Assembly (NCBI GenBank): GCA_029546925.1
Contig: JAKPQM010000023.1
Coordinates: 1 to 64,000, forward strand
Direction of reading: 5' to 3'
Origin: Actinomycetes bacterium
GTDB taxonomy: Bacteria > Actinomycetota > Coriobacteriia > Coriobacteriales > Atopobiaceae
Length of the DNA stretch: 64,000 nucleotides
Notes under the pieces: generated by a model
The model's input: only the letters and a program-made list of their open reading frames with translations
Databases searched by the model: none
What the model was told of the DNA's origin: nothing
Shown here: piece by piece, positions 1-64,000 of the stretch
Position numbering within the stretch: the stretch's first letter is position 1
How the letters are laid out: the number at the start of each line of letters is the position of its first letter
Program-made: the position numbers and the translations under genes

Positions 1-1
1 C

Positions 2-1222
<1,221 letters not shown>

Positions 1223-1250
1223 CAGCGAGGATTAAGAAGGGGGCACCATC

Positions 1251-1778
1251 ATGGGACTGTTCGATAAGCTATTCGGAGGCAAGGGAAAGGCACCCGCCAT
1301 CGAATCTGTGGCGACGGAGACGGCCGAGGGTATCGTGTGCTCACCCGTGGCCGGCATGCCCATAGCCCTTTCCGAGGTACCCGATCCCGTTTTCGGCGGC
1401 GGCATGATGGGCAAGGGCTGCGGCGTCAAGCCAAGCGCAGGCGTCGCCTACGCCCCCGTCACGGGAGAGGTCACGGCAGCCTTCCCCACGGGCCACGCCT
1501 TCGGCATCAAGTCCGACGACGGCATCGAGGTGCTCATCCACATCGGCATGGACACTGTGGGCATGAATGGCAAGGGCTTCGAGATAATCGCAAAGCAGGG
1601 CATGCACGTGAAGGCGGGCGACCCCCTCGGGAAGTTCACCTCGGCGGATATAAAGGCCGCCGGTCTCGATGACACCGTGATCGTGGTCATCACCAATACC
1701 GACGACTACGCAGACGTGGAGCTTACTGCCAAGGATGCTGTTGCCGCAGGTGCCGCGCTCCTCAAGATCACGAAGTAA
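1251..1778 (+). CDS. PTS EIIA component, glucose (Crr) type
   Basis: A 175-residue single-domain EIIA of the glucose/beta-glucoside class that passes phosphate from HPr to a membrane EIIB. The start MGLFDKLFGGK is Crr-like. The two active-site histidines are H82 (TGHAFGI) and H97 (HIGMDTV), with the same 15-residue spacing as E. coli Crr H75/H90. Length matches Crr (169 aa). It lies 28 bp after the GH1 gene and is probably co-transcribed with it. The EIIBC protein at 9181 has no EIIA domain of its own, so this protein is a plausible partner. That partnership is inference; the gene upstream of the window might instead encode the cognate EIIBC. Confidence 0.93.
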   Translation: MGLFDKLFGGKGKAPAIESVATETAEGIVCSPVAGMPIALSEVPDPVFGGGMMGKGCGVKPSAGVAYAPVTGEVTAAFPTGHAFGIKSDDGIEVLIHIGMDTVGMNGKGFEIIAKQGMHVKAGDPLGKFTSADIKAAGLDDTVIVVITNTDDYADVELTAKDAVAAGAALLKITK

Positions 1779-1804
1779 CGCATCTCAGATACGAGAAATG
1801 CATA

Positions 1805-1842
1805 TCCGGTGGAATCCCTCCCGCAGAGGGTGTTCCGCCGGA
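1805..1842. terminator. Imperfect hairpin downstream of EIIA
   Basis: A 10-bp stem (TCCGGTGGAA / TTCCGCCGGA, one G-U pair) encloses a second short GC-rich hairpin. It sits 27 bp after the EIIA stop and immediately beside the leftward phosphatase remnant at 1845. It could terminate both. No clear T-tract follows on the plus strand. Confidence 0.4.
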
Positions 1843-1844
1843 TT

Positions 1845-1970
1845 CTATTCCAGATAGCGGTCACGCAGGGCAGCGAGCGCAGCCTCATCGAGTCCGAACT
1901 CGTCGGCGAAGTACTCCTCCCGTGTGGCGCGTCCATCGGATTTGAGGAGCTCGAACGCAGGAATCTAATC
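1845..1970 (-). pseudogene. Remnant of a second tyrosine phosphatase (C-terminus only)
   Basis: Read leftwards, this stretch encodes the last ~40 residues of a phosphatase-like protein ending in EEYFADEFGLDEAALAALRD and a stop codon, with an in-frame stop just upstream. Bases 1852-1927 match 3981-4056, the 3' end of the intact phosphatase gene, over 76 nt with two mismatches, both silent third-position changes. Outside that block the sequences diverge. It is therefore a paralogue remnant or a recombination scar rather than a simple copy. The catalytic HCSAGKDRTG segment is absent. Confidence 0.75.
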
Positions 1971-2125
1971 ATGGTGAAATGTCCAAGTCGAGGTAACGGT
2001 TTGGGCTAATCGGTCCGAGCTTCTTGAATAGCCGGTCTGACATGGGGTATTATACAGGTAGTCATATACCTACGGTTTATGACACGGCCTGCCTCGGAGC
2101 CCGAAATCCGGGGCATTCGCGTTTC

Positions 2126-2623
2126 TTAGCCCCAGATCCCCGCATTCGTTCCTTGGCCGCGAACACATTGCTCGTAGTAGTCCTTTGTGGCCGGGAATGC
2201 GGTACGGATCTTGTAGACGTCCCCCACCTCGTCAAGCACCACGATATAGTACTGAAACTCGATCTCTATAACTGTGAGGATACGCCGCACACCTGTCTTC
2301 CCGCCCCGTTTGTGGCTCATTCTGCAGACACGCGACTTGAGCTCGCCCTTGAGCACTTTTGAGATGAGAGGGAGCCTAGCAGCTCTCTTCTCAACAAATG
2401 CCGTATCGTGGTCCAGCGCGGTGTCGTACTTGTTCTTGCTACCAGAGACTATGTGATTGAAGCTGAATTCGGTAAAGCCCCGCACGAGCTTGCCGTCGAA
2501 TGCTCTTACCTCCTCATTGCTCAGATTTTCCACGAAGTAGTCCCAGCACTGGTCCAGCTTCTCGTCGTCGCTCTGGCAGCCGGAGAAGTTCAGCAGGCCG
2601 TCCTTGCCAATCGTGTATGCCAT
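2126..2623 (-). CDS. Putative BECR-fold (barnase/EndoU/colicin/RelE-like) nuclease
   Basis: A 165-residue protein starting at MAYTIGKDG, 4 bp after the stop of the DUF3800 gene, so the two are almost certainly co-transcribed. The N-terminal ~50 residues are acidic and unassigned. The C-terminal ~110 residues have a helix with a conserved-looking His (FTEFSFNH), then RLPLISKVL, then three predicted strands (VIEIEFQYYIVVLDE, DVYKIRTAFPA) ending in a TAFP-type motif. That order resembles phage-associated PBECR ribonuclease domains. The family call comes from pattern recognition only. A profile search would be decisive. If it is a nuclease, its partner gene or an unseen antitoxin must restrain it. 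It could instead be a structural phage or islet protein of unknown role. Confidence 0.45.
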   Translation of the reverse strand: MAYTIGKDGLLNFSGCQSDDEKLDQCWDYFVENLSNEEVRAFDGKLVRGFTEFSFNHIVSGSKNKYDTALDHDTAFVEKRAARLPLISKVLKGELKSRVCRMSHKRGGKTGVRRILTVIEIEFQYYIVVLDEVGDVYKIRTAFPATKDYYEQCVRGQGTNAGIWG

Positions 2624-2627
2624 GCTG

Positions 2628-3332
2628 CTACTTCCCGAAGGCGAAAACGTTGAACTTGGGCTCCGACGCCCAAGTCGAGAAGCGCAGGGACGGTCGTCCC
2701 AGCTTATGGGCCAGGTAGTCGCATAGTTCGACCTTGAAGGGGCTGGCATCGGGATATTTGCTGGCATCGGTGTGCGAGTTCCACTCGTACCCCATGCAGC
2801 CAATAAGAAGATCTGCCACCTGCACGAGAGCGCATTCGCGCGACTCCACCTCCTCCATGCAGGCGAGCCTGCAGCCGCTGGGCATGTACCGCTCCGTTTT
2901 CTTGCGCAGGGTGTCGACGCGTCTCTGCCTAGAGTTCTTCTTCTTGTCGAGGTAGACGTGATATGTATTGCCCGCGACGAGCCAATGATAGAGGAGCTGG
3001 TGGTAAGCGACGTAGAAGCCATCCTCATTATCCGAGGACCACAGATCGTCCTTGTTCACCACGACGCATCGGAAGAGAAGGCCGTCGCAGCCGACAAACC
3101 AGTCGATGACGGCTTTGTAAAAGTCGCCCTTATTCCTTGAGGCAGACTTCCAGCCGAATTCACCCCCTATGCCGTACTGGCGCTTGATCTCGTTAAGCTC
3201 GCCAACGATCGAGTACTTCTTGTCGCGCAGGCACTTGACGGCACCTATGACAAGGTAGGGGTCGTTCGGGTTCGAATAGCGGCTCTCGTCGCAGTAGATG
3301 TTGGCATCGTTCGCCATCGATTTGATCACCAT
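2628..3332 (-). CDS. DUF3800 domain protein
   Basis: A 234-residue protein. DUF3800 members carry an N-terminal acidic strand, here NIYCDESRY, and a C-terminal QVADL motif, here ALVQVADLLIG; both are present at the expected ends. The family is thought to have an RNase H-like fold with a D-E...D metal site, and its members often sit in phage, plasmid or defence contexts. The start MVIKSMAN is chosen because the residues before it do not look like protein; a start five codons later (3317) is also possible and has a GGTGAT ribosome-binding sequence. It is followed at 4 bp by a likely nuclease. Lower-quality sequence and phosphatase repeats on both sides suggest a transferred islet. Confidence 0.82.
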   Translation of the reverse strand: MVIKSMANDANIYCDESRYSNPNDPYLVIGAVKCLRDKKYSIVGELNEIKRQYGIGGEFGWKSASRNKGDFYKAVIDWFVGCDGLLFRCVVVNKDDLWSSDNEDGFYVAYHQLLYHWLVAGNTYHVYLDKKKNSRQRRVDTLRKKTERYMPSGCRLACMEEVESRECALVQVADLLIGCMGYEWNSHTDASKYPDASPFKVELCDYLAHKLGRPSLRFSTWASEPKFNVFAFGK

Positions 3333-3558
3333 CCCATGTGCCTGTTCAACAGGAGAAAAGTATACCAGCGAAGAGGGGTTTGCGAATGATACACCGCCAA
3401 CATGTTGAAGAGTGCGTAAGGTCAGCCTATGAAGGGATACCGTTCGGCTGCGCAGTCCTGAGTCCGCGTGTCCGAGCCTTGGCGGTCTTCTCGTTCCCGC
3501 CGAACCGCTTGGCACGACACTCCCATGCGTTCATCGTCACGCTCACTTCGGCCATGTT

Positions 3559-3874
3559 CTCGGACGGCGAACGTCAGAGACCGGCTTTGCTAAAGGCTCT
3601 TCTACGAAATCCCGGCCTGCTGTTGCTTAATGAGTCGGCATCGAATCTTGACGGAACTAATGAGAGGCTGGCACAGAATCTCATTGACCGTTGCGCTCCC
3701 CAGAGCGCACGTATGATCGTGGCACACCATCTGCCCACCGTTGTGGATGCGGATGATATTCTGGCTATTGAGGGCGGAAGGACGGTTGGAGAAGGTACTT
3801 ATTCCCAGCTGCTGGAGACATCGCCTACCTATCGTGAGCCTGCTCGCATGCAGCTAACCGTCTCGAATAGATAA
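3559..3874 (+). pseudogene. Decayed ABC transporter ATP-binding fragment
   Basis: Only the C-terminal third of an ABC exporter-type ATPase domain remains. The signature loop reads FSDGERQR instead of LSGGQRQR, Walker B reads LLLLNE with Asn for the Asp, and the H-loop region reads VAHHL. The Walker A half is missing. The in-frame sequence from 3338 to about 3558 does not resemble an ABC protein. These changes at essential residues indicate a dead gene. It lies head-to-head with the DUF3800 gene in the same islet. Confidence 0.75.
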
Positions 3875-3973
3875 TCCCTCTCGAAGACCCGACCTATCCA
3901 GAGGGTCGAAGATGTCCGCTCCCGTCATCCCGCACTCTTAGACAGCACGCATTGTATCCGGCGGGGACATGCG

Positions 3974-4750
3974 TTATGTGAGATAGCGGTCACGCAGGGC
4001 AGCGAGCGCAGCCTCATCGAGCCCGAACTCGTCGGCGAAGTACTCCTCCCGCGTGGAGCACCTCTCGTCCATGGATGCGAACACGGCGAGAAGATCCTGC
4101 TCGTCCACACCGTTCGCCCGCTCCCACAGTCCTATGCTGTCGATGAAGTCGGGCAGCGGGGAGGGCGGGTTCTCGATGAGCTCTGCACGGTAGGCATTGG
4201 TGAGGAGGAACTCCTCCATGATGGCGTCATCGGGTACGCCGAGAAGCGTGAGGATGAGAGCCGCTGCCACGCCGGTACGGTCCTTGCCCGCGCTGCAATG
4301 GAAGTAGAGCGGTGCTTTTCCTGCGATGAGGCAATCGATGAGCGCATGCACTGCCGGGTTACCGTGCGCCATCGATATGTAGAGCGCCCTCATGATCTCT
4401 ATCGGGTCGTTATTCATCGCCAAGAAGTTCGCAACAGCGGTGGGCGAGAAGCCCATTTCGCTGCCGGCGGCATCGTACATGCCGGCGATGCGATGGTATT
4501 CCGCTCCTTCGGGTACGTAGTCTTCCTGCCCGTCCGTCTCGGTCTTTGCCCGGAGATCGAAGATGCAGCGCAGGCCGAACCCATCGACGATGCTGCTCTG
4601 CTCGGTGCCGAGCCCGGTCAGCGCAGAGCCTCGATACAGCAGGCCATGGCGGATGCACCGGCCGTCCGCAGACTCGATGCCGCCCAGCTCGCGTACGTTC
4701 ATCAACAGGGGAAGTCCGGTGATATAGCCGGATGTTGCTGCAAGATCCAT
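3974..4750 (-). CDS. Tyrosine/serine protein phosphatase (Y_phosphatase3 family)
   Basis: A 258-residue cytoplasmic phosphatase. The Cys-based P-loop FHCSAGKDRTG has the nucleophile at C152 and the Arg at position 158. The N-terminal NVRELGG and YRGSAL motifs are typical of the IphP/PtpB-like family. It acts on phosphotyrosine, phosphoserine or phosphoinositides in relatives; the substrate here is unknown. The start at 4750 has AAAGGAT 8 nt upstream; the longer upstream reading frame has no family similarity. It lies 40 bp downstream of the alpha/beta hydrolase on the same strand and is likely in its operon. Its 3' end is duplicated at 1852-1927. Confidence 0.92.
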   Translation of the reverse strand: MDLAATSGYITGLPLLMNVRELGGIESADGRCIRHGLLYRGSALTGLGTEQSSIVDGFGLRCIFDLRAKTETDGQEDYVPEGAEYHRIAGMYDAAGSEMGFSPTAVANFLAMNNDPIEIMRALYISMAHGNPAVHALIDCLIAGKAPLYFHCSAGKDRTGVAAALILTLLGVPDDAIMEEFLLTNAYRAELIENPPSPLPDFIDSIGLWERANGVDEQDLLAVFASMDERCSTREEYFADEFGLDEAALAALRDRYLT

Positions 4751-4790
4751 GGGTGCTATCCTTTCGCGGGACAGGTTTCGAACCCTCTGC

Positions 4791-5681
4791 CTATCTTTCT
4801 CCAAGCGACATCCACGTATGGGCGAGCGCCGGCCAGACGGCTGCCTCGGGATTGAGGTGGGTCTCGTCTGCAGCGCTCGTCTCATCGCAGAGCGCCTGTC
4901 CATGCGGTCCGCGCTCGAAGAGATGGAGCTCGCAGGGAACACCGGCGGTAAGAAGAGCCGACGCAAAATCGAGCGTCTCTTGGGGACTCACAAGCTCGTC
5001 TTCTGCCGTATGCCAGATAAAGCTGCGGGGCATGTCCGGCCGCACATGGTGGGCAAGGCGCATGGCTTCGAACTGCTCCTCGCTCGGCTCATCCGTGCCG
5101 AAGAATGCACGTCTCAAGATATGCGCGAATCCCTCTCCGTCTTCGGACATCTTGAGCACCCCGTCAGCCGAGAGCATGGGATAGCAGAGCACGAGGCCGT
5201 CGGGACGCGCCGTTTTCGCATCGGTGCCTGCGCGGGCGAGCAGCTCCTCGTCGTCGAAGCGTTCTGCCAAGGAGCAGGCGAGATGTGCTCCTGCCGAGAA
5301 ACCCAGCAGGTAGACACGCCTCGCATCGATGCAAAGCTCGTCGGCGTGAGCGCGTACCCAGGCCATCGCCTGCATAGCGTCCACAACGGGCTCCGGCCAA
5401 GGAGCGTTCTCATTGAAGCGCACGTCGCTTGGGTTGCTTGGCTTCCTATGGTCGGCGATGTAGGTGGGGTAGCGCAGGATGAAGGACTGGTACCCCATGC
5501 CGAGGAAGCGTGCCGCCACCGGCTCCGCCTCCCGCGGCGCGTGGGTGAGATAGGCTCCTCCGGGGCAGATGATGATCGCAGGGCGTTGCTTGGTCTTTCC
5601 CGTCGAGATCTCGGGGTCGAGGGCAAACACATCGAGGCAGCTCGTGCCGTCATCGCGCAGTTCTATCCTTTCGCAGCGCAT
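4791..5681 (-). CDS. Alpha/beta hydrolase, acetyl-esterase (Aes/BD-FAE-like)
   Basis: A 296-residue serine esterase without signal peptide, so cytoplasmic. The oxyanion region is CPGGAYLTHAPRE, the nucleophile elbow GFSAGAH, the acid HTAEDELV and the catalytic His in RGPHGQAL. The order and length fit the BD-FAE/xylan acetyl-esterase group that removes acetyl groups from imported oligosaccharides. The start at 5681 follows a strong AAGGAGAAGGG site. It lies just after the AraC regulator stop (5702), on the same strand, and before the phosphatase. The neighbouring rhamnosidase and PTS suggest that the substrate is an acylated plant glycoside, but this is inference. Confidence 0.88.
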   Translation of the reverse strand: MRCERIELRDDGTSCLDVFALDPEISTGKTKQRPAIIICPGGAYLTHAPREAEPVAARFLGMGYQSFILRYPTYIADHRKPSNPSDVRFNENAPWPEPVVDAMQAMAWVRAHADELCIDARRVYLLGFSAGAHLACSLAERFDDEELLARAGTDAKTARPDGLVLCYPMLSADGVLKMSEDGEGFAHILRRAFFGTDEPSEEQFEAMRLAHHVRPDMPRSFIWHTAEDELVSPQETLDFASALLTAGVPCELHLFERGPHGQALCDETSAADETHLNPEAAVWPALAHTWMSLGER

Positions 5682-5701
5682 CCCTTCTCCTTTCCGGCAA
5701 T

Positions 5702-6682
5702 TCATGCCCTTTGATTGCGGTAATCCTGCGGAGTGCACCCCGTATACGCACGGAAGCGCTGATAGAAGCTCGTGAGGTTCGCAAGCCCCACCTCTTCGGC
5801 GATCTCGTAGATGGGTTGCGTTGTTCCACGCAGGAGCACGGCGGCGCGGCGCATGCGCTCCAGATTCACGAGCTGTTTGAAGGTCGATCCGGTTGCTTTG
5901 CGCACGAATTTGGAGAGATGCGTGCGCTCGTAACCCAGATCCGCCGCCATGCTCTGCAGATTGCCTTCACGGTAGTGCTGCGAGATGTACTGGCGTACCG
6001 TGCCGATAAGCTCGGCACGCTCCCAGGCAACATCATCGAGCTGTCCCTTGGGTTCATAGCTGCGCAGCAGGTGGGTGAGAAGCGCTGCGAGGAAGAAGTC
6101 CACGAGGTAGGGGCTCGTCATGTCTGGCTCCAAGTGCTCGCAGAGGATGCGGTCGATGCAGGTGCGCACAAGCTCGTCATCGGCGGTGGGATAGACGCGC
6201 CATCCCTCATGGGCGCTGCTGGGCGTCATGAGCTCTGTGGCAAAGGGCGAGGCGAGATCCGCCATGCCATCGAGAAGACGCCCCTCGAAGAATTCCTCTG
6301 CAAGGATGAGGTTGACGACGAGATCATCGGGCCCCGTGGGTTCCACGCTATGGGGAACGTGACGGTCCATCACGATGCAGCTCCCCGTATCGAGCACCAC
6401 CGGGCTTCCGTCCACGCCCATCCGAAAGCTTCCGCTGTAGCAGTAGGTGATGAGGACGTATGAGTAGATATGCTCCGGGATGGCAGGCGACTCCCTCTCA
6501 TGGAAGCTGATGACGTGGCGCCGATCTCCGAACTCGCGTCCCTGTCCGAAGAGGAAGACCTCTCTGCCGTGATACTCGATGGTGGAGTAGAGCTCGCGGA
6601 AGTGCTCAAGCACCTTGGCTTGGCTGTGCCCGTGCGGAGCGGATGCTGCGTGCAGAGCTTGGGGAAGGGAAGCCAAGTCCAT
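5702..6682 (-). CDS. AraC-family transcriptional regulator
   Basis: A 326-residue activator with an N-terminal cupin-like ligand-binding half (residues ~50-170, with SFRMGVDGSPV and the HVPHSVEP motif) and a C-terminal double HTH domain (last ~100 residues; GLANLTSFYQRFRAYTGCTP is the second helix pair with the typical AraC ending). AGGAGAA precedes the start. It is divergent from the GH78 rhamnosidase gene with 119 bp between starts, and heads a leftward operon with the esterase and phosphatase. It most likely controls the rhamnosidase/PTS genes. A shared motif in two promoters (see 6735 and 9083) is a candidate binding site. Confidence 0.92.
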   Translation of the reverse strand: MDLASLPQALHAASAPHGHSQAKVLEHFRELYSTIEYHGREVFLFGQGREFGDRRHVISFHERESPAIPEHIYSYVLITYCYSGSFRMGVDGSPVVLDTGSCIVMDRHVPHSVEPTGPDDLVVNLILAEEFFEGRLLDGMADLASPFATELMTPSSAHEGWRVYPTADDELVRTCIDRILCEHLEPDMTSPYLVDFFLAALLTHLLRSYEPKGQLDDVAWERAELIGTVRQYISQHYREGNLQSMAADLGYERTHLSKFVRKATGSTFKQLVNLERMRRAAVLLRGTTQPIYEIAEEVGLANLTSFYQRFRAYTGCTPQDYRNQRA

Positions 6683-6790
6683 ATCATTCTCCTAGGAAGA
6701 GAAGTTCACAGAATCATATCTTATTGTACATATTTTAATATTGTCTGAGATAAATGGGCTATTTAATAATTACTCTAGAGAACAATTACA
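6683..6790. promoter_or_regulatory. Divergent AraC/rhamnosidase control region
   Basis: An AT-rich stretch that stands out from the 60% GC background and separates the two divergent starts. It contains TATTGT twice (6722-6727 and 6739-6744) and the 11-mer TTAATATTGTC at 6735-6745. The same 11-mer recurs upstream of the PTS EIIBC gene. No confident -35/-10 pair can be fixed. Confidence 0.5.
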
Positions 6791-6801
6791 GAGGAGGATA
6801 T

Positions 6802-9027
6802 ATGATGGGCATCCTTTCGCGCGCACAGTGGATATCGGGTCCTGACTACGATTATGGGCCGGACGATGCGCTCTATTATGAGGATCGTCGCAACCATGTG
6901 CTCTCGCGCATATTCTCGCTTGACACATGCGCCTCCGCCGTGCTCCATATCGCTGTCCTCGGCTATGCGAACGTACGCGTGAACGGATGTGCGCTGGGTA
7001 ACGTGGAACTTCTCGGCGACTGGACGAATTACGCCAAGCTCGTGACCTATCGCAGCTTCGATGTGACGGGGCTCGTGCACCGGGGGGAGAACGAGATCAC
7101 CATCGAGCTCGGCAACGGCTGGTACAACCCGGCGCCGCTCACGCTTTTCGGCAAATACAATCTGCGCGAGCGCTTGGCCGAAGTGGGCACGCCCGCCGTG
7201 CTTGCTGTGCTCGAAGTGGACAAGGAACAGGCGCTCGTCTCGGATGGGAGCTGGTCGTGCCGCGAGGGGCAGCTGCTCTTCAACAATATCTACCTCGGCG
7301 AGAGGCGCGACCTCTCGAGCGAGGGGGGAGCCTCGCTTCCCGTGCGCGCATGGGAGAACGAGCGTGTGCTCGAGCCCGCGGCCGTCGAGCCGTGCTGCCG
7401 TTTCGAGCCTATCGAGGGAACGGATATTCGCGAGCTTTCCGAGGACTCGATCCTCGTCGACTTCCATGTGCTCGAGACGGGCATGATCGATTTCGACTTC
7501 ATGGCGCATGCGGGCGCTGAGGTGCGTATCAGCTATGCGGAGGAGCTCGGTCCGGACGGACTTCCCTCCCATGAGTCGAGCTATGCGGGTCTGGTGGGCA
7601 TGACGGTGCCCGAGGGATTCCGCATTCCCGGCGGTCCGGGCGCCCCAGAGCTTGCCGTGCAGCGGGATTGCATCATCTGTGCCGAGGGTAGGAATCGGTT
7701 CGCCAATGTCTTCACGCTGCATTCCTGCCGCTATGCCCTGATCGAAGGCGTCGATCGCAGCCAGCTCGAGCACACTGCGCTCGTTCCCGTGCATACCGAC
7801 CTGTCCGCAACCGGAACGGTGAGCACAGGTGACGGCTTCTACGACAGCCTCGTTGATGCGGCGCTGCGCACCAAGCTCAACAACGTCCATGGCCTTTGGG
7901 AGGATTGCGCCCGCGAGCGCCTCGGCTATGGCGGCGACATGATAGCGCTCGCCGCGTCGAACTTCATGGCCTTCGACTGCGAGGGTCTTGCACGGAAAAC
8001 GGCCCGCGATTTCCGCAACGACCAGACCGAAGCCGGAGGCGTGCCCGAGACGGCCCCCTTCGTGGGTATCGGCTCCAACGGGACCGCCTATGGTGAGGGC
8101 CCGCTCTTGTGGCAGCTCGCTTACCCGCATGTCGTTCTGCGCGCCTACCAGTTCTACGGCGCGCGCGATCTGGTTGAGGAGGAGTGGCCCTACGTCAAGC
8201 GTCTTGTCGACTACCTGCTCGGTTGGGATCCGGAAGAGCTTGCCGTCCACTGTCTCGGCGACCACGGCTCGGTGCTCACCAAGGAGAGCTTCAAGAGCGG
8301 GACGCCCGACAAGGAATTCGTGGGCTGGTGTACCGTCGCGCGTTTCGCCCGTGTCGGGCTGCGTTTCGAGGAGATCCTCGGCCTTCCCGATTCCGGGTAT
8401 GCTGCGCGCTTCGAGGAGCTGCGGGCAGAGATCATCCGCCGCTTCGCACATGAAGATGGAAGTTTTGGCGACGGTACGCAGACGGGCATCGCCTTCGCGG
8501 CAGACCTCGGTCTTGCAGATGAGGCGGATCTCGCCGATGCCCTAGCCGAGAAGATCGGGGAGCAGGACGGTATTCTTGCCACGGGTATCTTCGGGACGAC
8601 GATCGCCTTCGATCTCTTACATCGCCACGGACACTCCGACGTCATCGAGACCTGGCTTGCCCGCGAGGAGGCCCCCAGCTTCAAGGCGATGCTCTCAAGC
8701 GGTAACCGTGCGCTCGCCGAGCAGTTCGAGACGAAGTTATCCTCGTACAATCACGCGATGTTCTCGAGTTACCTGCAGTGGTTCTACCAGGGATTGGGAG
8801 GCATCCGCATTGCGGACGATGCTGTGGGTGCGGACAAGATCGAACTGCGCCCCCACTTCAGCGCGCTGACCGATGCCGTCTCGTGCTCGCTCTCAACGCG
8901 CGAGGGAGAGGTTTCAACCCGCTGGAGCCGTGCGGAGGACGGATCCTTGAGCTTCTCGTACAGAGCTCCTGTCGGCATCGAGGTGCGCCTGCAGGTGCCG
9001 GAAGGCGTCGAGGTGTGGGAACTTTAG
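6802..9027 (+). CDS. Alpha-L-rhamnosidase, GH78, intracellular
   Basis: A 741-residue GH78 enzyme that releases terminal alpha-L-rhamnose. The N-terminal beta-sandwich domains (residues ~40-310; WTNYAKLVTYRSFDVT, NGWYNPAP) are followed by an (alpha/alpha)6 barrel. The barrel contains EDCARERLGYGGD, with the general-acid Glu at E372 and the substrate Asp at D368, and ends with a C-terminal beta domain. No signal peptide is seen, so it acts in the cytoplasm on imported rhamnosides. The start at 6802 has a GAGGAGG site 5 nt upstream; an upstream in-frame ATG at 6754 lacks one. A PTS transporter follows 154 bp downstream. Confidence 0.93.
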   Translation: MMGILSRAQWISGPDYDYGPDDALYYEDRRNHVLSRIFSLDTCASAVLHIAVLGYANVRVNGCALGNVELLGDWTNYAKLVTYRSFDVTGLVHRGENEITIELGNGWYNPAPLTLFGKYNLRERLAEVGTPAVLAVLEVDKEQALVSDGSWSCREGQLLFNNIYLGERRDLSSEGGASLPVRAWENERVLEPAAVEPCCRFEPIEGTDIRELSEDSILVDFHVLETGMIDFDFMAHAGAEVRISYAEELGPDGLPSHESSYAGLVGMTVPEGFRIPGGPGAPELAVQRDCIICAEGRNRFANVFTLHSCRYALIEGVDRSQLEHTALVPVHTDLSATGTVSTGDGFYDSLVDAALRTKLNNVHGLWEDCARERLGYGGDMIALAASNFMAFDCEGLARKTARDFRNDQTEAGGVPETAPFVGIGSNGTAYGEGPLLWQLAYPHVVLRAYQFYGARDLVEEEWPYVKRLVDYLLGWDPEELAVHCLGDHGSVLTKESFKSGTPDKEFVGWCTVARFARVGLRFEEILGLPDSGYAARFEELRAEIIRRFAHEDGSFGDGTQTGIAFAADLGLADEADLADALAEKIGEQDGILATGIFGTTIAFDLLHRHGHSDVIETWLAREEAPSFKAMLSSGNRALAEQFETKLSSYNHAMFSSYLQWFYQGLGGIRIADDAVGADKIELRPHFSALTDAVSCSLSTREGEVSTRWSRAEDGSLSFSYRAPVGIEVRLQVPEGVEVWEL

Positions 9028-9082
9028 AAAAATCACCCATTTCTTCCAAGGGCGCAATACTTCATAGCCTATACGACACAAA

Positions 9083-9093
9083 TTAATATTGTC
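9083..9093. promoter_or_regulatory. Motif TTAATATTGTC upstream of PTS EIIBC
   Basis: This 11-mer is identical to 6735-6745 upstream of the rhamnosidase gene. It lies 88 bp before the EIIBC start in an otherwise AT-rich leader (9040-9125). A common operator for the AraC protein at 5702 is the simplest explanation; this is not proven. Confidence 0.4.
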
Positions 9094-9180
9094 GCAGGTA
9101 TCAATAAGAAAATATAGTTACTTTGACAAGCGGGATACTCCGCAGCAACAAGCAGGGCACAAGAAACGAGAGGGGAAGAC

Positions 9181-10590
9181 ATGGCAGACAACAAGCAGAT
9201 CGCAGCCGATGTGCTCGCCGCTGTCGGCGGCAAGGAGAATGTGCGCTCGGTGCAGCATTGCATGACGCGCCTGCGCTTCAATCTGGTGGATGCGTCGGTG
9301 GTGGACGATGAGGCTGTCAAGGGCGTTCGAGGCGCTATGGGCGTTGCCAAACAGGGTGGCCAGTACCAAGTAGTTATCGGCACCAACGTTCCGGAGGTCT
9401 ACAACGAGATCATCTCGCTCGCCGGCCTTGCCGCCGAGGAGGCTGTCGACGAGAACCTCGATGCTGTCGGCGAGAAGGCCCCATTCACTCCCAAGGCAGT
9501 GCTCGATAACGTTCTCAACTATCTCTCCGGCTCGGTCGTCCCGCTCATCCCCGTGCTCGTGGGCGGCGCTCTGTTCAAGACGCTCGCGGCCGTTTTCGGA
9601 CCCACGCTCTTGAATCTTGTTCCCGAAGACTCGCATTTCATCTTCCTCTGCAACATGGTCTACAACGCAGCCTTCTACTTCATGCCCATCATCGCGGGAT
9701 TTGCGGCCGCACAGAAGCTCGGCACAAACGGCTTCCTCGGCGCATTCATGGGCGCCATCCTCATCGAGCCGAGCTTCGTCGCATTGCAGGGTGTCGAGGG
9801 GGCGGGCTTCTCGGTCTACGGTATCCCCGCACCTATCAACGGATATGCTCAGACCCTTATCCCCGTCCTGCTCTGCGTGGCTGCGATGGCCCCCATCAAC
9901 AAGTTCCTCAATTCCAAGATGCCGGCCAGCGTACGTACGATCTTCGCACCGTTCATCACCATGGTCATCATGATGCCGATCGCCATGTGCCTTCTCGCAC
10001 CTCTCGGCGACTATATCGGCAAGGGTATCTCCGGCTTCTTCTTCTGGCTTGCGGGCACCCCGCTCGGCTTTTTGGCTGTCACGGTCATCGCCGCCCTCTG
10101 GCCCGCGCTGGTCATGACCGGCATGCACGTGGGTATGGCCGCGATCGCGCTCGCTGACTATGCCTCTACCGGTACCGATACCATGCTGCTTCTTGCCGCT
10201 ACCGTCCAGGCATTCACCGTCTCCGGTGTTGCACTTGCCGTCTGGCTGCGTATGAGGGATCCCGAGCAGAAGAACCTCACTCTGGGCTATTTCATCACCC
10301 AGTTCGTGGGCGGTGTCGGCGAGCCTCTGCTCTATGGTGTGTTCCTGCGCTACAAGCGTCCTTGGATCGCCTCGATAATCGGCGGTGCCGCCTCCGGCCT
10401 CTATGCTGCATTCACCGGCGTGGTTCTCTACACCCCCGTCCAAGGCATCTTCTCGCCCCTGTCTTTCCTCGGCGGTGATACGGCGAACATGATCAACGGC
10501 TGCATCGCAATCGCGATCGGTATGATCGTATCCTTCGCGGTGGCATGGTTCACTGCCCTCACCCCCGCGCAGATGGAGGGCAAGGAGTAG
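9181..10590 (+). CDS. PTS EIIBC, beta-glucoside type
   Basis: A 469-residue membrane permease. The EIIB domain (residues 1-~85) has the phosphocysteine C27 in QHCMTRLRF. The EIIC domain (~105-465) has about ten membrane helices and the substrate-loop motif FVGGVGEPLLYG, the counterpart of GITEPAIYG. It imports and phosphorylates a glycoside. There is no EIIA domain, so a separate EIIA is needed, probably the one at 1251. GGGGAAG precedes the start. Its place between an intracellular rhamnosidase and an esterase suggests a rhamnosyl-glucoside (for example a rutinose-like sugar) as substrate; this is inference. Confidence 0.92.
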   Translation: MADNKQIAADVLAAVGGKENVRSVQHCMTRLRFNLVDASVVDDEAVKGVRGAMGVAKQGGQYQVVIGTNVPEVYNEIISLAGLAAEEAVDENLDAVGEKAPFTPKAVLDNVLNYLSGSVVPLIPVLVGGALFKTLAAVFGPTLLNLVPEDSHFIFLCNMVYNAAFYFMPIIAGFAAAQKLGTNGFLGAFMGAILIEPSFVALQGVEGAGFSVYGIPAPINGYAQTLIPVLLCVAAMAPINKFLNSKMPASVRTIFAPFITMVIMMPIAMCLLAPLGDYIGKGISGFFFWLAGTPLGFLAVTVIAALWPALVMTGMHVGMAAIALADYASTGTDTMLLLAATVQAFTVSGVALAVWLRMRDPEQKNLTLGYFITQFVGGVGEPLLYGVFLRYKRPWIASIIGGAASGLYAAFTGVVLYTPVQGIFSPLSFLGGDTANMINGCIAIAIGMIVSFAVAWFTALTPAQMEGKE

Positions 10591-10621
10591 GTGCGCGGAT
10601 AGATAGCTGCCCTTCCTTTCG

Positions 10622-10665
10622 AGCGGACCGCCATTCATAGCACTGGATGGCGGTCCGCTTTCCTT
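10622..10665 (+). terminator. Rho-independent terminator after PTS EIIBC
   Basis: A perfect 13-bp stem (AGCGGACCGCCAT / ATGGCGGTCCGCT, arms 10622-10634 and 10647-10659) with a 12-nt loop is followed by TTCCTT. It lies 31 bp after the EIIBC stop. Confidence 0.85.
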
Positions 10666-10735
10666 AAACAACGCCATAGTGCGCGCTCGTATACGTCGGA
10701 GCGGATCAAGTACATCGAACAAGATAGGAGAAGTC

Positions 10736-12466
10736 ATGAGAAAGCACACGCTTATGTCCCGCAGGGGTTTTCTGGCAGGTCTGGGTGCCGTATCTGCAGC
10801 TGTCCTTGCCGCCTGCTCGCGCAATGGGGATGGCAACGCTCCTGCCGTCCAGCCGTCGACCGAACCTTTTGATAAGCTCGTCGAGGTTGAGGGCAACTTT
10901 GCCTACAACGCTATCGAAGACGGGGCGGAGCTGCACCACTCCAATCTCCTCTCGCCCAACTACTACGTGTTCGCCGGTGCCAAGGACGCCGACGGTGCTG
11001 CCGAGCTCGTGGGCCAGCTGGGTCTGGCGCAGAGCATCGAGGCCTACGTGGGCGCCGTCACCGTGGTGAACCCCGCAGACGGCGGGGCGTACACCGCCGC
11101 AGACGTCGACGCCTTCATCGAGCTTGCCGCCTCTGCCGGTCCCGCCAGCAATGTCAAGGTCATCGGTGTGGACGAGGGGGCCGACTTCGTGCTGGGCGCC
11201 TTGGCTCCCAAGCTGTATTTCGTGGCCGGCATCATGACCTTCGGCGGTACCGATGCCGATGCCGCCGGCGTGCCCTTCGTGCCCGCCTATCTCTGCAACG
11301 CCCCGCAGGCTGCTGTTGACGCGATCATTGCTGCGAACGGCGCTGTGAAGGTTGGCGAAGACATCTACGTGAACGCCGACGATCCCCTGAAACGTGTGGT
11401 CGTGGCCGGCGACGCCGACATCGCTACGGCTTTCGCCAGCTGCTGGGAGCAGATATTCTCCAAGAATTACCGTCAGCACAACGAGAGGACCGAGTTCTAC
11501 ATGGCCAACATCGCCGAGCTGACCGACCCCTATCCGCTCTACAGCATCCCCGACTTCTCGCAGTTCGATTACGTGGAGAATTACTACGCCGAGGTCGAGG
11601 GTTTGGAAGGTTCCTACACGTGGTTCGAATACGTGCCGACGAGGCTTGCCGATGCCGCCGAGGGCAGCGTGCCGCTGATCGTGACCTTGCACGGCAACCT
11701 CAACGATACCCGCGTGCAGGCCGAGTCGAGCGGCTGGCTGGAGCTCGCGCTGCAGGAGGATCTCATCGTAGTAGCTCCCGAATGGCAGGATGTGGTATAC
11801 GAATCCGGCTCCGACGAGCCGCTGCCCAACTTCTTCGGCTGCGACGGTCTGCAGGACGATCGCATCATCACCTGGCTTGACATGATCAAGAAGAAGTATC
11901 CGCAGATCGATGGGCATCGCGTGTATGTTACCGGCCTCTCCGCCGGCTCAAGCGCCTCCGAACTCTATGGCGTCAAGTATGCCGATACGTTTGCTGCTGT
12001 GGGCGGCGTTTCCGGCCCCGGTATCGACAAGGAGGAGATCGCCGAGCTGGCTGCCGACTGGAATGGCCCTGCCGTGCCCTTCGTCTATCTTTGCGGCGAC
12101 CACGATTTCTTCGGCATGATTCCCGTGGATCTCTCCAGCCCCTATGCCTTCCCCGTGGACGAGGGCGTGACCATCGCGCAGGTCGATCCGCGCGTGCCCA
12201 TCTTCCCGCTCATCCAAGCCTATCAGAGGATCAACGGCCTTACGGTCTCCGAGGACATGGACATGTCGCTCAACGAGTGGTATGGCATCGCTTTCGACGA
12301 GACCAACGATATCATGCTCGGTGAGAAATCGGCTCAGGAGGGCGTGCTCAACGGTGCCGATGGCACGCCGATCATGAAGCTCGTGGCGATCAAGGACCAA
12401 GCGCACTGGAACTGGAAGCCCGAGGCGGCCTATCTCTGGGAGTTCTTCAAGGGCTTCACGAGATAA
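10736..12466 (+). CDS. Tat-exported lipoprotein esterase (PHB-depolymerase/feruloyl-esterase-like)
   Basis: A 576-residue protein. The signal peptide has twin arginines (R9-R10 in SRRGFLAG) and a lipobox ending at C27 (VLAAC), so it is exported and lipid-anchored. Residues ~40-260 form a domain without a clear family. Residues ~310-576 are an alpha/beta hydrolase with nucleophile S402 (GLSAGSS), an acid in CGDHD (D455 or D457) and H557 (DQAHWNW), as in LpqC/PHB-depolymerase-type esterases. The start at 10736 follows AGGAG. It could remove acyl or phenolic groups from glycosides outside the cell before PTS uptake. The substrate is not evident. Confidence 0.85.
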   Translation: MRKHTLMSRRGFLAGLGAVSAAVLAACSRNGDGNAPAVQPSTEPFDKLVEVEGNFAYNAIEDGAELHHSNLLSPNYYVFAGAKDADGAAELVGQLGLAQSIEAYVGAVTVVNPADGGAYTAADVDAFIELAASAGPASNVKVIGVDEGADFVLGALAPKLYFVAGIMTFGGTDADAAGVPFVPAYLCNAPQAAVDAIIAANGAVKVGEDIYVNADDPLKRVVVAGDADIATAFASCWEQIFSKNYRQHNERTEFYMANIAELTDPYPLYSIPDFSQFDYVENYYAEVEGLEGSYTWFEYVPTRLADAAEGSVPLIVTLHGNLNDTRVQAESSGWLELALQEDLIVVAPEWQDVVYESGSDEPLPNFFGCDGLQDDRIITWLDMIKKKYPQIDGHRVYVTGLSAGSSASELYGVKYADTFAAVGGVSGPGIDKEEIAELAADWNGPAVPFVYLCGDHDFFGMIPVDLSSPYAFPVDEGVTIAQVDPRVPIFPLIQAYQRINGLTVSEDMDMSLNEWYGIAFDETNDIMLGEKSAQEGVLNGADGTPIMKLVAIKDQAHWNWKPEAAYLWEFFKGFTR

Positions 12467-12521
12467 GCTCTGCAATGTCTCTCGAAGCGCGCGACGGGTA
12501 CCCCCAATGCCAGTACCTTAA

Positions 12522-12558
12522 GAGGGCGGCATCGGGGGCGGACCGGGCCCTCCGTTTT
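12522..12558 (+). terminator. Possible terminator after the esterase
   Basis: A 6-bp GAGGGC/GCCCTC stem (12522-12527 and 12547-12552) with a GC-rich loop is followed by CGTTTT, 55 bp downstream of the esterase stop. It is modest as a terminator. Confidence 0.4.
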
Positions 12559-12614
12559 ACCACACAATCCTGCAGGTCGAATATGGTGCAAGCGTCTGAC
12601 CTGCGATGCTTGAA

Positions 12615-12650
12615 ATCCACCACACAAAGGGGGTGGTTTATGTGGTGGAT
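12615..12650. repeat. Perfect 10-bp hairpin in the esterase/AraC intergenic region
   Basis: The arms ATCCACCACA (12615-12624) and TGTGGTGGAT (12641-12650) are perfect complements, with extra A-T pairs inside. It lies between the convergent esterase (+) and AraC (-) units, beyond the small reading frame at 12638. There is no U-tract on either strand, so its role is open. Confidence 0.5.
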
Positions 12651-12838
12651 TCGGGCTCCTCGGCCGCGAGGTTGTGGTCATGGGAGCCGGTGTGGGCTTC
12701 GACCAGATCCTGCGTGATCTGCCCCTCTCGCAGATAGGCCGCAGCTCCATGGATCGCTGCCATCTGCTGTGGAATCGGGTCGCGGCTCTTAAGAAGGGCT
12801 TGCCGTGCGGAGCTGATCCCGGGGAGAAAGCACCGCAT
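12638..12838 (-). CDS. Possible small protein overlapping the AraC stop
   Basis: A 66-codon reading frame whose ATG (12838) overlaps the AraC stop codon as ATGA, with GGAAGGGTG just upstream, so it would be translationally coupled. The product has a plausible helix (PQQMAAIHGAAAYLREGQ) and an acidic tail. I do not recognise a family. Its end runs into the hairpin at 12615-12650. It may be chance, because high-GC DNA gives many such frames. Confidence 0.3.
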   Translation of the reverse strand: MRCFLPGISSARQALLKSRDPIPQQMAAIHGAAAYLREGQITQDLVEAHTGSHDHNLAAEEPESTT

Positions 12839-13704
12839 CACCCTTCCAGCACCAGCTCGGGCGTCGACTGGCGATACGCGCGCGGACTCTGCCCCACCAT
12901 CTTGGAGAAACGGTACGAGAAGTTGCTCTCGGAGTTGAAGCCCACTTGGGCTGCGATCGCGGCGCTCGTGAGCGTGGTCTCGGCAAGCAGGGCCTTGGCG
13001 CGCGTGATGCGCCTGCGCAGCAGATAGTCATGGGGCGTGGTATCCATTTGGCGTTTGAAAAGCCGGATGAGGTGGCTGGGGCTCACCGACGCGACGCGCG
13101 CCAAGTCCTCGAGGGTTATCCGTTCGGCGAAGTGAGCTCCGATATGGGCGCATGCGATCGCCACGGGATCCTCATCTGAATTCGAGGCAGGCTGGGCGTG
13201 CGCGATCAACAGCTCCGCCATGATGGCGTGGACGGCGACGCCTGTGCGGGCGCGCACCTCGACCGTCTCGTAGCCGAGATGGTCGAGCAGGGTGGAGAAA
13301 TGCGGCTGCACACGCGAGAGGGGCAGCTCGATGGGGGAGAGGCGCGGAAGGCCGAGCCTCTTGGCGACCTGCTCGACGCCGCTTCCATCCACGTGTGCCC
13401 AGAGGTGGTACCAATGGTTGCGCTCCGGCGCCGTGCCGTAGCTCTGGGGCATGCGGCAGTCCATGAGAAGCGCCTGTCCCTTGGTGAGCGTAACCGTCTG
13501 CCCGCCCTGCTGCACGAGCCCGGCTCCTCCCAGCGTGTAGAACACGATGTAGCTCATCTTGTCCGAACGCGCCGTGGAGAACTGATTGCGTGCATAGAAG
13601 TCGCCCACCTCGCTGCAGAAGAAGGGCTGTGAAGCTTCGGCGGTGCTTGGGGTGGCGATGATCCAGCGGCTGCGGTCCTCGACATCCATCGTGTAGCTGA
13701 GCAT
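12838..13704 (-). CDS. AraC-family transcriptional regulator
   Basis: A 288-residue regulator. The N-terminal cupin segment (residues ~20-150; FYTLGGAGLVQQGGQ, MPQSYGTAPERNHWYHLW) would bind a sugar. The C-terminal double HTH spans the last ~100 residues (LARVASVSPSHLIRLFKRQM and VGFNSESNFSYRFSKMVG). The start at 13704 is preceded by AAAGGAA. It sits between the esterase/PTS genes and rhaB, so control of rhamnose use is likely. It is 37 bp downstream of the AAA/DUF4143 gene on the same strand, so the two may be co-transcribed. Confidence 0.92.
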   Translation of the reverse strand: MLSYTMDVEDRSRWIIATPSTAEASQPFFCSEVGDFYARNQFSTARSDKMSYIVFYTLGGAGLVQQGGQTVTLTKGQALLMDCRMPQSYGTAPERNHWYHLWAHVDGSGVEQVAKRLGLPRLSPIELPLSRVQPHFSTLLDHLGYETVEVRARTGVAVHAIMAELLIAHAQPASNSDEDPVAIACAHIGAHFAERITLEDLARVASVSPSHLIRLFKRQMDTTPHDYLLRRRITRAKALLAETTLTSAAIAAQVGFNSESNFSYRFSKMVGQSPRAYRQSTPELVLEG

Positions 13705-13741
13705 GGCGGGTTCCTTTCTGCGGTGTGCTGCCCGAAAGCAC

Positions 13742-14920
13742 CTACTCGAACAAGGGCACTTCGTCGCGCAGGAATGTCTCCACGGGCGTGTTGGCGTCGC
13801 CCACGACCATGGGGCGGGCATAGGGATAGAGCTTTCGGAATTCTGCCATGCCATCTGTGGATTTCACGCGCCCGCTCTTCACCTCGAGGGCGACGAGCGC
13901 GTCACCTTTCTTGAGCACGAAGTCGACTTCCTTGTCTCCAGCCCGCCACCAGCAGACCTCGAAACGCTCGCGATCCTTGCGGGCGAGCAGGCGTGCGCCA
14001 ACCGCAGATTCCACAAGATGCCCGCGATTATCGGGAATGCCGAGCAGACGTTCCCGAGCTTCGCTCCATGTAGCTGACATGAGTGCGGGGTCGTATGCGA
14101 GGAGACGGGGGGAGCTCGCGCGGGCGTTGATGTCCTTCGCACCGTATTTCTGGAGTCCCGTAAGGAGCCCCGCCTGCGAAAGAAGCTCCAAGTAATGGGC
14201 GAGCGTGGCTGTGTTGCCCCTGTCATCCAGCTGACCTAGCATTTTGCGGTACGAGAGCTCCTGTGCGGAGTACTGTGCCCCGAGGATGAAGAGGTTCCTG
14301 AGCAAAGCGGGTTTGCGAATCTCCTCCATCTGCAGGACGTCGCGCGAGAGCGTTGCCTCGATGATGGAATCGCGCATGTATTCGAGCCAGCGCTCCTCGT
14401 CATCTTTGAGTGCAGCGCCGCCAGGGTATCCGCCGAAGAGCAGATAGTCTTCCATGCTGTACCCGAATGCGGTCTCCATCTCTGCGAGAGACCAGTGGCT
14501 GGAGCGTATGACCTCGTATCGACCTGCCAGAGATTCCGAGTACCCTTTTTGGAGAAGGAGGGATGAAGAACCAGTGAGCACTACGAGAAGAGGGACGTCG
14601 TTCCAGCTGTCCTCATCCCAGAGGCGCTTTACGAGATCGGCCCAGCCTTTGATCTTCTGAACTTCATCGAGGACGAGGATGGCCCTGCCGTTCATGCGGG
14701 CAAGATCGCGTGCCTGCGACCACTCCGATTCCAGCCACGAGGCGGGTGGGACCATGAGTCCGTCGGCGGTGGCGTAGCGGCTGCTCACGCAGGCGAACTG
14801 CAGGGCCTGTTTGACTGCGGTGGTCTTTCCTGTTTGGCGGGGTCCGCTGACGATCTGTATGAACCTGCGCGGCTCGAGGAGCCTTCTTTCGACCGTTTCT
14901 GATGATTCCCTGCGATACAT
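13742..14920 (-). CDS. AAA_14/DUF4143 ATPase
   Basis: A 392-residue ATP-binding protein. Walker A is GPRQTGKT (residues 26-33) and Walker B is ILVLDEVQK (D85). The C-terminal DUF4143 half carries a PD-(D/E)xK-like pattern DKEVDFVLKKGDALVALEVK, suggesting a nuclease-like fold. The family is common as single copies in gut bacteria, and its role is not settled; mobile or toxin-related functions have been proposed. GCAGGAGG precedes the start. A perfect palindrome sits upstream at 14969. A decayed relative lies at 56840-57291. Confidence 0.9.
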   Translation of the reverse strand: MYRRESSETVERRLLEPRRFIQIVSGPRQTGKTTAVKQALQFACVSSRYATADGLMVPPASWLESEWSQARDLARMNGRAILVLDEVQKIKGWADLVKRLWDEDSWNDVPLLVVLTGSSSLLLQKGYSESLAGRYEVIRSSHWSLAEMETAFGYSMEDYLLFGGYPGGAALKDDEERWLEYMRDSIIEATLSRDVLQMEEIRKPALLRNLFILGAQYSAQELSYRKMLGQLDDRGNTATLAHYLELLSQAGLLTGLQKYGAKDINARASSPRLLAYDPALMSATWSEARERLLGIPDNRGHLVESAVGARLLARKDRERFEVCWWRAGDKEVDFVLKKGDALVALEVKSGRVKSTDGMAEFRKLYPYARPMVVGDANTPVETFLRDEVPLFE

Positions 14921-14968
14921 TACCGCCTCCTGCCCTTCTTCTCACGAGATTATGTTAGCAAATTTGAG

Positions 14969-15000
14969 AGCTATATCTATCAAAAATAATAGATATAGCT
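14969..15000. promoter_or_regulatory. Perfect AT-rich palindrome upstream of the ATPase gene
   Basis: The arms AGCTATATCTAT (14969-14980) and ATAGATATAGCT (14989-15000) are perfectly complementary over 12 bp, separated by CAAAAATA. It lies 49 bp before the ATPase start in a strikingly AT-rich stretch, between the divergent ATPase and rhaB genes. It could be an operator for a dimeric repressor or a transcript hairpin. Confidence 0.5.
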
Positions 15001-15198
15001 TGTAAAAATGTCTTTTCGTAGAGCTTAGCCTCTGCGAGATGGAGCATGGGTGTCAAAGCGAGTCTCTCCGGCTTTCATTCTGCAGATTATGCGCAGTTTT
15101 CGAAAGTGCATGCGTGTTGAAGATATGGTACAGCGCAACTTAACAGCGTATTTTTAATACAAGATACGTTTCCATCGAATGCGCGGAAAGGACATGCC

Positions 15199-16629
15199 AT
15201 GCAGAAGTGCCATCTCGCCATCGACATCGGCGCATCGAGCGGGCGGCACATCGTGGGGCGGGTCGTTGACGGGCGTATGGAGCTCACCGAGGTCTATCGC
15301 TTCGAGAATGGTCTCACGCGGCACGGCGGGCATCTTGTGTGGGACATCGACACGCTGGCCGAGAACGTCATCGCCGGCTTGGCCGCCGCGCACGAACAGG
15401 GATTCACGCCTGCCACCATCGGCATCGATACCTGGGCCGTGGACTACGTGCTGCTCGACGAGAACGACGAGCGCACCGGAGATTGCGTGGGCTATCGTGA
15501 TTCCCGCACCGACGGTATGCGCGACGCGCTGGAGCTCTCCGGCATCCTCTCCTTTGAGGAGCACTATGGGCGCACGGGCATCCAGTACCAGCAGTTCAAC
15601 ACAGCCTATCAGCTCTGCGCGCTCTCGCGTGACGATCGCGGGCAGCTCGAGGCTGCACGCAGCTTCCTCATGGTGCCCGACTATCTCAACTGGGTGCTCT
15701 GCGGTGTGAAGGCAAACGAATACACCAATGCATCGACGACCGCGCTTGTGAATGCCCTGACGGGCGATTGGGACGAAGAGCTCATCGCCCGCCTCAACCT
15801 GCCGCGCGGCATCTTCCAGGATATCCGCATGCCGGGAGCGGCACTCGGTCGCCTGCGGCCCGATATTGTCGACCGCGTTGGATTCAACGCCGAGGTCGTG
15901 CTCGTGGCAAGCCACGATACCGGCTCCGCTTGGCTTGCCGTGCCCGCACGCGACGAGAGGGCGGTGTACCTCTCGAGCGGCACATGGAGCCTCATGGGCG
16001 TCGAGCTGCACGAGCCGATCTGCACCATCCAGAGTGCCGGTCTGAATTTCACCAACGAGGGCGGATACGAGAAGCGCTTCCGCTATCTCAAGAACATCAT
16101 GGGCCTCTGGATGATCCAGAACGTGCGCAAGGAGCTCGGCGCTCAGAGCGGCGAGGCTCCCAGCTGGGGAGATCTTGTCGCTGCGGCGGAGGATGCGCGT
16201 GCGGCGGGCTTCTCCTGCGTGGTCGATGCCGACGATCCCGCATTTCTCGCTCCTGCGAGCATGCTTGCGGCGCTTCGCGAGGTGGCCGCCCAAGCCGGCC
16301 GGCAGGTTCCCCAGACGATGGGGGAGTACGCGCTTACCGTATACGACTCTCTCGCGGCCGATTACGCGCGTACGGTCGCCCAGCTGCGTGAGCAGACCGG
16401 CGTCGGCTACACGAGCATCAACATCGTGGGAGGCGGCTCGGCCAACGCCTATCTCAACCAGGCAACGGCCGACATCTGCGGGCTCACCGTTTTCGCCGGT
16501 CCCACCGAGGGCACGGCGCTGGGCAACCTCATGGTGCAGTTCATCTATTCGGGGAAGTACGCGAGCCTGGAGGATGCCCGCGCGGCTATTCGGGCGAGCT
16601 TCGATATCGAGGAATACCAGCCTAGGTAA
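15199..16629 (+). CDS. rhaB: Rhamnulokinase
   Basis: A 476-residue FGGY-family kinase that phosphorylates L-rhamnulose at O1. The N-terminal motif LAIDIGASSGRHIVG with GGHLVWDID is diagnostic of RhaB rather than xylulose or glycerol kinases. IGIDTWAVDYVLLD, GYRDSRTDG and YLSSGTWSLMGVE are further RhaB signatures, and NIVGGGSANAYLNQ is the C-terminal nucleotide-binding loop. Length agrees with E. coli RhaB (489). GAAAGGA lies upstream of the start. The aldolase gene follows 35 bp later, giving a rha operon. Confidence 0.96.
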   Translation: MQKCHLAIDIGASSGRHIVGRVVDGRMELTEVYRFENGLTRHGGHLVWDIDTLAENVIAGLAAAHEQGFTPATIGIDTWAVDYVLLDENDERTGDCVGYRDSRTDGMRDALELSGILSFEEHYGRTGIQYQQFNTAYQLCALSRDDRGQLEAARSFLMVPDYLNWVLCGVKANEYTNASTTALVNALTGDWDEELIARLNLPRGIFQDIRMPGAALGRLRPDIVDRVGFNAEVVLVASHDTGSAWLAVPARDERAVYLSSGTWSLMGVELHEPICTIQSAGLNFTNEGGYEKRFRYLKNIMGLWMIQNVRKELGAQSGEAPSWGDLVAAAEDARAAGFSCVVDADDPAFLAPASMLAALREVAAQAGRQVPQTMGEYALTVYDSLAADYARTVAQLREQTGVGYTSINIVGGGSANAYLNQATADICGLTVFAGPTEGTALGNLMVQFIYSGKYASLEDARAAIRASFDIEEYQPR

Positions 16630-16664
16630 AGCTGATGTCAGACAACGACGAAAGGGAGTTCATC

Positions 16665-17495
16665 ATGGCGATCGAGGATCTGGGATTTGTACAGGGTTTC
16701 TGCCGTCTGTGCACCGATGGCTGGCTGCAGGGTTGGCACGAGCGCAATGGAGGCAACCTCACCTACCGCATGACGGATGAGGAGGTCGAGGCGGCGCGGC
16801 CCTTCTTCGCTTCTGAGCCGCGGCCGTGGGTCGAGATGGGCGTCGCGGGCGAGAACCTGGCCGGCGCGTATTTCCTCTCCACCGGATCCGGCAAGTACAT
16901 GCGCAACGTGGCCGAGGATCCGGCCCACAACATCGGCATCGTCGAGATCAACGAGAGGGGCACCGCCTACCGTATCGTGTGGGGCCTGCTCGACGGCGCA
17001 AAGCCCACGAGCGAATTCCCCAGCCATTTCATGAACCACAGCGTCCGCGTGGCAGCTACGGACGGCGCTGATCGCGTCATCTACCACGCCCACACCCCCG
17101 GTATCATCGAGATGAGCTTCATCGTGCCCTTGACTCCCCGCGATTTCACGCGACGCCTGTGGCAGATGATGACCGAGTGCGTGGTCGTATTCCCTGCCGG
17201 AGTCGGTGTGGTTTCCTGGATGGTGCCGGGAGGACCGGCCATCGCCGAGGCGACGAGCAAGCTCATGGCCACCTACTCCACCGCTGTCTGGGCGCACCAT
17301 GGCCTCTTCGCGGCAGGTCCCGACTTCGACACCACCTTCGGTTTGGCGCATACGGTCGAGAAGGCCGCGCAGCTCTACGTTGCCGCCCGCGCAGCAAACG
17401 GCGGCTCCGAGGATTGGCTCAACAAGATCGAAGATGCCGGGCTCGTCCAAACCTGCAAGGACTTCGGTATCGTCATCAACCGGGATTTCATCTGA
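16665..17495 (+). CDS. rhaD: Rhamnulose-1-phosphate aldolase
   Basis: A 276-residue class II aldolase that splits L-rhamnulose 1-phosphate into DHAP and L-lactaldehyde. With the start at 16665 the numbering equals that of E. coli RhaD: E117 (SEFPSH), zinc ligands H141 and H143 (IYHAHTPG), E171 and H212 (AHHGLF). This supports the start; AAGGGAG precedes it, whereas the in-frame ATG at 16635 has no better site. It is 35 bp after rhaB. Confidence 0.95.
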   Translation: MAIEDLGFVQGFCRLCTDGWLQGWHERNGGNLTYRMTDEEVEAARPFFASEPRPWVEMGVAGENLAGAYFLSTGSGKYMRNVAEDPAHNIGIVEINERGTAYRIVWGLLDGAKPTSEFPSHFMNHSVRVAATDGADRVIYHAHTPGIIEMSFIVPLTPRDFTRRLWQMMTECVVVFPAGVGVVSWMVPGGPAIAEATSKLMATYSTAVWAHHGLFAAGPDFDTTFGLAHTVEKAAQLYVAARAANGGSEDWLNKIEDAGLVQTCKDFGIVINRDFI

Positions 17496-17663
17496 TTTCC
17501 CGGCCGGCTCGGCCAGAAGGGCTTATCTCGGCGGCAAATTTACGCACCAAGCGAGATGTGCAGCAGAAAAGCCCGGCTGGCGATCTGAGACGGATGCATC
17601 GTGCGTACATCGATCGGGGTGCGCCCAACACTGCGGATCCCGAACCAGAGAAAGGACACCACC

Positions 17664-19091
17664 ATGCTTGTAGAGACCAAGGCGAAGGCGGCCGTCTTCT
17701 CCGTCGCGCTTGGCGCGTACCTGCCGCAGTTCCCGCAGCTCGTTCCCGAGTTCGAGGCCCAGTATGAGGCTTTCAAGGCCGCTCTCCCCACTACGGTGGA
17801 CATCGTGGACGGCGGTATGGTGACCACCAAGGAGCAGGCGCAGGAGGCGGGCGATCTCTTCCGCGCGGCCGATGTGGATATCGTCTTCTTGCAGTTGCTC
17901 ACCTACGCCACGAGCTACAACATGCTGCCCGCCATCCGCGATCTCGATGTGCCGGTCGTCCTCGTCAACGTGCAGAAGAAGCGCCAACCCGACTATGCGA
18001 CGACCGACGTTCCCACGTGGCTGGGCGAGCTGTACGCCTGCGGTGCCGTGGGCGAGATGGTGGCCGATCTCGAGCGTGCCGGCAAGCGCCACGCCGTGAT
18101 CACCGGTGTCGTGGAAGGCGGCGATCCCGAGGTTGCAGCGGAGATCGAGGACTGGTGCCGCGCCGCCCAGGTGCGCCGGCGTCTCCGCCGTACCAATATC
18201 GCGCAGATCGGCCGCCCGTATCCCGGCATGATGGACCTCTACATCGACGAGACCAACCTCTATCACCGTATGGGCCTCTACACCAAGCAGTTCGACTGGG
18301 AGGATATGTGGGCGATTGCCGACACTATCACCGACCAGTCCGCCATCGACGCCAAAGCGGTCGAGATCTGCGAAACCTTCGACATGCTGGGCGGCGAGAC
18401 GCCTAAGAGCGAGGCCATCCAGCAGATGGCCAAGTACGTGCTCGCCTTCGAGCAGTGGGCCCGCGACGAGGAGGTGGGGCTCGTGGCCTCGCACTACGCC
18501 GGACATGCGCAGGGGCAGGCGGGCGTGCTCGACTCCATGCTCATCCCCGCCTTCTCCATGCTCATCAAGCAGGGCACCGCATGCGCCGTGGAAGGCGATA
18601 TGAAGGTCGCCATGGCCATGAGCATCTGCAAGACCATCGCGGGCACGGGCCAGCTCTCCGAGATGTACTCGATCGACTTCGACGAGGATCTCTGCATCAT
18701 CGGCCACAGCGGCTCGGGCGATGCGGATATCTCCCAAGCGCGCAAGCCCACGCTCAAGGTGGTCCCCGTGTTCCACGGAAAGACGGGCGGCGGCTATCTC
18801 ACGCAGTTCTATCCGCCGCTCGGCACCATCACCTACCTCGCCATCACCCAAGATGCCCAAGGCGCCTTCAAGTTCGTGGTGGCCGAGGGGGAGAACGTCG
18901 AGGGCCCGATCTTCGAGTTCGGCGACACCAACATGCGCATGCGCTTCTCCTGCGGCGCGCGCGCGTTCAACAACCGCTGGGCCGAGGCCGGCCCCACGCA
19001 CCACATGGCCGCAGCGGCGGGGAGCCACACGGATACCATCCTCAAGGTAGCGAAGATCCTCGACATTCCCGTTGAGATCATCACGCGGTAG
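17664..19091 (+). CDS. L-fucose/L-arabinose isomerase-family protein, probable rhamnose-pathway isomerase
   Basis: A 475-residue member of the FucI/AraA superfamily. Candidate Mn ligands are E310 (CAVEGDM), D340 or E341 (IDFDEDL), H348 (IIGHSG) and H446/H447 (GPTHHMA), placed much as E306, E333, H350 and H450 are in AraA. RhaA and RhaI families are not seen in the window, and this is the third gene of the rhaB-rhaD unit. It therefore probably converts L-rhamnose to L-rhamnulose. Fucose or arabinose as substrate cannot be excluded. The start at 17664 follows GAAAGGA; a longer frame from 17601 lacks a ribosome-binding site. Confidence 0.85.
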   Translation: MLVETKAKAAVFSVALGAYLPQFPQLVPEFEAQYEAFKAALPTTVDIVDGGMVTTKEQAQEAGDLFRAADVDIVFLQLLTYATSYNMLPAIRDLDVPVVLVNVQKKRQPDYATTDVPTWLGELYACGAVGEMVADLERAGKRHAVITGVVEGGDPEVAAEIEDWCRAAQVRRRLRRTNIAQIGRPYPGMMDLYIDETNLYHRMGLYTKQFDWEDMWAIADTITDQSAIDAKAVEICETFDMLGGETPKSEAIQQMAKYVLAFEQWARDEEVGLVASHYAGHAQGQAGVLDSMLIPAFSMLIKQGTACAVEGDMKVAMAMSICKTIAGTGQLSEMYSIDFDEDLCIIGHSGSGDADISQARKPTLKVVPVFHGKTGGGYLTQFYPPLGTITYLAITQDAQGAFKFVVAEGENVEGPIFEFGDTNMRMRFSCGARAFNNRWAEAGPTHHMAAAAGSHTDTILKVAKILDIPVEIITR

Positions 19092-19189
19092 TGCCTTAGC
19101 GGCATACAGAAAGGGTGGATAGCGGAGAAGCACCTCTATCTGTCAGCTCCCGCTCGTAGGGGCCTGCCGCACGAACATCCCAGCCCGAA

Positions 19190-19255
19190 CACGATCATCC
19201 CGCAGGTGTTCATGAACATCCCCGGGATGTTCGTATGCGGACCGGGATGATCGTG
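19190..19255. repeat. Nested palindromes after the rha operon
   Basis: An outer perfect 13-bp pair (CACGATCATCCCG at 19190-19202 and its complement at 19243-19255) encloses GAACATCCCCGGGATGTTC (19214-19232). This overlaps another perfect 12-bp palindrome, TGTTCATGAACA (19208-19219). The region lies between the convergent isomerase and DUF3825 genes. It may be a bidirectional terminator or a REP-like repeat. No long T-run is present. Confidence 0.6.
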
Positions 19256-19296
19256 CGGATAGAAGGGGAGCGCCCCTCTATCCCCCCTATCATGGG

Positions 19297-21318
19297 CTAG
19301 GGTGTGAGCCAGCTTGGCTGCTCAGCCGAGATCACACGGGCGCAGGCATAGGCGCGCTCAAGGGATATCACTGCCGATACCTGGTAGGCGCCTGAGGGCA
19401 TCAGCTGGAGCACCGCTGCGCAGTCCGCGCGGCGGTCGTCAACAAGGTTGAGCGGGAGCAGGAGCTTGATGGCGCCATCTGCCGGATCGTAGACGGGGAC
19501 GGCGATGCGGTAGCTCGCGCGGGCCCGACGCAACGCCAGCTCGATAGCATCTTGGATGGCGCGTCCCATCCTGCGATAGAGACCCGGATCCGCCTTGATG
19601 GCCCTCGAAAGGATTTTAAGCTGGTCTTTCGTAAAAGATCCATCCTGAGCCTCTTCGATAAGGTCGGCAAGCAGCTCGCGCGTTCGGGTGTTGGCTTCGA
19701 GACTCTCGGCAACAAAGGCGCGCGGAAAACGTCCGAGCTGCGCTGAGAGCAGGGAAGCCGTGTCGATGACGAGCAAGCGCCCGGTTTCGGAGAGGACATC
19801 CTCGAGCCGCGTGAGGTAGCGTGCGGGCTCGGGCAAAGGATCGAAGGTTGCGGCGAGACGAAGGCCCAGCTCTCCCGATCCCGCGACGGCGAAGCCGAGC
19901 TGCCAGGAAATGGTTCCCGGACGCGGTGTGAGGACTGCATAGATGCTCTCGGAGAAGGGCGTCAGAAGACCCGTGTTAAACGCAGCAAGCGAATCATCGG
20001 CAGCCACGCAGAGCTTCTTCTCGCTTCTTATGCGGTGGAAGGTCACGGCCAGATATTCGCGCAGGATCCCATAGCGGCTTGCCTGGCCCACGCCTTCGCT
20101 GCGGAAGTTCCACCGCTCCGGGGCAGCCATCGTGGCAAGCGTTCCCAAGGCGGTGCCCCAAGTGCCGATCTGGGCGAATGCCGCCAGCTCGCGCACGGGA
20201 TTCGCAGTGTCGCTGCTTCTGCGGGAAGTTCCGGAAAGATCGCTCCAAGCACCCTCGTCTATCGAGGGGAGCCCCTCGATGCCCACGGCTTCGTGGGCTG
20301 CCCCGCTTCCGTCATTGCCGTCGATCGAGGCTATCGCCCAGCGCTTTCCGCCCGGGCTCTTGGCGGTACGCTTAATCGTGATCCCTACGAGCATCCCATC
20401 CTCGCGGAGGAGGCGCAGCGGGAAGCTCGCTTTGGCGCGAGTGCCGGAAACCATCCCGCATGAGCGCGCGTAGAGCCAATCCTCATCGAGTGTCGTGGAG
20501 GGGTTGGCATCGACGGGGAGGAGTTGGCAGAGGATGCGTAGCTGGTCATCGCGTATGAGAACCTCATCCGAGAAGCTCTGGGGCAGATCGCGCTTATCGG
20601 CGGGCACGGGCGCGGGCTGGAAAGCTGATAAGGGGGCGGGGAGCTCCTCTGCACAGGGGCCATCGTTTGCGGGTTCTTCCCCGATGCCTTCCTGCGGATC
20701 GTAGGCGATCGCGCGCGAGATGGGAGGTGCGGATGCGGAAGCGGGATCTTCAAGCGGCTCTACGGGGGGCTCGTCGAACATCTCCGGTGCAGGTGGCGCA
20801 TCTGCGAGGCGGCTATCGAGCTCTTCTGCGGAGTCCGCAGAGACCTTGTCGAGGTCTGCCTCCCGCAAGCCCTCTTCCTCTGACCGGCCAGCGGCGACCG
20901 TCTCCGTCTCGTTCTCCGGAAGGGGCTCCGGTTCGGGGACGGTCTCGATGACCCTCTTGCGTGGCTTCGCTGGCGTGGGATCTTTCGGACCCTTCTTGTG
21001 CTTCCATGATTTAGGTCCGGTTTTCGTGCTCTTCTCCGTTGGGGCAGAGCTTGCGAGCCGCTCGAGGATCCCATCGAATTCCTCGTTCTCGAGCAGGGTC
21101 GCGTAGACGCGGCCCTTCTTGAAGATCGTAAGCTTCACAAGCTCGGGCATGGCGGAAAGCAGGTCGAGCGTGCTGTCGAACCCGAGATCGCCCGGCTCGA
21201 CATCCTCTGCGGCGAGAACCTCCTCGACGCGCGGGACGAGAACCTGCCTACCGATACCGATTTCGCGGGAAAGAAGCTGGTAGAAGTATAGGCGGTTGCC
21301 GATAGTTACCTTGCCCAT
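19297..21318 (-). CDS. DUF3825 protein with N-terminal OST-HTH/LOTUS-like domain
   Basis: A 673-residue protein. Residues 1-~95 (MGKVTIGNRLYFYQLL, FDSTLDLLSAMPELVKL, FKKGRVYATLL) resemble the OST-HTH/LOTUS fold, which binds RNA in other proteins. Residues ~100-260 are a low-complexity, charged, Pro/Glu-rich linker. Residues ~270-500 match the DUF3825 pattern, including the FNTGL segment. The last ~170 residues are helical and unassigned. The start at 21318 has GAGGGGGA upstream. It is 22 bp after the isocitrate dehydrogenase gene on the same strand. The function is unknown; RNA binding is a guess from the first domain. Confidence 0.75.
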   Translation of the reverse strand: MGKVTIGNRLYFYQLLSREIGIGRQVLVPRVEEVLAAEDVEPGDLGFDSTLDLLSAMPELVKLTIFKKGRVYATLLENEEFDGILERLASSAPTEKSTKTGPKSWKHKKGPKDPTPAKPRKRVIETVPEPEPLPENETETVAAGRSEEEGLREADLDKVSADSAEELDSRLADAPPAPEMFDEPPVEPLEDPASASAPPISRAIAYDPQEGIGEEPANDGPCAEELPAPLSAFQPAPVPADKRDLPQSFSDEVLIRDDQLRILCQLLPVDANPSTTLDEDWLYARSCGMVSGTRAKASFPLRLLREDGMLVGITIKRTAKSPGGKRWAIASIDGNDGSGAAHEAVGIEGLPSIDEGAWSDLSGTSRRSSDTANPVRELAAFAQIGTWGTALGTLATMAAPERWNFRSEGVGQASRYGILREYLAVTFHRIRSEKKLCVAADDSLAAFNTGLLTPFSESIYAVLTPRPGTISWQLGFAVAGSGELGLRLAATFDPLPEPARYLTRLEDVLSETGRLLVIDTASLLSAQLGRFPRAFVAESLEANTRTRELLADLIEEAQDGSFTKDQLKILSRAIKADPGLYRRMGRAIQDAIELALRRARASYRIAVPVYDPADGAIKLLLPLNLVDDRRADCAAVLQLMPSGAYQVSAVISLERAYACARVISAEQPSWLTP

Positions 21319-21340
21319 CGAATCCCCCTCGCACTGCCGC

Positions 21341-22540
21341 TCATGACAGTCTGCCGGCAATCGCCTCGATGAACTCGCGGGTGCTCAAGCGCACGGGATT
21401 CTCGAGCGTGGTGATGGCGGCAAGATCGCCGGTCATCTCGCCCGCCTCGATGGTATCGATGGTGGCCTGCTCGAGCCTGTCCGCGAAGGCGGCCAAATCA
21501 TCGAGCCCGTCCAGCTCGCCGCGCTTCCGCAACGCTCCCGACCATGCGAAGATGGTGGCTACGGAGTTGGTGGAGGTCTCCTCGCCGGCGAGGTGCTTGT
21601 AGTAGTGGCGCTGCACGGTGCCGTGAGCCGCCTCGTACTCCCACGCGCCGTCGGGCGAGACGAGGACGCTCGTCATCATGGCGAGGCTGCCGAATGCGGT
21701 CGAGACCATATCGCTCATCACGTCGCCATCGTAGTTCTTGCAGGCCCAGACGAAGCCGCCCTCCGAGCGGATGACGCGTGCGACTATGTCATCGATGAGC
21801 GTGTAGAAATAGGAGATGCCCTCCTTCTCGAAGTGCTCCTTGTACTCGAGGTCGTAGATCTCCTGGAAGATGTCCTTGAAGCGGTGGTCGTAGGTCTTGG
21901 AGATGGTGTCCTTGGCACCGAACCAGAGGTCCTGCTCGGTGTCGAGGGCGAAGCTCATGCTCGCCCGTGCGAAGCTTGCGATAGAGCCGTCGAGGTTGTG
22001 GACGCCCTGCACGATGCCGGGATCCGCGAACTCGTGCACGAGCGAGCGGGTCTCGGTGCCGTCGCTTGCGGTGTGCACGAGCTCCACCTTGCCGGGGCGT
22101 TCCACCCGCAGCTCCGTGTTGCGGTATATATCACCATAGGCGTGGCGTGCGAGCGTGATAGGGCGCTTCCAGGTGCGTACGTAGGGCTCGATGCACTTGG
22201 TCATGATGGGGGCGCGGAATACGGTGCCGTCGAGCAGCGCACGGATGGTGCCGTTGGGGCTCTTCCACATCTGCTTCAGGCCGTATTCCTCGACACGCGC
22301 GGCGTTGGGGGTGATAGTGGCACACTTCACGGCCACGCCGAGGCGCTTGGTTGCCTGGGCCGACTCGACGGTCACAGCATCGTCGGTGGCATCGCGCATT
22401 TCAAGCCCAAGATCGTAGTACTCGGTCTTCAGATCGACAAAGGGGCAGATGAGCTGATCTTTGACCATCTGCCATATGACGCGGGTCATCTCATCGCCGT
22501 CCATCTCGACCAGCGGTGTTTCCATGCGGATCTTGTCCAT
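21341..22540 (-). CDS. icd: NADP-dependent isocitrate dehydrogenase
   Basis: A 399-residue enzyme of the type II (eukaryote-like) subfamily that oxidises isocitrate to 2-oxoglutarate and gives NADPH. Signatures are [30 protein letters not shown] (isocitrate phosphate site), [18 protein letters not shown] (metal Asp) and [11 protein letters not shown] (cofactor loop). The start at 22540 follows CGAGGAG; an upstream frame extends 11 codons without a better site. It is divergent from the large envelope protein, with 119 bp between starts. Confidence 0.95.
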
Positions 22541-22619
22541 GCTGTGCTCCTCGGGATCTAGGGCCTTGTCCAACCGTGTGGTATTGTACAGGTAGCTCGC
22601 GCTCCTTGGCCTGCTAGGC

Positions 22620-22625
22620 TATACT
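22620..22625 (+). promoter_or_regulatory. Candidate -10 element for the envelope fusion gene
   Basis: TATACT occurs 35 bp before the ATG at 22660 in the icd/fusion intergenic gap. A convincing -35 at 17 bp is not visible. Confidence 0.3.
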
Positions 22626-22659
22626 TTTCAAGCTTTGTTAATGCTTACGAAGGAACGAG

Positions 22660-25600
22660 ATGACCGAGTCTATCACGCAGATCCTCTATCCGATCGTCGA
22701 ATGGTGCCACGCTCTCGTGGGCAATTGGTGGGTTGCCATCCTGCTCTTCACCGTCATCACGAAGGTGCTCCTGATGCCGCTCGCGCTCTGGAGCCATCGC
22801 AATTCCATCACGATGGTCGAGCTTATGCCCGACCTTTTCCATATCAAGACGCGATTTTTCGGCGATCGCGAAACCATCGAGGAGAAGCAGAATGAGCTGT
22901 ACAAGAGGCGCCACTACCACGTGCTGCTCTCGCTCGTGCCGCTCATCGCCCAGATCGTCATCCTCTTCGGGCTCTCCGGTGTCATCCGCACCATTGCGCA
23001 GAGCGGAGATGCCGAGGTGGTGCTTTTAGGCACCGTGCCTTCCGAGGCGGGATTCCCGCTCCTCGCTGTCGTCCCGTTGCTGGCGGCGCTCTCATCGCTT
23101 GTGCAGGGTCTGGCTGCCAACCGCATCAATCCCCTGCAGCGCGAACAATCGCGTGCCGAGAAGGCCACGACCAATGGCATCTCCATCGCGCTCTCCCTCT
23201 TTCTTGCCGCCTTCGTGGTGTGCGGCATGGCATTCTACTGGATCTGCTCGAATCTCCTGGCCATCGCGGTGCAGCTTGCCTGCAATGGCATCATCAGGCC
23301 CGCGAACTACATCGATTACGAGGAGCTCGCTGCTGCCCGTAAAGAGTACGAGGCGCTCGAGGCATCCACCGCGTCGCGGCGCGCATGGTACGAGCGCGAC
23401 CCCTATGTGCGCAAGGAGCGTGCAGATTACCAGCGTTTCTTCTCCATCGAGGGCAAGCATCTCGTGTTCTACTCGGAGGGGAGTGGATTCTACAAATACT
23501 TCAAGGGCGCCATCGAATGGTTGCTCCTCCATTCCGACATCCAGATCCACTACGTCACGAGCGACCCTGAAGATCAGGTTTTCGCCATCGCCGAGCAGGA
23601 GCCGAGGCTGCTTCCGTACTACGTCGGGCAGCGTCGCCTCATCACCCTCATGATGAAGATGGATGCCGACGTCGTGGCCATGAGCATACCCGCACTCGAT
23701 AACTACTACCTCAAGCGCTCGTATGTGCGTGATGATATCACCTACGTCTACATACCCCACCATACGACGAGCTACCACCTTACGAGCCTCAAACACGACT
23801 ACGACCACTTCGACGAGGTATTCTGCGTGGGTCCGCATCAGGTTGTCGAGCTGCGCAGATTGGAAGAGATGAACGGTGCGCCCGCCAAGGAGCTGCCGCT
23901 TATCGGGTACGACCTGATCGACGAGGAGATCCGCGCATACGAATCGGTTGCGCACGAGGATGCGCATACGCCCCCCGTGGTGCTCGTGGCGCCTTCGTGG
24001 AACCAGGATAACATCCTCGACTCCTGCATCGATGAGATGCTGGACGTGCTGCTCGCACGCGGCTACCGTGTCATCGTGCGTCCCCACCCCGAATACACCA
24101 AACGCTACCGATCCAAGTGGGAGGCCCTGATCGGACGCTACGCGCATATCCCGGAGGAGCGCCTCTTCTTCGAGAGGGATTTCTCGTCCAACGAGAGCAT
24201 CCTCGATGCCGACACCATCATCACCGACTGGTCGACCATCAATCTCGAATTCTCGTTCACCACGCTCAAACCCTCGATCTTCATCGACACGACCATGAAG
24301 GTCAACAATCCCGATTGGGAGAAGCTGGGCATCGTCCCGACCGATATCAGCATCCGCAACGAGATCGGACGTTCGCTGGCACCCGAAGCCCTTTCCGGGC
24401 TACCCGACCTCATCGATGATCTGCTCGCCCATGCATCGCAGTGGAAGGATGACATCAGCTCGGTGCGCTCGCGTATGATATCGAATCTGGGCCATGGTGG
24501 CGAGCGGGCTGGCGAGCGGCTTTTGGAACTCGTCCTCGAGCATCAGGGTAGCGGCGGGCAAGGGCATGCCCTCGAGGAGCAGCCTGCCGAAGGCACATCC
24601 GGACCCGAGGCCAAACATTTCGGCGGCAAGCGCATCTCGTCGGTCGATGTGGCCTGCGCCCTGCTCGGCGTCGCCGCCGGCTTGGCACTCGTACCTCGGC
24701 CTGCGCTCGCCTACGTGGATCCCTCGGTCATGACCTACACCATCCAAGCGCTCGCGGCAGTTGCCGTGGCGCTTTCGGCAGTTATCGGCGTGGCATTCCG
24801 CAAGACTCGTTCCGTGATCTTCAAGCTGTTCCATGTCGATGAGAAGATGAGGCTGCTCATCGAGCCTCCCGTCCACCGCATCTCGCCCGAGCAGAAGGCC
24901 GAGACCGACGAGGCCGTGCAGCGGGAGCGCGAAGCTAGCGCTGCGGCCTACAGGAAGCGCCAGGTGAGCATCTCCTGGCCCGCCCGTCTCGCTCTGTCCC
25001 TGCTCGCGGTGGGGCTTCCCATCTTCACGGTCTTCGTGGTCGCGCCCATCGAGCTTGTGGCAAACAACGCGTCGAGCCTGGTGTTCGGTGTCGACATGAT
25101 AGGGGCCCCGATCGTGCGCGTCGGCGTCATAGCCATCGCTGTCGGTGCATTCGTGCTCTCGCTCGTCCGCGGAAAGCCGTTCCATATCCTGCTTGCCGCG
25201 ATCACCGCTCTCGGCCTGGCGGCATATCTCGAGTCGCTCTTCTTCGGGCATTACCTGCCGCTTGCGGACGGTGCGCCCGTCAATTGGGACAACTATACCC
25301 GCATCACCGTGCTGAGCCTTGCGCTGTGGATCGCAGCTCTTGTGGGCATGGTTGGGCTCGCCGCCAAGAAGCCGCAGCTCTCGCGTTCGATCGGCGCTGC
25401 TCTCGCGCTCGTGCTCATCATTATCCAGCTGGTGGGCGTGGCAAGCCTCTCAACGGTGAGCGGGGCGGGGACCGATGTCTTGCGGGAGGATGACGGGAAC
25501 GCCATCTCGCCCGAGAACTACGTGAACGCCACGACCGAGCTCGGCCTCTTCGACGTCTCGGAACAGGATAACGTCGTCATCTTCGTGCTCGATATGACCG

Positions 25601-26778
25601 ACTCGTCCTATGTCCGCGAGCTGCTGGACGGTTATTACCCCGAGATCCTCGATGGCCTCGAGGGATTCACCTTTTACGAGAACTCCGGTGGCGGCATGAT
25701 CCCTACAGGCTACGGCGTCCCGCTGCTGCTCACCGGTTCGACTCCTCAGCCGGGTCAGATGATGTTCGATTATATCGATAGCCGCTACCCCGACTCGCGC
25801 TTTTTGCCCGACATCGCCGAACTCGGCTATTCCATCGGAATCTATTCCGACTCGATCGCGATGAGTGATGCCGAAGCCTATCTTCCCGCGTCCTATACCA
25901 TCAACAACCGCGATGAGCGCGATGTCGTCGAGGTCATCACGGCAAGCTTCGACGAGCAGGGCGCACGGGATATCCTCTATCGCTGCGCGCTCTATCGCCA
26001 CGTGCCGTGGCTTTTCAAGCCCCCCTTCCGGTACTACACCGATGATATCAACCAGGGCTGCGTCAACGCCCGCTCCGAGCGCGCGAACGGAGACGAGCGG
26101 ATTTACCAGACCGATGACGTGAGGTACTATCAGCAGCTCATGGACCAAGGGCTCGCGTTCAACAGCGAGGAGAAAAGCTTCCGTTTCGTCCACCTCAACG
26201 GCACGCACTGGCCCTATATGATGACGCGCGATATCGAGCGGCAGGAGTCGTCCACCCTCGAGCAGTGCATCGGGGCGTTCAATATCGTCAAAGCGTATCT
26301 GGATGAGCTCAGGCGTCTTGGCGTCTACGATCAGACCACGGTCATCATCACGGCAGACCATGGTGTCTGGTATCCCATCGATAGCACCGAGGTCGAGCCG
26401 ATCGACAGAGCCACTTCGCCTATCATCTTCGTGAAGCCAGCCCAGACGGCTGAGGAAGCGTCGCAGCCCTGCCAGATCTCCCAAGCGCCCGTGACCATCA
26501 TCGATCTCATGCCCACGATACTGGAGGCCATGGGAGCAGACGAGGAGACGATCGCCTTGTATGAGGGCCGTCCCATCGATGAGATCGGAGAGGATGAGGA
26601 GCGCCTGCGCTACTTCTACATGCCCGATCGCGATATCTTGGAAGACGGCTCGATCGGCGACTATATGGGTCTTTGGGAATACATCATCGATGGGGACGTG
26701 AGCGACTTCGATAACTGGGAGTTCACCGGCAATGTCAATCCACGCAACGATACCTACTATGTGGAGCACCCGTACTAG
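22660..26778 (+). CDS. Three-module envelope protein: YidC-like + TagB/F glycerophosphotransferase + LtaS-like sulfatase
   Basis: A 1372-residue single frame. Module 1 (residues ~1-225) is a YidC/Oxa1-type membrane region (NWWVAILLFTVITKVLLMPL, then ELYKRRHYHVLLSLVPLIAQ). Module 2 (~250-600) is a CDP-glycerol glycerophosphotransferase, with H476 in VRPHPEY and the D523-W-S-T motif in IITDWSTINLEFS. Module 3 has about seven membrane helices (~660-945) and then an alkaline-phosphatase-superfamily domain (~965-1370). Its metal/nucleophile candidates are D978 and T980 (LDMTDSSY), H1183 (NGTHWPY) and D1233-H1234 (TADHGVW). The layout suggests assembly of a glycerol-phosphate polymer such as a teichoic or lipoteichoic acid at the membrane. 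AAGGAACGAG precedes the start. Confidence 0.88.
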   Translation: MTESITQILYPIVEWCHALVGNWWVAILLFTVITKVLLMPLALWSHRNSITMVELMPDLFHIKTRFFGDRETIEEKQNELYKRRHYHVLLSLVPLIAQIVILFGLSGVIRTIAQSGDAEVVLLGTVPSEAGFPLLAVVPLLAALSSLVQGLAANRINPLQREQSRAEKATTNGISIALSLFLAAFVVCGMAFYWICSNLLAIAVQLACNGIIRPANYIDYEELAAARKEYEALEASTASRRAWYERDPYVRKERADYQRFFSIEGKHLVFYSEGSGFYKYFKGAIEWLLLHSDIQIHYVTSDPEDQVFAIAEQEPRLLPYYVGQRRLITLMMKMDADVVAMSIPALDNYYLKRSYVRDDITYVYIPHHTTSYHLTSLKHDYDHFDEVFCVGPHQVVELRRLEEMNGAPAKELPLIGYDLIDEEIRAYESVAHEDAHTPPVVLVAPSWNQDNILDSCIDEMLDVLLARGYRVIVRPHPEYTKRYRSKWEALIGRYAHIPEERLFFERDFSSNESILDADTIITDWSTINLEFSFTTLKPSIFIDTTMKVNNPDWEKLGIVPTDISIRNEIGRSLAPEALSGLPDLIDDLLAHASQWKDDISSVRSRMISNLGHGGERAGERLLELVLEHQGSGGQGHALEEQPAEGTSGPEAKHFGGKRISSVDVACALLGVAAGLALVPRPALAYVDPSVMTYTIQALAAVAVALSAVIGVAFRKTRSVIFKLFHVDEKMRLLIEPPVHRISPEQKAETDEAVQREREASAAAYRKRQVSISWPARLALSLLAVGLPIFTVFVVAPIELVANNASSLVFGVDMIGAPIVRVGVIAIAVGAFVLSLVRGKPFHILLAAITALGLAAYLESLFFGHYLPLADGAPVNWDNYTRITVLSLALWIAALVGMVGLAAKKPQLSRSIGAALALVLIIIQLVGVASLSTVSGAGTDVLREDDGNAISPENYVNATTELGLFDVSEQDNVVIFVLDMTDSSYVRELLDGYYPEILDGLEGFTFYENSGGGMIPTGYGVPLLLTGSTPQPGQMMFDYIDSRYPDSRFLPDIAELGYSIGIYSDSIAMSDAEAYLPASYTINNRDERDVVEVITASFDEQGARDILYRCALYRHVPWLFKPPFRYYTDDINQGCVNARSERANGDERIYQTDDVRYYQQLMDQGLAFNSEEKSFRFVHLNGTHWPYMMTRDIERQESSTLEQCIGAFNIVKAYLDELRRLGVYDQTTVIITADHGVWYPIDSTEVEPIDRATSPIIFVKPAQTAEEASQPCQISQAPVTIIDLMPTILEAMGADEETIALYEGRPIDEIGEDEERLRYFYMPDRDILEDGSIGDYMGLWEYIIDGDVSDFDNWEFTGNVNPRNDTYYVEHPY

Positions 26779-26885
26779 GAGCGAGTGTTAACGCTTATGA
26801 AAGCAAGGGAGCGGCGTCTCCGGTCCCGCAGTCAGGCGATACTACACTAAGTGCGAACGGGATCCGGAGCGGAGGGGATGGGTCG

Positions 26886-28307
26886 ATGGGGGCATTCTTC
26901 GGGGCGGCATCCAAGCGCGACGTCGTCATGGATGTGTTCTTCGGGGTCGATTACCATTCCCATCTGGGGACGCGCCGTGCCGGCATGGTCTCATGCCTGC
27001 CCGAGGGCGGCTTCAAGAAGGAGATCCACTCTATCGAGAACTCGCCGTTCCGTACGCGCTTCGAGAACGATCTTCCCGGTTTCCGCGGAACCTCCGCCAT
27101 GGGCTGCATCTCCGATTCCGATCCCCAGCCCCTGCTCGTGCGCTCGCATCTCGGCCTCTTCTCCATCGCCACGGTCGGTGCCGTCAACAATGCCGATGAG
27201 CTGATCGAGTCTTTCTCGCATGTGGGCCACCAGTTCATGGCCACGAGCTCGGGCGAGGTCAACACCACCGAGCTCATCGCCGCGCTCATCAATACCCAAG
27301 AGACGTTGGTCGAGGGCATCAGGTATGCGCAGGAGCAGATCGAGGGTTCCCTCACGCTGCTCGTCATGCGCGAGGACGGCGAGCTCATCGCAGCACGGGA
27401 TCCATGGGGACGCCTGCCGGTCCTCATCGGCAAGAACCACGAGGGCTACTGCGTTACCTTCGAGTCGTTCGCCTATGGCAAGCTGGGCTACGAGGATGAG
27501 CATGAGCTCGGTCCCGGCGAGATCGTCTCCATCACCGCCGACGGATACGAGACGCTTGTGCCACCGCAGGACAAGATGCGTATCTGCGCGTTCCTCTGGG
27601 TCTATTACGGCTATCCCAATTCCAACTACGAAGGCGTGAACGTCGAGGTCATGCGCTACAGGAACGGAGCGTGCATGGCCCGGGACGAGAAGGAGCGCAA
27701 CATCCTCCCCGATGTGGACTACGTTGCCGGCGTGCCCGATTCCGGCTTGCCGCACGCCATCGGTTTCGCCATCGAGAGCGGCAAGCACTTCGCACGTCCC
27801 TTCGTCAAGTACACGCCCACATGGCCGCGTTCGTTCATACCTGCGAGCCAGGTGCTGCGCGACCGTATCGCCCACATGAAGCAGATCCCCGTGCCCGAGC
27901 TCATCAAGGGCAAGAAGCTCCTTTTCGTGGACGATTCCATCGTGCGCGGCACGCAGCTGCGCGAGACGGTGGACTTCCTCTATGGTGCCGGCGCCGCCGA
28001 GGTCCATATGCGCTCTGCCTGCCCACCCATCATGTACGGCTGCAAGTACCTGTCGTTCTCGCGCAGCCGTTCGGAATACGAGCTCATTGCCCGTCGCAAG
28101 GTCCTCGAGCTCGAGGGCGAGGAGGGCGAGAAGCACATCGGCGAATATGCTGACGGCCGCACCGAGCGCGGCAGGTGCCTTCTGCGCTCGATTTGCGAGG
28201 AGATGGGTTTCGACTCGCTATCCTACCAGTCGCTCGATGGCATGCTCGAAGCTATCGGTATCGACCGCACGATGGTCTGCACCCACTGCTGGGATGGTCG
28301 CGAGTAG
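26886..28307 (+). CDS. PurF-like amidophosphoribosyltransferase paralogue without the N-terminal Cys
   Basis: A 473-residue protein with an Ntn-type glutaminase-like domain (HLGTRRAGMV, residues ~1-235) and a phosphoribosyltransferase domain with the PRPP loop LLFVDDSIVRGTQ. Functional PurF enzymes begin, after processing, with Cys-Gly as nucleophile. Here the equivalent sequence is MGAFFGAAS, with Gly for Cys, and no upstream in-frame start supplies one. It may use ammonia, act on another amine or be regulatory. The C-terminus CTHCWDGRE recurs in this paralogue type, as I recall it. An EamA gene follows 18 bp later. Confidence 0.85.
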   Translation: MGAFFGAASKRDVVMDVFFGVDYHSHLGTRRAGMVSCLPEGGFKKEIHSIENSPFRTRFENDLPGFRGTSAMGCISDSDPQPLLVRSHLGLFSIATVGAVNNADELIESFSHVGHQFMATSSGEVNTTELIAALINTQETLVEGIRYAQEQIEGSLTLLVMREDGELIAARDPWGRLPVLIGKNHEGYCVTFESFAYGKLGYEDEHELGPGEIVSITADGYETLVPPQDKMRICAFLWVYYGYPNSNYEGVNVEVMRYRNGACMARDEKERNILPDVDYVAGVPDSGLPHAIGFAIESGKHFARPFVKYTPTWPRSFIPASQVLRDRIAHMKQIPVPELIKGKKLLFVDDSIVRGTQLRETVDFLYGAGAAEVHMRSACPPIMYGCKYLSFSRSRSEYELIARRKVLELEGEEGEKHIGEYADGRTERGRCLLRSICEEMGFDSLSYQSLDGMLEAIGIDRTMVCTHCWDGRE

Positions 28308-28325
28308 GCTACGATAGCGGAGAGC

Positions 28326-29243
28326 ATGGAAAGATCCCCCGACATACCGATCTGGGTTTGGAAAGCTGCGCTGGCTCTGGCCGCAGCCATCTGGGGAGGC
28401 GCTTTCGTGGTCGTGAAGGGGGCGCTCGACGATGTCCCGCCCGCATGGATGCTTGCCATGCGCTTCTCCGCAACGGCCTTTATCCTCTGCATCGTCTTCC
28501 ACCGCCGGCTCAAGGAGCATCTCGATGTCGATCACGTGCGCAAGGGTATCGTGCTCGGCTTGTTCTCGGGCCCTGCGTTCGTGGCCCAGTTCGTGGGCCT
28601 TGCTGATACGACCCCCGGCAAGAGCGCCTTCATCACGGCGATCTACTGCGTCCTCGTTCCGTTCCTGAATTGGATTGTTGCGCGCAGACGTCCCCAGGGC
28701 ATCCATCTGGTCGCAGCCGTATTGGCGGTTGCCGGCATCGGATGCATCTCCTTCGGGGAAGGCTCCTCGGCGGCCCTCTCCCGTGGCGACTCCATAACCC
28801 TTGCCTGTGCGGTGCTCTTCGCGCTCCATATCGTGTATGTGGCACGCTATGCGCAGGGCCGCGACATCATGACGCTCACCATCGTGCAAATCGCCGTCTC
28901 GGCTGTCATCTCCCTTATATGGGCGTTGGCGTTCGAGCAGGTTCCCGCCCCCGGGGCGCTGGGCCCCGGCTTCTGGGTTTCCTTAGCCTACCTCGTGATC
29001 CTCTCCTCGTGCGTTGCCATGGTGGTGCAGAATGTGGCGCAGAGCATCGTGGAGCCTGCAACGGCGGCCCTGCTCCTCTCGCTCGAGAGCGTCTTCGCCG
29101 TGGTGTTCAGCGTCATCTTCTCTCACGAGGATCTCACCATGCGCCTCGTCGCCGGCTTCGCGCTGATCTTCCTCGCGATCCTTGCAAGCGAGGTTCTGCC
29201 GACGATCTTGGGCAAGCAGGCTGCGGGGGAACGCGCGAGCTGA
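28326..29243 (+). CDS. EamA/DMT-family transporter
   Basis: A 305-residue inner-membrane protein with ten predicted helices in two EamA repeats. The first repeat begins with LALAAAIWGGAFVVVKGAL, and the second includes ILSSCVAMVVQNVAQ and AALLLSLESVFAVVFSVI, which is typical of the drug/metabolite transporter superfamily. The substrate is unknown; amino acids or related metabolites are common. GCGGAGAG is upstream. It is 18 bp from the PurF-like gene, so the two are probably co-transcribed. It converges on the nitroreductase gene. Confidence 0.9.
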   Translation: MERSPDIPIWVWKAALALAAAIWGGAFVVVKGALDDVPPAWMLAMRFSATAFILCIVFHRRLKEHLDVDHVRKGIVLGLFSGPAFVAQFVGLADTTPGKSAFITAIYCVLVPFLNWIVARRRPQGIHLVAAVLAVAGIGCISFGEGSSAALSRGDSITLACAVLFALHIVYVARYAQGRDIMTLTIVQIAVSAVISLIWALAFEQVPAPGALGPGFWVSLAYLVILSSCVAMVVQNVAQSIVEPATAALLLSLESVFAVVFSVIFSHEDLTMRLVAGFALIFLAILASEVLPTILGKQAAGERAS

Positions 29244-29400
29244 ATCGCCCTGTCGATGGGCCGTGCAGGCCCGATCTTGGCAGCAGGGCTTCCGATGGGG
29301 CGGGGAACGTGCCTCAGATGGAGCGAACGCTGCTTCCGACCAAGCAGGATTGGGGTGTGCCGGGATAGGATCGGCCCGGCCCTACCGGGAAAGACAGCCT

Positions 29401-29925
29401 CTAGAGCGTGGATACGCTGTGCTCGAGGTCGAAGCGAATCTCGTGATGGGGCGAGGTGGTGCAGCCCTCGGCGGCATAGCCCACGTCGATGATGCAGGAG
29501 ACCTCGATGGTATCGCCGAGCTCGAGCGCCTCGTGGATATTTCGGGCATTGAAACCGCGCACCCACAGCGTGCCCAGACCGAGCTCGGTTGCCTGGAGCA
29601 TCATGTGCGTGGCCACGATCGAGCAATCCATATCGCCCGAGGTGTAGTGGTGCCATGTCTCGCGTTTGTTGTGCCACACGGCTTCCGTGTCCCAGCACAC
29701 CACGAGGGCGATGGGGGCATCGTAGATCATGCGCGTTGCCGAGCAAAGCCTATCCATGGCCTCGCTTCCTGCACGTACGACGAAGATGCGCTGGGGTTGC
29801 TTGTTCGCTGCGGTCGGCGCGATGCGCCCCGCCTCGAGGATGAGGGCGAGCTTGTCCTCCTCGACTGGAGTCGGTGCGAACGAGCGTACCGAGAAGCGCT
29901 CTCGTGCCAAATCGAGAAATGCCAT
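29401..29925 (-). CDS. Nitroreductase-family FMN protein
   Basis: A 174-residue flavoprotein of the short, nitroreductase-like subfamily. RFSVRSFAPTPVE is the FMN phosphate-binding start, GRIAPTAANKQPQRIFVV the second FMN segment, and ELGLGTLWVRGFN the C-terminal FMN loop. It likely reduces a nitro or quinone substrate with NAD(P)H; the actual substrate is unknown. The start at 29925 has AAGGGAG upstream. It is divergent from nudC. Confidence 0.9.
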   Translation of the reverse strand: MAFLDLARERFSVRSFAPTPVEEDKLALILEAGRIAPTAANKQPQRIFVVRAGSEAMDRLCSATRMIYDAPIALVVCWDTEAVWHNKRETWHHYTSGDMDCSIVATHMMLQATELGLGTLWVRGFNARNIHEALELGDTIEVSCIIDVGYAAEGCTTSPHHEIRFDLEHSVSTL

Positions 29926-29999
29926 GGTGATCTCCCTTCGTACGTATCTCCTCAACGTTCAGTTGTACCATTATGAAGCTGGCGACGCGAGGGGGAGCA

Positions 30000-30842
30000 T
30001 TGATCCAGGACATAGGCGAACACGTCTACGACAATCATTTTGCGCAGCATGAGGCGGGGCCTGGGAGCTACGTGCTCCACTACGTGGGCAGCACCGTGCT
30101 CTGCAAACTCGATGGCGAGGCCATCGATCTGCCGCTGCTCTCCGATTTCTCCGATAAGCCCGATCTCCAGTACCTCTTCTCCATCGATGACAAGGACTTC
30201 TTCCTTTCCCGCAGCAAGAAGGTTGCAATCGAGGGTTTCTCGTATGAGACCGTCGGCTGGCTGCGCTTCGCCGAACCGCAATACCTGCTCTTCGCCGTGG
30301 CGACCGGGTGGCAGCTGTTCAATTGGTACGAGGCGAATCGTCACTGCGGTCGCTGCGGGCACCCCACCCAGGCCGTCCCTACAAGCCGCGAGCTGTGCTG
30401 CCCCGCATGCGACCTCGTCATCTACCCCAAGATCTCGCCGGGCGTGATCGTAGGCGTCATCGATCCCGCGACCGAGCGCATCATCCTCACCAAGTACGCG
30501 GGCCGCGAGCATGCCCGCTATGCACTGGTCGCCGGCTTCACCGAGATCGGCGAGAGCCTCGAGCAGACGGTTGCGCGCGAGGTCATGGAGGAGGTCGGAC
30601 TCAAGGTCAAGAACCTCGTGTTCTATAAGAGCCAGCCCTGGTCGTTCTCGGACACCCTGCTCGTGGGCTTCTATTGCGAGGTCGATGGCGACACGGCTAT
30701 CACCGTCGACCACTCCGAGCTCAAGGTGGCCGACTGGCTCGCCCGTAGCGAGATGCCCGACCGCGCCGAGGATAAGGTGAGCCTTACGGGCGAGATGATG
30801 CGGCGCTTCAGGTCGATCGGCAACGCCGTTCTAAAAGGATAG
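30000..30842 (+). CDS. nudC: NAD+ diphosphatase NudC
   Basis: A Nudix hydrolase that cleaves NADH/NAD+ to NMN and AMP and, in relatives, removes NAD caps from RNA. The zinc ribbon is HCGRCG...CPACD, the Nudix box spans GFTEIGESLEQTVAREVMEE and the following VGL, and SQPWSFSD is the NudC-specific SQPWPF-type motif. A TTG start at 30000 is preferred. GAGGGGGAG lies 6 nt before it and the protein then begins with IQDIGEHVYDN. The ATG at 29973 has no ribosome-binding site. The product is 280 residues. Confidence 0.93.
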   Translation: MIQDIGEHVYDNHFAQHEAGPGSYVLHYVGSTVLCKLDGEAIDLPLLSDFSDKPDLQYLFSIDDKDFFLSRSKKVAIEGFSYETVGWLRFAEPQYLLFAVATGWQLFNWYEANRHCGRCGHPTQAVPTSRELCCPACDLVIYPKISPGVIVGVIDPATERIILTKYAGREHARYALVAGFTEIGESLEQTVAREVMEEVGLKVKNLVFYKSQPWSFSDTLLVGFYCEVDGDTAITVDHSELKVADWLARSEMPDRAEDKVSLTGEMMRRFRSIGNAVLKG

Positions 30843-30923
30843 CGGGAACTGCACACGACGGGCCCCCTGCCGGGACTCGTTTTTTGGTAGGCTGTACGAA
30901 GGTCGGCCAATCGGGAGGTATCC

Positions 30924-31742
30924 ATGTACAAGCTCATTGCATCCGATCTCGACGAGACCCTCCTCGGCACCGACCATCGTATCTGCCAGCGCAATCTCGA
31001 AGCCATCCGCGCGGCTCGCGAGCAGGGTATGCGCTTCGTCGCCGCTTCGGGACGAGGCCACCGATCTATCTCACGCGAACTCGCCGCGCTCGACCTGCTC
31101 GACGTGCCGGGCGAATACGCTATCGCCTTCAACGGCGGCGTGCTTGCCAGCAATGTGGGTCCGACGCCTATCCAAAGCGTCACGCTGTCATGGGAGCACG
31201 CCGATGAGCTCTGGCGCTACGGTACGGCGAAGGGCCTCTGCATGCATGTCTACACGATCGATGATGTCGTCTATGTGCGGAATTATGTGGACGAGGATCG
31301 CGCGTACGTGGGCGATCGCATGCACGTTATCGAGACGTATGAGCGCGACCTCGGTTTTCTGCAGGGCACGTCCCTCGTGAAGGTTCTCTTCATGGACCTC
31401 GATCCCGCCCGCCTGCGCGCAATCCACGAAGATCTCGGAGACCGTGTGGCCGACCTCGATGTGAGCTACTCGGCGCGCCGCTACATCGAATTCAATCCTG
31501 CAGGCGTCAACAAGGGGGCGGGGCTGCTCTCGCTCGCAGCTCATCTCGGCATCGATCCGTCCGAGACCATCGCCATCGGTGATGGCCCCAACGACATACC
31601 CATGATTTCCGCTGCCGGCCTCGGTGCCTGCGTGGCGAATGCCTATGATGAGGTCAAGGAAGCGAGCTCGTACATCTGCGAGGCCGATAACAACGAGGGC
31701 GGCGTTGCCGAGGTCATCGAGCGCTTCGTGCTGGGGTGCTAG
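30924..31742 (+). CDS. Cof-type HAD-superfamily phosphatase
   Basis: A 272-residue HAD hydrolase of subfamily IIB. Motif I is ASDLDETLL (nucleophile first Asp), motif II AASGRG, motif III the Lys of GVNKGAGLL, and motif IV IAIGDGPNDIPMI. These enzymes dephosphorylate sugar phosphates or cofactors such as FMN and PLP; the substrate is not predictable. A GGGAGG site precedes the start. It is followed by a DUF554 gene, 36 bp between. Confidence 0.93.
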   Translation: MYKLIASDLDETLLGTDHRICQRNLEAIRAAREQGMRFVAASGRGHRSISRELAALDLLDVPGEYAIAFNGGVLASNVGPTPIQSVTLSWEHADELWRYGTAKGLCMHVYTIDDVVYVRNYVDEDRAYVGDRMHVIETYERDLGFLQGTSLVKVLFMDLDPARLRAIHEDLGDRVADLDVSYSARRYIEFNPAGVNKGAGLLSLAAHLGIDPSETIAIGDGPNDIPMISAAGLGACVANAYDEVKEASSYICEADNNEGGVAEVIERFVLGC

Positions 31743-31778
31743 CGTTACAATGGGCGCGTTGCCCTGAAAGGGAACCGC

Positions 31779-32489
31779 ATGATATTGCTCGGCGCGCTGA
31801 TCAACGGGATCGAGGCAGCACTCGGTGGGGTGCTGGGCGTCGTGTTGCGCCGCTGGATCAAGAAGGATATGGGAGACTTCCTCATCGTGGGCCAGGGTCT
31901 CTGCGTGGTGCTGATCGCCATCCAGGGCATGCAGGGCGGCTCCGCCGTGATCGTGACCCTTTCCATGGCGCTGGGATCGGCGCTCGGTTTCCTGCTCGAT
32001 ATCGATGGCTGGTTCCGCCGCGTGGGCGATGCCATCCAGTCCCGCCTCGACAAGAGCTTCAAGGGAAACGAGAACCTCGGAGTCTTCTCACGGGGTTTCG
32101 TGCCGGCCTCGATCCTTGTCTGCACGGGCAGCATGGCCATCATGGGATCGCTGCAAAGCGGGATCCAGCTCGATCATGCCACCCTGCTCTCGAAGGGTCT
32201 GCTCGACCTTGTGATCTGCATGGTTATGGCCTCTACGCTGGGAATCGGCGTGGCATTCTCCGGGGTGACGGTCTTTGTCTACGAGGGGCTGCTCACCCTG
32301 CTCGCCGCAAATATATCCCCGCTGCTTTCCGCAGCCGTTATCGAGAACATGGTGGTGACGGGCTCGCTCCTGCTCCTTGCGATCGGTTTCGACCTCATGG
32401 GCGTTGTCCCTATCAAGGTTGCGAACATGATCCCGGCAGCGTTCATGCCCGTCCTCATCGTTTTCCTGTTCGCACTGTTCGGCATCTAG
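31779..32489 (+). CDS. DUF554 family membrane protein
   Basis: A 236-residue integral membrane protein with about seven hydrophobic segments. GALINGIEAALGGVLGV, LCVVLIAIQGMQGG, FVPASILVCTGSMAIMGSLQSG and ENMVVTGSLLLLAIGFDLMG match the DUF554 (YdfK-like) family. It is a possible transporter of unknown substrate. It belongs to a same-direction run of genes from nudC to the SGNH hydrolase. Confidence 0.9.
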   Translation: MILLGALINGIEAALGGVLGVVLRRWIKKDMGDFLIVGQGLCVVLIAIQGMQGGSAVIVTLSMALGSALGFLLDIDGWFRRVGDAIQSRLDKSFKGNENLGVFSRGFVPASILVCTGSMAIMGSLQSGIQLDHATLLSKGLLDLVICMVMASTLGIGVAFSGVTVFVYEGLLTLLAANISPLLSAAVIENMVVTGSLLLLAIGFDLMGVVPIKVANMIPAAFMPVLIVFLFALFGI

Positions 32490-32504
32490 GATAGGAGCCT
32501 TCTC

Positions 32505-33284
32505 ATGGCATGTGCGCTGGTTACGGGGGCGACGGGCGGTATCGGATCCGAGCTCTGCGATATCCTCGCAGGCAACGGTTACGATCTCGTGCTCGTCGCA
32601 CGCAACGAGGAGAAGCTCATCGCGCTTTCCAAACGGCTCGAGCTGGCCTACGGCGTCGAGGCTCCGGCCTTCCCCGCCGACCTCTCCAAACCCGGCATCG
32701 CCGACCTGCTCTTCCGAGCGGTGATAGAAGAGGGCATCGTGGTAGATATCCTTGCCAACAATGCGGGCTTCGGCGATCAGGGCGCTTTCCTCGACTCCGA
32801 TTGGGAGCGCCAGGAGAAGATGATAGACCTCAACATCCGCGCGCTCATGAGGCTCTCATACCTCTTCGGCAACGATATGCGCGCACGCGGGTACGGCCGC
32901 ATCCTGAACATGGCCTCCGTGGCGGCGTTCACCGCCGGTCCCTATATGCCTGTCTATTTTGCGAGCAAGGCCTTCGTCTTGAGCTTCTCGCAGGCGCTCG
33001 GAGAGGAGCTGCGGGGCAGCGGCGTCACCGTCACGGCACTGTGTCCGGGCACGACGGCCACGGGTTTCTGGGATGCTGCCGGCATGGATGCGACCCACGT
33101 CTTCTCGCTCATGCGGGCGCAATCGCCGCGCACGGTCGCAGAGCTGGGGTATCGTGCCCTCATGGCGGGCAAGCCCGTTGCTCTGCACTCGCCTGCAACG
33201 CATCTTGCCAACATCGCTGCGCGCCTCGTGCCGAGGCGCCTGTCCACATGGGTGTGCGGCAGGGTGCTGTCCAAGCGCGGATAG
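32505..33284 (+). CDS. Short-chain dehydrogenase/reductase
   Basis: A 259-residue classical SDR of the DltE/YqjQ type. The nucleotide-binding Gly motif is TGATGGIG, LANNAG is present, and the catalytic Ser-Tyr-Lys appears as MASVAAF...PVYFASK. It probably uses NADP(H) because an Arg (VARNEEK) follows beta-2. The substrate is not known. AGGAG lies upstream, and it is 15 bp after the DUF554 stop. Confidence 0.92.
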   Translation: MACALVTGATGGIGSELCDILAGNGYDLVLVARNEEKLIALSKRLELAYGVEAPAFPADLSKPGIADLLFRAVIEEGIVVDILANNAGFGDQGAFLDSDWERQEKMIDLNIRALMRLSYLFGNDMRARGYGRILNMASVAAFTAGPYMPVYFASKAFVLSFSQALGEELRGSGVTVTALCPGTTATGFWDAAGMDATHVFSLMRAQSPRTVAELGYRALMAGKPVALHSPATHLANIAARLVPRRLSTWVCGRVLSKRG

Positions 33285-33297
33285 GGGAGGATCGCCG

Positions 33298-34041
33298 ATG
33301 AGAAGGTCCTTAGGACGAGAGGCGGCGAAGCTGGCGGCGGTCGTGCTGATGGCTGCGCTGGCAATCGGCGCGCTGGTGCTGGGATTTTTCATGCGAGGCA
33401 AGCGGATCCAGGTCGCTCCTGCCCGCATCTCCTGCGTGGGGGATTCCATCACCTTCGGATTCGGCCTCGAGAATCGCGAACAGGAGTGCTGGGTCTCCCT
33501 GCTCCCGGCGCTTCTCGCAGACGGTTGCCAGACAAGCAACTACGGCCTCTCGGGCAGCTGCGTGCTCTCGGACGGTTTCATGCCTTGGTTGGAGAGCCCG
33601 CAGGCCCGGGAGTTCTGGGCCGTAGAGGAGGATCTTGTGATCGTGATGCTCGGCACGAACGATACGGCTGATGCCGCATGGGATGTTGGGCATTTCGAGA
33701 GCGAGTACGGCGAGCTGGTGGCGCGCATCCAGCAAAAGCCGGGGAATCCGCACGTCATCATCATGCTGCCCCCACGGATCTTCGCGAGCCCCGCTCTCGA
33801 TGAGACGCTGGTCGAGGAGGCCATCCCTGCCATCAGGCGTGTGCAGGAGCGTGCGGGCGCAGGTCTTGTCGACCTCTACACCCTCACCATGGACCACCCC
33901 GAATGGTTCGACGATGGGCTCCACCCCAATGCCGCCGGCAACGAGGCCATCGCCGCCTGTATCGCAGATGCGATCCGCGCAGCCTGGCAACCGAGCGCAG
34001 CTCTGTCGGACGCGCGCGAGTCCCCTCGCTCCTCCCGATGA
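33298..34041 (+). CDS. SGNH/GDSL hydrolase with N-terminal membrane anchor
   Basis: A 247-residue protein. Residues ~8-30 (AKLAAVVLMAALAIGALVLGFF) form a signal anchor, so the enzyme is extracytoplasmic. The SGNH blocks are CVGDSITFG (Ser), GLSGSCV (Gly), LGTNDTA (Asn) and DGLHPN (Asp, His). It is probably an esterase on cell-wall or polysaccharide acyl groups. The start at 33298 follows GGGGAGGA, 13 bp after the SDR stop. Confidence 0.92.
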   Translation: MRRSLGREAAKLAAVVLMAALAIGALVLGFFMRGKRIQVAPARISCVGDSITFGFGLENREQECWVSLLPALLADGCQTSNYGLSGSCVLSDGFMPWLESPQAREFWAVEEDLVIVMLGTNDTADAAWDVGHFESEYGELVARIQQKPGNPHVIIMLPPRIFASPALDETLVEEAIPAIRRVQERAGAGLVDLYTLTMDHPEWFDDGLHPNAAGNEAIAACIADAIRAAWQPSAALSDARESPRSSR

Positions 34042-34200
34042 AGAACGTGTTACATATGGGAGCCAAATAGAATGTGTCCTCGGCACGTTCGTCCTGTTCG
34101 TGCTTTAATAGCTTCCATACACGCTGAACGCAGTCGCCAATCACACCAATTCACGCCCAACTTCTGTACGGTCGCGGGTACATTTGGAGGAAGCCTGAGC

Positions 34201-34776
34201 ATGCGGCAGTTAGAAGAAAGGATCCTCGAGGACGGCAAGGTGCTGCCTGGAGGGGTTCTCAAGGTCGGCAGCTTCCTCAACCACTGTATCGACACCAAGC
34301 TTCTGGACGCGATGGCGGCAGAGATCGCTGCGCTCTACAAGGACACCGAGGTCACCAAGATCATTACCATCGAGGCGAGCGGCATAGCGCTTGCGGTTGC
34401 GACGGGCATGGCAATGGGCGTGCCCGTTGTTTTTGCCAAAAAGCACCGCACCACCAATGTCGATGGCACGGTCCACATGACCATCGTCCACTCCTTCACC
34501 CACAACGAGGACTATCATGTGGTCGTGAGCAGCGATTGCATGTCCGATCAGGACAAGGTCCTCATCATCGACGATTTCCTCGCCAACGGCAGCGCCTTGC
34601 GCGGCCTGATCGACCTGGTAGCCCAATCGAATGCAGAGGTCGTAGGCGTGGCGGTGGCGATAGAGAAATGCTTCCAGTCCGGAGGCGACGAGTTCAGGGC
34701 GAAGGGCATCCGCGTGGACGCCCTCGCATCGATCGAGTCAATGACAGACGACGGGCAGATCCGCTTCTGCTCCTAG
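34201..34776 (+). CDS. xpt: Xanthine phosphoribosyltransferase
   Basis: A 191-residue purine salvage enzyme that makes XMP from xanthine and PRPP. The PRPP loop is VLIIDDFLANGSAL, and FAKKHRTTN is the Xpt-specific substrate segment. Length is like Bacillus Xpt (194). The start at 34201 has GGAGGA upstream; the longer frame from 34072 has none. The BMP/ABC nucleoside importer follows directly, which makes a salvage cluster. No purine riboswitch could be recognised in the leader. Confidence 0.95.
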   Translation: MRQLEERILEDGKVLPGGVLKVGSFLNHCIDTKLLDAMAAEIAALYKDTEVTKIITIEASGIALAVATGMAMGVPVVFAKKHRTTNVDGTVHMTIVHSFTHNEDYHVVVSSDCMSDQDKVLIIDDFLANGSALRGLIDLVAQSNAEVVGVAVAIEKCFQSGGDEFRAKGIRVDALASIESMTDDGQIRFCS

Positions 34777-34828
34777 CCTGCGTTGTATAGGAATGACCAT
34801 CAGTTCCAAGAAGGAAAGGGAATCCAAC

Positions 34829-36076
34829 ATGGAAAACAACATCAGCCGCCGTTCGCTCCTCGCTGCCGGTCTCACCGGCGCCGCCTCCCTCGCACTTGCT
34901 GCCTGCAATGGCAACGGCGATGGCGACGAGAACCCCGCCGACGGCGGCGATACCGCAAAACCCGGCATGAAGGTCGGCCTCATCTGCCTGCACGATGAGA
35001 ACTCAACCTACGACCTCAACTTCATCAACGCCTTCAAGGAGGCTATGGCCACCCTCGGCATCGCCGATGGCGACTCCATGATCAAGACCAACATCCCCGA
35101 GGGCCAGGAGTGCTACGACGCCGCCGCCGAGTTCGCCGATGCCGGCTGCGCCGTCATCTTCGCCGACTCCTTCGGCCATGAGGACTACATGATCCAGGCC
35201 GCCAAGGAGTTCCCCGAGGTCCAGTTCTGCCACGCGACCGGCACCAAAGCCCACACCGAGGGCCTCGCCAACTACCACAACGCCTTCGCCTCCATCTACG
35301 AGGGCCGCTTCCTTGCGGGCGTCGCCGCCGGCATGAAGCTGCAGGAGATGATCGATGCCGGCACCATCGCCGCCGATGCGGCCAAGATGGGCTATGTGGG
35401 CGCCTTCACCTACGCCGAGGTCGTCTCCGGCTACACCTCCTTCTATCTGGGCGCCAAGTCCATCGTCCCCGAGGTCACCATGGACGTCACCTTCACCGGC
35501 TCCTGGTACGACGAGACCGCCGAGAAGGAAGGCGCCAACAAGCTCATGGGCGGCGGCTGCGTCCTCATCTCCCAGCACGCCGACTCCATGGGTGCTCCCA
35601 CCGCATGCGAGAACGCCGGCGTGCCCAACGTCTCCTACAACGGCAGCACCCTCGATGCCTGCCCCAACACCTTCATCGTGTCCTCCCGCATCAACTGGGC
35701 CCCGTACTATGAGTATGCGGTCAATACCGCCAAGGGTGGCGGCGCCATCGACGCCGACTGGACCGGTACCCTGGGCACCGGCTCCGTCATGCTGACCGAC
35801 GTCAACGAGGCCGTTGCGGCCGCCGGCACCGTCGAGAAGATCGCCGAGGTCCGCGCCGGTCTCGAAGATGGCTCCGTCCGCGTTTTCGATACCGCCACCT
35901 TCACCGTCAACGGCCAGACCCTCACGAGCTACCTTGCCGATGTCGATACCGACGCCGACTACACGCCCGACACCGAGGTCATCGCCGACGGGTACTTCCA
36001 CGAGTCCGAGTACCGCTCCGCTCCGTACTTCGACCTCCAGATCGACGGTATCAACCTTCTCGATACGGCGTTCTAA
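34829..36076 (+). CDS. BMP-family nucleoside-binding lipoprotein
   Basis: A 415-residue substrate-binding protein of the Med/BMP (PnrA) family. It has a Tat-like signal with RR (R7-R8, ISRRSLLAAG) and the lipobox Cys at C26 (LALAAC). The mature domain begins at KVGLICLHDENSTYD; YEGRFLAGVAAGMK and KMGYVGAF are BMP motifs. It would bind purine nucleosides outside the cell for the ABC transporter that follows. Codon use is strongly biased to C-ending codons, which suggests high expression. A strong terminator follows. Confidence 0.94.
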   Translation: MENNISRRSLLAAGLTGAASLALAACNGNGDGDENPADGGDTAKPGMKVGLICLHDENSTYDLNFINAFKEAMATLGIADGDSMIKTNIPEGQECYDAAAEFADAGCAVIFADSFGHEDYMIQAAKEFPEVQFCHATGTKAHTEGLANYHNAFASIYEGRFLAGVAAGMKLQEMIDAGTIAADAAKMGYVGAFTYAEVVSGYTSFYLGAKSIVPEVTMDVTFTGSWYDETAEKEGANKLMGGGCVLISQHADSMGAPTACENAGVPNVSYNGSTLDACPNTFIVSSRINWAPYYEYAVNTAKGGGAIDADWTGTLGTGSVMLTDVNEAVAAAGTVEKIAEVRAGLEDGSVRVFDTATFTVNGQTLTSYLADVDTDADYTPDTEVIADGYFHESEYRSAPYFDLQIDGINLLDTAF

Positions 36077-36093
36077 GAGATCTCGATCCCATC

Positions 36094-36129
36094 GAAGACG
36101 GTTCCCCCTCTCGGGGGCCGTCTTCTTTT
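36094..36129 (+). terminator. Rho-independent terminator after the binding-protein gene
   Basis: The stem GAAGACGG/CCGTCTTC (36094-36101 and 36118-36125) contains an inner CCCCC/GGGGG stem and is followed by TTTT. Placed between the binding protein and the ATPase/permease genes, it probably sets the usual excess of binding protein over transporter. Confidence 0.85.
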
Positions 36130-36196
36130 GAATGGAAAGGGGCGAATAGGAAGGGGTACTCCCCTTTCTATTCCCGGCAACGGGCAAGCGGTGATT

Positions 36197-37729
36197 ATGA
36201 CAGAGAGACAACCAGCCGTACGGATGCGCAACATCAGCAAATCCTTCGGTCATATCGAGGCCAACAGCAACGTGAGCCTGGATATCTACCGAGGCGAGAT
36301 CCTTGCGCTTCTCGGCGAGAACGGCAGCGGCAAGACCACCCTCATGAACATGCTGTCGGGCATCTATTTTCCCGACAGCGGCGAGATCGAGATCGATGGC
36401 AAGCCCGTGGTCATCGCCTCGCCCAAAGACGCTTTCGACAAGGGCATCGGCATGATCCACCAGCACTTCAAGCTGGTGAACGTCTTCACCGCTGCCGAGA
36501 ATATCGTCCTCGGTCTTGAGGACGAGGGCGCGTTCGATATCGCTACGGCGTGCGATAGGATCCGCGCCATCTGCGATTCTTACGGCTTCGACGTGGACCC
36601 CAACCAGAAGGTCTACAACATGTCCGTCTCCCAAAAGCAGACGGTCGAGATCGTCAAGCTTCTCTACCGCGGCGCGGACATCCTCATCCTCGATGAGCCC
36701 ACGGCCGTCCTCACTCCGCAGGAGACCGATAGGCTCTTCGCGATCCTGCGCAACATGCGCGACGACGGCAAGGCGATCATCATCATCACCCACAAGCTCC
36801 GCGAGGTGCTCGATATCTCCGATCGCGTGGCGGTCCTGCGCAAGGGCGCATACGTGGGCGAGATGGTCACCGCTGAGACCAGCTCGCAGGAGATGACCAA
36901 TATGATGGTCGGGCATCAGGTCAGCCTGAATATCGACCGTCCCGAACCGATCGATCCCAAGGAGCGCATCCGCGTCTCGGGCGTCACCGTGCGCAATCAG
37001 GAAGGCGTTGTCAAGCTCGACAACGTCTCATTCACGGCGCGGTCGGGCGAGATCCTCGGCATCGCCGGCATCTCCGGTTGCGGCCAGAAGGAGCTGCTCG
37101 AGGCCATTGCGGGACTGCAGCCCGTCGAGGTGGGAAGCATCGAGTATATCCACGACAACGACCGCTCCGAGCAGCTCATCGGCAAGGATCCGCTCGAGAT
37201 CGCCGCCATGGGCGTGGCGCTCTCCTTCGTGCCCGAGGATCGTCTCGGCATGGGGCTCGTGGGCAATATGGACCTCACCGACAATATGATGTTGCGCTCC
37301 TTCAGGCAGGGACGCGGCATCTTCACCGACCGGAAAGGCCCGCGCCACCTTGCCGAGAAGGTCGTCGAGGAGCTCGAGGTCAATACCGATAGCATCTCGA
37401 CCCCCGTGCGCAAGCTCTCGGGCGGCAATGTCCAGAAGGTGCTTGTGGGCCGTGAGATCTCCTCGTCGCCCACCGTGCTCCTCTCGGCATATGCGGTCCG
37501 CGGCCTCGATGTCAATTCGTCGTATCTTATCTACGACCTCATCAACCAGCAGAAAAAGAGGGGCGTCGCCGTGGTGTACGTGGGCGAGGATCTCGATGTC
37601 CTGCTCGAGTTCTGCGACCGGATTCTCGTGCTCTGCGGCGGCAAGGTGAGCGGCATCGTAGACGGCCGCACTGCAATCAAGAACGAGGTGGGGCTTATGA
37701 TGACCAAATTGGGAGGGGAGGAGGCCTAG
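36197..37729 (+). CDS. Nucleoside ABC transporter ATPase (NupO/YufO-like)
   Basis: A 510-residue protein with two ABC domains. The first has a standard Walker A (GENGSGKTT), an MSVSQKQTVEI signature and Walker B LILDEPTAVLTP. The second has the degenerate GISGCGQKE P-loop and a LSGGNVQKV signature usual in sugar/nucleoside importers; its Walker B region VLLSAYAVRGLDV lacks the canonical acidic residue. ATP hydrolysis is therefore likely at one site. The start at 36197 has only a weak GCGGTGAT site. The stop abuts the next start. Confidence 0.94.
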   Translation: MTERQPAVRMRNISKSFGHIEANSNVSLDIYRGEILALLGENGSGKTTLMNMLSGIYFPDSGEIEIDGKPVVIASPKDAFDKGIGMIHQHFKLVNVFTAAENIVLGLEDEGAFDIATACDRIRAICDSYGFDVDPNQKVYNMSVSQKQTVEIVKLLYRGADILILDEPTAVLTPQETDRLFAILRNMRDDGKAIIIITHKLREVLDISDRVAVLRKGAYVGEMVTAETSSQEMTNMMVGHQVSLNIDRPEPIDPKERIRVSGVTVRNQEGVVKLDNVSFTARSGEILGIAGISGCGQKELLEAIAGLQPVEVGSIEYIHDNDRSEQLIGKDPLEIAAMGVALSFVPEDRLGMGLVGNMDLTDNMMLRSFRQGRGIFTDRKGPRHLAEKVVEELEVNTDSISTPVRKLSGGNVQKVLVGREISSSPTVLLSAYAVRGLDVNSSYLIYDLINQQKKRGVAVVYVGEDLDVLLEFCDRILVLCGGKVSGIVDGRTAIKNEVGLMMTKLGGEEA

Positions 37730-38809
37730 ATGATCCACATTGCAAAACGTAAGGAGATGCCCCTTCCCCAAGCCATGGCGATCCGTTTCGGCGCGATCGT
37801 CATCGCGCTGGTCGTGTGCGGTGTCATCACCACCATCGCGACGGGCCTCGATCCGATCGATGTGTACGCTGCCATGATCAAGGGCGCCTTCGGAACCCAG
37901 CGCAAAGTCTGGATCCTGCTCCAAGAGCTGGCCATCCTGCTCTGCGTCTCGCTTGCGCTCACGCCGGCCTTCCGCATGAGGTTTTGGAACCTCGGCGGCG
38001 AGGGTCAGATCCTCGTGGGCAGTCTCGCTGCGGCTTCGTGCATGATCATCTTAGGGAACAGGTTGCCCAATGCCCTGCTCATCCCCACCATGTTCATATC
38101 GTCTGTCTGCGCCGGCGCTCTGTGGGCGCTGCTGCCCGCCCTCTTCAAGGCGCGATGGAATACCAACGAGACCCTGTTCACGCTCATGATGAACTACGTC
38201 GCCACCCAGCTCGTAGCCTTCTTCGTCATCGTGTGGGAGGTTCCCAAGGGTTCGGGAAACATCGGCATCATCAACCAGAGTACCGAGGCAGGCTGGTTCC
38301 CGCAGATCGGAGGCTATAAGTATCTGCTCAACATCCTGCTCGTCGCCATCCTCACCGTCATCATGTACGTCTACCTCACGTACAGCAAGCATGGCTATGA
38401 GATCTCGGTTGTGGGCGAGAGCGCCAACACCGCCCGCTACGTGGGCATCAAGGTCGAGAAGGTCATCGTGCGCACGCTTTTGCTCTCGGGCGCCATCTGC
38501 GGCTTCGCCGGCCTTCTCCTCGTGGGCGGGACGGCCCACACCATCACGACTACCATTGCAGGGGGGCGGGGATTCACGGCCGTCATGGTCGCGTGGCTTG
38601 CGAAGTTCAACCCCATCACCATGGTGGCGTCGAGTCTCCTTCTGGTCTTCATGAGCTGCGGCGCCGGCGAGATCTCGACGACCTTCGGCCTCAATCACAG
38701 CTTCGGGGATATCCTTACCGGTATCATCCTGTTCTTCATCATCGGCTGCGAGTTCTTCATCACCTATAGGATCTTCTTCTCCAAGAAGGGGGGCGAGACC
38801 GATGTTTGA
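37730..38809 (+). CDS. Nucleoside ABC transporter permease 1 (NupP/YufP-like)
   Basis: A 359-residue integral membrane permease of the BPD_transp_2 family. RMRFWNLGGEGQILVGSLAA is the typical coupling-region motif, followed by helices such as TLLLSGAICGFAGLLLVGGTA and the FTAVMVAWLAKFNP segment. It starts one base after the ATPase stop, and its own end overlaps the next permease by 8 bp, which is strong operon evidence. Confidence 0.94.
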   Translation: MIHIAKRKEMPLPQAMAIRFGAIVIALVVCGVITTIATGLDPIDVYAAMIKGAFGTQRKVWILLQELAILLCVSLALTPAFRMRFWNLGGEGQILVGSLAAASCMIILGNRLPNALLIPTMFISSVCAGALWALLPALFKARWNTNETLFTLMMNYVATQLVAFFVIVWEVPKGSGNIGIINQSTEAGWFPQIGGYKYLLNILLVAILTVIMYVYLTYSKHGYEISVVGESANTARYVGIKVEKVIVRTLLLSGAICGFAGLLLVGGTAHTITTTIAGGRGFTAVMVAWLAKFNPITMVASSLLLVFMSCGAGEISTTFGLNHSFGDILTGIILFFIIGCEFFITYRIFFSKKGGETDV

Positions 38810-39797
38810 TCTGGTGTCATTCATCCCGAGGGCCGTTGCCCAGGGCATTCCCCTCCTCTTCGGCAGCACCGGCGAGATCATCACCGAGAAGTCCGGCAAC
38901 CTGAACCTCGGTATTCCCGGCGTCATGTACGTGGGCGCGATCTCGGGCGTCATCGGCTCGTTCATGTACGAGCGCAGTTTTGCGGATCCCGCCCAGATGA
39001 ACGCCATCCTCGCGGTGCTCATCCCCTTGGCCTGCTGTCTTCTGGGATCGCTTGCGATGGGGCTGCTCTACTGCTTCCTCACGGTCACGCTGCGCGCCAA
39101 CCAGAATGTGACCGGTCTTGCCATGACCACCTTCGGCGTGGGTTTCGGCAATTTCTTCGGAGGTTCGCTCATCAAGCTCACGGGTGCGGAGGTTCCCTCC
39201 ATCGCGCTCTCGGCGACGAGCCGTCTCTTCAGGACCACGCTTCCGTTCGCAGGCAGCACGGGCTGGTTCGGCGCGGTGTTCCTCTCGTTCGGCTTCTTGG
39301 CGTATCTCGCCATCATCATCGCGGTGGTCGCAGCGTTCGTGCTGAACAGCACCCGCATAGGCCTGCACCTGCGTGCCGTGGGCGAGGATCCTGCCACAGC
39401 CGATGCCGCGGGCATCAATATCACGCGCTACAAGTACGTCACCACCTGTTTGGGCTGCATGATCGCGGGACTGGGCGGATTGTACTACGTCATGGATTAC
39501 GCCAACGGCGTTTGGTCCAACGATGCTTTCGGCGACCGCGGCTGGCTTGCCATCGCGCTCGTCATCTTCACCATCTGGCATCCCGAGGTGAGTATCCCCG
39601 CATCTATCCTCTTCGGCGGCCTCTACATCATCTACCTCTACATTCCCACAGGCACCAGTTTGGCCGTGAAGGAGCTCTACAAGATGCTGCCGTACGTGGT
39701 CACGATCATCGTGCTGGTCTTCTCGTCTCTGCGCAACAAACGCGAGAACCAACCGCCCGAAAGCCTGGGCCTGCCATACTTCAGGGAGGATAGGTAG
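38802..39797 (+). CDS. Nucleoside ABC transporter permease 2 (NupQ/YufQ-like)
   Basis: A 331-residue permease forming the heterodimer with permease 1. FGSTGEIITEKSGNLNLGIP is the family motif at the N-terminus, and LRAVGEDPATADAAGINITR the cytoplasmic coupling loop. It overlaps the previous gene by 8 bp and closes the importer operon. Confidence 0.94.
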   Translation: MFDLVSFIPRAVAQGIPLLFGSTGEIITEKSGNLNLGIPGVMYVGAISGVIGSFMYERSFADPAQMNAILAVLIPLACCLLGSLAMGLLYCFLTVTLRANQNVTGLAMTTFGVGFGNFFGGSLIKLTGAEVPSIALSATSRLFRTTLPFAGSTGWFGAVFLSFGFLAYLAIIIAVVAAFVLNSTRIGLHLRAVGEDPATADAAGINITRYKYVTTCLGCMIAGLGGLYYVMDYANGVWSNDAFGDRGWLAIALVIFTIWHPEVSIPASILFGGLYIIYLYIPTGTSLAVKELYKMLPYVVTIIVLVFSSLRNKRENQPPESLGLPYFREDR

Positions 39798-39925
39798 GCT
39801 TTTCTGCAGAGAGAGACGCTCCAACGCGTTTGCCCAGCACGGGTCCTGCTGGCTGTACAGTCGCTGGGCGCGCGCAATCGGGTATCATAGCGGAAACGGC
39901 TGCATGAGGTCACGGGGAGGTTCAG

Positions 39926-41140
39926 ATGAAGGTTTTGATGATCAACCACTTCCCGCTGGAAGGCTCCGGCAGCGGCACGTATACGAAGAACCTTGCGATG
40001 CAGCTGGCGAAGCAGGGGCATGAGGTGTGCGTGATCCTGCCCGAGAACACCGCAGATTTCCCCCGCTATGAATCTATGCGCCTACACCCCGTGTATTTCA
40101 CGAACACCGATGAATCCGAGCCCGAGCTCATCGGAGGCGCGCTGCCCTTCAACTTTCCCTGCTTCACCACCCATCCGGCGAGTACGGTGTCGTTCGGCGA
40201 TCTGACCGATGACCAGATGGCAGCGTATCTCGATGCCTTCAAGGAAGCGATCGGCGAGGAGGTCCGCGCGTTCCAACCCGACGTGGTGCACGGGCAGCAT
40301 GTCTGGGCACTGTCCTCCCTTGCTGTTGGCTGCGGCGTTCCGCTGGTGCTCACGGCCCACGGAACCGATCTCATGGGCTATGACAGATGGCCCGGGATGC
40401 GCCACTTCGCCGCGACCGCCCTCAAGGGTGCCGCAGCGGTGATCTGCATCTCAGCTGACAATGAGCAGCTTGTTCGTGCGATGTTCCCTGCTCATGTGGA
40501 CAAGATCGTGCGCATGCGCAACGGCTACAACCCCGATATCTTCCACCCGCAGGCACTCGATCGCGCAGAGGTGCTGGCTCGCCACGGCATCGACTGCGCC
40601 GGGCGGGAGGTGATTCTCTTCGCAGGCAAGATGACGCGCTTCAAGGGTGTCGATGTGCTGATGAAAGCAGCTGCGATCTACGAGTCCCGTCTCAAAAACA
40701 CCATCACCGTGCTTGCCGGCGATGGCGAGGAACGCGAGGATCTCGAGGCCATGGCGGCGGAGCTGGGTCTTTCACGCGTGGTGTTCATCGGCAGCGTCGC
40801 TCAAGACGAGCTCGCAAAGCTCTATTGCATCGCCGATATCAGCCTCGTGCCGTCGCGGCGCGAGCCCTTCGGGCTCGTGGCGGTGGAGGCCATGGGATGC
40901 GGAACGCCCGTCGTCGCCACGAACCAGGGCGGCCTCCCCGATTTCGTGGATGATTCCGTGGGCGCGCTCGTCAATCCCGAGGATGCGGTCGATCTTGCAC
41001 GCGGTATCGAGGAGACCCTGCACCGTGCGCTCGCGGATCCATCGTGGCGTGAGAAGATTGCCGCCTATGCAGAAGCCAACTACTCTCAAGCCGCCATCAT
41101 CCATGAGCTCGAGGCGCTGTACCGACGGGTGACCGTATAG
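39926..41140 (+). CDS. GT4-family glycosyltransferase
   Basis: A 404-residue GT-B enzyme of family 4. The N-terminal acceptor domain starts with INHFPLEGSGSGTYTKNLA; the C-terminal donor domain has FAGKMTRFKGVD and the E-x7-E signature in SRREPFGLVAVEAMGCGTPV. It uses a nucleotide-sugar donor for a lipid, glycan or small-molecule acceptor that cannot be told. GGGGAGG is upstream. It has no close operon partner. Confidence 0.92.
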   Translation: MKVLMINHFPLEGSGSGTYTKNLAMQLAKQGHEVCVILPENTADFPRYESMRLHPVYFTNTDESEPELIGGALPFNFPCFTTHPASTVSFGDLTDDQMAAYLDAFKEAIGEEVRAFQPDVVHGQHVWALSSLAVGCGVPLVLTAHGTDLMGYDRWPGMRHFAATALKGAAAVICISADNEQLVRAMFPAHVDKIVRMRNGYNPDIFHPQALDRAEVLARHGIDCAGREVILFAGKMTRFKGVDVLMKAAAIYESRLKNTITVLAGDGEEREDLEAMAAELGLSRVVFIGSVAQDELAKLYCIADISLVPSRREPFGLVAVEAMGCGTPVVATNQGGLPDFVDDSVGALVNPEDAVDLARGIEETLHRALADPSWREKIAAYAEANYSQAAIIHELEALYRRVTV

Positions 41141-41285
41141 CCAAAGGGCCTATGATGCTCCGGTCCTTGCAGGTACCGGGCGCTTCATTCCCTCGTGCAG
41201 CCGTGTAACGCTCCTGTATCTCTCCTACGCATATGGGCCATGCTGCCGTATCATCGTAGTCACCAGAGGCGAGCCAGGAGGCCCC

Positions 41286-42701
41286 ATGCGCAAGACCTAT
41301 ATCACCAATATGCCCGATAAGGCCGGTGCGTTCCTCACGGCGACTAAGGTCATCACGGAGATCGGCGGCAATATCGTCCGCGTGAACTACAACCGTGCGG
41401 TCGATACGCACACCCTGCTCATCGAGGTCGAGGCCGACGAGGAGCAGCAGAAGCTCATCTCAAGGCGTCTCGACGAGGTCAAATACCTTGTCGACGATCC
41501 GGGTATGCGCCAGATCATCCTCATCGAGCTCGTCCTGCCCGATCGCCCCGGTGCGCTGCTGCCCGCGCTCGAGGTCATCAAGAACCACGAGGTCAACATC
41601 CCCTACATCAACTCGCAGGAGAATGGCACGCCCTACCAGAACTTCAAGCTGGGCCTGCTCGTGGAGAACACCGCCGAGATCAAGGACCTGCTCGACGAGC
41701 TCTCCCAGATCTGCGAGGTGCGCGTGCTCGATTACGAGGCCACAGATCGCCTCCTCGACAGCACGATCTTCTACGTCACCTTCGCGAACAAGCTGCGCGA
41801 GCTGCTCGGGCTCAGCCAGGATGAGACCAACGGGGCCCTTTCCAGCGCAAACAAGGTCATGCAGGTGCTCGATAAGCGCCACGAATCGCCGCGCAAAGCC
41901 TTCGATGCCATTCTCAGGTTCGCGGATCTCGTCGCCCTGCACCGCGGCGATCGCTTCACGGCCAAGGTGTTGTCGCGTAAGCTGGATGACGAGCTCATGC
42001 TGCACATCATCGAGCCGCCGATCGGCGGCAACACCTACATCCTCGAGTATTACGAGGCTCTGCTGTTCATCGACTGCGGGCTCGGCTGCTTCAAGGCCGA
42101 GATGGCGGCCCTGTTGGACAAGCTCTTCCCGGGCTTCGATGCCAGGCGCAAGAGCATCGTTCTCACCCAAGCAGATGTCGATGCCGCCGGTCTGGGCAGT
42201 ATGTTCGATACCGTCTATCTGGTGCGCGACAGCTACGACAACTTCGCTGCCGAGCAGCGCGGACGGGGTGGCCTGCGCGAGCGCAAGGCCTCCAACGCTC
42301 CGTTTGTCGCACTGTCGAAGATCGTCTCGAACTATGCACCGCCGCAGCTCGGCCACTGCGCGGTGATCGGCGAGCGGCAAGGTGATGATCCGCTGGAGTT
42401 CATCGGAAGCATCCGATTCGGCAACTGGCTTTTCGAAGTCCATGAGGGTGCGGGCGGTCACGTTGCAGGCGAGACGGTCGTCGCCTGCCCTGAGCTGCGC
42501 ATCGTCTTTACCGGCGATCTGATCGCGAACCGTGGAGGCATGACGGCGGAGCAGTTGGAGTACGAATCCCTGCAGCCCTATCTTATGACGAGCTACGATG
42601 CGAACCCTGCGCTGGCCGAGGCCTGTCGCGAAGAGCTTGCCGAGAAGTATGCGGGCTATACCATCCTGCCCGGTAGCGGTCCTGTAATGTGGCATGAATA
42701 G
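41286..42701 (+). CDS. ACT-ACT-metallo-beta-lactamase-fold fusion with altered metal motif
   Basis: A 471-residue protein. Residues 1-~75 and ~78-150 are tandem ACT domains (MPDKAGAFLTATKVITEIGG; LPDRPGALLPALEVIKNHEV), which bind small effectors in other proteins. Residues ~155-230 are a helical linker. Residues ~235-445 follow the MBL fold (GGNTYILEYYEALLFIDCG), but the HxHxDH loop reads TQADVDAAG. The later ligands H386, H392 and D411 (HEGAGGH, FTGDL) remain. It may have lost one metal or use another chemistry. GCGAGCCAGGAGG precedes the start. Function unknown. Confidence 0.8.
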   Translation: MRKTYITNMPDKAGAFLTATKVITEIGGNIVRVNYNRAVDTHTLLIEVEADEEQQKLISRRLDEVKYLVDDPGMRQIILIELVLPDRPGALLPALEVIKNHEVNIPYINSQENGTPYQNFKLGLLVENTAEIKDLLDELSQICEVRVLDYEATDRLLDSTIFYVTFANKLRELLGLSQDETNGALSSANKVMQVLDKRHESPRKAFDAILRFADLVALHRGDRFTAKVLSRKLDDELMLHIIEPPIGGNTYILEYYEALLFIDCGLGCFKAEMAALLDKLFPGFDARRKSIVLTQADVDAAGLGSMFDTVYLVRDSYDNFAAEQRGRGGLRERKASNAPFVALSKIVSNYAPPQLGHCAVIGERQGDDPLEFIGSIRFGNWLFEVHEGAGGHVAGETVVACPELRIVFTGDLIANRGGMTAEQLEYESLQPYLMTSYDANPALAEACREELAEKYAGYTILPGSGPVMWHE

Positions 42702-42772
42702 GGACGAAGCCCCCAGCAAGGAGCACCCCTCACATCTATGCAGGGGAGTACCCCATCCGTGCAATCTATTAG

Positions 42773-43315
42773 CTATCGGGCGCGGATGCGGTCGAGTCCG
42801 CCCTCCATGAAATCGCGGAAAAGAGCTTGCATCTCGTTGAACTTCTTGCTGCGCTCCCAACCCATCTGAGTGTTAACCGCGACATTTCCCGATACCGCGA
42901 ATACGAATACCAGCTGCGCATGGTCCTCGTCGAGTCCTGTCCGTTCCATGATTTGAGGAACCATGGTAGCTCCCGCGCGCTCGACAATGTGTCTCGTAAT
43001 GTAGGGGAGAGTGTCGGGGCTCGAGTAGAGCAAGAGGTAATCATCGCTCGCAGGAACGCGCTGGCATAAGGAGTGCAAGCGCTCCTCATAGGGGGGCTCG
43101 GTATCGAGCGCCTCGCCGATCACCTCGTCGAGCAGGGCGAACTTATCGATATAGTGCAGATAGAAAGTGCCGCGATTGATCTCGGCGTGCCGGCAGATGT
43201 CTGCCACCGTGACCTTCCCGAAGCCCTTCTCGCGCAAGAGATCGAAGAAGGCCTCGTGGATGACCTGCCTCGTATAGCGCACGCGCCTGTCTTCGCGCCT
43301 TGCCTTCTCGTCCAT
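42773..43315 (-). CDS. TetR-family regulator
   Basis: A 180-residue repressor with an N-terminal HTH (TVADICRHAEINRGTFYLHYIDKFALL in two stretches) and a TetR_C_33-like helical ligand domain. It is divergent from the GH3 gene with 194 bp between them, so it probably represses that gene. An inverted repeat in the gap (43405-43424) is a candidate operator. Confidence 0.92.
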   Translation of the reverse strand: MDEKARREDRRVRYTRQVIHEAFFDLLREKGFGKVTVADICRHAEINRGTFYLHYIDKFALLDEVIGEALDTEPPYEERLHSLCQRVPASDDYLLLYSSPDTLPYITRHIVERAGATMVPQIMERTGLDEDHAQLVFVFAVSGNVAVNTQMGWERSKKFNEMQALFRDFMEGGLDRIRAR

Positions 43316-43384
43316 GATATCGTGTCACGCCCCCGTCAGTTTCTCGAATCCGTACGTTACTCGACATATACGAGAGACCGTTCA

Positions 43385-43424
43385 TTGCCTTACAAATCGA
43401 CGCATAGTGTAATTATAAACACTA
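43385..43424 (+). promoter_or_regulatory. Promoter and inverted-repeat operator for GH3
   Basis: TTGCCT (43385-43390) and TGTAAT (43408-43413) are 17 bp apart and overlap the inverted repeat TAGTGT-8 nt-ACACTA (43405-43424). A TetR dimer bound there would block the promoter. The promoter lies 86 bp before the GH3 start. Confidence 0.5.
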
Positions 43425-43509
43425 GTCTATAAAATGACAGATTGTTTCTCAAGCGGGTCGCAGAAGGGGCGAGAACGCGCATGCACAGGAAAAGGGGAAG
43501 GAGAAAGCA

Positions 43510-46362
43510 ATGATTTCGTTTGAGATTGAAGACCTCATCGGCGTCCTCCAGGGGCTCGCCCCCTATTTGGTTGCCATCGGGCTCCTCATCGTGGCTGCAA
43601 TTGCGGTGAGCATTGCGGTCAAAGGCCAGCCTAGGGAGAAGAGATCGTTCACTCGCAAGGTAACATGGCTCGGTGCCCTTGCCGGCATCGCCGTGGTCAT
43701 CAATCTGATCTGCTTCGGACCGATGTCCACGCTTATCACGCTCGCAACGGGTAGCGGCCAGGTTTCCGAGGAGACCACCGATGAGGCATCTGCCGTTGCG
43801 CTCGCTATTGCCGAGGAGGGCTTTGTCCTGCTCGAGAACGAAGACGCCATGCTGCCGCTCGACGAAGGCGCCAGGCTCAATCTTTTCGGCTGGGCCTCGA
43901 CCAATCCGATCTATGGTGGTGCGGGTTCCGGAGGTATCAACGATCTCTTCCCGGTTGTAAGCCTTATCGACGGCCTTAAGGAGGCTGGTTTCGAGGTCAA
44001 CCAAGATCTTGTCGACTTCTACCTCGGCTATGCCGAGAGCCGTGCTGCGGTCTCGATCACGGCCCAGAACTGGGATCTTCCCGAGCCTCCGGCATCAACC
44101 TACACCGACGAGCTCATCTCCAGTTCACAAGACTTCTCCAACACCGCCGTTATCGTGATCAGCCGTCTTGCAGGAGAGGGTCATTCCGACATCCCGCAGG
44201 ACATGTCGCAAGCCATCTATCAGAACAATTCCGAGGGCTACACCGACTTCGAGGCTGGCGATCACTATCTTCAGCTCTCGAAGTCCGAGGCGGATATGGT
44301 CGACCTCGTATGCAGGAATTTCGACGATGTAATAGTGATCTATAATGGCGCCTATGCCTTCGAGTTGGGTTTCGTCGAGGAATATCCGCAGATCAAGGCT
44401 CTGATCTGGACTCCCGGTCCGGGAAATGTGGGATTTACAGCGCTCGGCAGGATCCTCGCTGGAACTGTGAATCCTTCCGGCAAGACCAACGACACCTTTG
44501 TATACGACATCGATTCCGCCCCGTATTACAACAATGCCGAGAAGACCGACTACGCCAACATGCTCGACATGACCGTCGAGGGCATGAACGCTGGCGTTCC
44601 CACCAACTATTCGCCGGCCTTCATCAACTACGTCGAGAACATCTATGTGGGCTATAAGTTCTATGAAACCGCCGATGCCGAGGGCATAATCGACTACGAT
44701 GCCACGGTTCAGTATCCGTTCGGGTTTGGCCTCAGCTACACCTCCTTCATGCAGGAGATGGGCGAGGTATCCGAGTCCAACGGCACCATCAGCTTCAATG
44801 TGGCCGTCACCAACACCGGCAGCCAGGCCGGCAGGGATGTCATCGAGGTCTACTTCAACCCGCCCTACACCAACGGCGGTATCGAGAAGGCCAGTGCCAA
44901 TCTCGTGCGCTACGACAAGACCAAGCTCCTCGAGCCGGGCGAGAGCCAGACCGTCACCATCAGCTTCGCCGTCGAGGACATGGCCTCTTACGACGAGAAC
45001 GGCGCTGGCTGCTACGTCCTCGAAGCGGGCGATTATATCATCTCGATCAACGCTGACGCGCACACCATCCTCGATAGCAGAACTTACACCGTCGGCTCTA
45101 CCATCACCTACGACGAGTCGAACCCGCGCGCGTCTGATGACGCTGCTGCCGTCAACAGGCTGCAGGACGCCCAAGGGGATGTGATCTTCCTTTCTCGTGC
45201 CGATCACTTCGCCAACTACGACGAGGCTACAGCTGCACCGCGCAATCTAGACATGCCCGACGAGTACATCGCCGGATACCACCTGAACGCCAACTACGAC
45301 CCCAATGCCTATATCGATCCCGATGCCGAGATGCCCACCACGGGCGCTGAGGGCTCTCTTACGATCTACGACGTGCGCGGTCTCGACTACGACGATCCCA
45401 TGTGGGATGCCCTACTCGATCAGCTTACAGTTGATGAGATGGCCGCTACCATAGCTCTCTCGGGCTATCAGACTCCGGCTATCGCCTCTATCAAGAAGGT
45501 TCAGAATGTTGATTGCGACGGTCCCGCCGCAATCAACAACAATTTCACAGGCGCAGGTTCCATCGGCTTCCCGATCGAGGTTGTCATCACCTGCACGTGG
45601 AGCCATGATCTGGCTTACTCTTGGGGCGAGATGATGGGCAAGATGAGCAGGGAGATGAACTCGACCGGTTGGTACGCTCCTGCGCTCAACACCCATCGTT
45701 CCGCCTTCACTGCCCGCAACTACGAGTATTTCTCGGAAGACGGTGTTCTTGCCGGCTGGATGACTGCCGATGCAGTCCGCGGCGCGCATTCTCAGGGAGT
45801 CTACTCCACGATCAAACACTTCGCGATGTACGACTCAAACGGCAAGATGGTCTGTGCTTGGGCTACAGAGCAGTCGATGCGCGAGATCTACCTCAGGCCC
45901 TTCGAGATTGCCGTCAAGGAAGGCGGTGCAGATGCAGTCATGGAAGCATGGTCCTTCATCGGCAACAAGTGGGTGGGCGAGATCTCTGCGCTCAACAATG
46001 ACATTTTGCGCGGCGAATGGGGTTTCCGCGGGTTCATCGTCTCTGACTTCTTCCGCAACAACGGCCATGGCTTCATGAATGCCGACATGGCGCTCGCTAA
46101 CGGTGTGGACGCCATGCTCTCCACGTTCGAGGGCGGCCCCAACCAAGTGACCGACAAGACTGCGGCTTCTAACGTGCAGTACATGCGTACGGCTATGCAT
46201 AATATCCTCTATACCACCTCTAACAGCTGGATCTACGATGAGTCCGATCAGAGCGGTATCGAGGGTTGGAAGCTAGCCTTCTATGCAGCGGATGCAGCTA
46301 TCGCGGCTATCGTCATCGGAGGTATCGCCATGGCGGCGAGAAAGTCCTGCGCGGTTGCATAA
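43510..46362 (+). CDS. Membrane-anchored GH3 glycosidase with permuted domain order
   Basis: A 950-residue protein with two N-terminal membrane helices (residues ~16-37 and ~51-71) and one near the C-terminus (~920-945). The usual GH3 order is reversed. The alpha/beta sandwich (VALAIAEEGFVLLENEDAML, ~95-410) and a fibronectin-III-like domain (~430-520) come first, then the TIM-barrel part (~600-900). The nucleophile D846 is in GFIVSDFFRNN. Ruminococcus albus beta-glucosidase is a known case of this order. Substrate unknown, probably a beta-glucoside. GGGGAAGGAGAAAG is upstream. TetR at 42773 is divergent. Confidence 0.88.
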   Translation: MISFEIEDLIGVLQGLAPYLVAIGLLIVAAIAVSIAVKGQPREKRSFTRKVTWLGALAGIAVVINLICFGPMSTLITLATGSGQVSEETTDEASAVALAIAEEGFVLLENEDAMLPLDEGARLNLFGWASTNPIYGGAGSGGINDLFPVVSLIDGLKEAGFEVNQDLVDFYLGYAESRAAVSITAQNWDLPEPPASTYTDELISSSQDFSNTAVIVISRLAGEGHSDIPQDMSQAIYQNNSEGYTDFEAGDHYLQLSKSEADMVDLVCRNFDDVIVIYNGAYAFELGFVEEYPQIKALIWTPGPGNVGFTALGRILAGTVNPSGKTNDTFVYDIDSAPYYNNAEKTDYANMLDMTVEGMNAGVPTNYSPAFINYVENIYVGYKFYETADAEGIIDYDATVQYPFGFGLSYTSFMQEMGEVSESNGTISFNVAVTNTGSQAGRDVIEVYFNPPYTNGGIEKASANLVRYDKTKLLEPGESQTVTISFAVEDMASYDENGAGCYVLEAGDYIISINADAHTILDSRTYTVGSTITYDESNPRASDDAAAVNRLQDAQGDVIFLSRADHFANYDEATAAPRNLDMPDEYIAGYHLNANYDPNAYIDPDAEMPTTGAEGSLTIYDVRGLDYDDPMWDALLDQLTVDEMAATIALSGYQTPAIASIKKVQNVDCDGPAAINNNFTGAGSIGFPIEVVITCTWSHDLAYSWGEMMGKMSREMNSTGWYAPALNTHRSAFTARNYEYFSEDGVLAGWMTADAVRGAHSQGVYSTIKHFAMYDSNGKMVCAWATEQSMREIYLRPFEIAVKEGGADAVMEAWSFIGNKWVGEISALNNDILRGEWGFRGFIVSDFFRNNGHGFMNADMALANGVDAMLSTFEGGPNQVTDKTAASNVQYMRTAMHNILYTTSNSWIYDESDQSGIEGWKLAFYAADAAIAAIVIGGIAMAARKSCAVA

Positions 46363-46391
46363 GGGCTTTTTCAACGAGATCCCCTTTTCTT

Positions 46392-46425
46392 GGAGGGAAG
46401 CGCCCGTCGTCAGGCGCTTCCCTCC
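46392..46425. terminator. Bidirectional terminator between GH3 and Nudix
   Basis: A perfect 13-bp stem (GGAGGGAAGCGCC / GGCGCTTCCCTCC, 46392-46404 and 46413-46425) lies between convergent genes. T-rich sequence flanks it modestly. Confidence 0.75.
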
Positions 46426-46513
46426 TTCGCGAAGGCACTTGAATAGAAGGGGAGCACCCCTTTTCCACCCCGTGCATCCGTACGTTTTGTGCGTCGCGTT
46501 CCGTACTGGTGAC

Positions 46514-47089
46514 CTATCCGCCCAGCAGCGTGCGGACGCGTTCGATGAGCTTGGCATAGACGTGCTCACGCATCCACGGTTCGGTCGAGAGCTCGATGAT
46601 ATCGTCGAGCGCCACCCACCTCACACCCGCGTTCTCGCTGGGGTTCTCGCGTATGGGATCAGTGGGGTTTGCGATGAAGAGATAGGTCACATTGAGGTGC
46701 GTATGCGAGCTTACCCATGAGCCGTGGCGCATATGTCCCGCTACGGGGAGTGCCTCGAGCGAAAAGATCCTGCTTGCGCCCGCATCGACAAGCCACGCAT
46801 CAAAAACACCCGTTTCTTCCTCGAGTTCGCGACGGGCTACGGCCGCAAGGTCCTCCTTGCCATCGGCATGGCCGCCTATCCAACTCCATGAGTCGTAGAT
46901 CCTATGGTAGACAAGCAGCGCCTGTGTGCCCGTTACATCGACAGTCCACGCCGAGGCAGTGAAGTGTGCGGGATACGTGCGGTCGAGAGCCTGCGGGTCG
47001 ACCGCAAGCCGATCGAGCATAAGGGCGCGGTCGGCCTCTTCCTGATCGCTTGTAGGTGTGAAAGCACGGATGTCGTCGCCGAGCAGCAC
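46514..47089 (-). CDS. Nudix hydrolase
   Basis: A 191-residue Nudix protein. The Nudix box spans GGHADGKEDLAAVARRELEE and the following ETGV, with the metal Glu residues intact. The N-terminal ~45 residues and the WSWIGGH entry resemble the isopentenyl-diphosphate-isomerase-like or NTP-hydrolase subgroup. It cleaves an unknown nucleoside diphosphate derivative. GAGGAGAAACC precedes a GTG start at 47089. Confidence 0.9.
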   Translation of the reverse strand: MLLGDDIRAFTPTSDQEEADRALMLDRLAVDPQALDRTYPAHFTASAWTVDVTGTQALLVYHRIYDSWSWIGGHADGKEDLAAVARRELEEETGVFDAWLVDAGASRIFSLEALPVAGHMRHGSWVSSHTHLNVTYLFIANPTDPIRENPSENAGVRWVALDDIIELSTEPWMREHVYAKLIERVRTLLGG

Positions 47090-47202
47090 GGTTTCTCCTC
47101 GGAATTGCTGTCGATATCACAGAGAATATCATGACGGATCATGGGAAAAAGCCTCGCCTTTTGCAGGATGCTACGCAAAAAGCAGAGCGAGAACCCCATA
47201 CC

Positions 47203-47353
47203 TGCGAGCAAATTGGAGTTGTAGGAAGATGTGACCCCACTCATCCTGCTATGAAACGAAGGCCACTTCTTCTACCTGCACTTCTTGAAAGCTGCCAACC
47301 CTCCGAAACGCATCATCACCCCCAAATCTTCCTACAACTCCAATTTGCTCGCA
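47203..47353. mobile_element. MITE-like element with 28-bp terminal inverted repeats
   Basis: The 28-nt arms 47203-47230 and 47326-47353 are perfect inverted copies (start TGCGAGCAAATTGG), separated by 95 bp. If two extra unpaired bases are added at each end, the element is flanked by TA on both sides, as at IS630/mariner insertions. No coding sequence fits inside. A structured RNA or two-sided terminator is the alternative. The remaining 47090-47470 gap shows nothing else I can assign. Confidence 0.55.
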
Positions 47354-47470
47354 CCTAGCATTTAATTGCGCCGATCCAACCCAGCTGCAGACAGCATTGC
47401 AAGCGAAAATCAGCCTAGAGTCCCAGAAATCCCGCTCGACCGAAACGATGCTGTGAAGAACACGCTGCGC

Positions 47471-47878
47471 CTAGTGGCAGCAGTGGTGCTCGCCCGTGCC
47501 GTGGTGGCCGCAGCCTTCGCCCTGCCCGTGCCCATGATCATGGTCGTGATGGTCGCAATTGGCATCCGTGTTCCGCTCGAGCGTTCCTGCGGCAAGCGCC
47601 TCTGCGGCTGCATCTGCGCTGCCGGAGATCCCCGCATAGAGCGTGATGCCTGACCGGGCGAGGGTGTTTGCTGCGCCCGGTCCGATGCCGCCGCAGATGA
47701 GGGCATCGACGCCGGACTCTGCGAGCACGCCTACGAGTGCTCCATGCCCTGCACCTTCGGGATCGAGGATACCGGAGCGCACGATGGCGCCGTTCTCGAT
47801 CTCGTATACCTTGAACGCAGGCGTACGCCCGAAGTGCTGGAAGATCTCGCCATTCTCGTAAGTTGCCGCAACGCGCAT
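47471..47878 (-). CDS. NifX/NifB-type dinitrogenase cofactor-domain protein with His-rich tail
   Basis: A 135-residue protein. The Nitro_FeMo-Co domain (residues 1-~105) shows VAATYENGEIFQHFGRTPAF and the GGIGPGAANTL segment. The last ~28 residues are a His/Gly/Cys-rich tail (DHHDHDHGHGQGEGCGHHG) that would bind metal. Nitrogen fixation genes are absent, so metal or Fe-S handling is more likely. GAGGAGACATC precedes the start. Confidence 0.88.
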   Translation of the reverse strand: MRVAATYENGEIFQHFGRTPAFKVYEIENGAIVRSGILDPEGAGHGALVGVLAESGVDALICGGIGPGAANTLARSGITLYAGISGSADAAAEALAAGTLERNTDANCDHHDHDHGHGQGEGCGHHGTGEHHCCH

Positions 47879-48075
47879 GATGTCTCCTCTTGTCCGCCTA
47901 TGATCTCATGTACTCTAAGGTAGCAGTTTTCACCGGGCTTTGAAACGCCCCTAATGGAAGAGCCATCCATGAAGTGCGCGTGCACCGATTATGCTATCGG
48001 CGCTTCGCACGCTTGCTCGAGGACTGAGCCTGCCGGATCGAGGTGCGCGAGCCGATGCCGTGCGACGGCAAGCTT

Positions 48076-48681
48076 TCAGCGCTCGATACGATCGGCATCG
48101 GTGATCGTGCGCACCACGTGGGCGGGAGAGCCCATAGCGATGCTGCCTGCGGGGATGTCGTGCGTGACCAAACTGCCCGCTCCTATCACGCAGCCCTCGC
48201 CGATGGTCACGCCGGGCATGATGGTGACGCTCGCACCGAGCCAGCAATTGTCGCCGATGGTGATCGGCAGCGCACGCTCGAGCCCCGTGTTGCGCTGCTC
48301 TGCAACGAGCGGATGCTGCGCTGTGTAGGCGCCGAGGCACGGGCCGATGAAGCAGCTATCGCCGATGGCGATGGGCGCGCAATCCATGAGGTAGGCACCG
48401 TGGTTGATGAAGGTTCCCTCGCCTATGGAGATGTTGGTGCCGTAATCCACGTAGAACGGCGAGAGTATCTCGCAGTTGTCGCCGATGCTGCCGATGAGCC
48501 GATGGAGGATATCGTTGCGGCGCTCGGCCTGCGCAAGCGGGGTGGCGCTGAACTCCGCAGCTAGGTCTTTTGCCGCCTCGCGAAGCGCCTTCAGCTCCTC
48601 GTCGAAATTGGCGTCGTACCACAGGCCGGCGGCCATGCGTTCGCGCTCGGTCCTAGGGGCTCTGTTCGTGGTGTCGTCCAT
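48076..48681 (-). CDS. Sugar O-acetyltransferase, maltose/galactoside type
   Basis: A 201-residue left-handed beta-helix acetyltransferase of the Maa/LacA/NodL type. The N-terminal Mac domain (MAAGLWYDANFDEEL) precedes hexapeptide repeats (ILSPFYVDYGTNISIG, FINHGAYLMD, AYTAQHPLV with the catalytic His, and GASVTIMPGVTIGEGCVIG). It transfers acetyl from acetyl-CoA to a sugar. It is 29 bp after the MFS gene, same strand, consistent with sugar metabolism. Confidence 0.93.
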   Translation of the reverse strand: MDDTTNRAPRTERERMAAGLWYDANFDEELKALREAAKDLAAEFSATPLAQAERRNDILHRLIGSIGDNCEILSPFYVDYGTNISIGEGTFINHGAYLMDCAPIAIGDSCFIGPCLGAYTAQHPLVAEQRNTGLERALPITIGDNCWLGASVTIMPGVTIGEGCVIGAGSLVTHDIPAGSIAMGSPAHVVRTITDADRIER

Positions 48682-48710
48682 GGTGTCCTCCGGTATTGAT
48701 CAGATCGGTC

Positions 48711-50048
48711 CTATGCGTTCGGGCGTCGTTCTTCCCGGCGGATGAGCCAGGTCACGGCAAAGGTGAGAAGCGAGACTGCGGCACCTGCGGCGAACACGAG
48801 CGAGCTGGGGGCGAAGTCATCTCCCACCACGCCGAAACCCACGACGCCCGATGAGGCGCTTACCGCAGAGCCTATCCACGGGCCGATGAGCATGGGCACG
48901 AGCACCACGCTGAAGATGCGGATACCCTGGTAGAGGCCCACATGGTCGCTCGGGGTGCAGTTGCGGATGGCAGCGCTGAAGCAGGCTACGGAACCCAGGT
49001 ATCCCGAAAGCATGAGCATGCTGCCGATGAAGACGGCGGGCACGCTGGTGAGAGCTGTCAGCAGGGCGCACCCGGCGACGAAGAGCATAAGCGGCAGGGT
49101 GATCGAGCGCGAGAAGCCGTGCTTGTCGACAAGCCTGCCGTAGAAGATGGTGAAGGCCGATGCGATAACGATACACGGTGCCATGACCAACACGTAGTTC
49201 TCGCCCAAGATGTAGGGGAGCCGCAGGTACAGCACGTAGTACGGCATGAATACCTGCATGGCGCACGCGAACACGCAATACCCGAGAAGCACTAGGTAGA
49301 GCAGGCGGTTCTCGCTCATCGAAGAGGGCTTGAAGCCGTAGGCAAGCTCGGTGAAATACCCTTTGCCCGTGCGCGGCTTGGGACGCGATTCGTCCATGAG
49401 AAACGCTGCGACGATACCCGTGGCGATGACCACGCCGCCGATGATCGTGAAGAAGAGCGGGTAGTTGTAGGTTACGCTGCCGTCATCGCCCACGATCATC
49501 AAAAACAGCGCACCGCCGAAGACCACGAGCATGCTGAGCAGGGGCATCGCGCTATTGACGCCTTCCACGCGGCCGCGGTTGGTGCTATCGGTGATGTCGG
49601 TGAGCCATGCGTTGAAGCAGGCGTCGTTGGCGAGGCTGCCGAAGAAGGTCATGAGGCAGTCGAATGCGATGGTGAGCGAGATGCCCAGCGTTGCTGCTGC
49701 AGCGGCGTCGCGGGCGAGTGTGCCGGAGATGCTCTGCAGCACGGCGAACGCGCAGATGGAGAGGCCCCAGACGAGGGTGCCTGCCACGACGAAGGCCTTG
49801 CGGCGGCCTACGCGATCCGACCAGGTTCCCACGAGCAGCGTGGTGGCCGTGGCGGTGAACGCCGATGCGCTTACCATGAGAGCCACGTCGGAGAGCGAGG
49901 CTCCGAATGCATCCTGTATGAAGAGGTTGAAGAAGTTGTTCTCGACAGCCCACGCGATCTGGCCCACGAGGGCCAGCAGCACGATGACAATCCATGTTCT
50001 GCTGCCCAACGGCGTCTCTACTGAGCTCTCAGCCTTCTCGGATACCAT
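48711..50048 (-). CDS. MFS transporter, sugar-type
   Basis: A 445-residue permease with twelve predicted helices. The N-terminal motif GTWSDRVGRRKAF between helices 2 and 3 is the MFS signature. DSTNRGRVEGVN and IFYGRLVDKHGF are later inter-helix loops. It resembles glycoside-pentoside-hexuronide or related sugar transporters. It lies just upstream of the acetyltransferase, so the two may handle the same sugar. The substrate is unknown. Confidence 0.88.
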   Translation of the reverse strand: MVSEKAESSVETPLGSRTWIVIVLLALVGQIAWAVENNFFNLFIQDAFGASLSDVALMVSASAFTATATTLLVGTWSDRVGRRKAFVVAGTLVWGLSICAFAVLQSISGTLARDAAAAATLGISLTIAFDCLMTFFGSLANDACFNAWLTDITDSTNRGRVEGVNSAMPLLSMLVVFGGALFLMIVGDDGSVTYNYPLFFTIIGGVVIATGIVAAFLMDESRPKPRTGKGYFTELAYGFKPSSMSENRLLYLVLLGYCVFACAMQVFMPYYVLYLRLPYILGENYVLVMAPCIVIASAFTIFYGRLVDKHGFSRSITLPLMLFVAGCALLTALTSVPAVFIGSMLMLSGYLGSVACFSAAIRNCTPSDHVGLYQGIRIFSVVLVPMLIGPWIGSAVSASSGVVGFGVVGDDFAPSSLVFAAGAAVSLLTFAVTWLIRREERRPNA

Positions 50049-50161
50049 GCGATACCGTCCCCTCGCAGCGCTGCTTCCCGCGTGCCTTCATCATACTCCA
50101 AGGCAGGGGGCGCAGGATCAGCCGAACGATCTTGCGTTCGACGAGCAGCGCGCCGATGGGA

Positions 50162-50557
50162 TCAGGCATCTTTGCTTTTCGCGATGCCCTTGATAAGTTC
50201 GATGGGGTCGACCGCATAGAGCTCTGCAAGCGCGATGAGGTTGGTGGTGCTCGGGTCGGATGAGCCGTTCTCCCACTTCGAGACCGCCTGGCGTGAGACG
50301 CCGAGCGATTGGGCAACGAACTCCTGCGTCATGCCGCACTCCTCGCGCCGTTCGCGCAGCGTCATCGACAGGGATCGGCGTATCTCGGCAACCTCGGGCT
50401 CCTTATCCTTGCGCACGTGGGCGCGCTCCTCCATCTCGCCGATGGAGAGTTTGAGGAAGCGCACGAGCAGTTTGAGGAGGTAGGCTACTACGGCAAGGGG
50501 GATGGCATAGATGAGGAGTATTACCAATAGCTCCACAGTCCCCATACCGAGCCGCAT
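50162..50557 (-). CDS. Membrane-anchored XRE-family HTH protein
   Basis: A 131-residue protein. An N-terminal membrane helix (LLVILLIYAIPLAVVAYLLKLL, residues ~10-31) is followed by a charged linker and a C-terminal HTH_3 domain (GMTQEFVAQSLGVSRQAVSK, residues ~75-125). The membrane link is unusual for this family and suggests a regulator tethered at the envelope. GAGAGGAGA precedes the start. The target is unknown. Confidence 0.85.
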   Translation of the reverse strand: MRLGMGTVELLVILLIYAIPLAVVAYLLKLLVRFLKLSIGEMEERAHVRKDKEPEVAEIRRSLSMTLRERREECGMTQEFVAQSLGVSRQAVSKWENGSSDPSTTNLIALAELYAVDPIELIKGIAKSKDA

Positions 50558-50665
50558 CCCAGATCTCCTCTCACCAACCTTGACAATGCATCATTCTAGG
50601 GGCTCATTGCCGAGGAGGCCACCAACTATCGCGCAACTATCGGTTGCACGGACGCATGGATCGGA

Positions 50666-51712
50666 CTACCTTGTCGTGAACCTGAAGACCGTGCGCGAGC
50701 GGTAGGGGTTCTCCGGGCTGAAAACCGGCTGGGGCCAGGCGGGTTTGTTGATGGCGTCCGGATAGAACTGCGTCTCGAGGCAGATGCCTTCGTGTGTGCC
50801 GTAGACCTTGCCGTCCTTGCCCCGCGTCTCGTCGAGCACATTTGAGGTGTAGATCTGGATGCCGGGAAGATCGGTGAGGACCTCGAGCACGATGCCGCTC
50901 CTATCGCCTTCGAGTGTGGCGGCATGGCGCACCGCACCGGTCGCTGCTGAGAGGCAGAAGTTGTGGTCGTATCCGCCGAACTCGCCGATACGCCCATCCA
51001 GCGAGCCCAATCCATCCCCGATGCGCCGCGCGGTGCGGAAATCCAGCGCGGTTCCATCCACGGGAAGGATCCTTCCCGTGGGGATGAGCTCTGAGGTGAC
51101 CTCGGTGAAGCAGTCGGCGTCGATCTGGAGCGTGTGGTCGAGGATGGTGCCGGAGGCGTGTCCGTTGAGGTTGAAATAGGAATGCTGCGTCATGTTGATG
51201 ACGGTCCTCGCACTGGGACGGGCATCATAGTCCACAACGATCTCGTTGCTCTCGGTGAGCGTGAAGGTGACACCGACGCTCACGGCACCCGGGAAGCCTT
51301 GGTCGCCGTCGGGGGAATCGAGGCGGAACGTCACCGCATTGCCTATCTCATCCACCTCTGCCTCCCACAGACGATGGAACCAATAGTCGCTTCCGGCATG
51401 GAGGTTTGCCGAGTGGTCGTTCACCTCGAGCCGATACTCGGTGCCGTCGAGCATGAAGCGGGCCCGCCCGATCCGGTTGGCATTACGGCCCACCGTCGCC
51501 CCAAGGCTGGCGGAATTGTCCCTATAGCTTTTCGGTCCGTCGAGACCGAGGACGACGTCGCGGAAGCTGCCGTGTGCATCGGGGACGATAAGGCGCGTTA
51601 TGCAGGCTCCGAGGTCGGAGAGAACCACGCACATACCGCTTCTGTTCGAAAGCGCGAACAAGCGGACATCGTTGCCGTCTGGGGTTGTTCCGAAGGGGAT
51701 GATCGTTGCCAT
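50666..51712 (-). CDS. galM: Aldose 1-epimerase
   Basis: A 348-residue mutarotase that interconverts alpha and beta anomers of hexoses. It carries the active-site motifs GRNANRIG, the first His in ANLHAGS, the catalytic His in NMTQHSYFNLNG and the C-terminal Glu in GICLETQFYPDAINKP. Length agrees with E. coli GalM (346). It is leftward, with a gap of about 260 bp from the divergent RpiB-like gene. No Leloir neighbours are seen. Confidence 0.95.
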   Translation of the reverse strand: MATIIPFGTTPDGNDVRLFALSNRSGMCVVLSDLGACITRLIVPDAHGSFRDVVLGLDGPKSYRDNSASLGATVGRNANRIGRARFMLDGTEYRLEVNDHSANLHAGSDYWFHRLWEAEVDEIGNAVTFRLDSPDGDQGFPGAVSVGVTFTLTESNEIVVDYDARPSARTVINMTQHSYFNLNGHASGTILDHTLQIDADCFTEVTSELIPTGRILPVDGTALDFRTARRIGDGLGSLDGRIGEFGGYDHNFCLSAATGAVRHAATLEGDRSGIVLEVLTDLPGIQIYTSNVLDETRGKDGKVYGTHEGICLETQFYPDAINKPAWPQPVFSPENPYRSRTVFRFTTR

Positions 51713-51971
51713 GAAGATGTCCTTTTCCTGAGCAGATGGAGTTCTCGCGCCCGCTGCGAACTATCTATTGAATAGGGTAGGCGGGCATGCAGGCGTGTTC
51801 CAGAGCAAATAGGGCAATGCACGCTGAGAATCAGCTGAACGCTCCAGCGGCGGTTCTCCATCGCCCCATCGAGCTCCATCACCGTTTTGGAGGTATGGGT
51901 GATGCGCGATGGGATTATGCTTGGAGGAGATTCACCATAGGGGAACGCCTGTCGAATGTGAGGAGGACATC

Positions 51972-52433
51972 ATGAGGATCGCCATGGCGAACGACCATGC
52001 CGGAACGCAGCTCAAGAACCAGATCAAGGCGTGGCTCGAGGGTGAGGGCCATAAGGTCGCGGACTTCGGAACCTATGACGAGGAAGGCTGCGATCTCTCT
52101 GATTTCATCTACCCCGCTTCGATGGCCGTTGCCACGGGTGAATGCGAGCGGGGCATCTTCGTAGACGGTGTGGGCTACGGATCGGCGATGATCGCGAACA
52201 AGTTCCGCAGCATCTTCGCCTGCGTGTGCCAGGATCCCGTGTGCGCCGAGCTTGCGCGCCAGCACAACGATGCGAATGTCCTGTGCATCGGCGGCAAGCT
52301 CATCGGATCGGTGCTTGCGATGGCTATCGTAAAGACGTGGATGTCTACCGATGCGCTCATGGCCGAGCGCTACGCCAATCGCCGCCGCAAGGTTGCAGCC
52401 ATCGACGAGGAGCGCACCGTTGCGGTGAGCTAG
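51972..52433 (+). CDS. RpiB/LacA/LacB-family sugar-phosphate isomerase with altered active site
   Basis: A 153-residue protein. NDHAGTQLKNQIKAWL and GIFVDGVGYG are the family motifs. In RpiB the second motif reads CGTGIG with a catalytic Cys and Thr; here Asp65 and Val67 replace them. Mycobacterial RpiB also lacks the Cys and uses a Glu elsewhere, so activity is possible. It may act on another sugar phosphate. The start at 51972 follows GAGGAGGAC; the longer frame from 51909 is unsupported. Confidence 0.85.
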   Translation: MRIAMANDHAGTQLKNQIKAWLEGEGHKVADFGTYDEEGCDLSDFIYPASMAVATGECERGIFVDGVGYGSAMIANKFRSIFACVCQDPVCAELARQHNDANVLCIGGKLIGSVLAMAIVKTWMSTDALMAERYANRRRKVAAIDEERTVAVS

Positions 52434-52453
52434 TTCTTTGGTAGGAATGCAGC

Positions 52454-53245
52454 ATGTCCGATAAAAGCATTGAGAAGCGGGGCCTCAGCGCAGCGAGCCT
52501 CAAATGGGTTGCCGTGGTCACGATGCTGGCGGATCATAGCGCGGCATCGCTTCTGGATCGGCACCTCATGTTCACGCCCGATGTCGGGCTGGGGGAAGCG
52601 CTGCAACAGGCGGCGCTGGCGCTCCATTGCATCGGTCGCCTTGCCTTCCCGCTCTTCATCTTCCTCTTGGTGGAGGGCTTCTTCCATACCCACAGCCGCG
52701 GACGTTATCTGGGCCGCTTGGTTCTGTTCGCCCTGATCTCCGAGCTTCCGTTCGACTTGGCACTGTTTCTTTGGAGAAGCGATATTCAGGCGAACATCTG
52801 GTGGCGCATGGAGTATCAGAACGTCTTCTTCACGCTCGCCATCGGTTTCGCCACCATGTGGGCGATCGAGCGTTTGAGGCCGAAAGAGCAAGATCTTATC
52901 CCTGCGGCCATCCGCATACTCGCCTGCATTGCCGTGGTTGCTGCGGCCTGCCTTCTCGCACACGGCATACGCTCCGATTATTCATGGGGCGGCGTGCTTG
53001 CCATCGTCATGGGATATCTTGCACGGCTCTGCGGCATGCGCCGCTTGGAGATCATCGCGATTCTTGTGCCGCTTGTATTCCTCAGCCCCTACGAGCTCTT
53101 CGCGCTTCTCGACTATCCGCTCTGCGCATTCTACGACGGCCGCAAGGGCGAAACGGTTGGCAAATGGTTCTTCTACCTGTTCTATCCGGGGCATCTGCTC
53201 ATCTTGGGGATCTTGAGGGTGCTGTTCGTCCTGCCTCCTGCGTAG
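52454..53245 (+). CDS. TraX-family membrane protein
   Basis: A 263-residue polytopic membrane protein. LKWVAVVTMLADH, IGRLAFPLFIFLLVEGFFHT and the C-terminal FYLFYPGHLLILGILR are TraX family motifs; F-plasmid TraX acetylates pilin. Chromosomal copies are common in Firmicutes and Actinobacteria and probably acylate envelope components, as inferred for the wider acyltransferase group. It is 20 bp after the RpiB-like gene. No conjugation genes are nearby. Confidence 0.92.
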   Translation: MSDKSIEKRGLSAASLKWVAVVTMLADHSAASLLDRHLMFTPDVGLGEALQQAALALHCIGRLAFPLFIFLLVEGFFHTHSRGRYLGRLVLFALISELPFDLALFLWRSDIQANIWWRMEYQNVFFTLAIGFATMWAIERLRPKEQDLIPAAIRILACIAVVAAACLLAHGIRSDYSWGGVLAIVMGYLARLCGMRRLEIIAILVPLVFLSPYELFALLDYPLCAFYDGRKGETVGKWFFYLFYPGHLLILGILRVLFVLPPA

Positions 53246-53281
53246 CGTACGGGCAGCTCTCAGCTGCTTGTAGACGTGACG

Positions 53282-53785
53282 TTAGCGATAGAGCAGGCTC
53301 GAGGGTATCAGGAAGAGATATGGTGCGGTGATGAGGGCGAGGCGAAGCGCCGCTGTGCGGGCACGCTCCTGATCGAGCCCCGATGCGTTCAGGATCCGGC
53401 GATCGAGCAGGAAAATGCAGAGCCCGGCCAGCGCGACGGCGAGAAGAGCGCAGGCGAGCGCCCCGATGTTGCCGAACGGATCGAACATGAGGCTATCGGC
53501 AATATCTCCTGCAACGTCCGAGCCCAGAGAGCTTAAGAGGATCCCCATGCCGAAGAGAAGAGCGCTTCCCACGAAATCTGAGAGGAACCCGGCTACGCAG
53601 ATCTTCCACGTGGCGCGCCGGCAGAATGCGTTGCGGTCATCGAGGCCTTTCAGGCTCCAATGCAGCACGATGCGGTCGATCAGGTAGTTTGCCGGAATCA
53701 GCAGGAGCCACAGCCAGCTGGGGAACCATATGAGCAGCCAGATGGGCAGGAGTATGTTGTAGGTCAGGACAGGGCGCTTTCTCAT
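53282..53785 (-). CDS. Uncharacterised membrane protein
   Basis: A 167-residue protein with about four hydrophobic segments (YNILLPIWLLIWFPSWLWLL, TWKICVAGFLSDFVGSALLF, ALACALLAVALAGLCIFLL, LRLALITAPYLFLIP). I do not recognise a family. AAAGGGGGATCC precedes the start. It converges on the TraX gene with 36 bp between. Confidence 0.75.
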   Translation of the reverse strand: MRKRPVLTYNILLPIWLLIWFPSWLWLLLIPANYLIDRIVLHWSLKGLDDRNAFCRRATWKICVAGFLSDFVGSALLFGMGILLSSLGSDVAGDIADSLMFDPFGNIGALACALLAVALAGLCIFLLDRRILNASGLDQERARTAALRLALITAPYLFLIPSSLLYR

Positions 53786-54020
53786 GGATCCCCCTTTGCT
53801 ACGTGTTCTTGCTGCTCAAATGAATAAGCAACCTCTCATATGTCCCCTCTGCATGAAGAGGCCGGATACCTTTTCTATACGATAGCATTCCGAGAAACGT
53901 CAGATCCATGGTTGCCAGTTCCTAAGAGCCGGATGAGAGTCGTAGAACTTCGAGGCGTCCGGCAGATCCATAGGAATTGGTGTACGCTGCTCGTATCCGA
54001 AACGACCGGAGGAGCCGCCC

Positions 54021-54551
54021 ATGACTGCCGTAACGCTCGAACCCGTCCGCCCCGAGGATCTGGCTGCATTCAAATATCGCCTGCAGGACGCCTTCACACA
54101 GGCGATGCTTGCGGACTATCCGGACTTCCCCGAGGTCATCCCGCCTGTGCGCGACATAGACGAGGCGCTCGCCTCTCCCGGGGGCGAGGCCCTGCAGATC
54201 GTGCACGAGAAAGAGGCGGTCGGCGGGGCGATCGTCTCGGGCGATGGGAGTGCGATGCTGCTTGATTTCATCTTTGTGGACACCGAGTTTCAGAACCGGC
54301 ACCTCGGCTTGGCTGCGTGGAGGGCGATAGAGTCCCGCTATCCTGATGCCAAGAGCTGGGAGCTCGTCACGCCCTATCACGAGAAGAGGAACATTCACTT
54401 CTACGTGAACAGGTGCGGCTTCCACATAACCGAGTACTACAACTCCCGTCACCCCGACCCCAACTACCCGCAGGAGGAGGCGGGCTCCTATCCCGATGAG
54501 GAGAGCGGGTTGTTCAAGTTCGAGAAGGCTATGCATCCCCTGCAGGAGTAG
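54021..54551 (+). CDS. GNAT-family N-acetyltransferase
   Basis: A 176-residue acetyltransferase. The acetyl-CoA-binding segment is DFIFVDTEFQNRHLGLAAWR (the R/Q-x2-G-x-G/A loop in altered form), with strand HFYVNRCGFHITEYYNS after it. The substrate is unknown. GGAGGAGCC precedes the start. It is not linked to an operon. Confidence 0.9.
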   Translation: MTAVTLEPVRPEDLAAFKYRLQDAFTQAMLADYPDFPEVIPPVRDIDEALASPGGEALQIVHEKEAVGGAIVSGDGSAMLLDFIFVDTEFQNRHLGLAAWRAIESRYPDAKSWELVTPYHEKRNIHFYVNRCGFHITEYYNSRHPDPNYPQEEAGSYPDEESGLFKFEKAMHPLQE

Positions 54552-54644
54552 CCCCCGCTATCCTTCATCCCCTGCAGGAAAGGATCCGCGACGCGAGCCC
54601 TTGTCACCTCAGCTGCTGCACGGCCTGCTGCCGCGCACTGATTT

Positions 54645-55595
54645 CTAAGCTAGGATCTTCTCGACTTCGTCGAGGGTGGGCATCGAGGGGATGGCGCCGC
54701 GTCCGCGCACGCAGAGCGAGGCCACCGCGTTGCCGAAGCGTGCGAACGACTTCGCATCCTCGAGGGAGACGTCGACGGGATCAAGCTTGCTGTCCACGAA
54801 TGCGCAGAGGAATCCACCCCAGAAGGAGTCGCCCGCGCCCGTGGTATCGACAGCATCGACCTTGAAGCTCGGCACGGTTGCCGTGCCGTCCTTGGTGGCG
54901 ACGAGCGCTCCCTCGGCATCCAGCGTGACGCAGACCACCTTGGCACCCTGTGCGAGCAGGGCCTGCGCGGCCTCGGTGGGGTCGCTGTGCCCGGACATGA
55001 GCTCGCACTCCTCGCCGCTGATCTTGATGAGGTCCATGTAGCGCACGAGGGAGCGCATCTGCTCGGCGGCAACCTCGGGCCCCGTCCAGAGGGAGGCGCG
55101 GTAGTTGGGGTCGTAGGACATGACGCAGCCTGCGGCCTTCGCCATCTCGAGCGCTGCGATGGTGGCGCTGCGGGCGGGCTCGTCGGTGAGTGAGAGCGAT
55201 CCCACGTGGAAAACGCGGCTGTTCTCGATGATGGAGCGGTTGAGCTCCTCCGGCTTGAGCTGCGTATCGGCGCCGGGCTTGCGTGCGAACGAGAAGGTGC
55301 GCTCACCCTCTGCGGAAAGCGCTACGAAGGCGAGCGTCGTGAAGTAATCGGGGTCGCTTATGAGGCCGTCGCAGTTGACGTCGTTGGCGATGAGGGTGGC
55401 GCGCAGGAACTCTCCGTGCATGTCGCAGCCCACCTTGCCGATGAAGGCGGTGGACATCCCCAAGCGCTCGAGTGCCACGAGGACGTTGGCCGGGGCGCCG
55501 CCGGGATTGCGTTCGAAGAGCTTCTGGCCTCCTGCGGAGGTCCCGGCGTCGGTGAAGTCGATGAGCAGCTCACCCAGGGCGGTAACTGAGAACAT
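54645..55595 (-). CDS. PfkB-family sugar kinase (fructokinase-like)
   Basis: A 316-residue ribokinase-family kinase. LGELLIDFTD and GGAPANVLVALERLG form the substrate site, SYDPNYRASLW the mid-domain motif, and DTTGAGDSFWGGFL the anion hole with the catalytic Asp. It is most like fructokinases of the ScrK type, which make fructose 6-phosphate. The start at 55595 follows AAAGGAG. No other fructose gene is adjacent. Confidence 0.93.
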   Translation of the reverse strand: MFSVTALGELLIDFTDAGTSAGGQKLFERNPGGAPANVLVALERLGMSTAFIGKVGCDMHGEFLRATLIANDVNCDGLISDPDYFTTLAFVALSAEGERTFSFARKPGADTQLKPEELNRSIIENSRVFHVGSLSLTDEPARSATIAALEMAKAAGCVMSYDPNYRASLWTGPEVAAEQMRSLVRYMDLIKISGEECELMSGHSDPTEAAQALLAQGAKVVCVTLDAEGALVATKDGTATVPSFKVDAVDTTGAGDSFWGGFLCAFVDSKLDPVDVSLEDAKSFARFGNAVASLCVRGRGAIPSMPTLDEVEKILA

Positions 55596-56070
55596 GGGGA
55601 CTCCTTTCGAAAGGGATTCAGAACCATGCGGTTTTACGCGCACGCATTTGCAGGTGCGTGGGAGGGGCGGGCATGAAAGGCAAGATCGTTTTCGTATCCC
55701 CTCTTTTGATTGATAGCACATGTGGTGGGGCGATGGTAGGGGAGAGGCACAAACGGTAGTTTACACATATGCGTGGGGCGGTGCATGATGGGTGATTTCA
55801 CGTGACAGGTGTGATAGGGGCGGGTCGCGTCGCGGTCTCAGGCCATGGCACGAAAACGCTCCTGTCCGCACGCTTCGAGCCACAAGAGGGCCCGTGTCCA
55901 CGAAGAACCTGTGGACACAGGTCTTCTGGTGCCATGGCGGCTGCGAGATGGGATCCCACTGTGGCAGGGGGGCAGGGCCGGTACCTGTCATTTATTACGC
56001 TCGCGCATCATATGCGTTATAGTCTAGAGCGATGCACGGCCCGCCATGTCCGCCCGACCGGAAGCCAACC
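55596..56070. other. Non-coding gap with hairpin
   Basis: No convincing gene in 475 bp. It has a GTGTCCAC/GTGGACAC hairpin (55894-55901 and 55911-55918) and a weak promoter pair TTACGC-17-TATAGT (55995-56000, 56018-56023) leading to the next gene. Short frames exist on both strands but lack ribosome-binding sites. Confidence 0.5.
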
Positions 56071-56655
56071 ATGCCACACGTTAGCGCAGACCGTACGCTC
56101 AACCAGCGTGACCGCCTAGCTCTCATCGCCGCCGCCTTCGTGATCGCAGGTGTGTTGGGCTGGCTCTACGAGGCGGGGATCGGTTTGGTGGAGCGGGGCT
56201 GGTTCGATCCCGAGCACGGTGGCCTCGGCATCCCCTTTCTGCAGATATATGGTTTCGGTGCTGTCGCGATCGAGCTCTTGTTCGGCGTGGGTGGACGCTG
56301 GGAACGCCTGCTTGAGCGGCCGTTACACTGCTTTCTTGCCATCTGCGCGCTCACGGCCGTGCTGGAATATGCTGCCGGCGCGGCGACGCTCTACGGCTTT
56401 GGGATTCAGACTTGGGATTACCGCGTGCCTGGCTGGGACTTCCTCTGCACGCCAGACGGGCTGCTCTGTCTGCGCGGTGTGCTCTCGTTCGCCGTGATGG
56501 GCCTGCTGCTGGTTTACCCCGTGGATACGATGCTGCGCCGGATACAGAGGCGCTGGCCGCGTGCATTTGCGTGCCTTGCCTGGGGTGCCGTGGCATGTGT
56601 GGTGATGGCGATGGTCAAAGCATACGCGTTCGGCGGTACGGGAGCGTTCAAGTAG
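56071..56655 (+). CDS. CmpB-type putative ABC transporter permease (membrane protein)
   Basis: A 194-residue membrane protein with about five helices. GVLGWLYEAGIGLVERGWFD has the W-x-x-E core of the ABC_trans_CmpB family, then GGLGIPFLQIYGFGAVAIEL and ALTAVLEYAAGAATLYGFG. The biochemical role is not known. The start at 56071 has a weak GGAAG site; 56032 is the alternative. Confidence 0.82.
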   Translation: MPHVSADRTLNQRDRLALIAAAFVIAGVLGWLYEAGIGLVERGWFDPEHGGLGIPFLQIYGFGAVAIELLFGVGGRWERLLERPLHCFLAICALTAVLEYAAGAATLYGFGIQTWDYRVPGWDFLCTPDGLLCLRGVLSFAVMGLLLVYPVDTMLRRIQRRWPRAFACLAWGAVACVVMAMVKAYAFGGTGAFK

Positions 56656-56839
56656 AGCTGCTTCTCTATTCGGGCCTCAAGTCTTCAGATCAATCCAATG
56701 CTTTCGATAAACCGGATACCTGTGGGAACCTTATAGGCATCCGGGGCCAAAGGAGCAGTGCGTAACTTAAGAGTACATCCCTATCGCCGTCTACCCGTTG
56801 TACGCCGTGGGGGGATGCGCCAAGAAGGACTAGAGCACG

Positions 56840-57291
56840 TTATAGCCTTGGAATCGACACGGGATATGAGTACGCCTCGGCTCCGATGGGGATGATCTTC
56901 GAGCATGTATCTATAATGAGGCCCGCTTCTATCGGTTTTTTGTATTTCTTGAGCTCCTTTAAATGGGGGTCGGCCTCCCCGGCGATTCTGCGTTTTTCGC
57001 CTCGATAGAATGCAGGGCGCCTTGTGCGGGGAGCAGAAAGCCGGTTTCTTTCCTGCCGATATCGCGATAGTAGTAGAGCATCATCCTCGGGTCGAAACCG
57101 TATGCGGAGGCATTCTTCACGAGCTCGCTTACGACGAATATCTCGAAGAAGGAGCCGCCCATCACGCTGTCCTCGAGCATGCGCGCGTCTTGCCATTCGC
57201 ACAGGTAGGCGTATAAGCTGGTGTCCATGAAGCACAACTTCGGCGCCTTGATGATGCATGCCGACATGTTAGACATGTAGGGATGAAGCAA
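56840..57291 (-). pseudogene. DUF4143 ATPase remnant
   Basis: The C-terminal half of an AAA_14/DUF4143 ATPase is spread over two frames. MDTSLYAYLCEWQDARMLE...GGSFFEIFVVSELVKN...YYYRDIGRKETGF is in one frame, and ELKKYKKPIEAGLIIDTCSK...VSIPRL with a stop codon is in another. A frameshift near 56960-56985 and the missing Walker A half make it inactive. It is related in family to the intact gene at 13742 but not a recent copy. Confidence 0.85.
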
Positions 57292-57317
57292 GAAGATGAT
57301 CTCCGATGTATTCTAAG

Positions 57318-57352
57318 GGAAAACAAAAACAGGTCAGACATTTGTCTGACCT
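57318..57352 (-). terminator. Native terminator of the tRNA locus
   Basis: A 9-bp stem (AGGTCAGAC/GTCTGACCT, 57331-57339 and 57344-57352) is followed on the minus strand by a T-rich run ending near 57318. It lies just downstream of the tRNA 3' end. Confidence 0.85.
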
Positions 57353-57361
57353 GCGGTTTTG

Positions 57362-57406
57362 TGGTCGCGGGGGCCGGATTTGAACCGACGACCTCCGGGT
57401 TATGAG
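57362..57406 (-). tRNA. 3' half of a CAU-anticodon tRNA (tRNA-Met type), attachment site
   Basis: Read on the minus strand, this begins in the anticodon loop (CTCATAA), continues through the 3' anticodon stem, variable loop and T arm (GGTTCAAATCC), and ends in the acceptor 3' strand and an encoded CCA. The 5' half is absent: bases past 57406 do not pair as a tRNA would. This is the displaced 3' end left by an element integrated in a tRNA gene. The element lies at higher coordinates; the chromosome and the old terminator are at lower coordinates. The intact tRNA should be at the element's other end, outside the window. Ile2-CAU is an alternative identity. Confidence 0.85.
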
Positions 57407-57432
57407 GGCGTAAAGACGACCCGACAGTGCAT

Positions 57433-57508
57433 GACACGAAACGACAAAAGTACCTTCTACCAGCCCTTTTCGATGACACTGGTACCTATGCAAGACACGA
57501 TGCGACAC
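57433..57508 (+). repeat. Four GACAC repeats beside the att site
   Basis: GACAC occurs at 57433, 57475, 57494 and 57504, two of them in the longer form GACACTGG (57475-57482 and 57504-57511). Direct repeats this close to an attachment site could be integrase arm-type binding sites. The window does not contain the integrase. Confidence 0.35.
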
Positions 57509-57591
57509 TGGTTTTTCGGCCAGAGTCACGGCAAAGTCACGGCACCCGCTAGGCAAACGCCCAGCTCGGGTGCCGAGGAAGGAAGGTGGCA

Positions 57592-57915
57592 ATGTCAGCC
57601 ACGAACACCGATTGGACCGCCCTGCAGCAGGCCGAGGACATGGCCTACTTCAAGGCAGACATCTGCTGCTATTCGCCCGAGAGCTACAGCCTCGAGGAGA
57701 AGAAGGAAATCTGCAACGACATGATCTCCACCAGCAAGGCCGTGCTCGACGCCATGCGCACCGACTTCGAGCAGTTGCCGCCAGAAGCCCGCAGCAAACT
57801 CCTCGACATGCTCTGTCAGTCGGGAGTCGAGAGCCCCGAATGGTGGTGGGACGTCCTCGTCGGCGAAGGTGACCCGCTATACCGGGAGATAGGGACACTT
57901 CACCCCATCCGATAG
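57592..57915 (+). CDS. Small acidic protein of the integrated element, function unknown
   Basis: A 107-residue acidic, probably helical protein with tryptophans near the end (PEWWWDVLVG). GGAAGGTGGC precedes the ATG at 57592; a GTG at 57586 is a weaker alternative. I do not recognise a family. It is the first gene inside the att site and is separated from the next by a nested hairpin. Confidence 0.6.
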   Translation: MSATNTDWTALQQAEDMAYFKADICCYSPESYSLEEKKEICNDMISTSKAVLDAMRTDFEQLPPEARSKLLDMLCQSGVESPEWWWDVLVGEGDPLYREIGTLHPIR

Positions 57916-57966
57916 TCTAGGAGCATACCCCGTTTCTAATGAGACGGGGTATGGCTTGACTAGACT
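57914..57966. terminator. Nested hairpin between element genes
   Basis: An inner perfect 10-bp stem (CATACCCCGT/ACGGGGTATG, 57924-57933 and 57944-57953) lies within an outer 7-bp stem AGTCTAG/CTAGACT (57914-57920 and 57960-57966). It overlaps the end of the 107-residue gene and precedes the 597-residue gene. Either terminator or operator is possible. Confidence 0.6.
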
Positions 57967-58019
57967 CCTGTCGGTTAAGATTGGCACATATCTTGCGTTT
58001 AACGGTTGGGAGAAGCTGC

Positions 58020-59813
58020 ATGAGCCAAGACGAGATGGTCACCATAAACGCCTATACTCGCATACCCAAGAAATACGGTAAGGCTCTCCTTGCCACAATG
58101 GATGCCTTTGATGAGGCCCTGAAGAACAACGACTATCTTGAAGCAGCCAAGGCAATTGGTGTGCTCGAGTTCATCGGCCAGACAGATATTGATTACTTTG
58201 TGGGGATGATGTACCAAAGGATGGCCCTAGAGCTCATGGGCTATTCGATGGATACATTTCATGTCATCGCTGACCCACGCGTAGATGTGTATACGGCAAA
58301 GGCTATCGAACATTTCTCAAGGATTCCAGGGTATTCTGATTTTTACTCCGCATCTGTTGCTGTTGTCGAAACGGATTATCGGGTCCTGGGTGATTACGAG
58401 CATCTCGACAGGCTTCTAAGAAACAATGACTTGGGCCTTTCACCTATCGAGGAACTGTCTAGGCGAATCGAATGCCTAGAAGCCCTAGCCCTAAGCAATC
58501 CAGAAGGTAGTGATGGCTGGCCAGTAAGTGTGGACATGCGTAGGGTCGAACATATCTGCGAAATCGAAGCGCAGCAGATTTCGAAGTTCAAGGTCTTCGA
58601 CTCGTTTGCCAACGCCTTAAGCATGGCTGCTGAGTGTGTTTCGCAGATTAGCGAATACTCAAAGAACGTTACAAACTGCGGCACGAGGTTCGAGGAGTAT
58701 CAAGAGACTGCGCCATTCGCAGCTATCTATGATAAGTGCGTTTTCGTCCTGCGATGCTGCGATCTTATCGACGAATCGATTCTGCCCGAGGGGATGGCAG
58801 ACCTCCCACAAATCGCTCTCAGCGATTGTAGTTGGCTCCAACGCATCGAAGAATACAGATCGGGCAATTGGAAAGAAAGGCTTCTGCAACTCTGCAGCAT
58901 ATTATGTGCCCCGGAACAACATCCTGGTGTCGATTCATATCAATGCGTCGAAGGTATTCTTCGGAGTTGCATTAGCTTGGGGCAATACGACTTGAGCCCT
59001 GTCATTGACAATTACTTATCAGTAATACTTGATGCGGCTGAGCATGGCAACAAGTCTGCGCAGGGCTATCTAGGCTTCACACATAGCATGATTAGAGTTG
59101 ACGGGAATGACAGGTTCGGCCTAAGAGACAAGCTTTCCGGATACCCTATACAGGCGGGTGAAGGTTTTCACGGTATGGTACTACAGCAAGCCAAGCTTGC
59201 AAATTCGCTTACACGCCATTGTTTCGACGCATTGATAAATGCCGAATGCGCTTTTGCGCTGCATGAAAGCGCGAATCTTGCAGTACGCGACGCGAGCCAC
59301 ATCGCCCTGATGTACTTCAGGGTCCTTGAAATAGACTACAACGACAATCTCATCCGTCCCTTCGTTAACGCCATAGACTATTCCGAGCTCGAGGATCTTA
59401 CTGGCTATATCGAATACAATTCACGGCGCAGGTCAGATGAGCCTATAGTGGAAAGTCACAAGAGGTGGCTCAAAGACTTAGATTCGATCTACGCAGTGAA
59501 GACAGGATTCAAAAAGTCGATTGAGATTGGCGTGATCAGGACGCTTCTTGCCCATATACACCACCGAAGCGATCAATGTGCCCAACTGTTGGAGGAAAGC
59601 TTAGAGAGCGTCCTAACGACTGACGGCGTTGACGCATACCGTACCGAGAAAATGATAGACGTCATTGGCAGGGCAAGAGTTGACGAGTATCGCAATCCAG
59701 GGGCGCACACCGGATTTGTCACGCTTTCAAAAGCAAATGAAGCCCGCGAGTTTGTGCTCTCGTGGGCTCCCATAGTTGAAACATGGTTCAAGGCCGCTGG
59801 GCATGGAGAATAA
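58020..59813 (+). CDS. Uncharacterised 597-aa element protein with a C-terminal HEPN-like motif
   Basis: A mostly helical protein with no membrane segments. Near the end, VDEYRNPGAHTG gives R558-x4-H563, the R-x4-6-H motif of HEPN ribonuclease domains, in the helical context expected (REFVLSWAPIVETWF follows). The remaining ~500 residues are unassigned and may be a sensor. The gene is AT-richer than the chromosome. The start at 58020 follows TTGGGAG. Placed between the att site and the tail genes, next to a WYL regulator, it is a good candidate for a prophage-carried defence protein. The motif alone does not prove RNase activity. Confidence 0.6.
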   Translation: MSQDEMVTINAYTRIPKKYGKALLATMDAFDEALKNNDYLEAAKAIGVLEFIGQTDIDYFVGMMYQRMALELMGYSMDTFHVIADPRVDVYTAKAIEHFSRIPGYSDFYSASVAVVETDYRVLGDYEHLDRLLRNNDLGLSPIEELSRRIECLEALALSNPEGSDGWPVSVDMRRVEHICEIEAQQISKFKVFDSFANALSMAAECVSQISEYSKNVTNCGTRFEEYQETAPFAAIYDKCVFVLRCCDLIDESILPEGMADLPQIALSDCSWLQRIEEYRSGNWKERLLQLCSILCAPEQHPGVDSYQCVEGILRSCISLGQYDLSPVIDNYLSVILDAAEHGNKSAQGYLGFTHSMIRVDGNDRFGLRDKLSGYPIQAGEGFHGMVLQQAKLANSLTRHCFDALINAECAFALHESANLAVRDASHIALMYFRVLEIDYNDNLIRPFVNAIDYSELEDLTGYIEYNSRRRSDEPIVESHKRWLKDLDSIYAVKTGFKKSIEIGVIRTLLAHIHHRSDQCAQLLEESLESVLTTDGVDAYRTEKMIDVIGRARVDEYRNPGAHTGFVTLSKANEAREFVLSWAPIVETWFKAAGHGE

Positions 59814-59842
59814 CGTCTCAATCCCAGCGACCTTGCGAGAGG

Positions 59843-59980
59843 CTAGCAGTCACTCGGCCGAGGCGCCGCCTTGGCCGCAATGAGCGCCAAGAACACCTTC
59901 CCCAGCATCTCGACGACCGCAATGATGACCTCGTCGCTTACCTTGATCCTGTTCATAGCTACCTGCTCCTTCATGTCCAC
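59843..59980 (-). CDS. Small hydrophobic protein, 45 aa
   Basis: A GTG start at 59980 has AAGGAGGCAC just upstream; an internal ATG at 59974 is possible. The product has one hydrophobic helix (VIIAVVEMLGKVFLALIAAK) and a basic tail. It is convergent with the 597-residue gene. A single-pass membrane peptide of phage or toxin type fits, but I recognise no family. Confidence 0.5.
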   Translation of the reverse strand: MDMKEQVAMNRIKVSDEVIIAVVEMLGKVFLALIAAKAAPRPSDC

Positions 59981-60101
59981 CGTGCCTCCTTGTTTAGCGT
60001 TGGTTGTTTGACTACGACAAGAATGATAGATGGGCTGCTGGATTCTTAATAGCTTCATTCATATCTCAATTTGTGACCCCATTTATAGCGTGATTAACTG
60101 C

Positions 60102-60110
60102 TGTTATACT
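60102..60110 (+). promoter_or_regulatory. Extended -10 promoter of the WYL gene
   Basis: TGTTATACT is an extended -10 (TG-n-TATACT) 40 bp before the start at 60150. Two similar blocks, GACCCCATTT (60075) and GACCCCAATTT (60130), flank it and could be operators. Confidence 0.45.
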
Positions 60111-60149
60111 GATGGTTACTAGTGTTTACGACCCCAATTTGGAGCCTTC

Positions 60150-61148
60150 ATGTCTACTGACAAGTTCAAGATTTACCTCCCGCCTGAGATGAAGGACCGT
60201 CTCTCTCAAGATGCCGAGTTGTTTGATTTCGTCAAACGGGATGGCAGAGTCAATCTGAATGCTTTCCTGCGAACTCTTGTCGTTAGCTACTTGCAGCAGT
60301 ACTCCGAACGCACGAGCGCCATTCAAGCGAAGGTAGCCAACCTGCTCGTTGAAAGGGCGGGAGTCTCCACCTTGGGTGCCGAGAGCCTAGCAGCTGACCT
60401 ATTAGCGATTACCATTGACTCGCAGGAAAACAAATCTGAGAAAAGGGTCGCGATTACCCTCACCGTCAGCAACGAAGCCTATGAAACGATGTGTTATATA
60501 GCCGACCATCGACTGATGGGGCGATCTCTATCTCAATACATGAAGGAGATGTTTGCATCCTACCTTGCACAACCCAGAAATAAGCGCGAAGAGATTGTGT
60601 TCAAGGAGACTTTTACAATCGTGCGCCGTGCAATAAAGAGCAAACGGACACTATCGATCACGTCTAGAACAGTTCGTGGCCACACTGCAACAGTGATGCC
60701 CTATACAATCGCAAGCTCGAAGGGCGAGCAGTTCAATTACCTGCTTTGCTACGACATCGCTGCACAAAAGGTGCGTTCATATCGTATGTCGCGTTTGGGC
60801 AAAGCCTTCATCCAGAACGAGACATACGTTATGGATAGCGAAACGGTAGCCAAGCTCAAGCTCGCAAAGAGTAGTGCGCCGCAGTTCTCCTTCCAAGAAA
60901 CCGAGAGGTTCTGCGTGCGCTTTACTGAAGAGGGCCTTCGTAAGTTTGGGCTCATGCACACCAACAGACCAGTCGTAGTCAAAAGGGAGAATGACCTGTT
61001 TTACTTTGAGTGGCCGACAACCCAGCTAATAGAGTACTTCAAGCGATTTGGCAAGGATGCCGTAGTGATTACTCCGACTGAAGCCCATGACGCAATACGA
61101 TGCTATTATCGCGAGGGCGAAGAAGCATACTCTGCAACTGAAGCATGA
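60150..61148 (+). CDS. RHH-like + WYL-domain regulator
   Basis: A 332-residue protein. The N-terminus (FKIYLPPEMKDRLS, residues ~5-55) looks like a ribbon-helix-helix DNA-binding domain, with a second similar segment at ~100-140 (ITLTVSNEAYETMCYIAD). The WYL domain (~155-230) has PYTIASSKGEQFNYLLCYD and VRSYRMSRLG. WYL domains sense nucleic acid or nucleotide ligands and control many phage-defence loci. TGGAGCC precedes the start. It converges on the phage tail operon with 6 bp between stops. Confidence 0.8.
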   Translation: MSTDKFKIYLPPEMKDRLSQDAELFDFVKRDGRVNLNAFLRTLVVSYLQQYSERTSAIQAKVANLLVERAGVSTLGAESLAADLLAITIDSQENKSEKRVAITLTVSNEAYETMCYIADHRLMGRSLSQYMKEMFASYLAQPRNKREEIVFKETFTIVRRAIKSKRTLSITSRTVRGHTATVMPYTIASSKGEQFNYLLCYDIAAQKVRSYRMSRLGKAFIQNETYVMDSETVAKLKLAKSSAPQFSFQETERFCVRFTEEGLRKFGLMHTNRPVVVKRENDLFYFEWPTTQLIEYFKRFGKDAVVITPTEAHDAIRCYYREGEEAYSATEA

Positions 61149-61154
61149 TAGGTA

Positions 61155-62546
61155 TCATGCAACTGTGATGTACCCCGGTGTGCTCGCCGTGTCGATGCGG
61201 AAGTACGTGTACGCCGTCTTGCTGCTGGCCCATGCGGTGCCGTTTCCGCCCACCAGCGACGTAGAGCACGAGTAGAAGCACTGCGAGCCCGATATCCCGC
61301 TCGTTGGCAGTGTCCACGCCGGGTCCGCGTAGATGGTCGTAAGGTGCGAGCACCCCGAGAACGTGTAGAACAGGTCCGTCAGCATCGACGGGTCGAACCC
61401 CCGGAAGTCGATCGTCGTGAAGGCGCAGGAGCTGAACATATAGCGCATCGAACGCACGCCCGAGAGGTTGCCCAGACCGCTGATGCTGGCAAGGTTCGTG
61501 CAGCTGTAGAACAGGTAGTTGAAGTTCAGGTACGAGAACGTCGCCATGTCGGCCGCGAAGGTCGCACTCGTGAGGTGCTGCCGGTGCGTCGGCCCTGTGA
61601 CGCCATCCCAGGGCGTGAAGCCCAGCCCCACGTACTTGCCGATGGCGCAGATCCGCCCGGAGGCGACGAGCTCGCGCGTGGCGTCAGGCGTCGAGGTTGC
61701 CGTGAGCACGCCCTCGCCGTCGGCGTAGTAGTGGGCGTAGAACCAGGTTCGGTTGTCGTTGTTCGGGTCCGTGAGCACGCCGCCCGCGCCGAGCTTGCAG
61801 ACGCTCGCGCCGCTCGTGGCCGAGGGCACGAAGCCGTCCGTCCCGCCCACGAGGCGGTTGCAACTGTTGAACATGAGCGAGCCCGAGAGCCCCGAGTTGC
61901 TGAAGCTCGTGGCGTAGATAGTCTCCAGGCTCCCGCAGCTCGTGAACATCTGGTTTGCGCTTGTCATGCCGGAGAGGTTCTCGAAGCCCCTCACCTCGGT
62001 GCAGTTCGAGAAGGCGTTGAACCAGTAGTTGCAGTTTGTGATGCCGAGGCCGGCGATGGTCGAATCGATGTAGACCTTCTTCACCAACAGCTTGATGGAG
62101 TCGTAGGAACGTGCCGAAGCCGACGAGTAGCCCGCCGGGTCGATCTCGAAGACCTGCACGATGCGCCCGCCGGTGACCGACGTGCGCCGCTCGTAGTAGT
62201 TGATCTCCAGGGTGCCGTCGTCGAGCAGGAGCGCACGGATCTTGTAGCCCACGTCCCATTCGAGCGCCAGGATGGCGGCGGCCATGTCGCCCGGCGCGTA
62301 GAGCGTGCTCTCGCCGTTCTGCCCGCGAATGGCGGAGGCGATGTCCGAGAACACCGACTCCGGCAGCACGCCGGATTCTAGCTGCATGTACGGCTGCTCC
62401 TGGTAGTCGCCGGCGTCCGTGCCGTCGAGGGCAGAGACAGCGGCGGCCATCTCTCGCGGCTTGTACAGCGTGGCAACGCCCGCCTGGTAGCGGATCGCGT
62501 TTGCGATGTCGGTGAGGATGCTCGTGGAAACGGTGCCTACGGCCAT
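61155..62546 (-). CDS. Phage tail-associated BspA-like repeat protein
   Basis: A 463-residue protein. Residues 1-~95 hold two similar ~45-residue repeats (SILTDIANAIRYQAGVATLY; SVFSDIASAIRGQNGESTLY) common in tail fibres. Residues ~150-460 have BspA/DUF285-type leucine-rich repeats (NCTEVRGFENLSGMTSANQM, TNLASISGLGNLSGVRSMRY). It is probably a receptor-binding tip. GAGGAGGAG is upstream, and the start overlaps the previous stop by one base. Confidence 0.85.
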   Translation of the reverse strand: MAVGTVSTSILTDIANAIRYQAGVATLYKPREMAAAVSALDGTDAGDYQEQPYMQLESGVLPESVFSDIASAIRGQNGESTLYAPGDMAAAILALEWDVGYKIRALLLDDGTLEINYYERRTSVTGGRIVQVFEIDPAGYSSASARSYDSIKLLVKKVYIDSTIAGLGITNCNYWFNAFSNCTEVRGFENLSGMTSANQMFTSCGSLETIYATSFSNSGLSGSLMFNSCNRLVGGTDGFVPSATSGASVCKLGAGGVLTDPNNDNRTWFYAHYYADGEGVLTATSTPDATRELVASGRICAIGKYVGLGFTPWDGVTGPTHRQHLTSATFAADMATFSYLNFNYLFYSCTNLASISGLGNLSGVRSMRYMFSSCAFTTIDFRGFDPSMLTDLFYTFSGCSHLTTIYADPAWTLPTSGISGSQCFYSCSTSLVGGNGTAWASSKTAYTYFRIDTASTPGYITVA

Positions 62547-63979
62547 CAGAACTCCTCCTCTTCGAGGTTGGCGATCGCGGCGATGGCGTCGTCAACGTAC
62601 AGCTTGGTCGCGTATGCAGACAGGTCAGGCGTCGTCCCCGCCGGTCCCTGCGGCCCGGTCGGTCCCGTCGCGCCTGTCTCGCCCTTGAGGTTGTGGAACG
62701 CGAAGGCGAACGTCCTAGCGGAAGCCGTGCCGCCCAAAGTGACGTTGACGGAAGCCGTGCCGGTGGAAGAATCCACGGTCGCGCTCGCACCCATGATGGT
62801 CGCATCCGCACCGTCGTCGCCTGTGTCGCCCTTGGGGCCCTGCGGTCCCGTGGCACCGGTCGCGCCGGTCTCGCCCTGCGGTCCCGTCTCGCCCTGTGGG
62901 CCGGTAGCACCTTGGATTCCCTGTATGCCCTGCGGCCCGCGCAAATCAGCCGAGCTCGTACCCGACGCGCTCGTGACGGTCAGCACCGAGCCGTTCCATG
63001 AGTGCGTGCAGGAGACGCCGTCAGCACCGGAGGGGCCAGTCGCGCCCTGCGGCCCCGTGTCACCGGTGTCGCCCTTCGGCCCTTGGGCTCCAGTCGCGCC
63101 AGTGTCGCCTTTGTCGCCCTTGGGACCTTGAGGACCAGCAGCGCCCGTGGCACCCGTCTCTCCTTGGACGCCCTGCGGTCCTTGCGGCCCAGTTTCGCCC
63201 ACATCGCCCTTCGGTCCTTGCGGGCCAGATTCGCCCTGGATTCCCTGAGGACCCTGCTCGCCAGTGTCGCCCTTGGGACCCTGCGGCCCGACGTCACCCG
63301 TATCGCCCTTGTCACCCTTGACGCCCTTGGTCACGTCGGCCGTGGTCGTGCCATTCTTGTCCGTAATCGTGATGGTCGCTCCATCGGCGGTCTGAGTCAC
63401 AGTGGCCGTCGGGCTGAACCCGTCAACACCGTCGGCCCCGTCGAAGTCTCCACGCTCGGCCGCCGCCGTCAGGTTCTCCCGCGCCGTGTCGGCCAGCGCG
63501 GCCGCAGCGTTCGCAGCGTCGGCGGCATCCGTCGTTATCTCGGTCGCATGCTCGTAGGCGTTGATGGCGTCCACGAACAGTGTGAACCCGTCCTCGTGCT
63601 CCTCACCGCCGACGACCACGGGCTCCACCCGTATCGTGAACACGCGGGAAGAGATGTACGTATCGTCACCACGCGAGACCATGACCTGCGCCTGCACGGC
63701 ACCCTCGGCTTCCTGCATCGCCGCCGGGTAGTAGACCTCGAACGCCCCGACAGACGCATCGACGGCAGTGAAGGGCTCGGTCCCACGCTCGTCAGTCACC
63801 TTGTGCCGCCACAAGAAGTAGACGGCAGCCCCCGTCAGGTCGGCTGCAGAGCCGTCCTCCCTCACGGCAAGCGAGATTCCGCGCCCGCCAGCGTCGGCGG
63901 GGGAAGCCACCAGCACGTCGCCGAAACGCTCGTCGCAGGCGTCCCAAACAAGCTTATGAAGTCCGTATCCGTCGAGCAC
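62546..63979 (-). CDS. Collagen-repeat phage tail fibre with BppU-like N-terminus
   Basis: A 477-residue protein. The N-terminal ~135 residues resemble the baseplate-upper-protein (BppU) domain (SLAVREDGSAADLTGAAVYF). Then come Gly-X-Y collagen-like repeats in two blocks (about residues 225-325 and 350-395) with the GPQGPKGDTG unit, a beta segment, a short GATGPTGPQG block and a C-terminal helix. It probably trimerises as a fibre. GTG start after AGGAGGTG. Downstream, the BspA-like gene is translationally coupled. Confidence 0.9.
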   Translation of the reverse strand: MLDGYGLHKLVWDACDERFGDVLVASPADAGGRGISLAVREDGSAADLTGAAVYFLWRHKVTDERGTEPFTAVDASVGAFEVYYPAAMQEAEGAVQAQVMVSRGDDTYISSRVFTIRVEPVVVGGEEHEDGFTLFVDAINAYEHATEITTDAADAANAAAALADTARENLTAAAERGDFDGADGVDGFSPTATVTQTADGATITITDKNGTTTADVTKGVKGDKGDTGDVGPQGPKGDTGEQGPQGIQGESGPQGPKGDVGETGPQGPQGVQGETGATGAAGPQGPKGDKGDTGATGAQGPKGDTGDTGPQGATGPSGADGVSCTHSWNGSVLTVTSASGTSSADLRGPQGIQGIQGATGPQGETGPQGETGATGATGPQGPKGDTGDDGADATIMGASATVDSSTGTASVNVTLGGTASARTFAFAFHNLKGETGATGPTGPQGPAGTTPDLSAYATKLYVDDAIAAIANLEEEEF

Positions 63980-64000
63980 GAAGCACCTCCTAGAGTCTCC

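Follow-up and report, generated by a model that had tools for sequence, protein, structure and literature searches.

A single open reading frame in the stretch of Atopobiaceae DNA analysed here (64,000 nucleotides, referred to as the window) encodes a YidC/Oxa1-type membrane domain, a TagF-like phosphotransferase domain and an LtaS-like module in one polypeptide, and the locus therefore poses the question of whether such a chain is genuine and, if so, what brings these parts together. A first-pass annotation of the window had read the protein as a producer of glycerophosphate polymer, in which the YidC fold acts as a membrane platform or lipid-handling unit.

Results

Integrity and architecture of the fusion

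Direct reading of the frame from position 22660 to 26778 on the forward strand revealed no internal stop codon, and three genus mates, each assembled independently, carry the same fusion unbroken over its full length, i.e. G003 (L034/L005), G002 (L035/L006) and G004 (L008/L036), the G004 copy ending at a contig edge. The presence of the intact fusion in these independent assemblies therefore rules out an assembly join, and likewise a frameshift, as its origin. When compared with the L034 copy, dN is much lower than dS throughout (0.082 and 0.43, respectively, for the whole chain; 0.049 and 0.30 for the YidC part), the YidC and TagF-like parts being the most conserved and the linker near residues 627-662 the least. 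The absence of stops, the intact copies in genus mates and this purifying selection bear out the uninterrupted frame of 1372 residues reported initially.

A simple hydropathy scan placed five helices in the YidC part and, after an extended soluble region, two and then five further helices ahead of a soluble C-terminal part, with Lys and Arg residues located mostly on the would-be cytosolic side of the predicted helices. Given the usual orientation of YidC, the TagF-like domain would be situated inside the cell and the LtaS-like domain outside. AlphaFold models of residues 1-640 and 655-1372 were obtained with a mean pLDDT of 93 and 87, respectively. Profile and fold searches agreed with the earlier assignment of YidC, TagF-like and LtaS-like modules, which had however overlooked a short two-helix piece (Table 1). 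The genes flanking the locus in the window are icd and a purF-like gene, and no LicC-type or phosphonate genes adjoin it there.

Table 1. Features of the fusion locus; positions are counted from the first nucleotide of the window.
Feature	Position	Strand	Basis
YidC–phosphotransferase–two-helix segment–LtaS-like fusion, single ORF, 1372 aa	22660..26778	+	Stop-free frame; genus mates; purifying selection
AAGGA, likely ribosome-binding site, 5 nt ahead of ATG	22650..22654	+	Direct sequence
YidC/Oxa1-type five-helix domain, aa 1-226	22660..23337	+	PF02096; 6al2 fold match; pLDDT mostly >90; five hydrophobic segments
K35, equivalent of groove arginine (E. coli R366 by sequence alignment)	22762..22764	+	Conservation
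GT-B phosphotransferase domain, TagF/Cps3D type, aa ~244-630, predicted cytosolic	23389..24549	+	Profile and fold
H367, invariant candidate general base	23758..23760	+	56/56 relatives
H476 of RPHP motif, invariant	24085..24087	+	56/56 relatives
D523-W524-S525, invariant	24226..24234	+	56/56 relatives
Two-helix 'YVDPSVMTY' segment, aa ~659-730	24634..24849	+	Module scan of loci
Five-helix membrane part of LtaS-like module, aa 775-930	24982..25449	+	Hydropathy; AlphaFold model
Extracytoplasmic LtaS/sulfatase-superfamily catalytic domain, aa 960-1360	25537..26739	+	PF00884; LtaS 2w5q; fold
D978, invariant metal-ligand-type residue (putative LtaS E255 position)	25591..25593	+	57/57 relatives
T1016, catalytic-type threonine (putative LtaS T300 position)	25705..25707	+	T in 54/57, S in 3/57 relatives
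H1183, invariant	26206..26208	+	57/57 relatives
D1233-H1234, invariant (LtaS D475-H476)	26356..26361	+	57/57 relatives; LtaS profile match

The YidC-type domain

Pfam family PF02096 matched residues 23-209 above its cut-off (E 3.7e-27), while E. coli YidC was recovered both by sequence (E 1.6e-10) and by fold, with a Foldseek probability of 1.00 for 6al2. These three matches exclude a spurious call and, together with pLDDT values that are mostly above 90, uphold the proposal that residues 1-225 adopt a YidC fold. Phylogenetic analysis grouped the YidC domains of the YidC–TagF-like unit (A-type domains) in one clade spanning three bacterial groups (support 99/98), which branches apart from ordinary, housekeeping YidC. 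The positively charged residue that the YidC/Oxa1 superfamily carries in its hydrophilic groove is provided by K35, this position being Lys in 82 of 83 A-type domains, Arg in all ten ordinary YidC proteins of the same order and Asn in all seven paralogous B-type domains. Residues T31, Q98, Q160, Y193, W194 and N198 are invariant in A-type domains, and N154, Q160, S179 and N198 constitute the clade's own set of invariant polar residues. The genome was also checked for a separate yidC, and a dedicated copy is present on contig C7 (260 aa, E 1e-51), so that the fusion's YidC domain is not the cell's sole insertase and is therefore free for a special role.

The TagF-like domain

The match of the middle part to PF04464 is weak and falls below the cut-off (E 8e-4; 18.8 bits versus a gathering threshold of 22.1). 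Searched against solved structures, a profile of its relatives matched the TagF-like capsule polymerase Cps3D (E 1.2e-7) and TarL (E 0.0045), and Foldseek analysis of the residue 1-640 model also returned GT-B enzymes, one of them a capsule multienzyme in complex with CMP. The domain thus combines a GT-B fold with the RPHP and D-W/Y-S catalytic motifs. H476 and the DWST motif had been singled out as key residues, and this choice was substantiated as H476, D523, W524 and S525 are unchanged in all 56 relatives. The second invariant histidine, H367, was absent from that account. A Pfam scan of the 1372-aa protein did not find a LicD domain (PF04991).

The two-helix segment and the LtaS-like module

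The 'YVDPSVMTY' segment, for which the Pfam scan returned no family above cut-off, is modelled with low confidence (residues ~660-735), and in Clostridia and Saccharibacteria it is encoded by a separate gene of 68-99 aa. Downstream of it, the Pfam sulfatase family PF00884 matched residues 1151-1293 (E 1e-8), a profile of residues ~775-1360 found Staphylococcus aureus LtaS (2w5q, E 7e-12), and Foldseek analysis of the residue 655-1372 model identified PbgA/LtaS-type and sulfatase folds. The five membrane helices, the outside domain of sulfatase fold, the metal ligands and the catalytic Thr of LtaS are all represented. Among the catalytic-looking residues proposed at the outset, D978, H1183 and D1233-H1234 are invariant in 57 relatives, whereas T980 is variable among them and was rejected as the nucleophile, the catalytic-type Thr position being held by T1016.

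Split and fused forms

A module scan of 117 loci revealed that the YidC and TagF-like parts form a stable unit of ~630-700 aa, which occurs in Coriobacteriia, in Clostridia/Erysipelotrichia and in MAGs labelled Saccharibacteria. The next gene in most Coriobacteriia encodes the short segment together with the LtaS-like part and is often present in two to three copies, while Lachnospiraceae, Oscillospiraceae and the Saccharibacteria-labelled MAGs have, in this order, an LtaS-like gene, a YidC–TagF-like gene and a separate gene for the 68-99 aa segment. Both forms were thus encountered, the split one being the commoner: 3 of the 60 loci with flanks are fully fused, 38 have an adjoining LtaS-like gene on the same strand and 29 an adjoining small segment gene. 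The YidC tree indicates that full fusion has arisen at least three times, namely in the genus of the window, in that of G018 and in the Lachnospiraceae MAG L088, whose fusion has a different joint. The three-way fusion is therefore a lineage variant, an exception within a more general split system. Within the family of the window the unit is present in 34 of 140 genomes, six of which carry it fully fused. Wide occurrence in Actinomycetota was not seen: in a sample of 198 genomes of the phylum two matched, both from this family. TagGH-type ABC exporters are encoded near Saccharibacteria and Clostridia loci.

The genome of the window contains a second, paralogous locus (locus B, contig C31), in which the same kinds of module are joined in another order: a YidC–LtaS-like fusion of 1002 aa is followed by a TagF-like protein and then by a LicC-like protein fused to a CobD/HisC-like part. 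The TagF-like paralogue clears the PF04464 cut-off (33.3 bits) and starts with a related-looking 'YIDPGTGS' helix segment. The two loci lie side by side in G002.

The activated donor

Profile searches did not find TagD (TIGR01518), the enzyme that supplies CDP-glycerol, in the genome of the window (G000), and among the 34 carriers of the unit in its family this protein exceeds the curated cut-off in one, or is present in five if weaker fused forms are counted, a survey that makes CDP-glycerol an unlikely donor. In the same family, LicC-LicA, a cytidylyltransferase of LicC type joined to a choline-kinase-like domain, occurs in 29 of 34 carriers and in 29 of 106 genomes lacking the unit; for either LicC type (with a LicA-like or a CobD-like aminotransferase fusion) the figures are 32 of 34 and 30 of 106, respectively (Fisher p 3e-12, a statistic that ignores kinship). 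The two carriers without either type are incomplete genomes. In the genome of the window, the LicA/LicC genes are located at C58:10250 and C31:60567.

A LicC-type gene lies 1-6 kb from the unit in ten genomes of seven genera. The order in Atopobium minutum is LicC-LicA, an EamA permease (LicB-like by family), the YidC–TagF-like protein and two LtaS-like proteins. LicD was not found in the A. minutum genome (G251, whose protein matches L044 at 100%) or in three other carriers, while most carriers do have it; its absence from these four genomes leaves the YidC–TagF-like unit as a candidate user of CDP-choline. Genes for PEP mutase, phosphonopyruvate decarboxylase and AEP transaminase adjoin the unit in several Lachnospiraceae and Oscillospiraceae. 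Phosphonate as a general donor was rejected for the genome of the window, since PEP mutase is present in 4 of 34 carriers and G000 is not one of them. The donor is probably other than CDP-glycerol.

Discussion

The recurrence of these modules together, split or fused, across three bacterial groups points to an undescribed one-piece device for surface phosphate-linked head groups. As to how it might operate, our preferred reading, held tentatively and at somewhat less than an even chance, is that of a one-chain, two-sided machine for phospho-head-group transfer, which is loaded inside the cell, passes its cargo through the YidC groove and hands it over outside. LicC-type cytidylyltransferases, the genes of which are observed, would make CDP-choline, CDP-ethanolamine or a similar compound, and in Clostridia CMP-aminoethylphosphonate. 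The cytosolic TagF-like domain, by means of H367, H476 and D523, would then move the head-group phosphate from this donor to a lipid acceptor in the inner leaflet; the conserved polar, positively charged groove of the YidC fold may let the lipid head group cross the membrane; and the LtaS-like domain would take the head group on T1016 and pass it to a glycan or polymer at the surface, which would make the lipid available again.

The module identities, the invariant catalytic residues, the helix layout, the adjacency and fusions, the second locus and the association with LicC-type genes support this machine, and the predicted topology, with the phosphotransferase inside and the LtaS-like domain outside, fits it. 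E. coli YidC has been found to scramble lipids in vitro (PMC10491306). The original suggestion that the YidC part is a lipid-handling unit in surface-polymer work gains support from the fold, the conservation of the groove and the recurrent linkage to the same partners. We regard it as rather doubtful that evolution has turned a YidC-type fold into a flippase dedicated to lipids with a single phospho- or phosphono-head group, so that one polypeptide performs loading, flipping and outside transfer. Counting against the machine are the ability of LicC-LicA to serve LicD as well, the window locus without LicC-type or phosphonate neighbours, the two carriers without LicC types and the low confidence of the short segment's model, while a TagGH-like ABC exporter near the Saccharibacteria loci implies that export could be separate from it.

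Such exporters would suit an arrangement in which the TagF-like domain works in the cytosol, where it decorates or extends a glycan already linked to lipid in the manner of LicD and TagF, the LtaS-like domain independently adds a lipid-derived head group outside, and the YidC fold offers lipid-linked substrates a place to dock and has no flippase function. The relatives TagF, Cps3D and TarL act on polymer acceptors, in agreement with this scheme, yet it leaves unexplained both the retention of groove residues T31, K35, Q98, Y193 and W194 and the tight linkage of phosphotransferase and LtaS-like protein, and we consider it unlikely, albeit deserving of attention. The true YidC fold with its conserved groove, and the membrane-protein nature of its partners, whose genes adjoin its own, would also be expected if the domain were an insertase or chaperone devoted to assembly of the LtaS-like protein and of the small membrane segment. 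This is distinctly improbable given that an ordinary yidC is present in the same genome, that the widespread form fuses YidC to a cytosolic phosphotransferase rather than to the LtaS-like protein, and that the A-type clade has invariant polar residues of its own.

The reading implied by the first-pass annotation, a glycerol-phosphate (lipo)teichoic acid synthase with CDP-glycerol as donor inside and phosphatidylglycerol outside, accords with the nearest named families, TagF/Cps3D and LtaS, and its TagF-like and LtaS-like modules stand. It is weakened because a full-score TagD is missing from the own genome and from 33 of 34 carriers (five have one if the weaker fused forms are admitted) and because LicC-type genes occur in 32 of them; we deem it very unlikely.

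We know of no cellular process that uses YidC-type lipid scrambling on purpose. Because a YidC fold has here become part of a phosphotransfer enzyme and is conserved in three bacterial groups, purposeful scrambling becomes directly testable, and the two-sided machine is a candidate for the missing step by which Coriobacteriia and Clostridia of the gut and mouth bring choline or aminoethylphosphonate, activated as CDP or CMP derivatives, to their surface. Should the flippase reading be true, this would be a surface-decoration machine without known counterpart.

Comparison with known systems

Full-text literature searches, with subscription journals mostly outside their reach, found no description of YidC in one fusion with a glycerophosphotransferase, LtaS, LicD or phosphocholine. 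While the parts are all members of known superfamilies, the literature searched did not yield a description of the YidC–phosphotransferase protein or of its trio. The LicABCD phosphocholine pathway and Pnt phosphonate tailoring (PMC6697681) share CDP/CMP activation by LicC/PntC, and such genes are linked to the loci described here, but transfer is proposed to be performed by the TagF-like and LtaS-like pair in place of LicD. That work assigns the synthesis of CMP-AEP to LicC-like PntC, in an Atopobium relative as well as in Treponema; the transferase there is still missing, and LicD-like phosphotransferases are named in a text that contains neither YidC nor glycerophosphotransferase.

With TagF, TarL and Cps3D, the CDP-glycerol or CDP-ribitol phosphotransferases of PF04464, the window protein has in common the GT-B fold, the RPHP and D[WY]S motifs and the invariant second His; it differs in being fused to YidC, in falling below the Pfam cut-off and in a genome context that points to another CDP- or CMP-activated donor. 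The transferases of the LtaS/alkaline-phosphatase superfamily (LtaS, PbgA/YejM, EptA-like) likewise combine five helices with an outside domain that bears D, T, H and DH residues, although the module of the window is very distant from LtaS, has a YidC–phosphotransferase partner and, in Coriobacteriia, an extra two-helix segment. YidC/Oxa1/SpoIIIJ insertases resemble the first domain in fold, groove, T31, Q98 and the Y/W pair, whereas the window-type domain forms a separate clade with Lys for the invariant Arg, has its own polar residues, is fused to an enzyme and coexists with an ordinary yidC elsewhere. In three-part surface glycosylation of the GtrA/GtrB/Gtr type, a lipid is loaded inside, flipped and used for transfer outside; the likeness is one of logic only, the two systems having no families in common, and the cargo here would be phosphate head groups handled, in some species, by a single chain.

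Related loci and neighbouring genes

The second trio found in the same genome (contig C31) includes a YidC–LtaS-like fusion, whose groove residue is N in place of R/K, a TagF-like protein with a DP motif and a fusion of LicC-like and CobD/HisC-like parts, while a LicC-LicA protein (LicC-like cytidylyltransferase joined to a choline-kinase-like domain) lies approximately 3 kb beyond it. The LicC-like/PLP-enzyme fusion might produce CDP-ethanolamine or CDP-aminopropanol straight from an amino-acid phosphate.

Location of associated features
Feature	Coordinates	Context
Second trio of the same module kinds	L114:9766-15868	Own genome, contig C31
LicC-like cytidylyltransferase fused to threonine-phosphate-decarboxylase-like PLP enzyme	L085:2131-3942; L114:14051-15868	
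Small membrane protein, 68-99 aa, 'AYVDPSVMTYxIQAxAGV...'	L075:10125-10406 and similar	Adjoins system
FGGY kinase, class II aldolase, arabinose/fucose-isomerase-like genes, consecutive	15199-19088	Window
DUF3825 protein, 687 aa	19300-21360	Window, next to icd on minus strand

A Pfam search with the small membrane protein returned zero families above the cut-off. Within the window, the consecutive sugar genes form an operon of rhamnose or fucose type, and in Tractidigestivibacter loci a relative of the DUF3825 protein likewise adjoins icd, near the system.

In Clostridia (L070, L081, L067, L092, L097), full or nearly full phosphonate gene sets immediately adjoin the YidC–phosphotransferase; they encode phosphonopyruvate decarboxylase, AEP transaminase and a PEP mutase that carries a cytidylyltransferase-like domain. 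The system is also present, accompanied by teichoic-acid-type ABC exporters and LicC-like genes, in MAGs labelled Saccharibacteria (L082, L087, L094, L099, L102-L106, L108, L110, L112), which is surprising for epibionts with small genomes.
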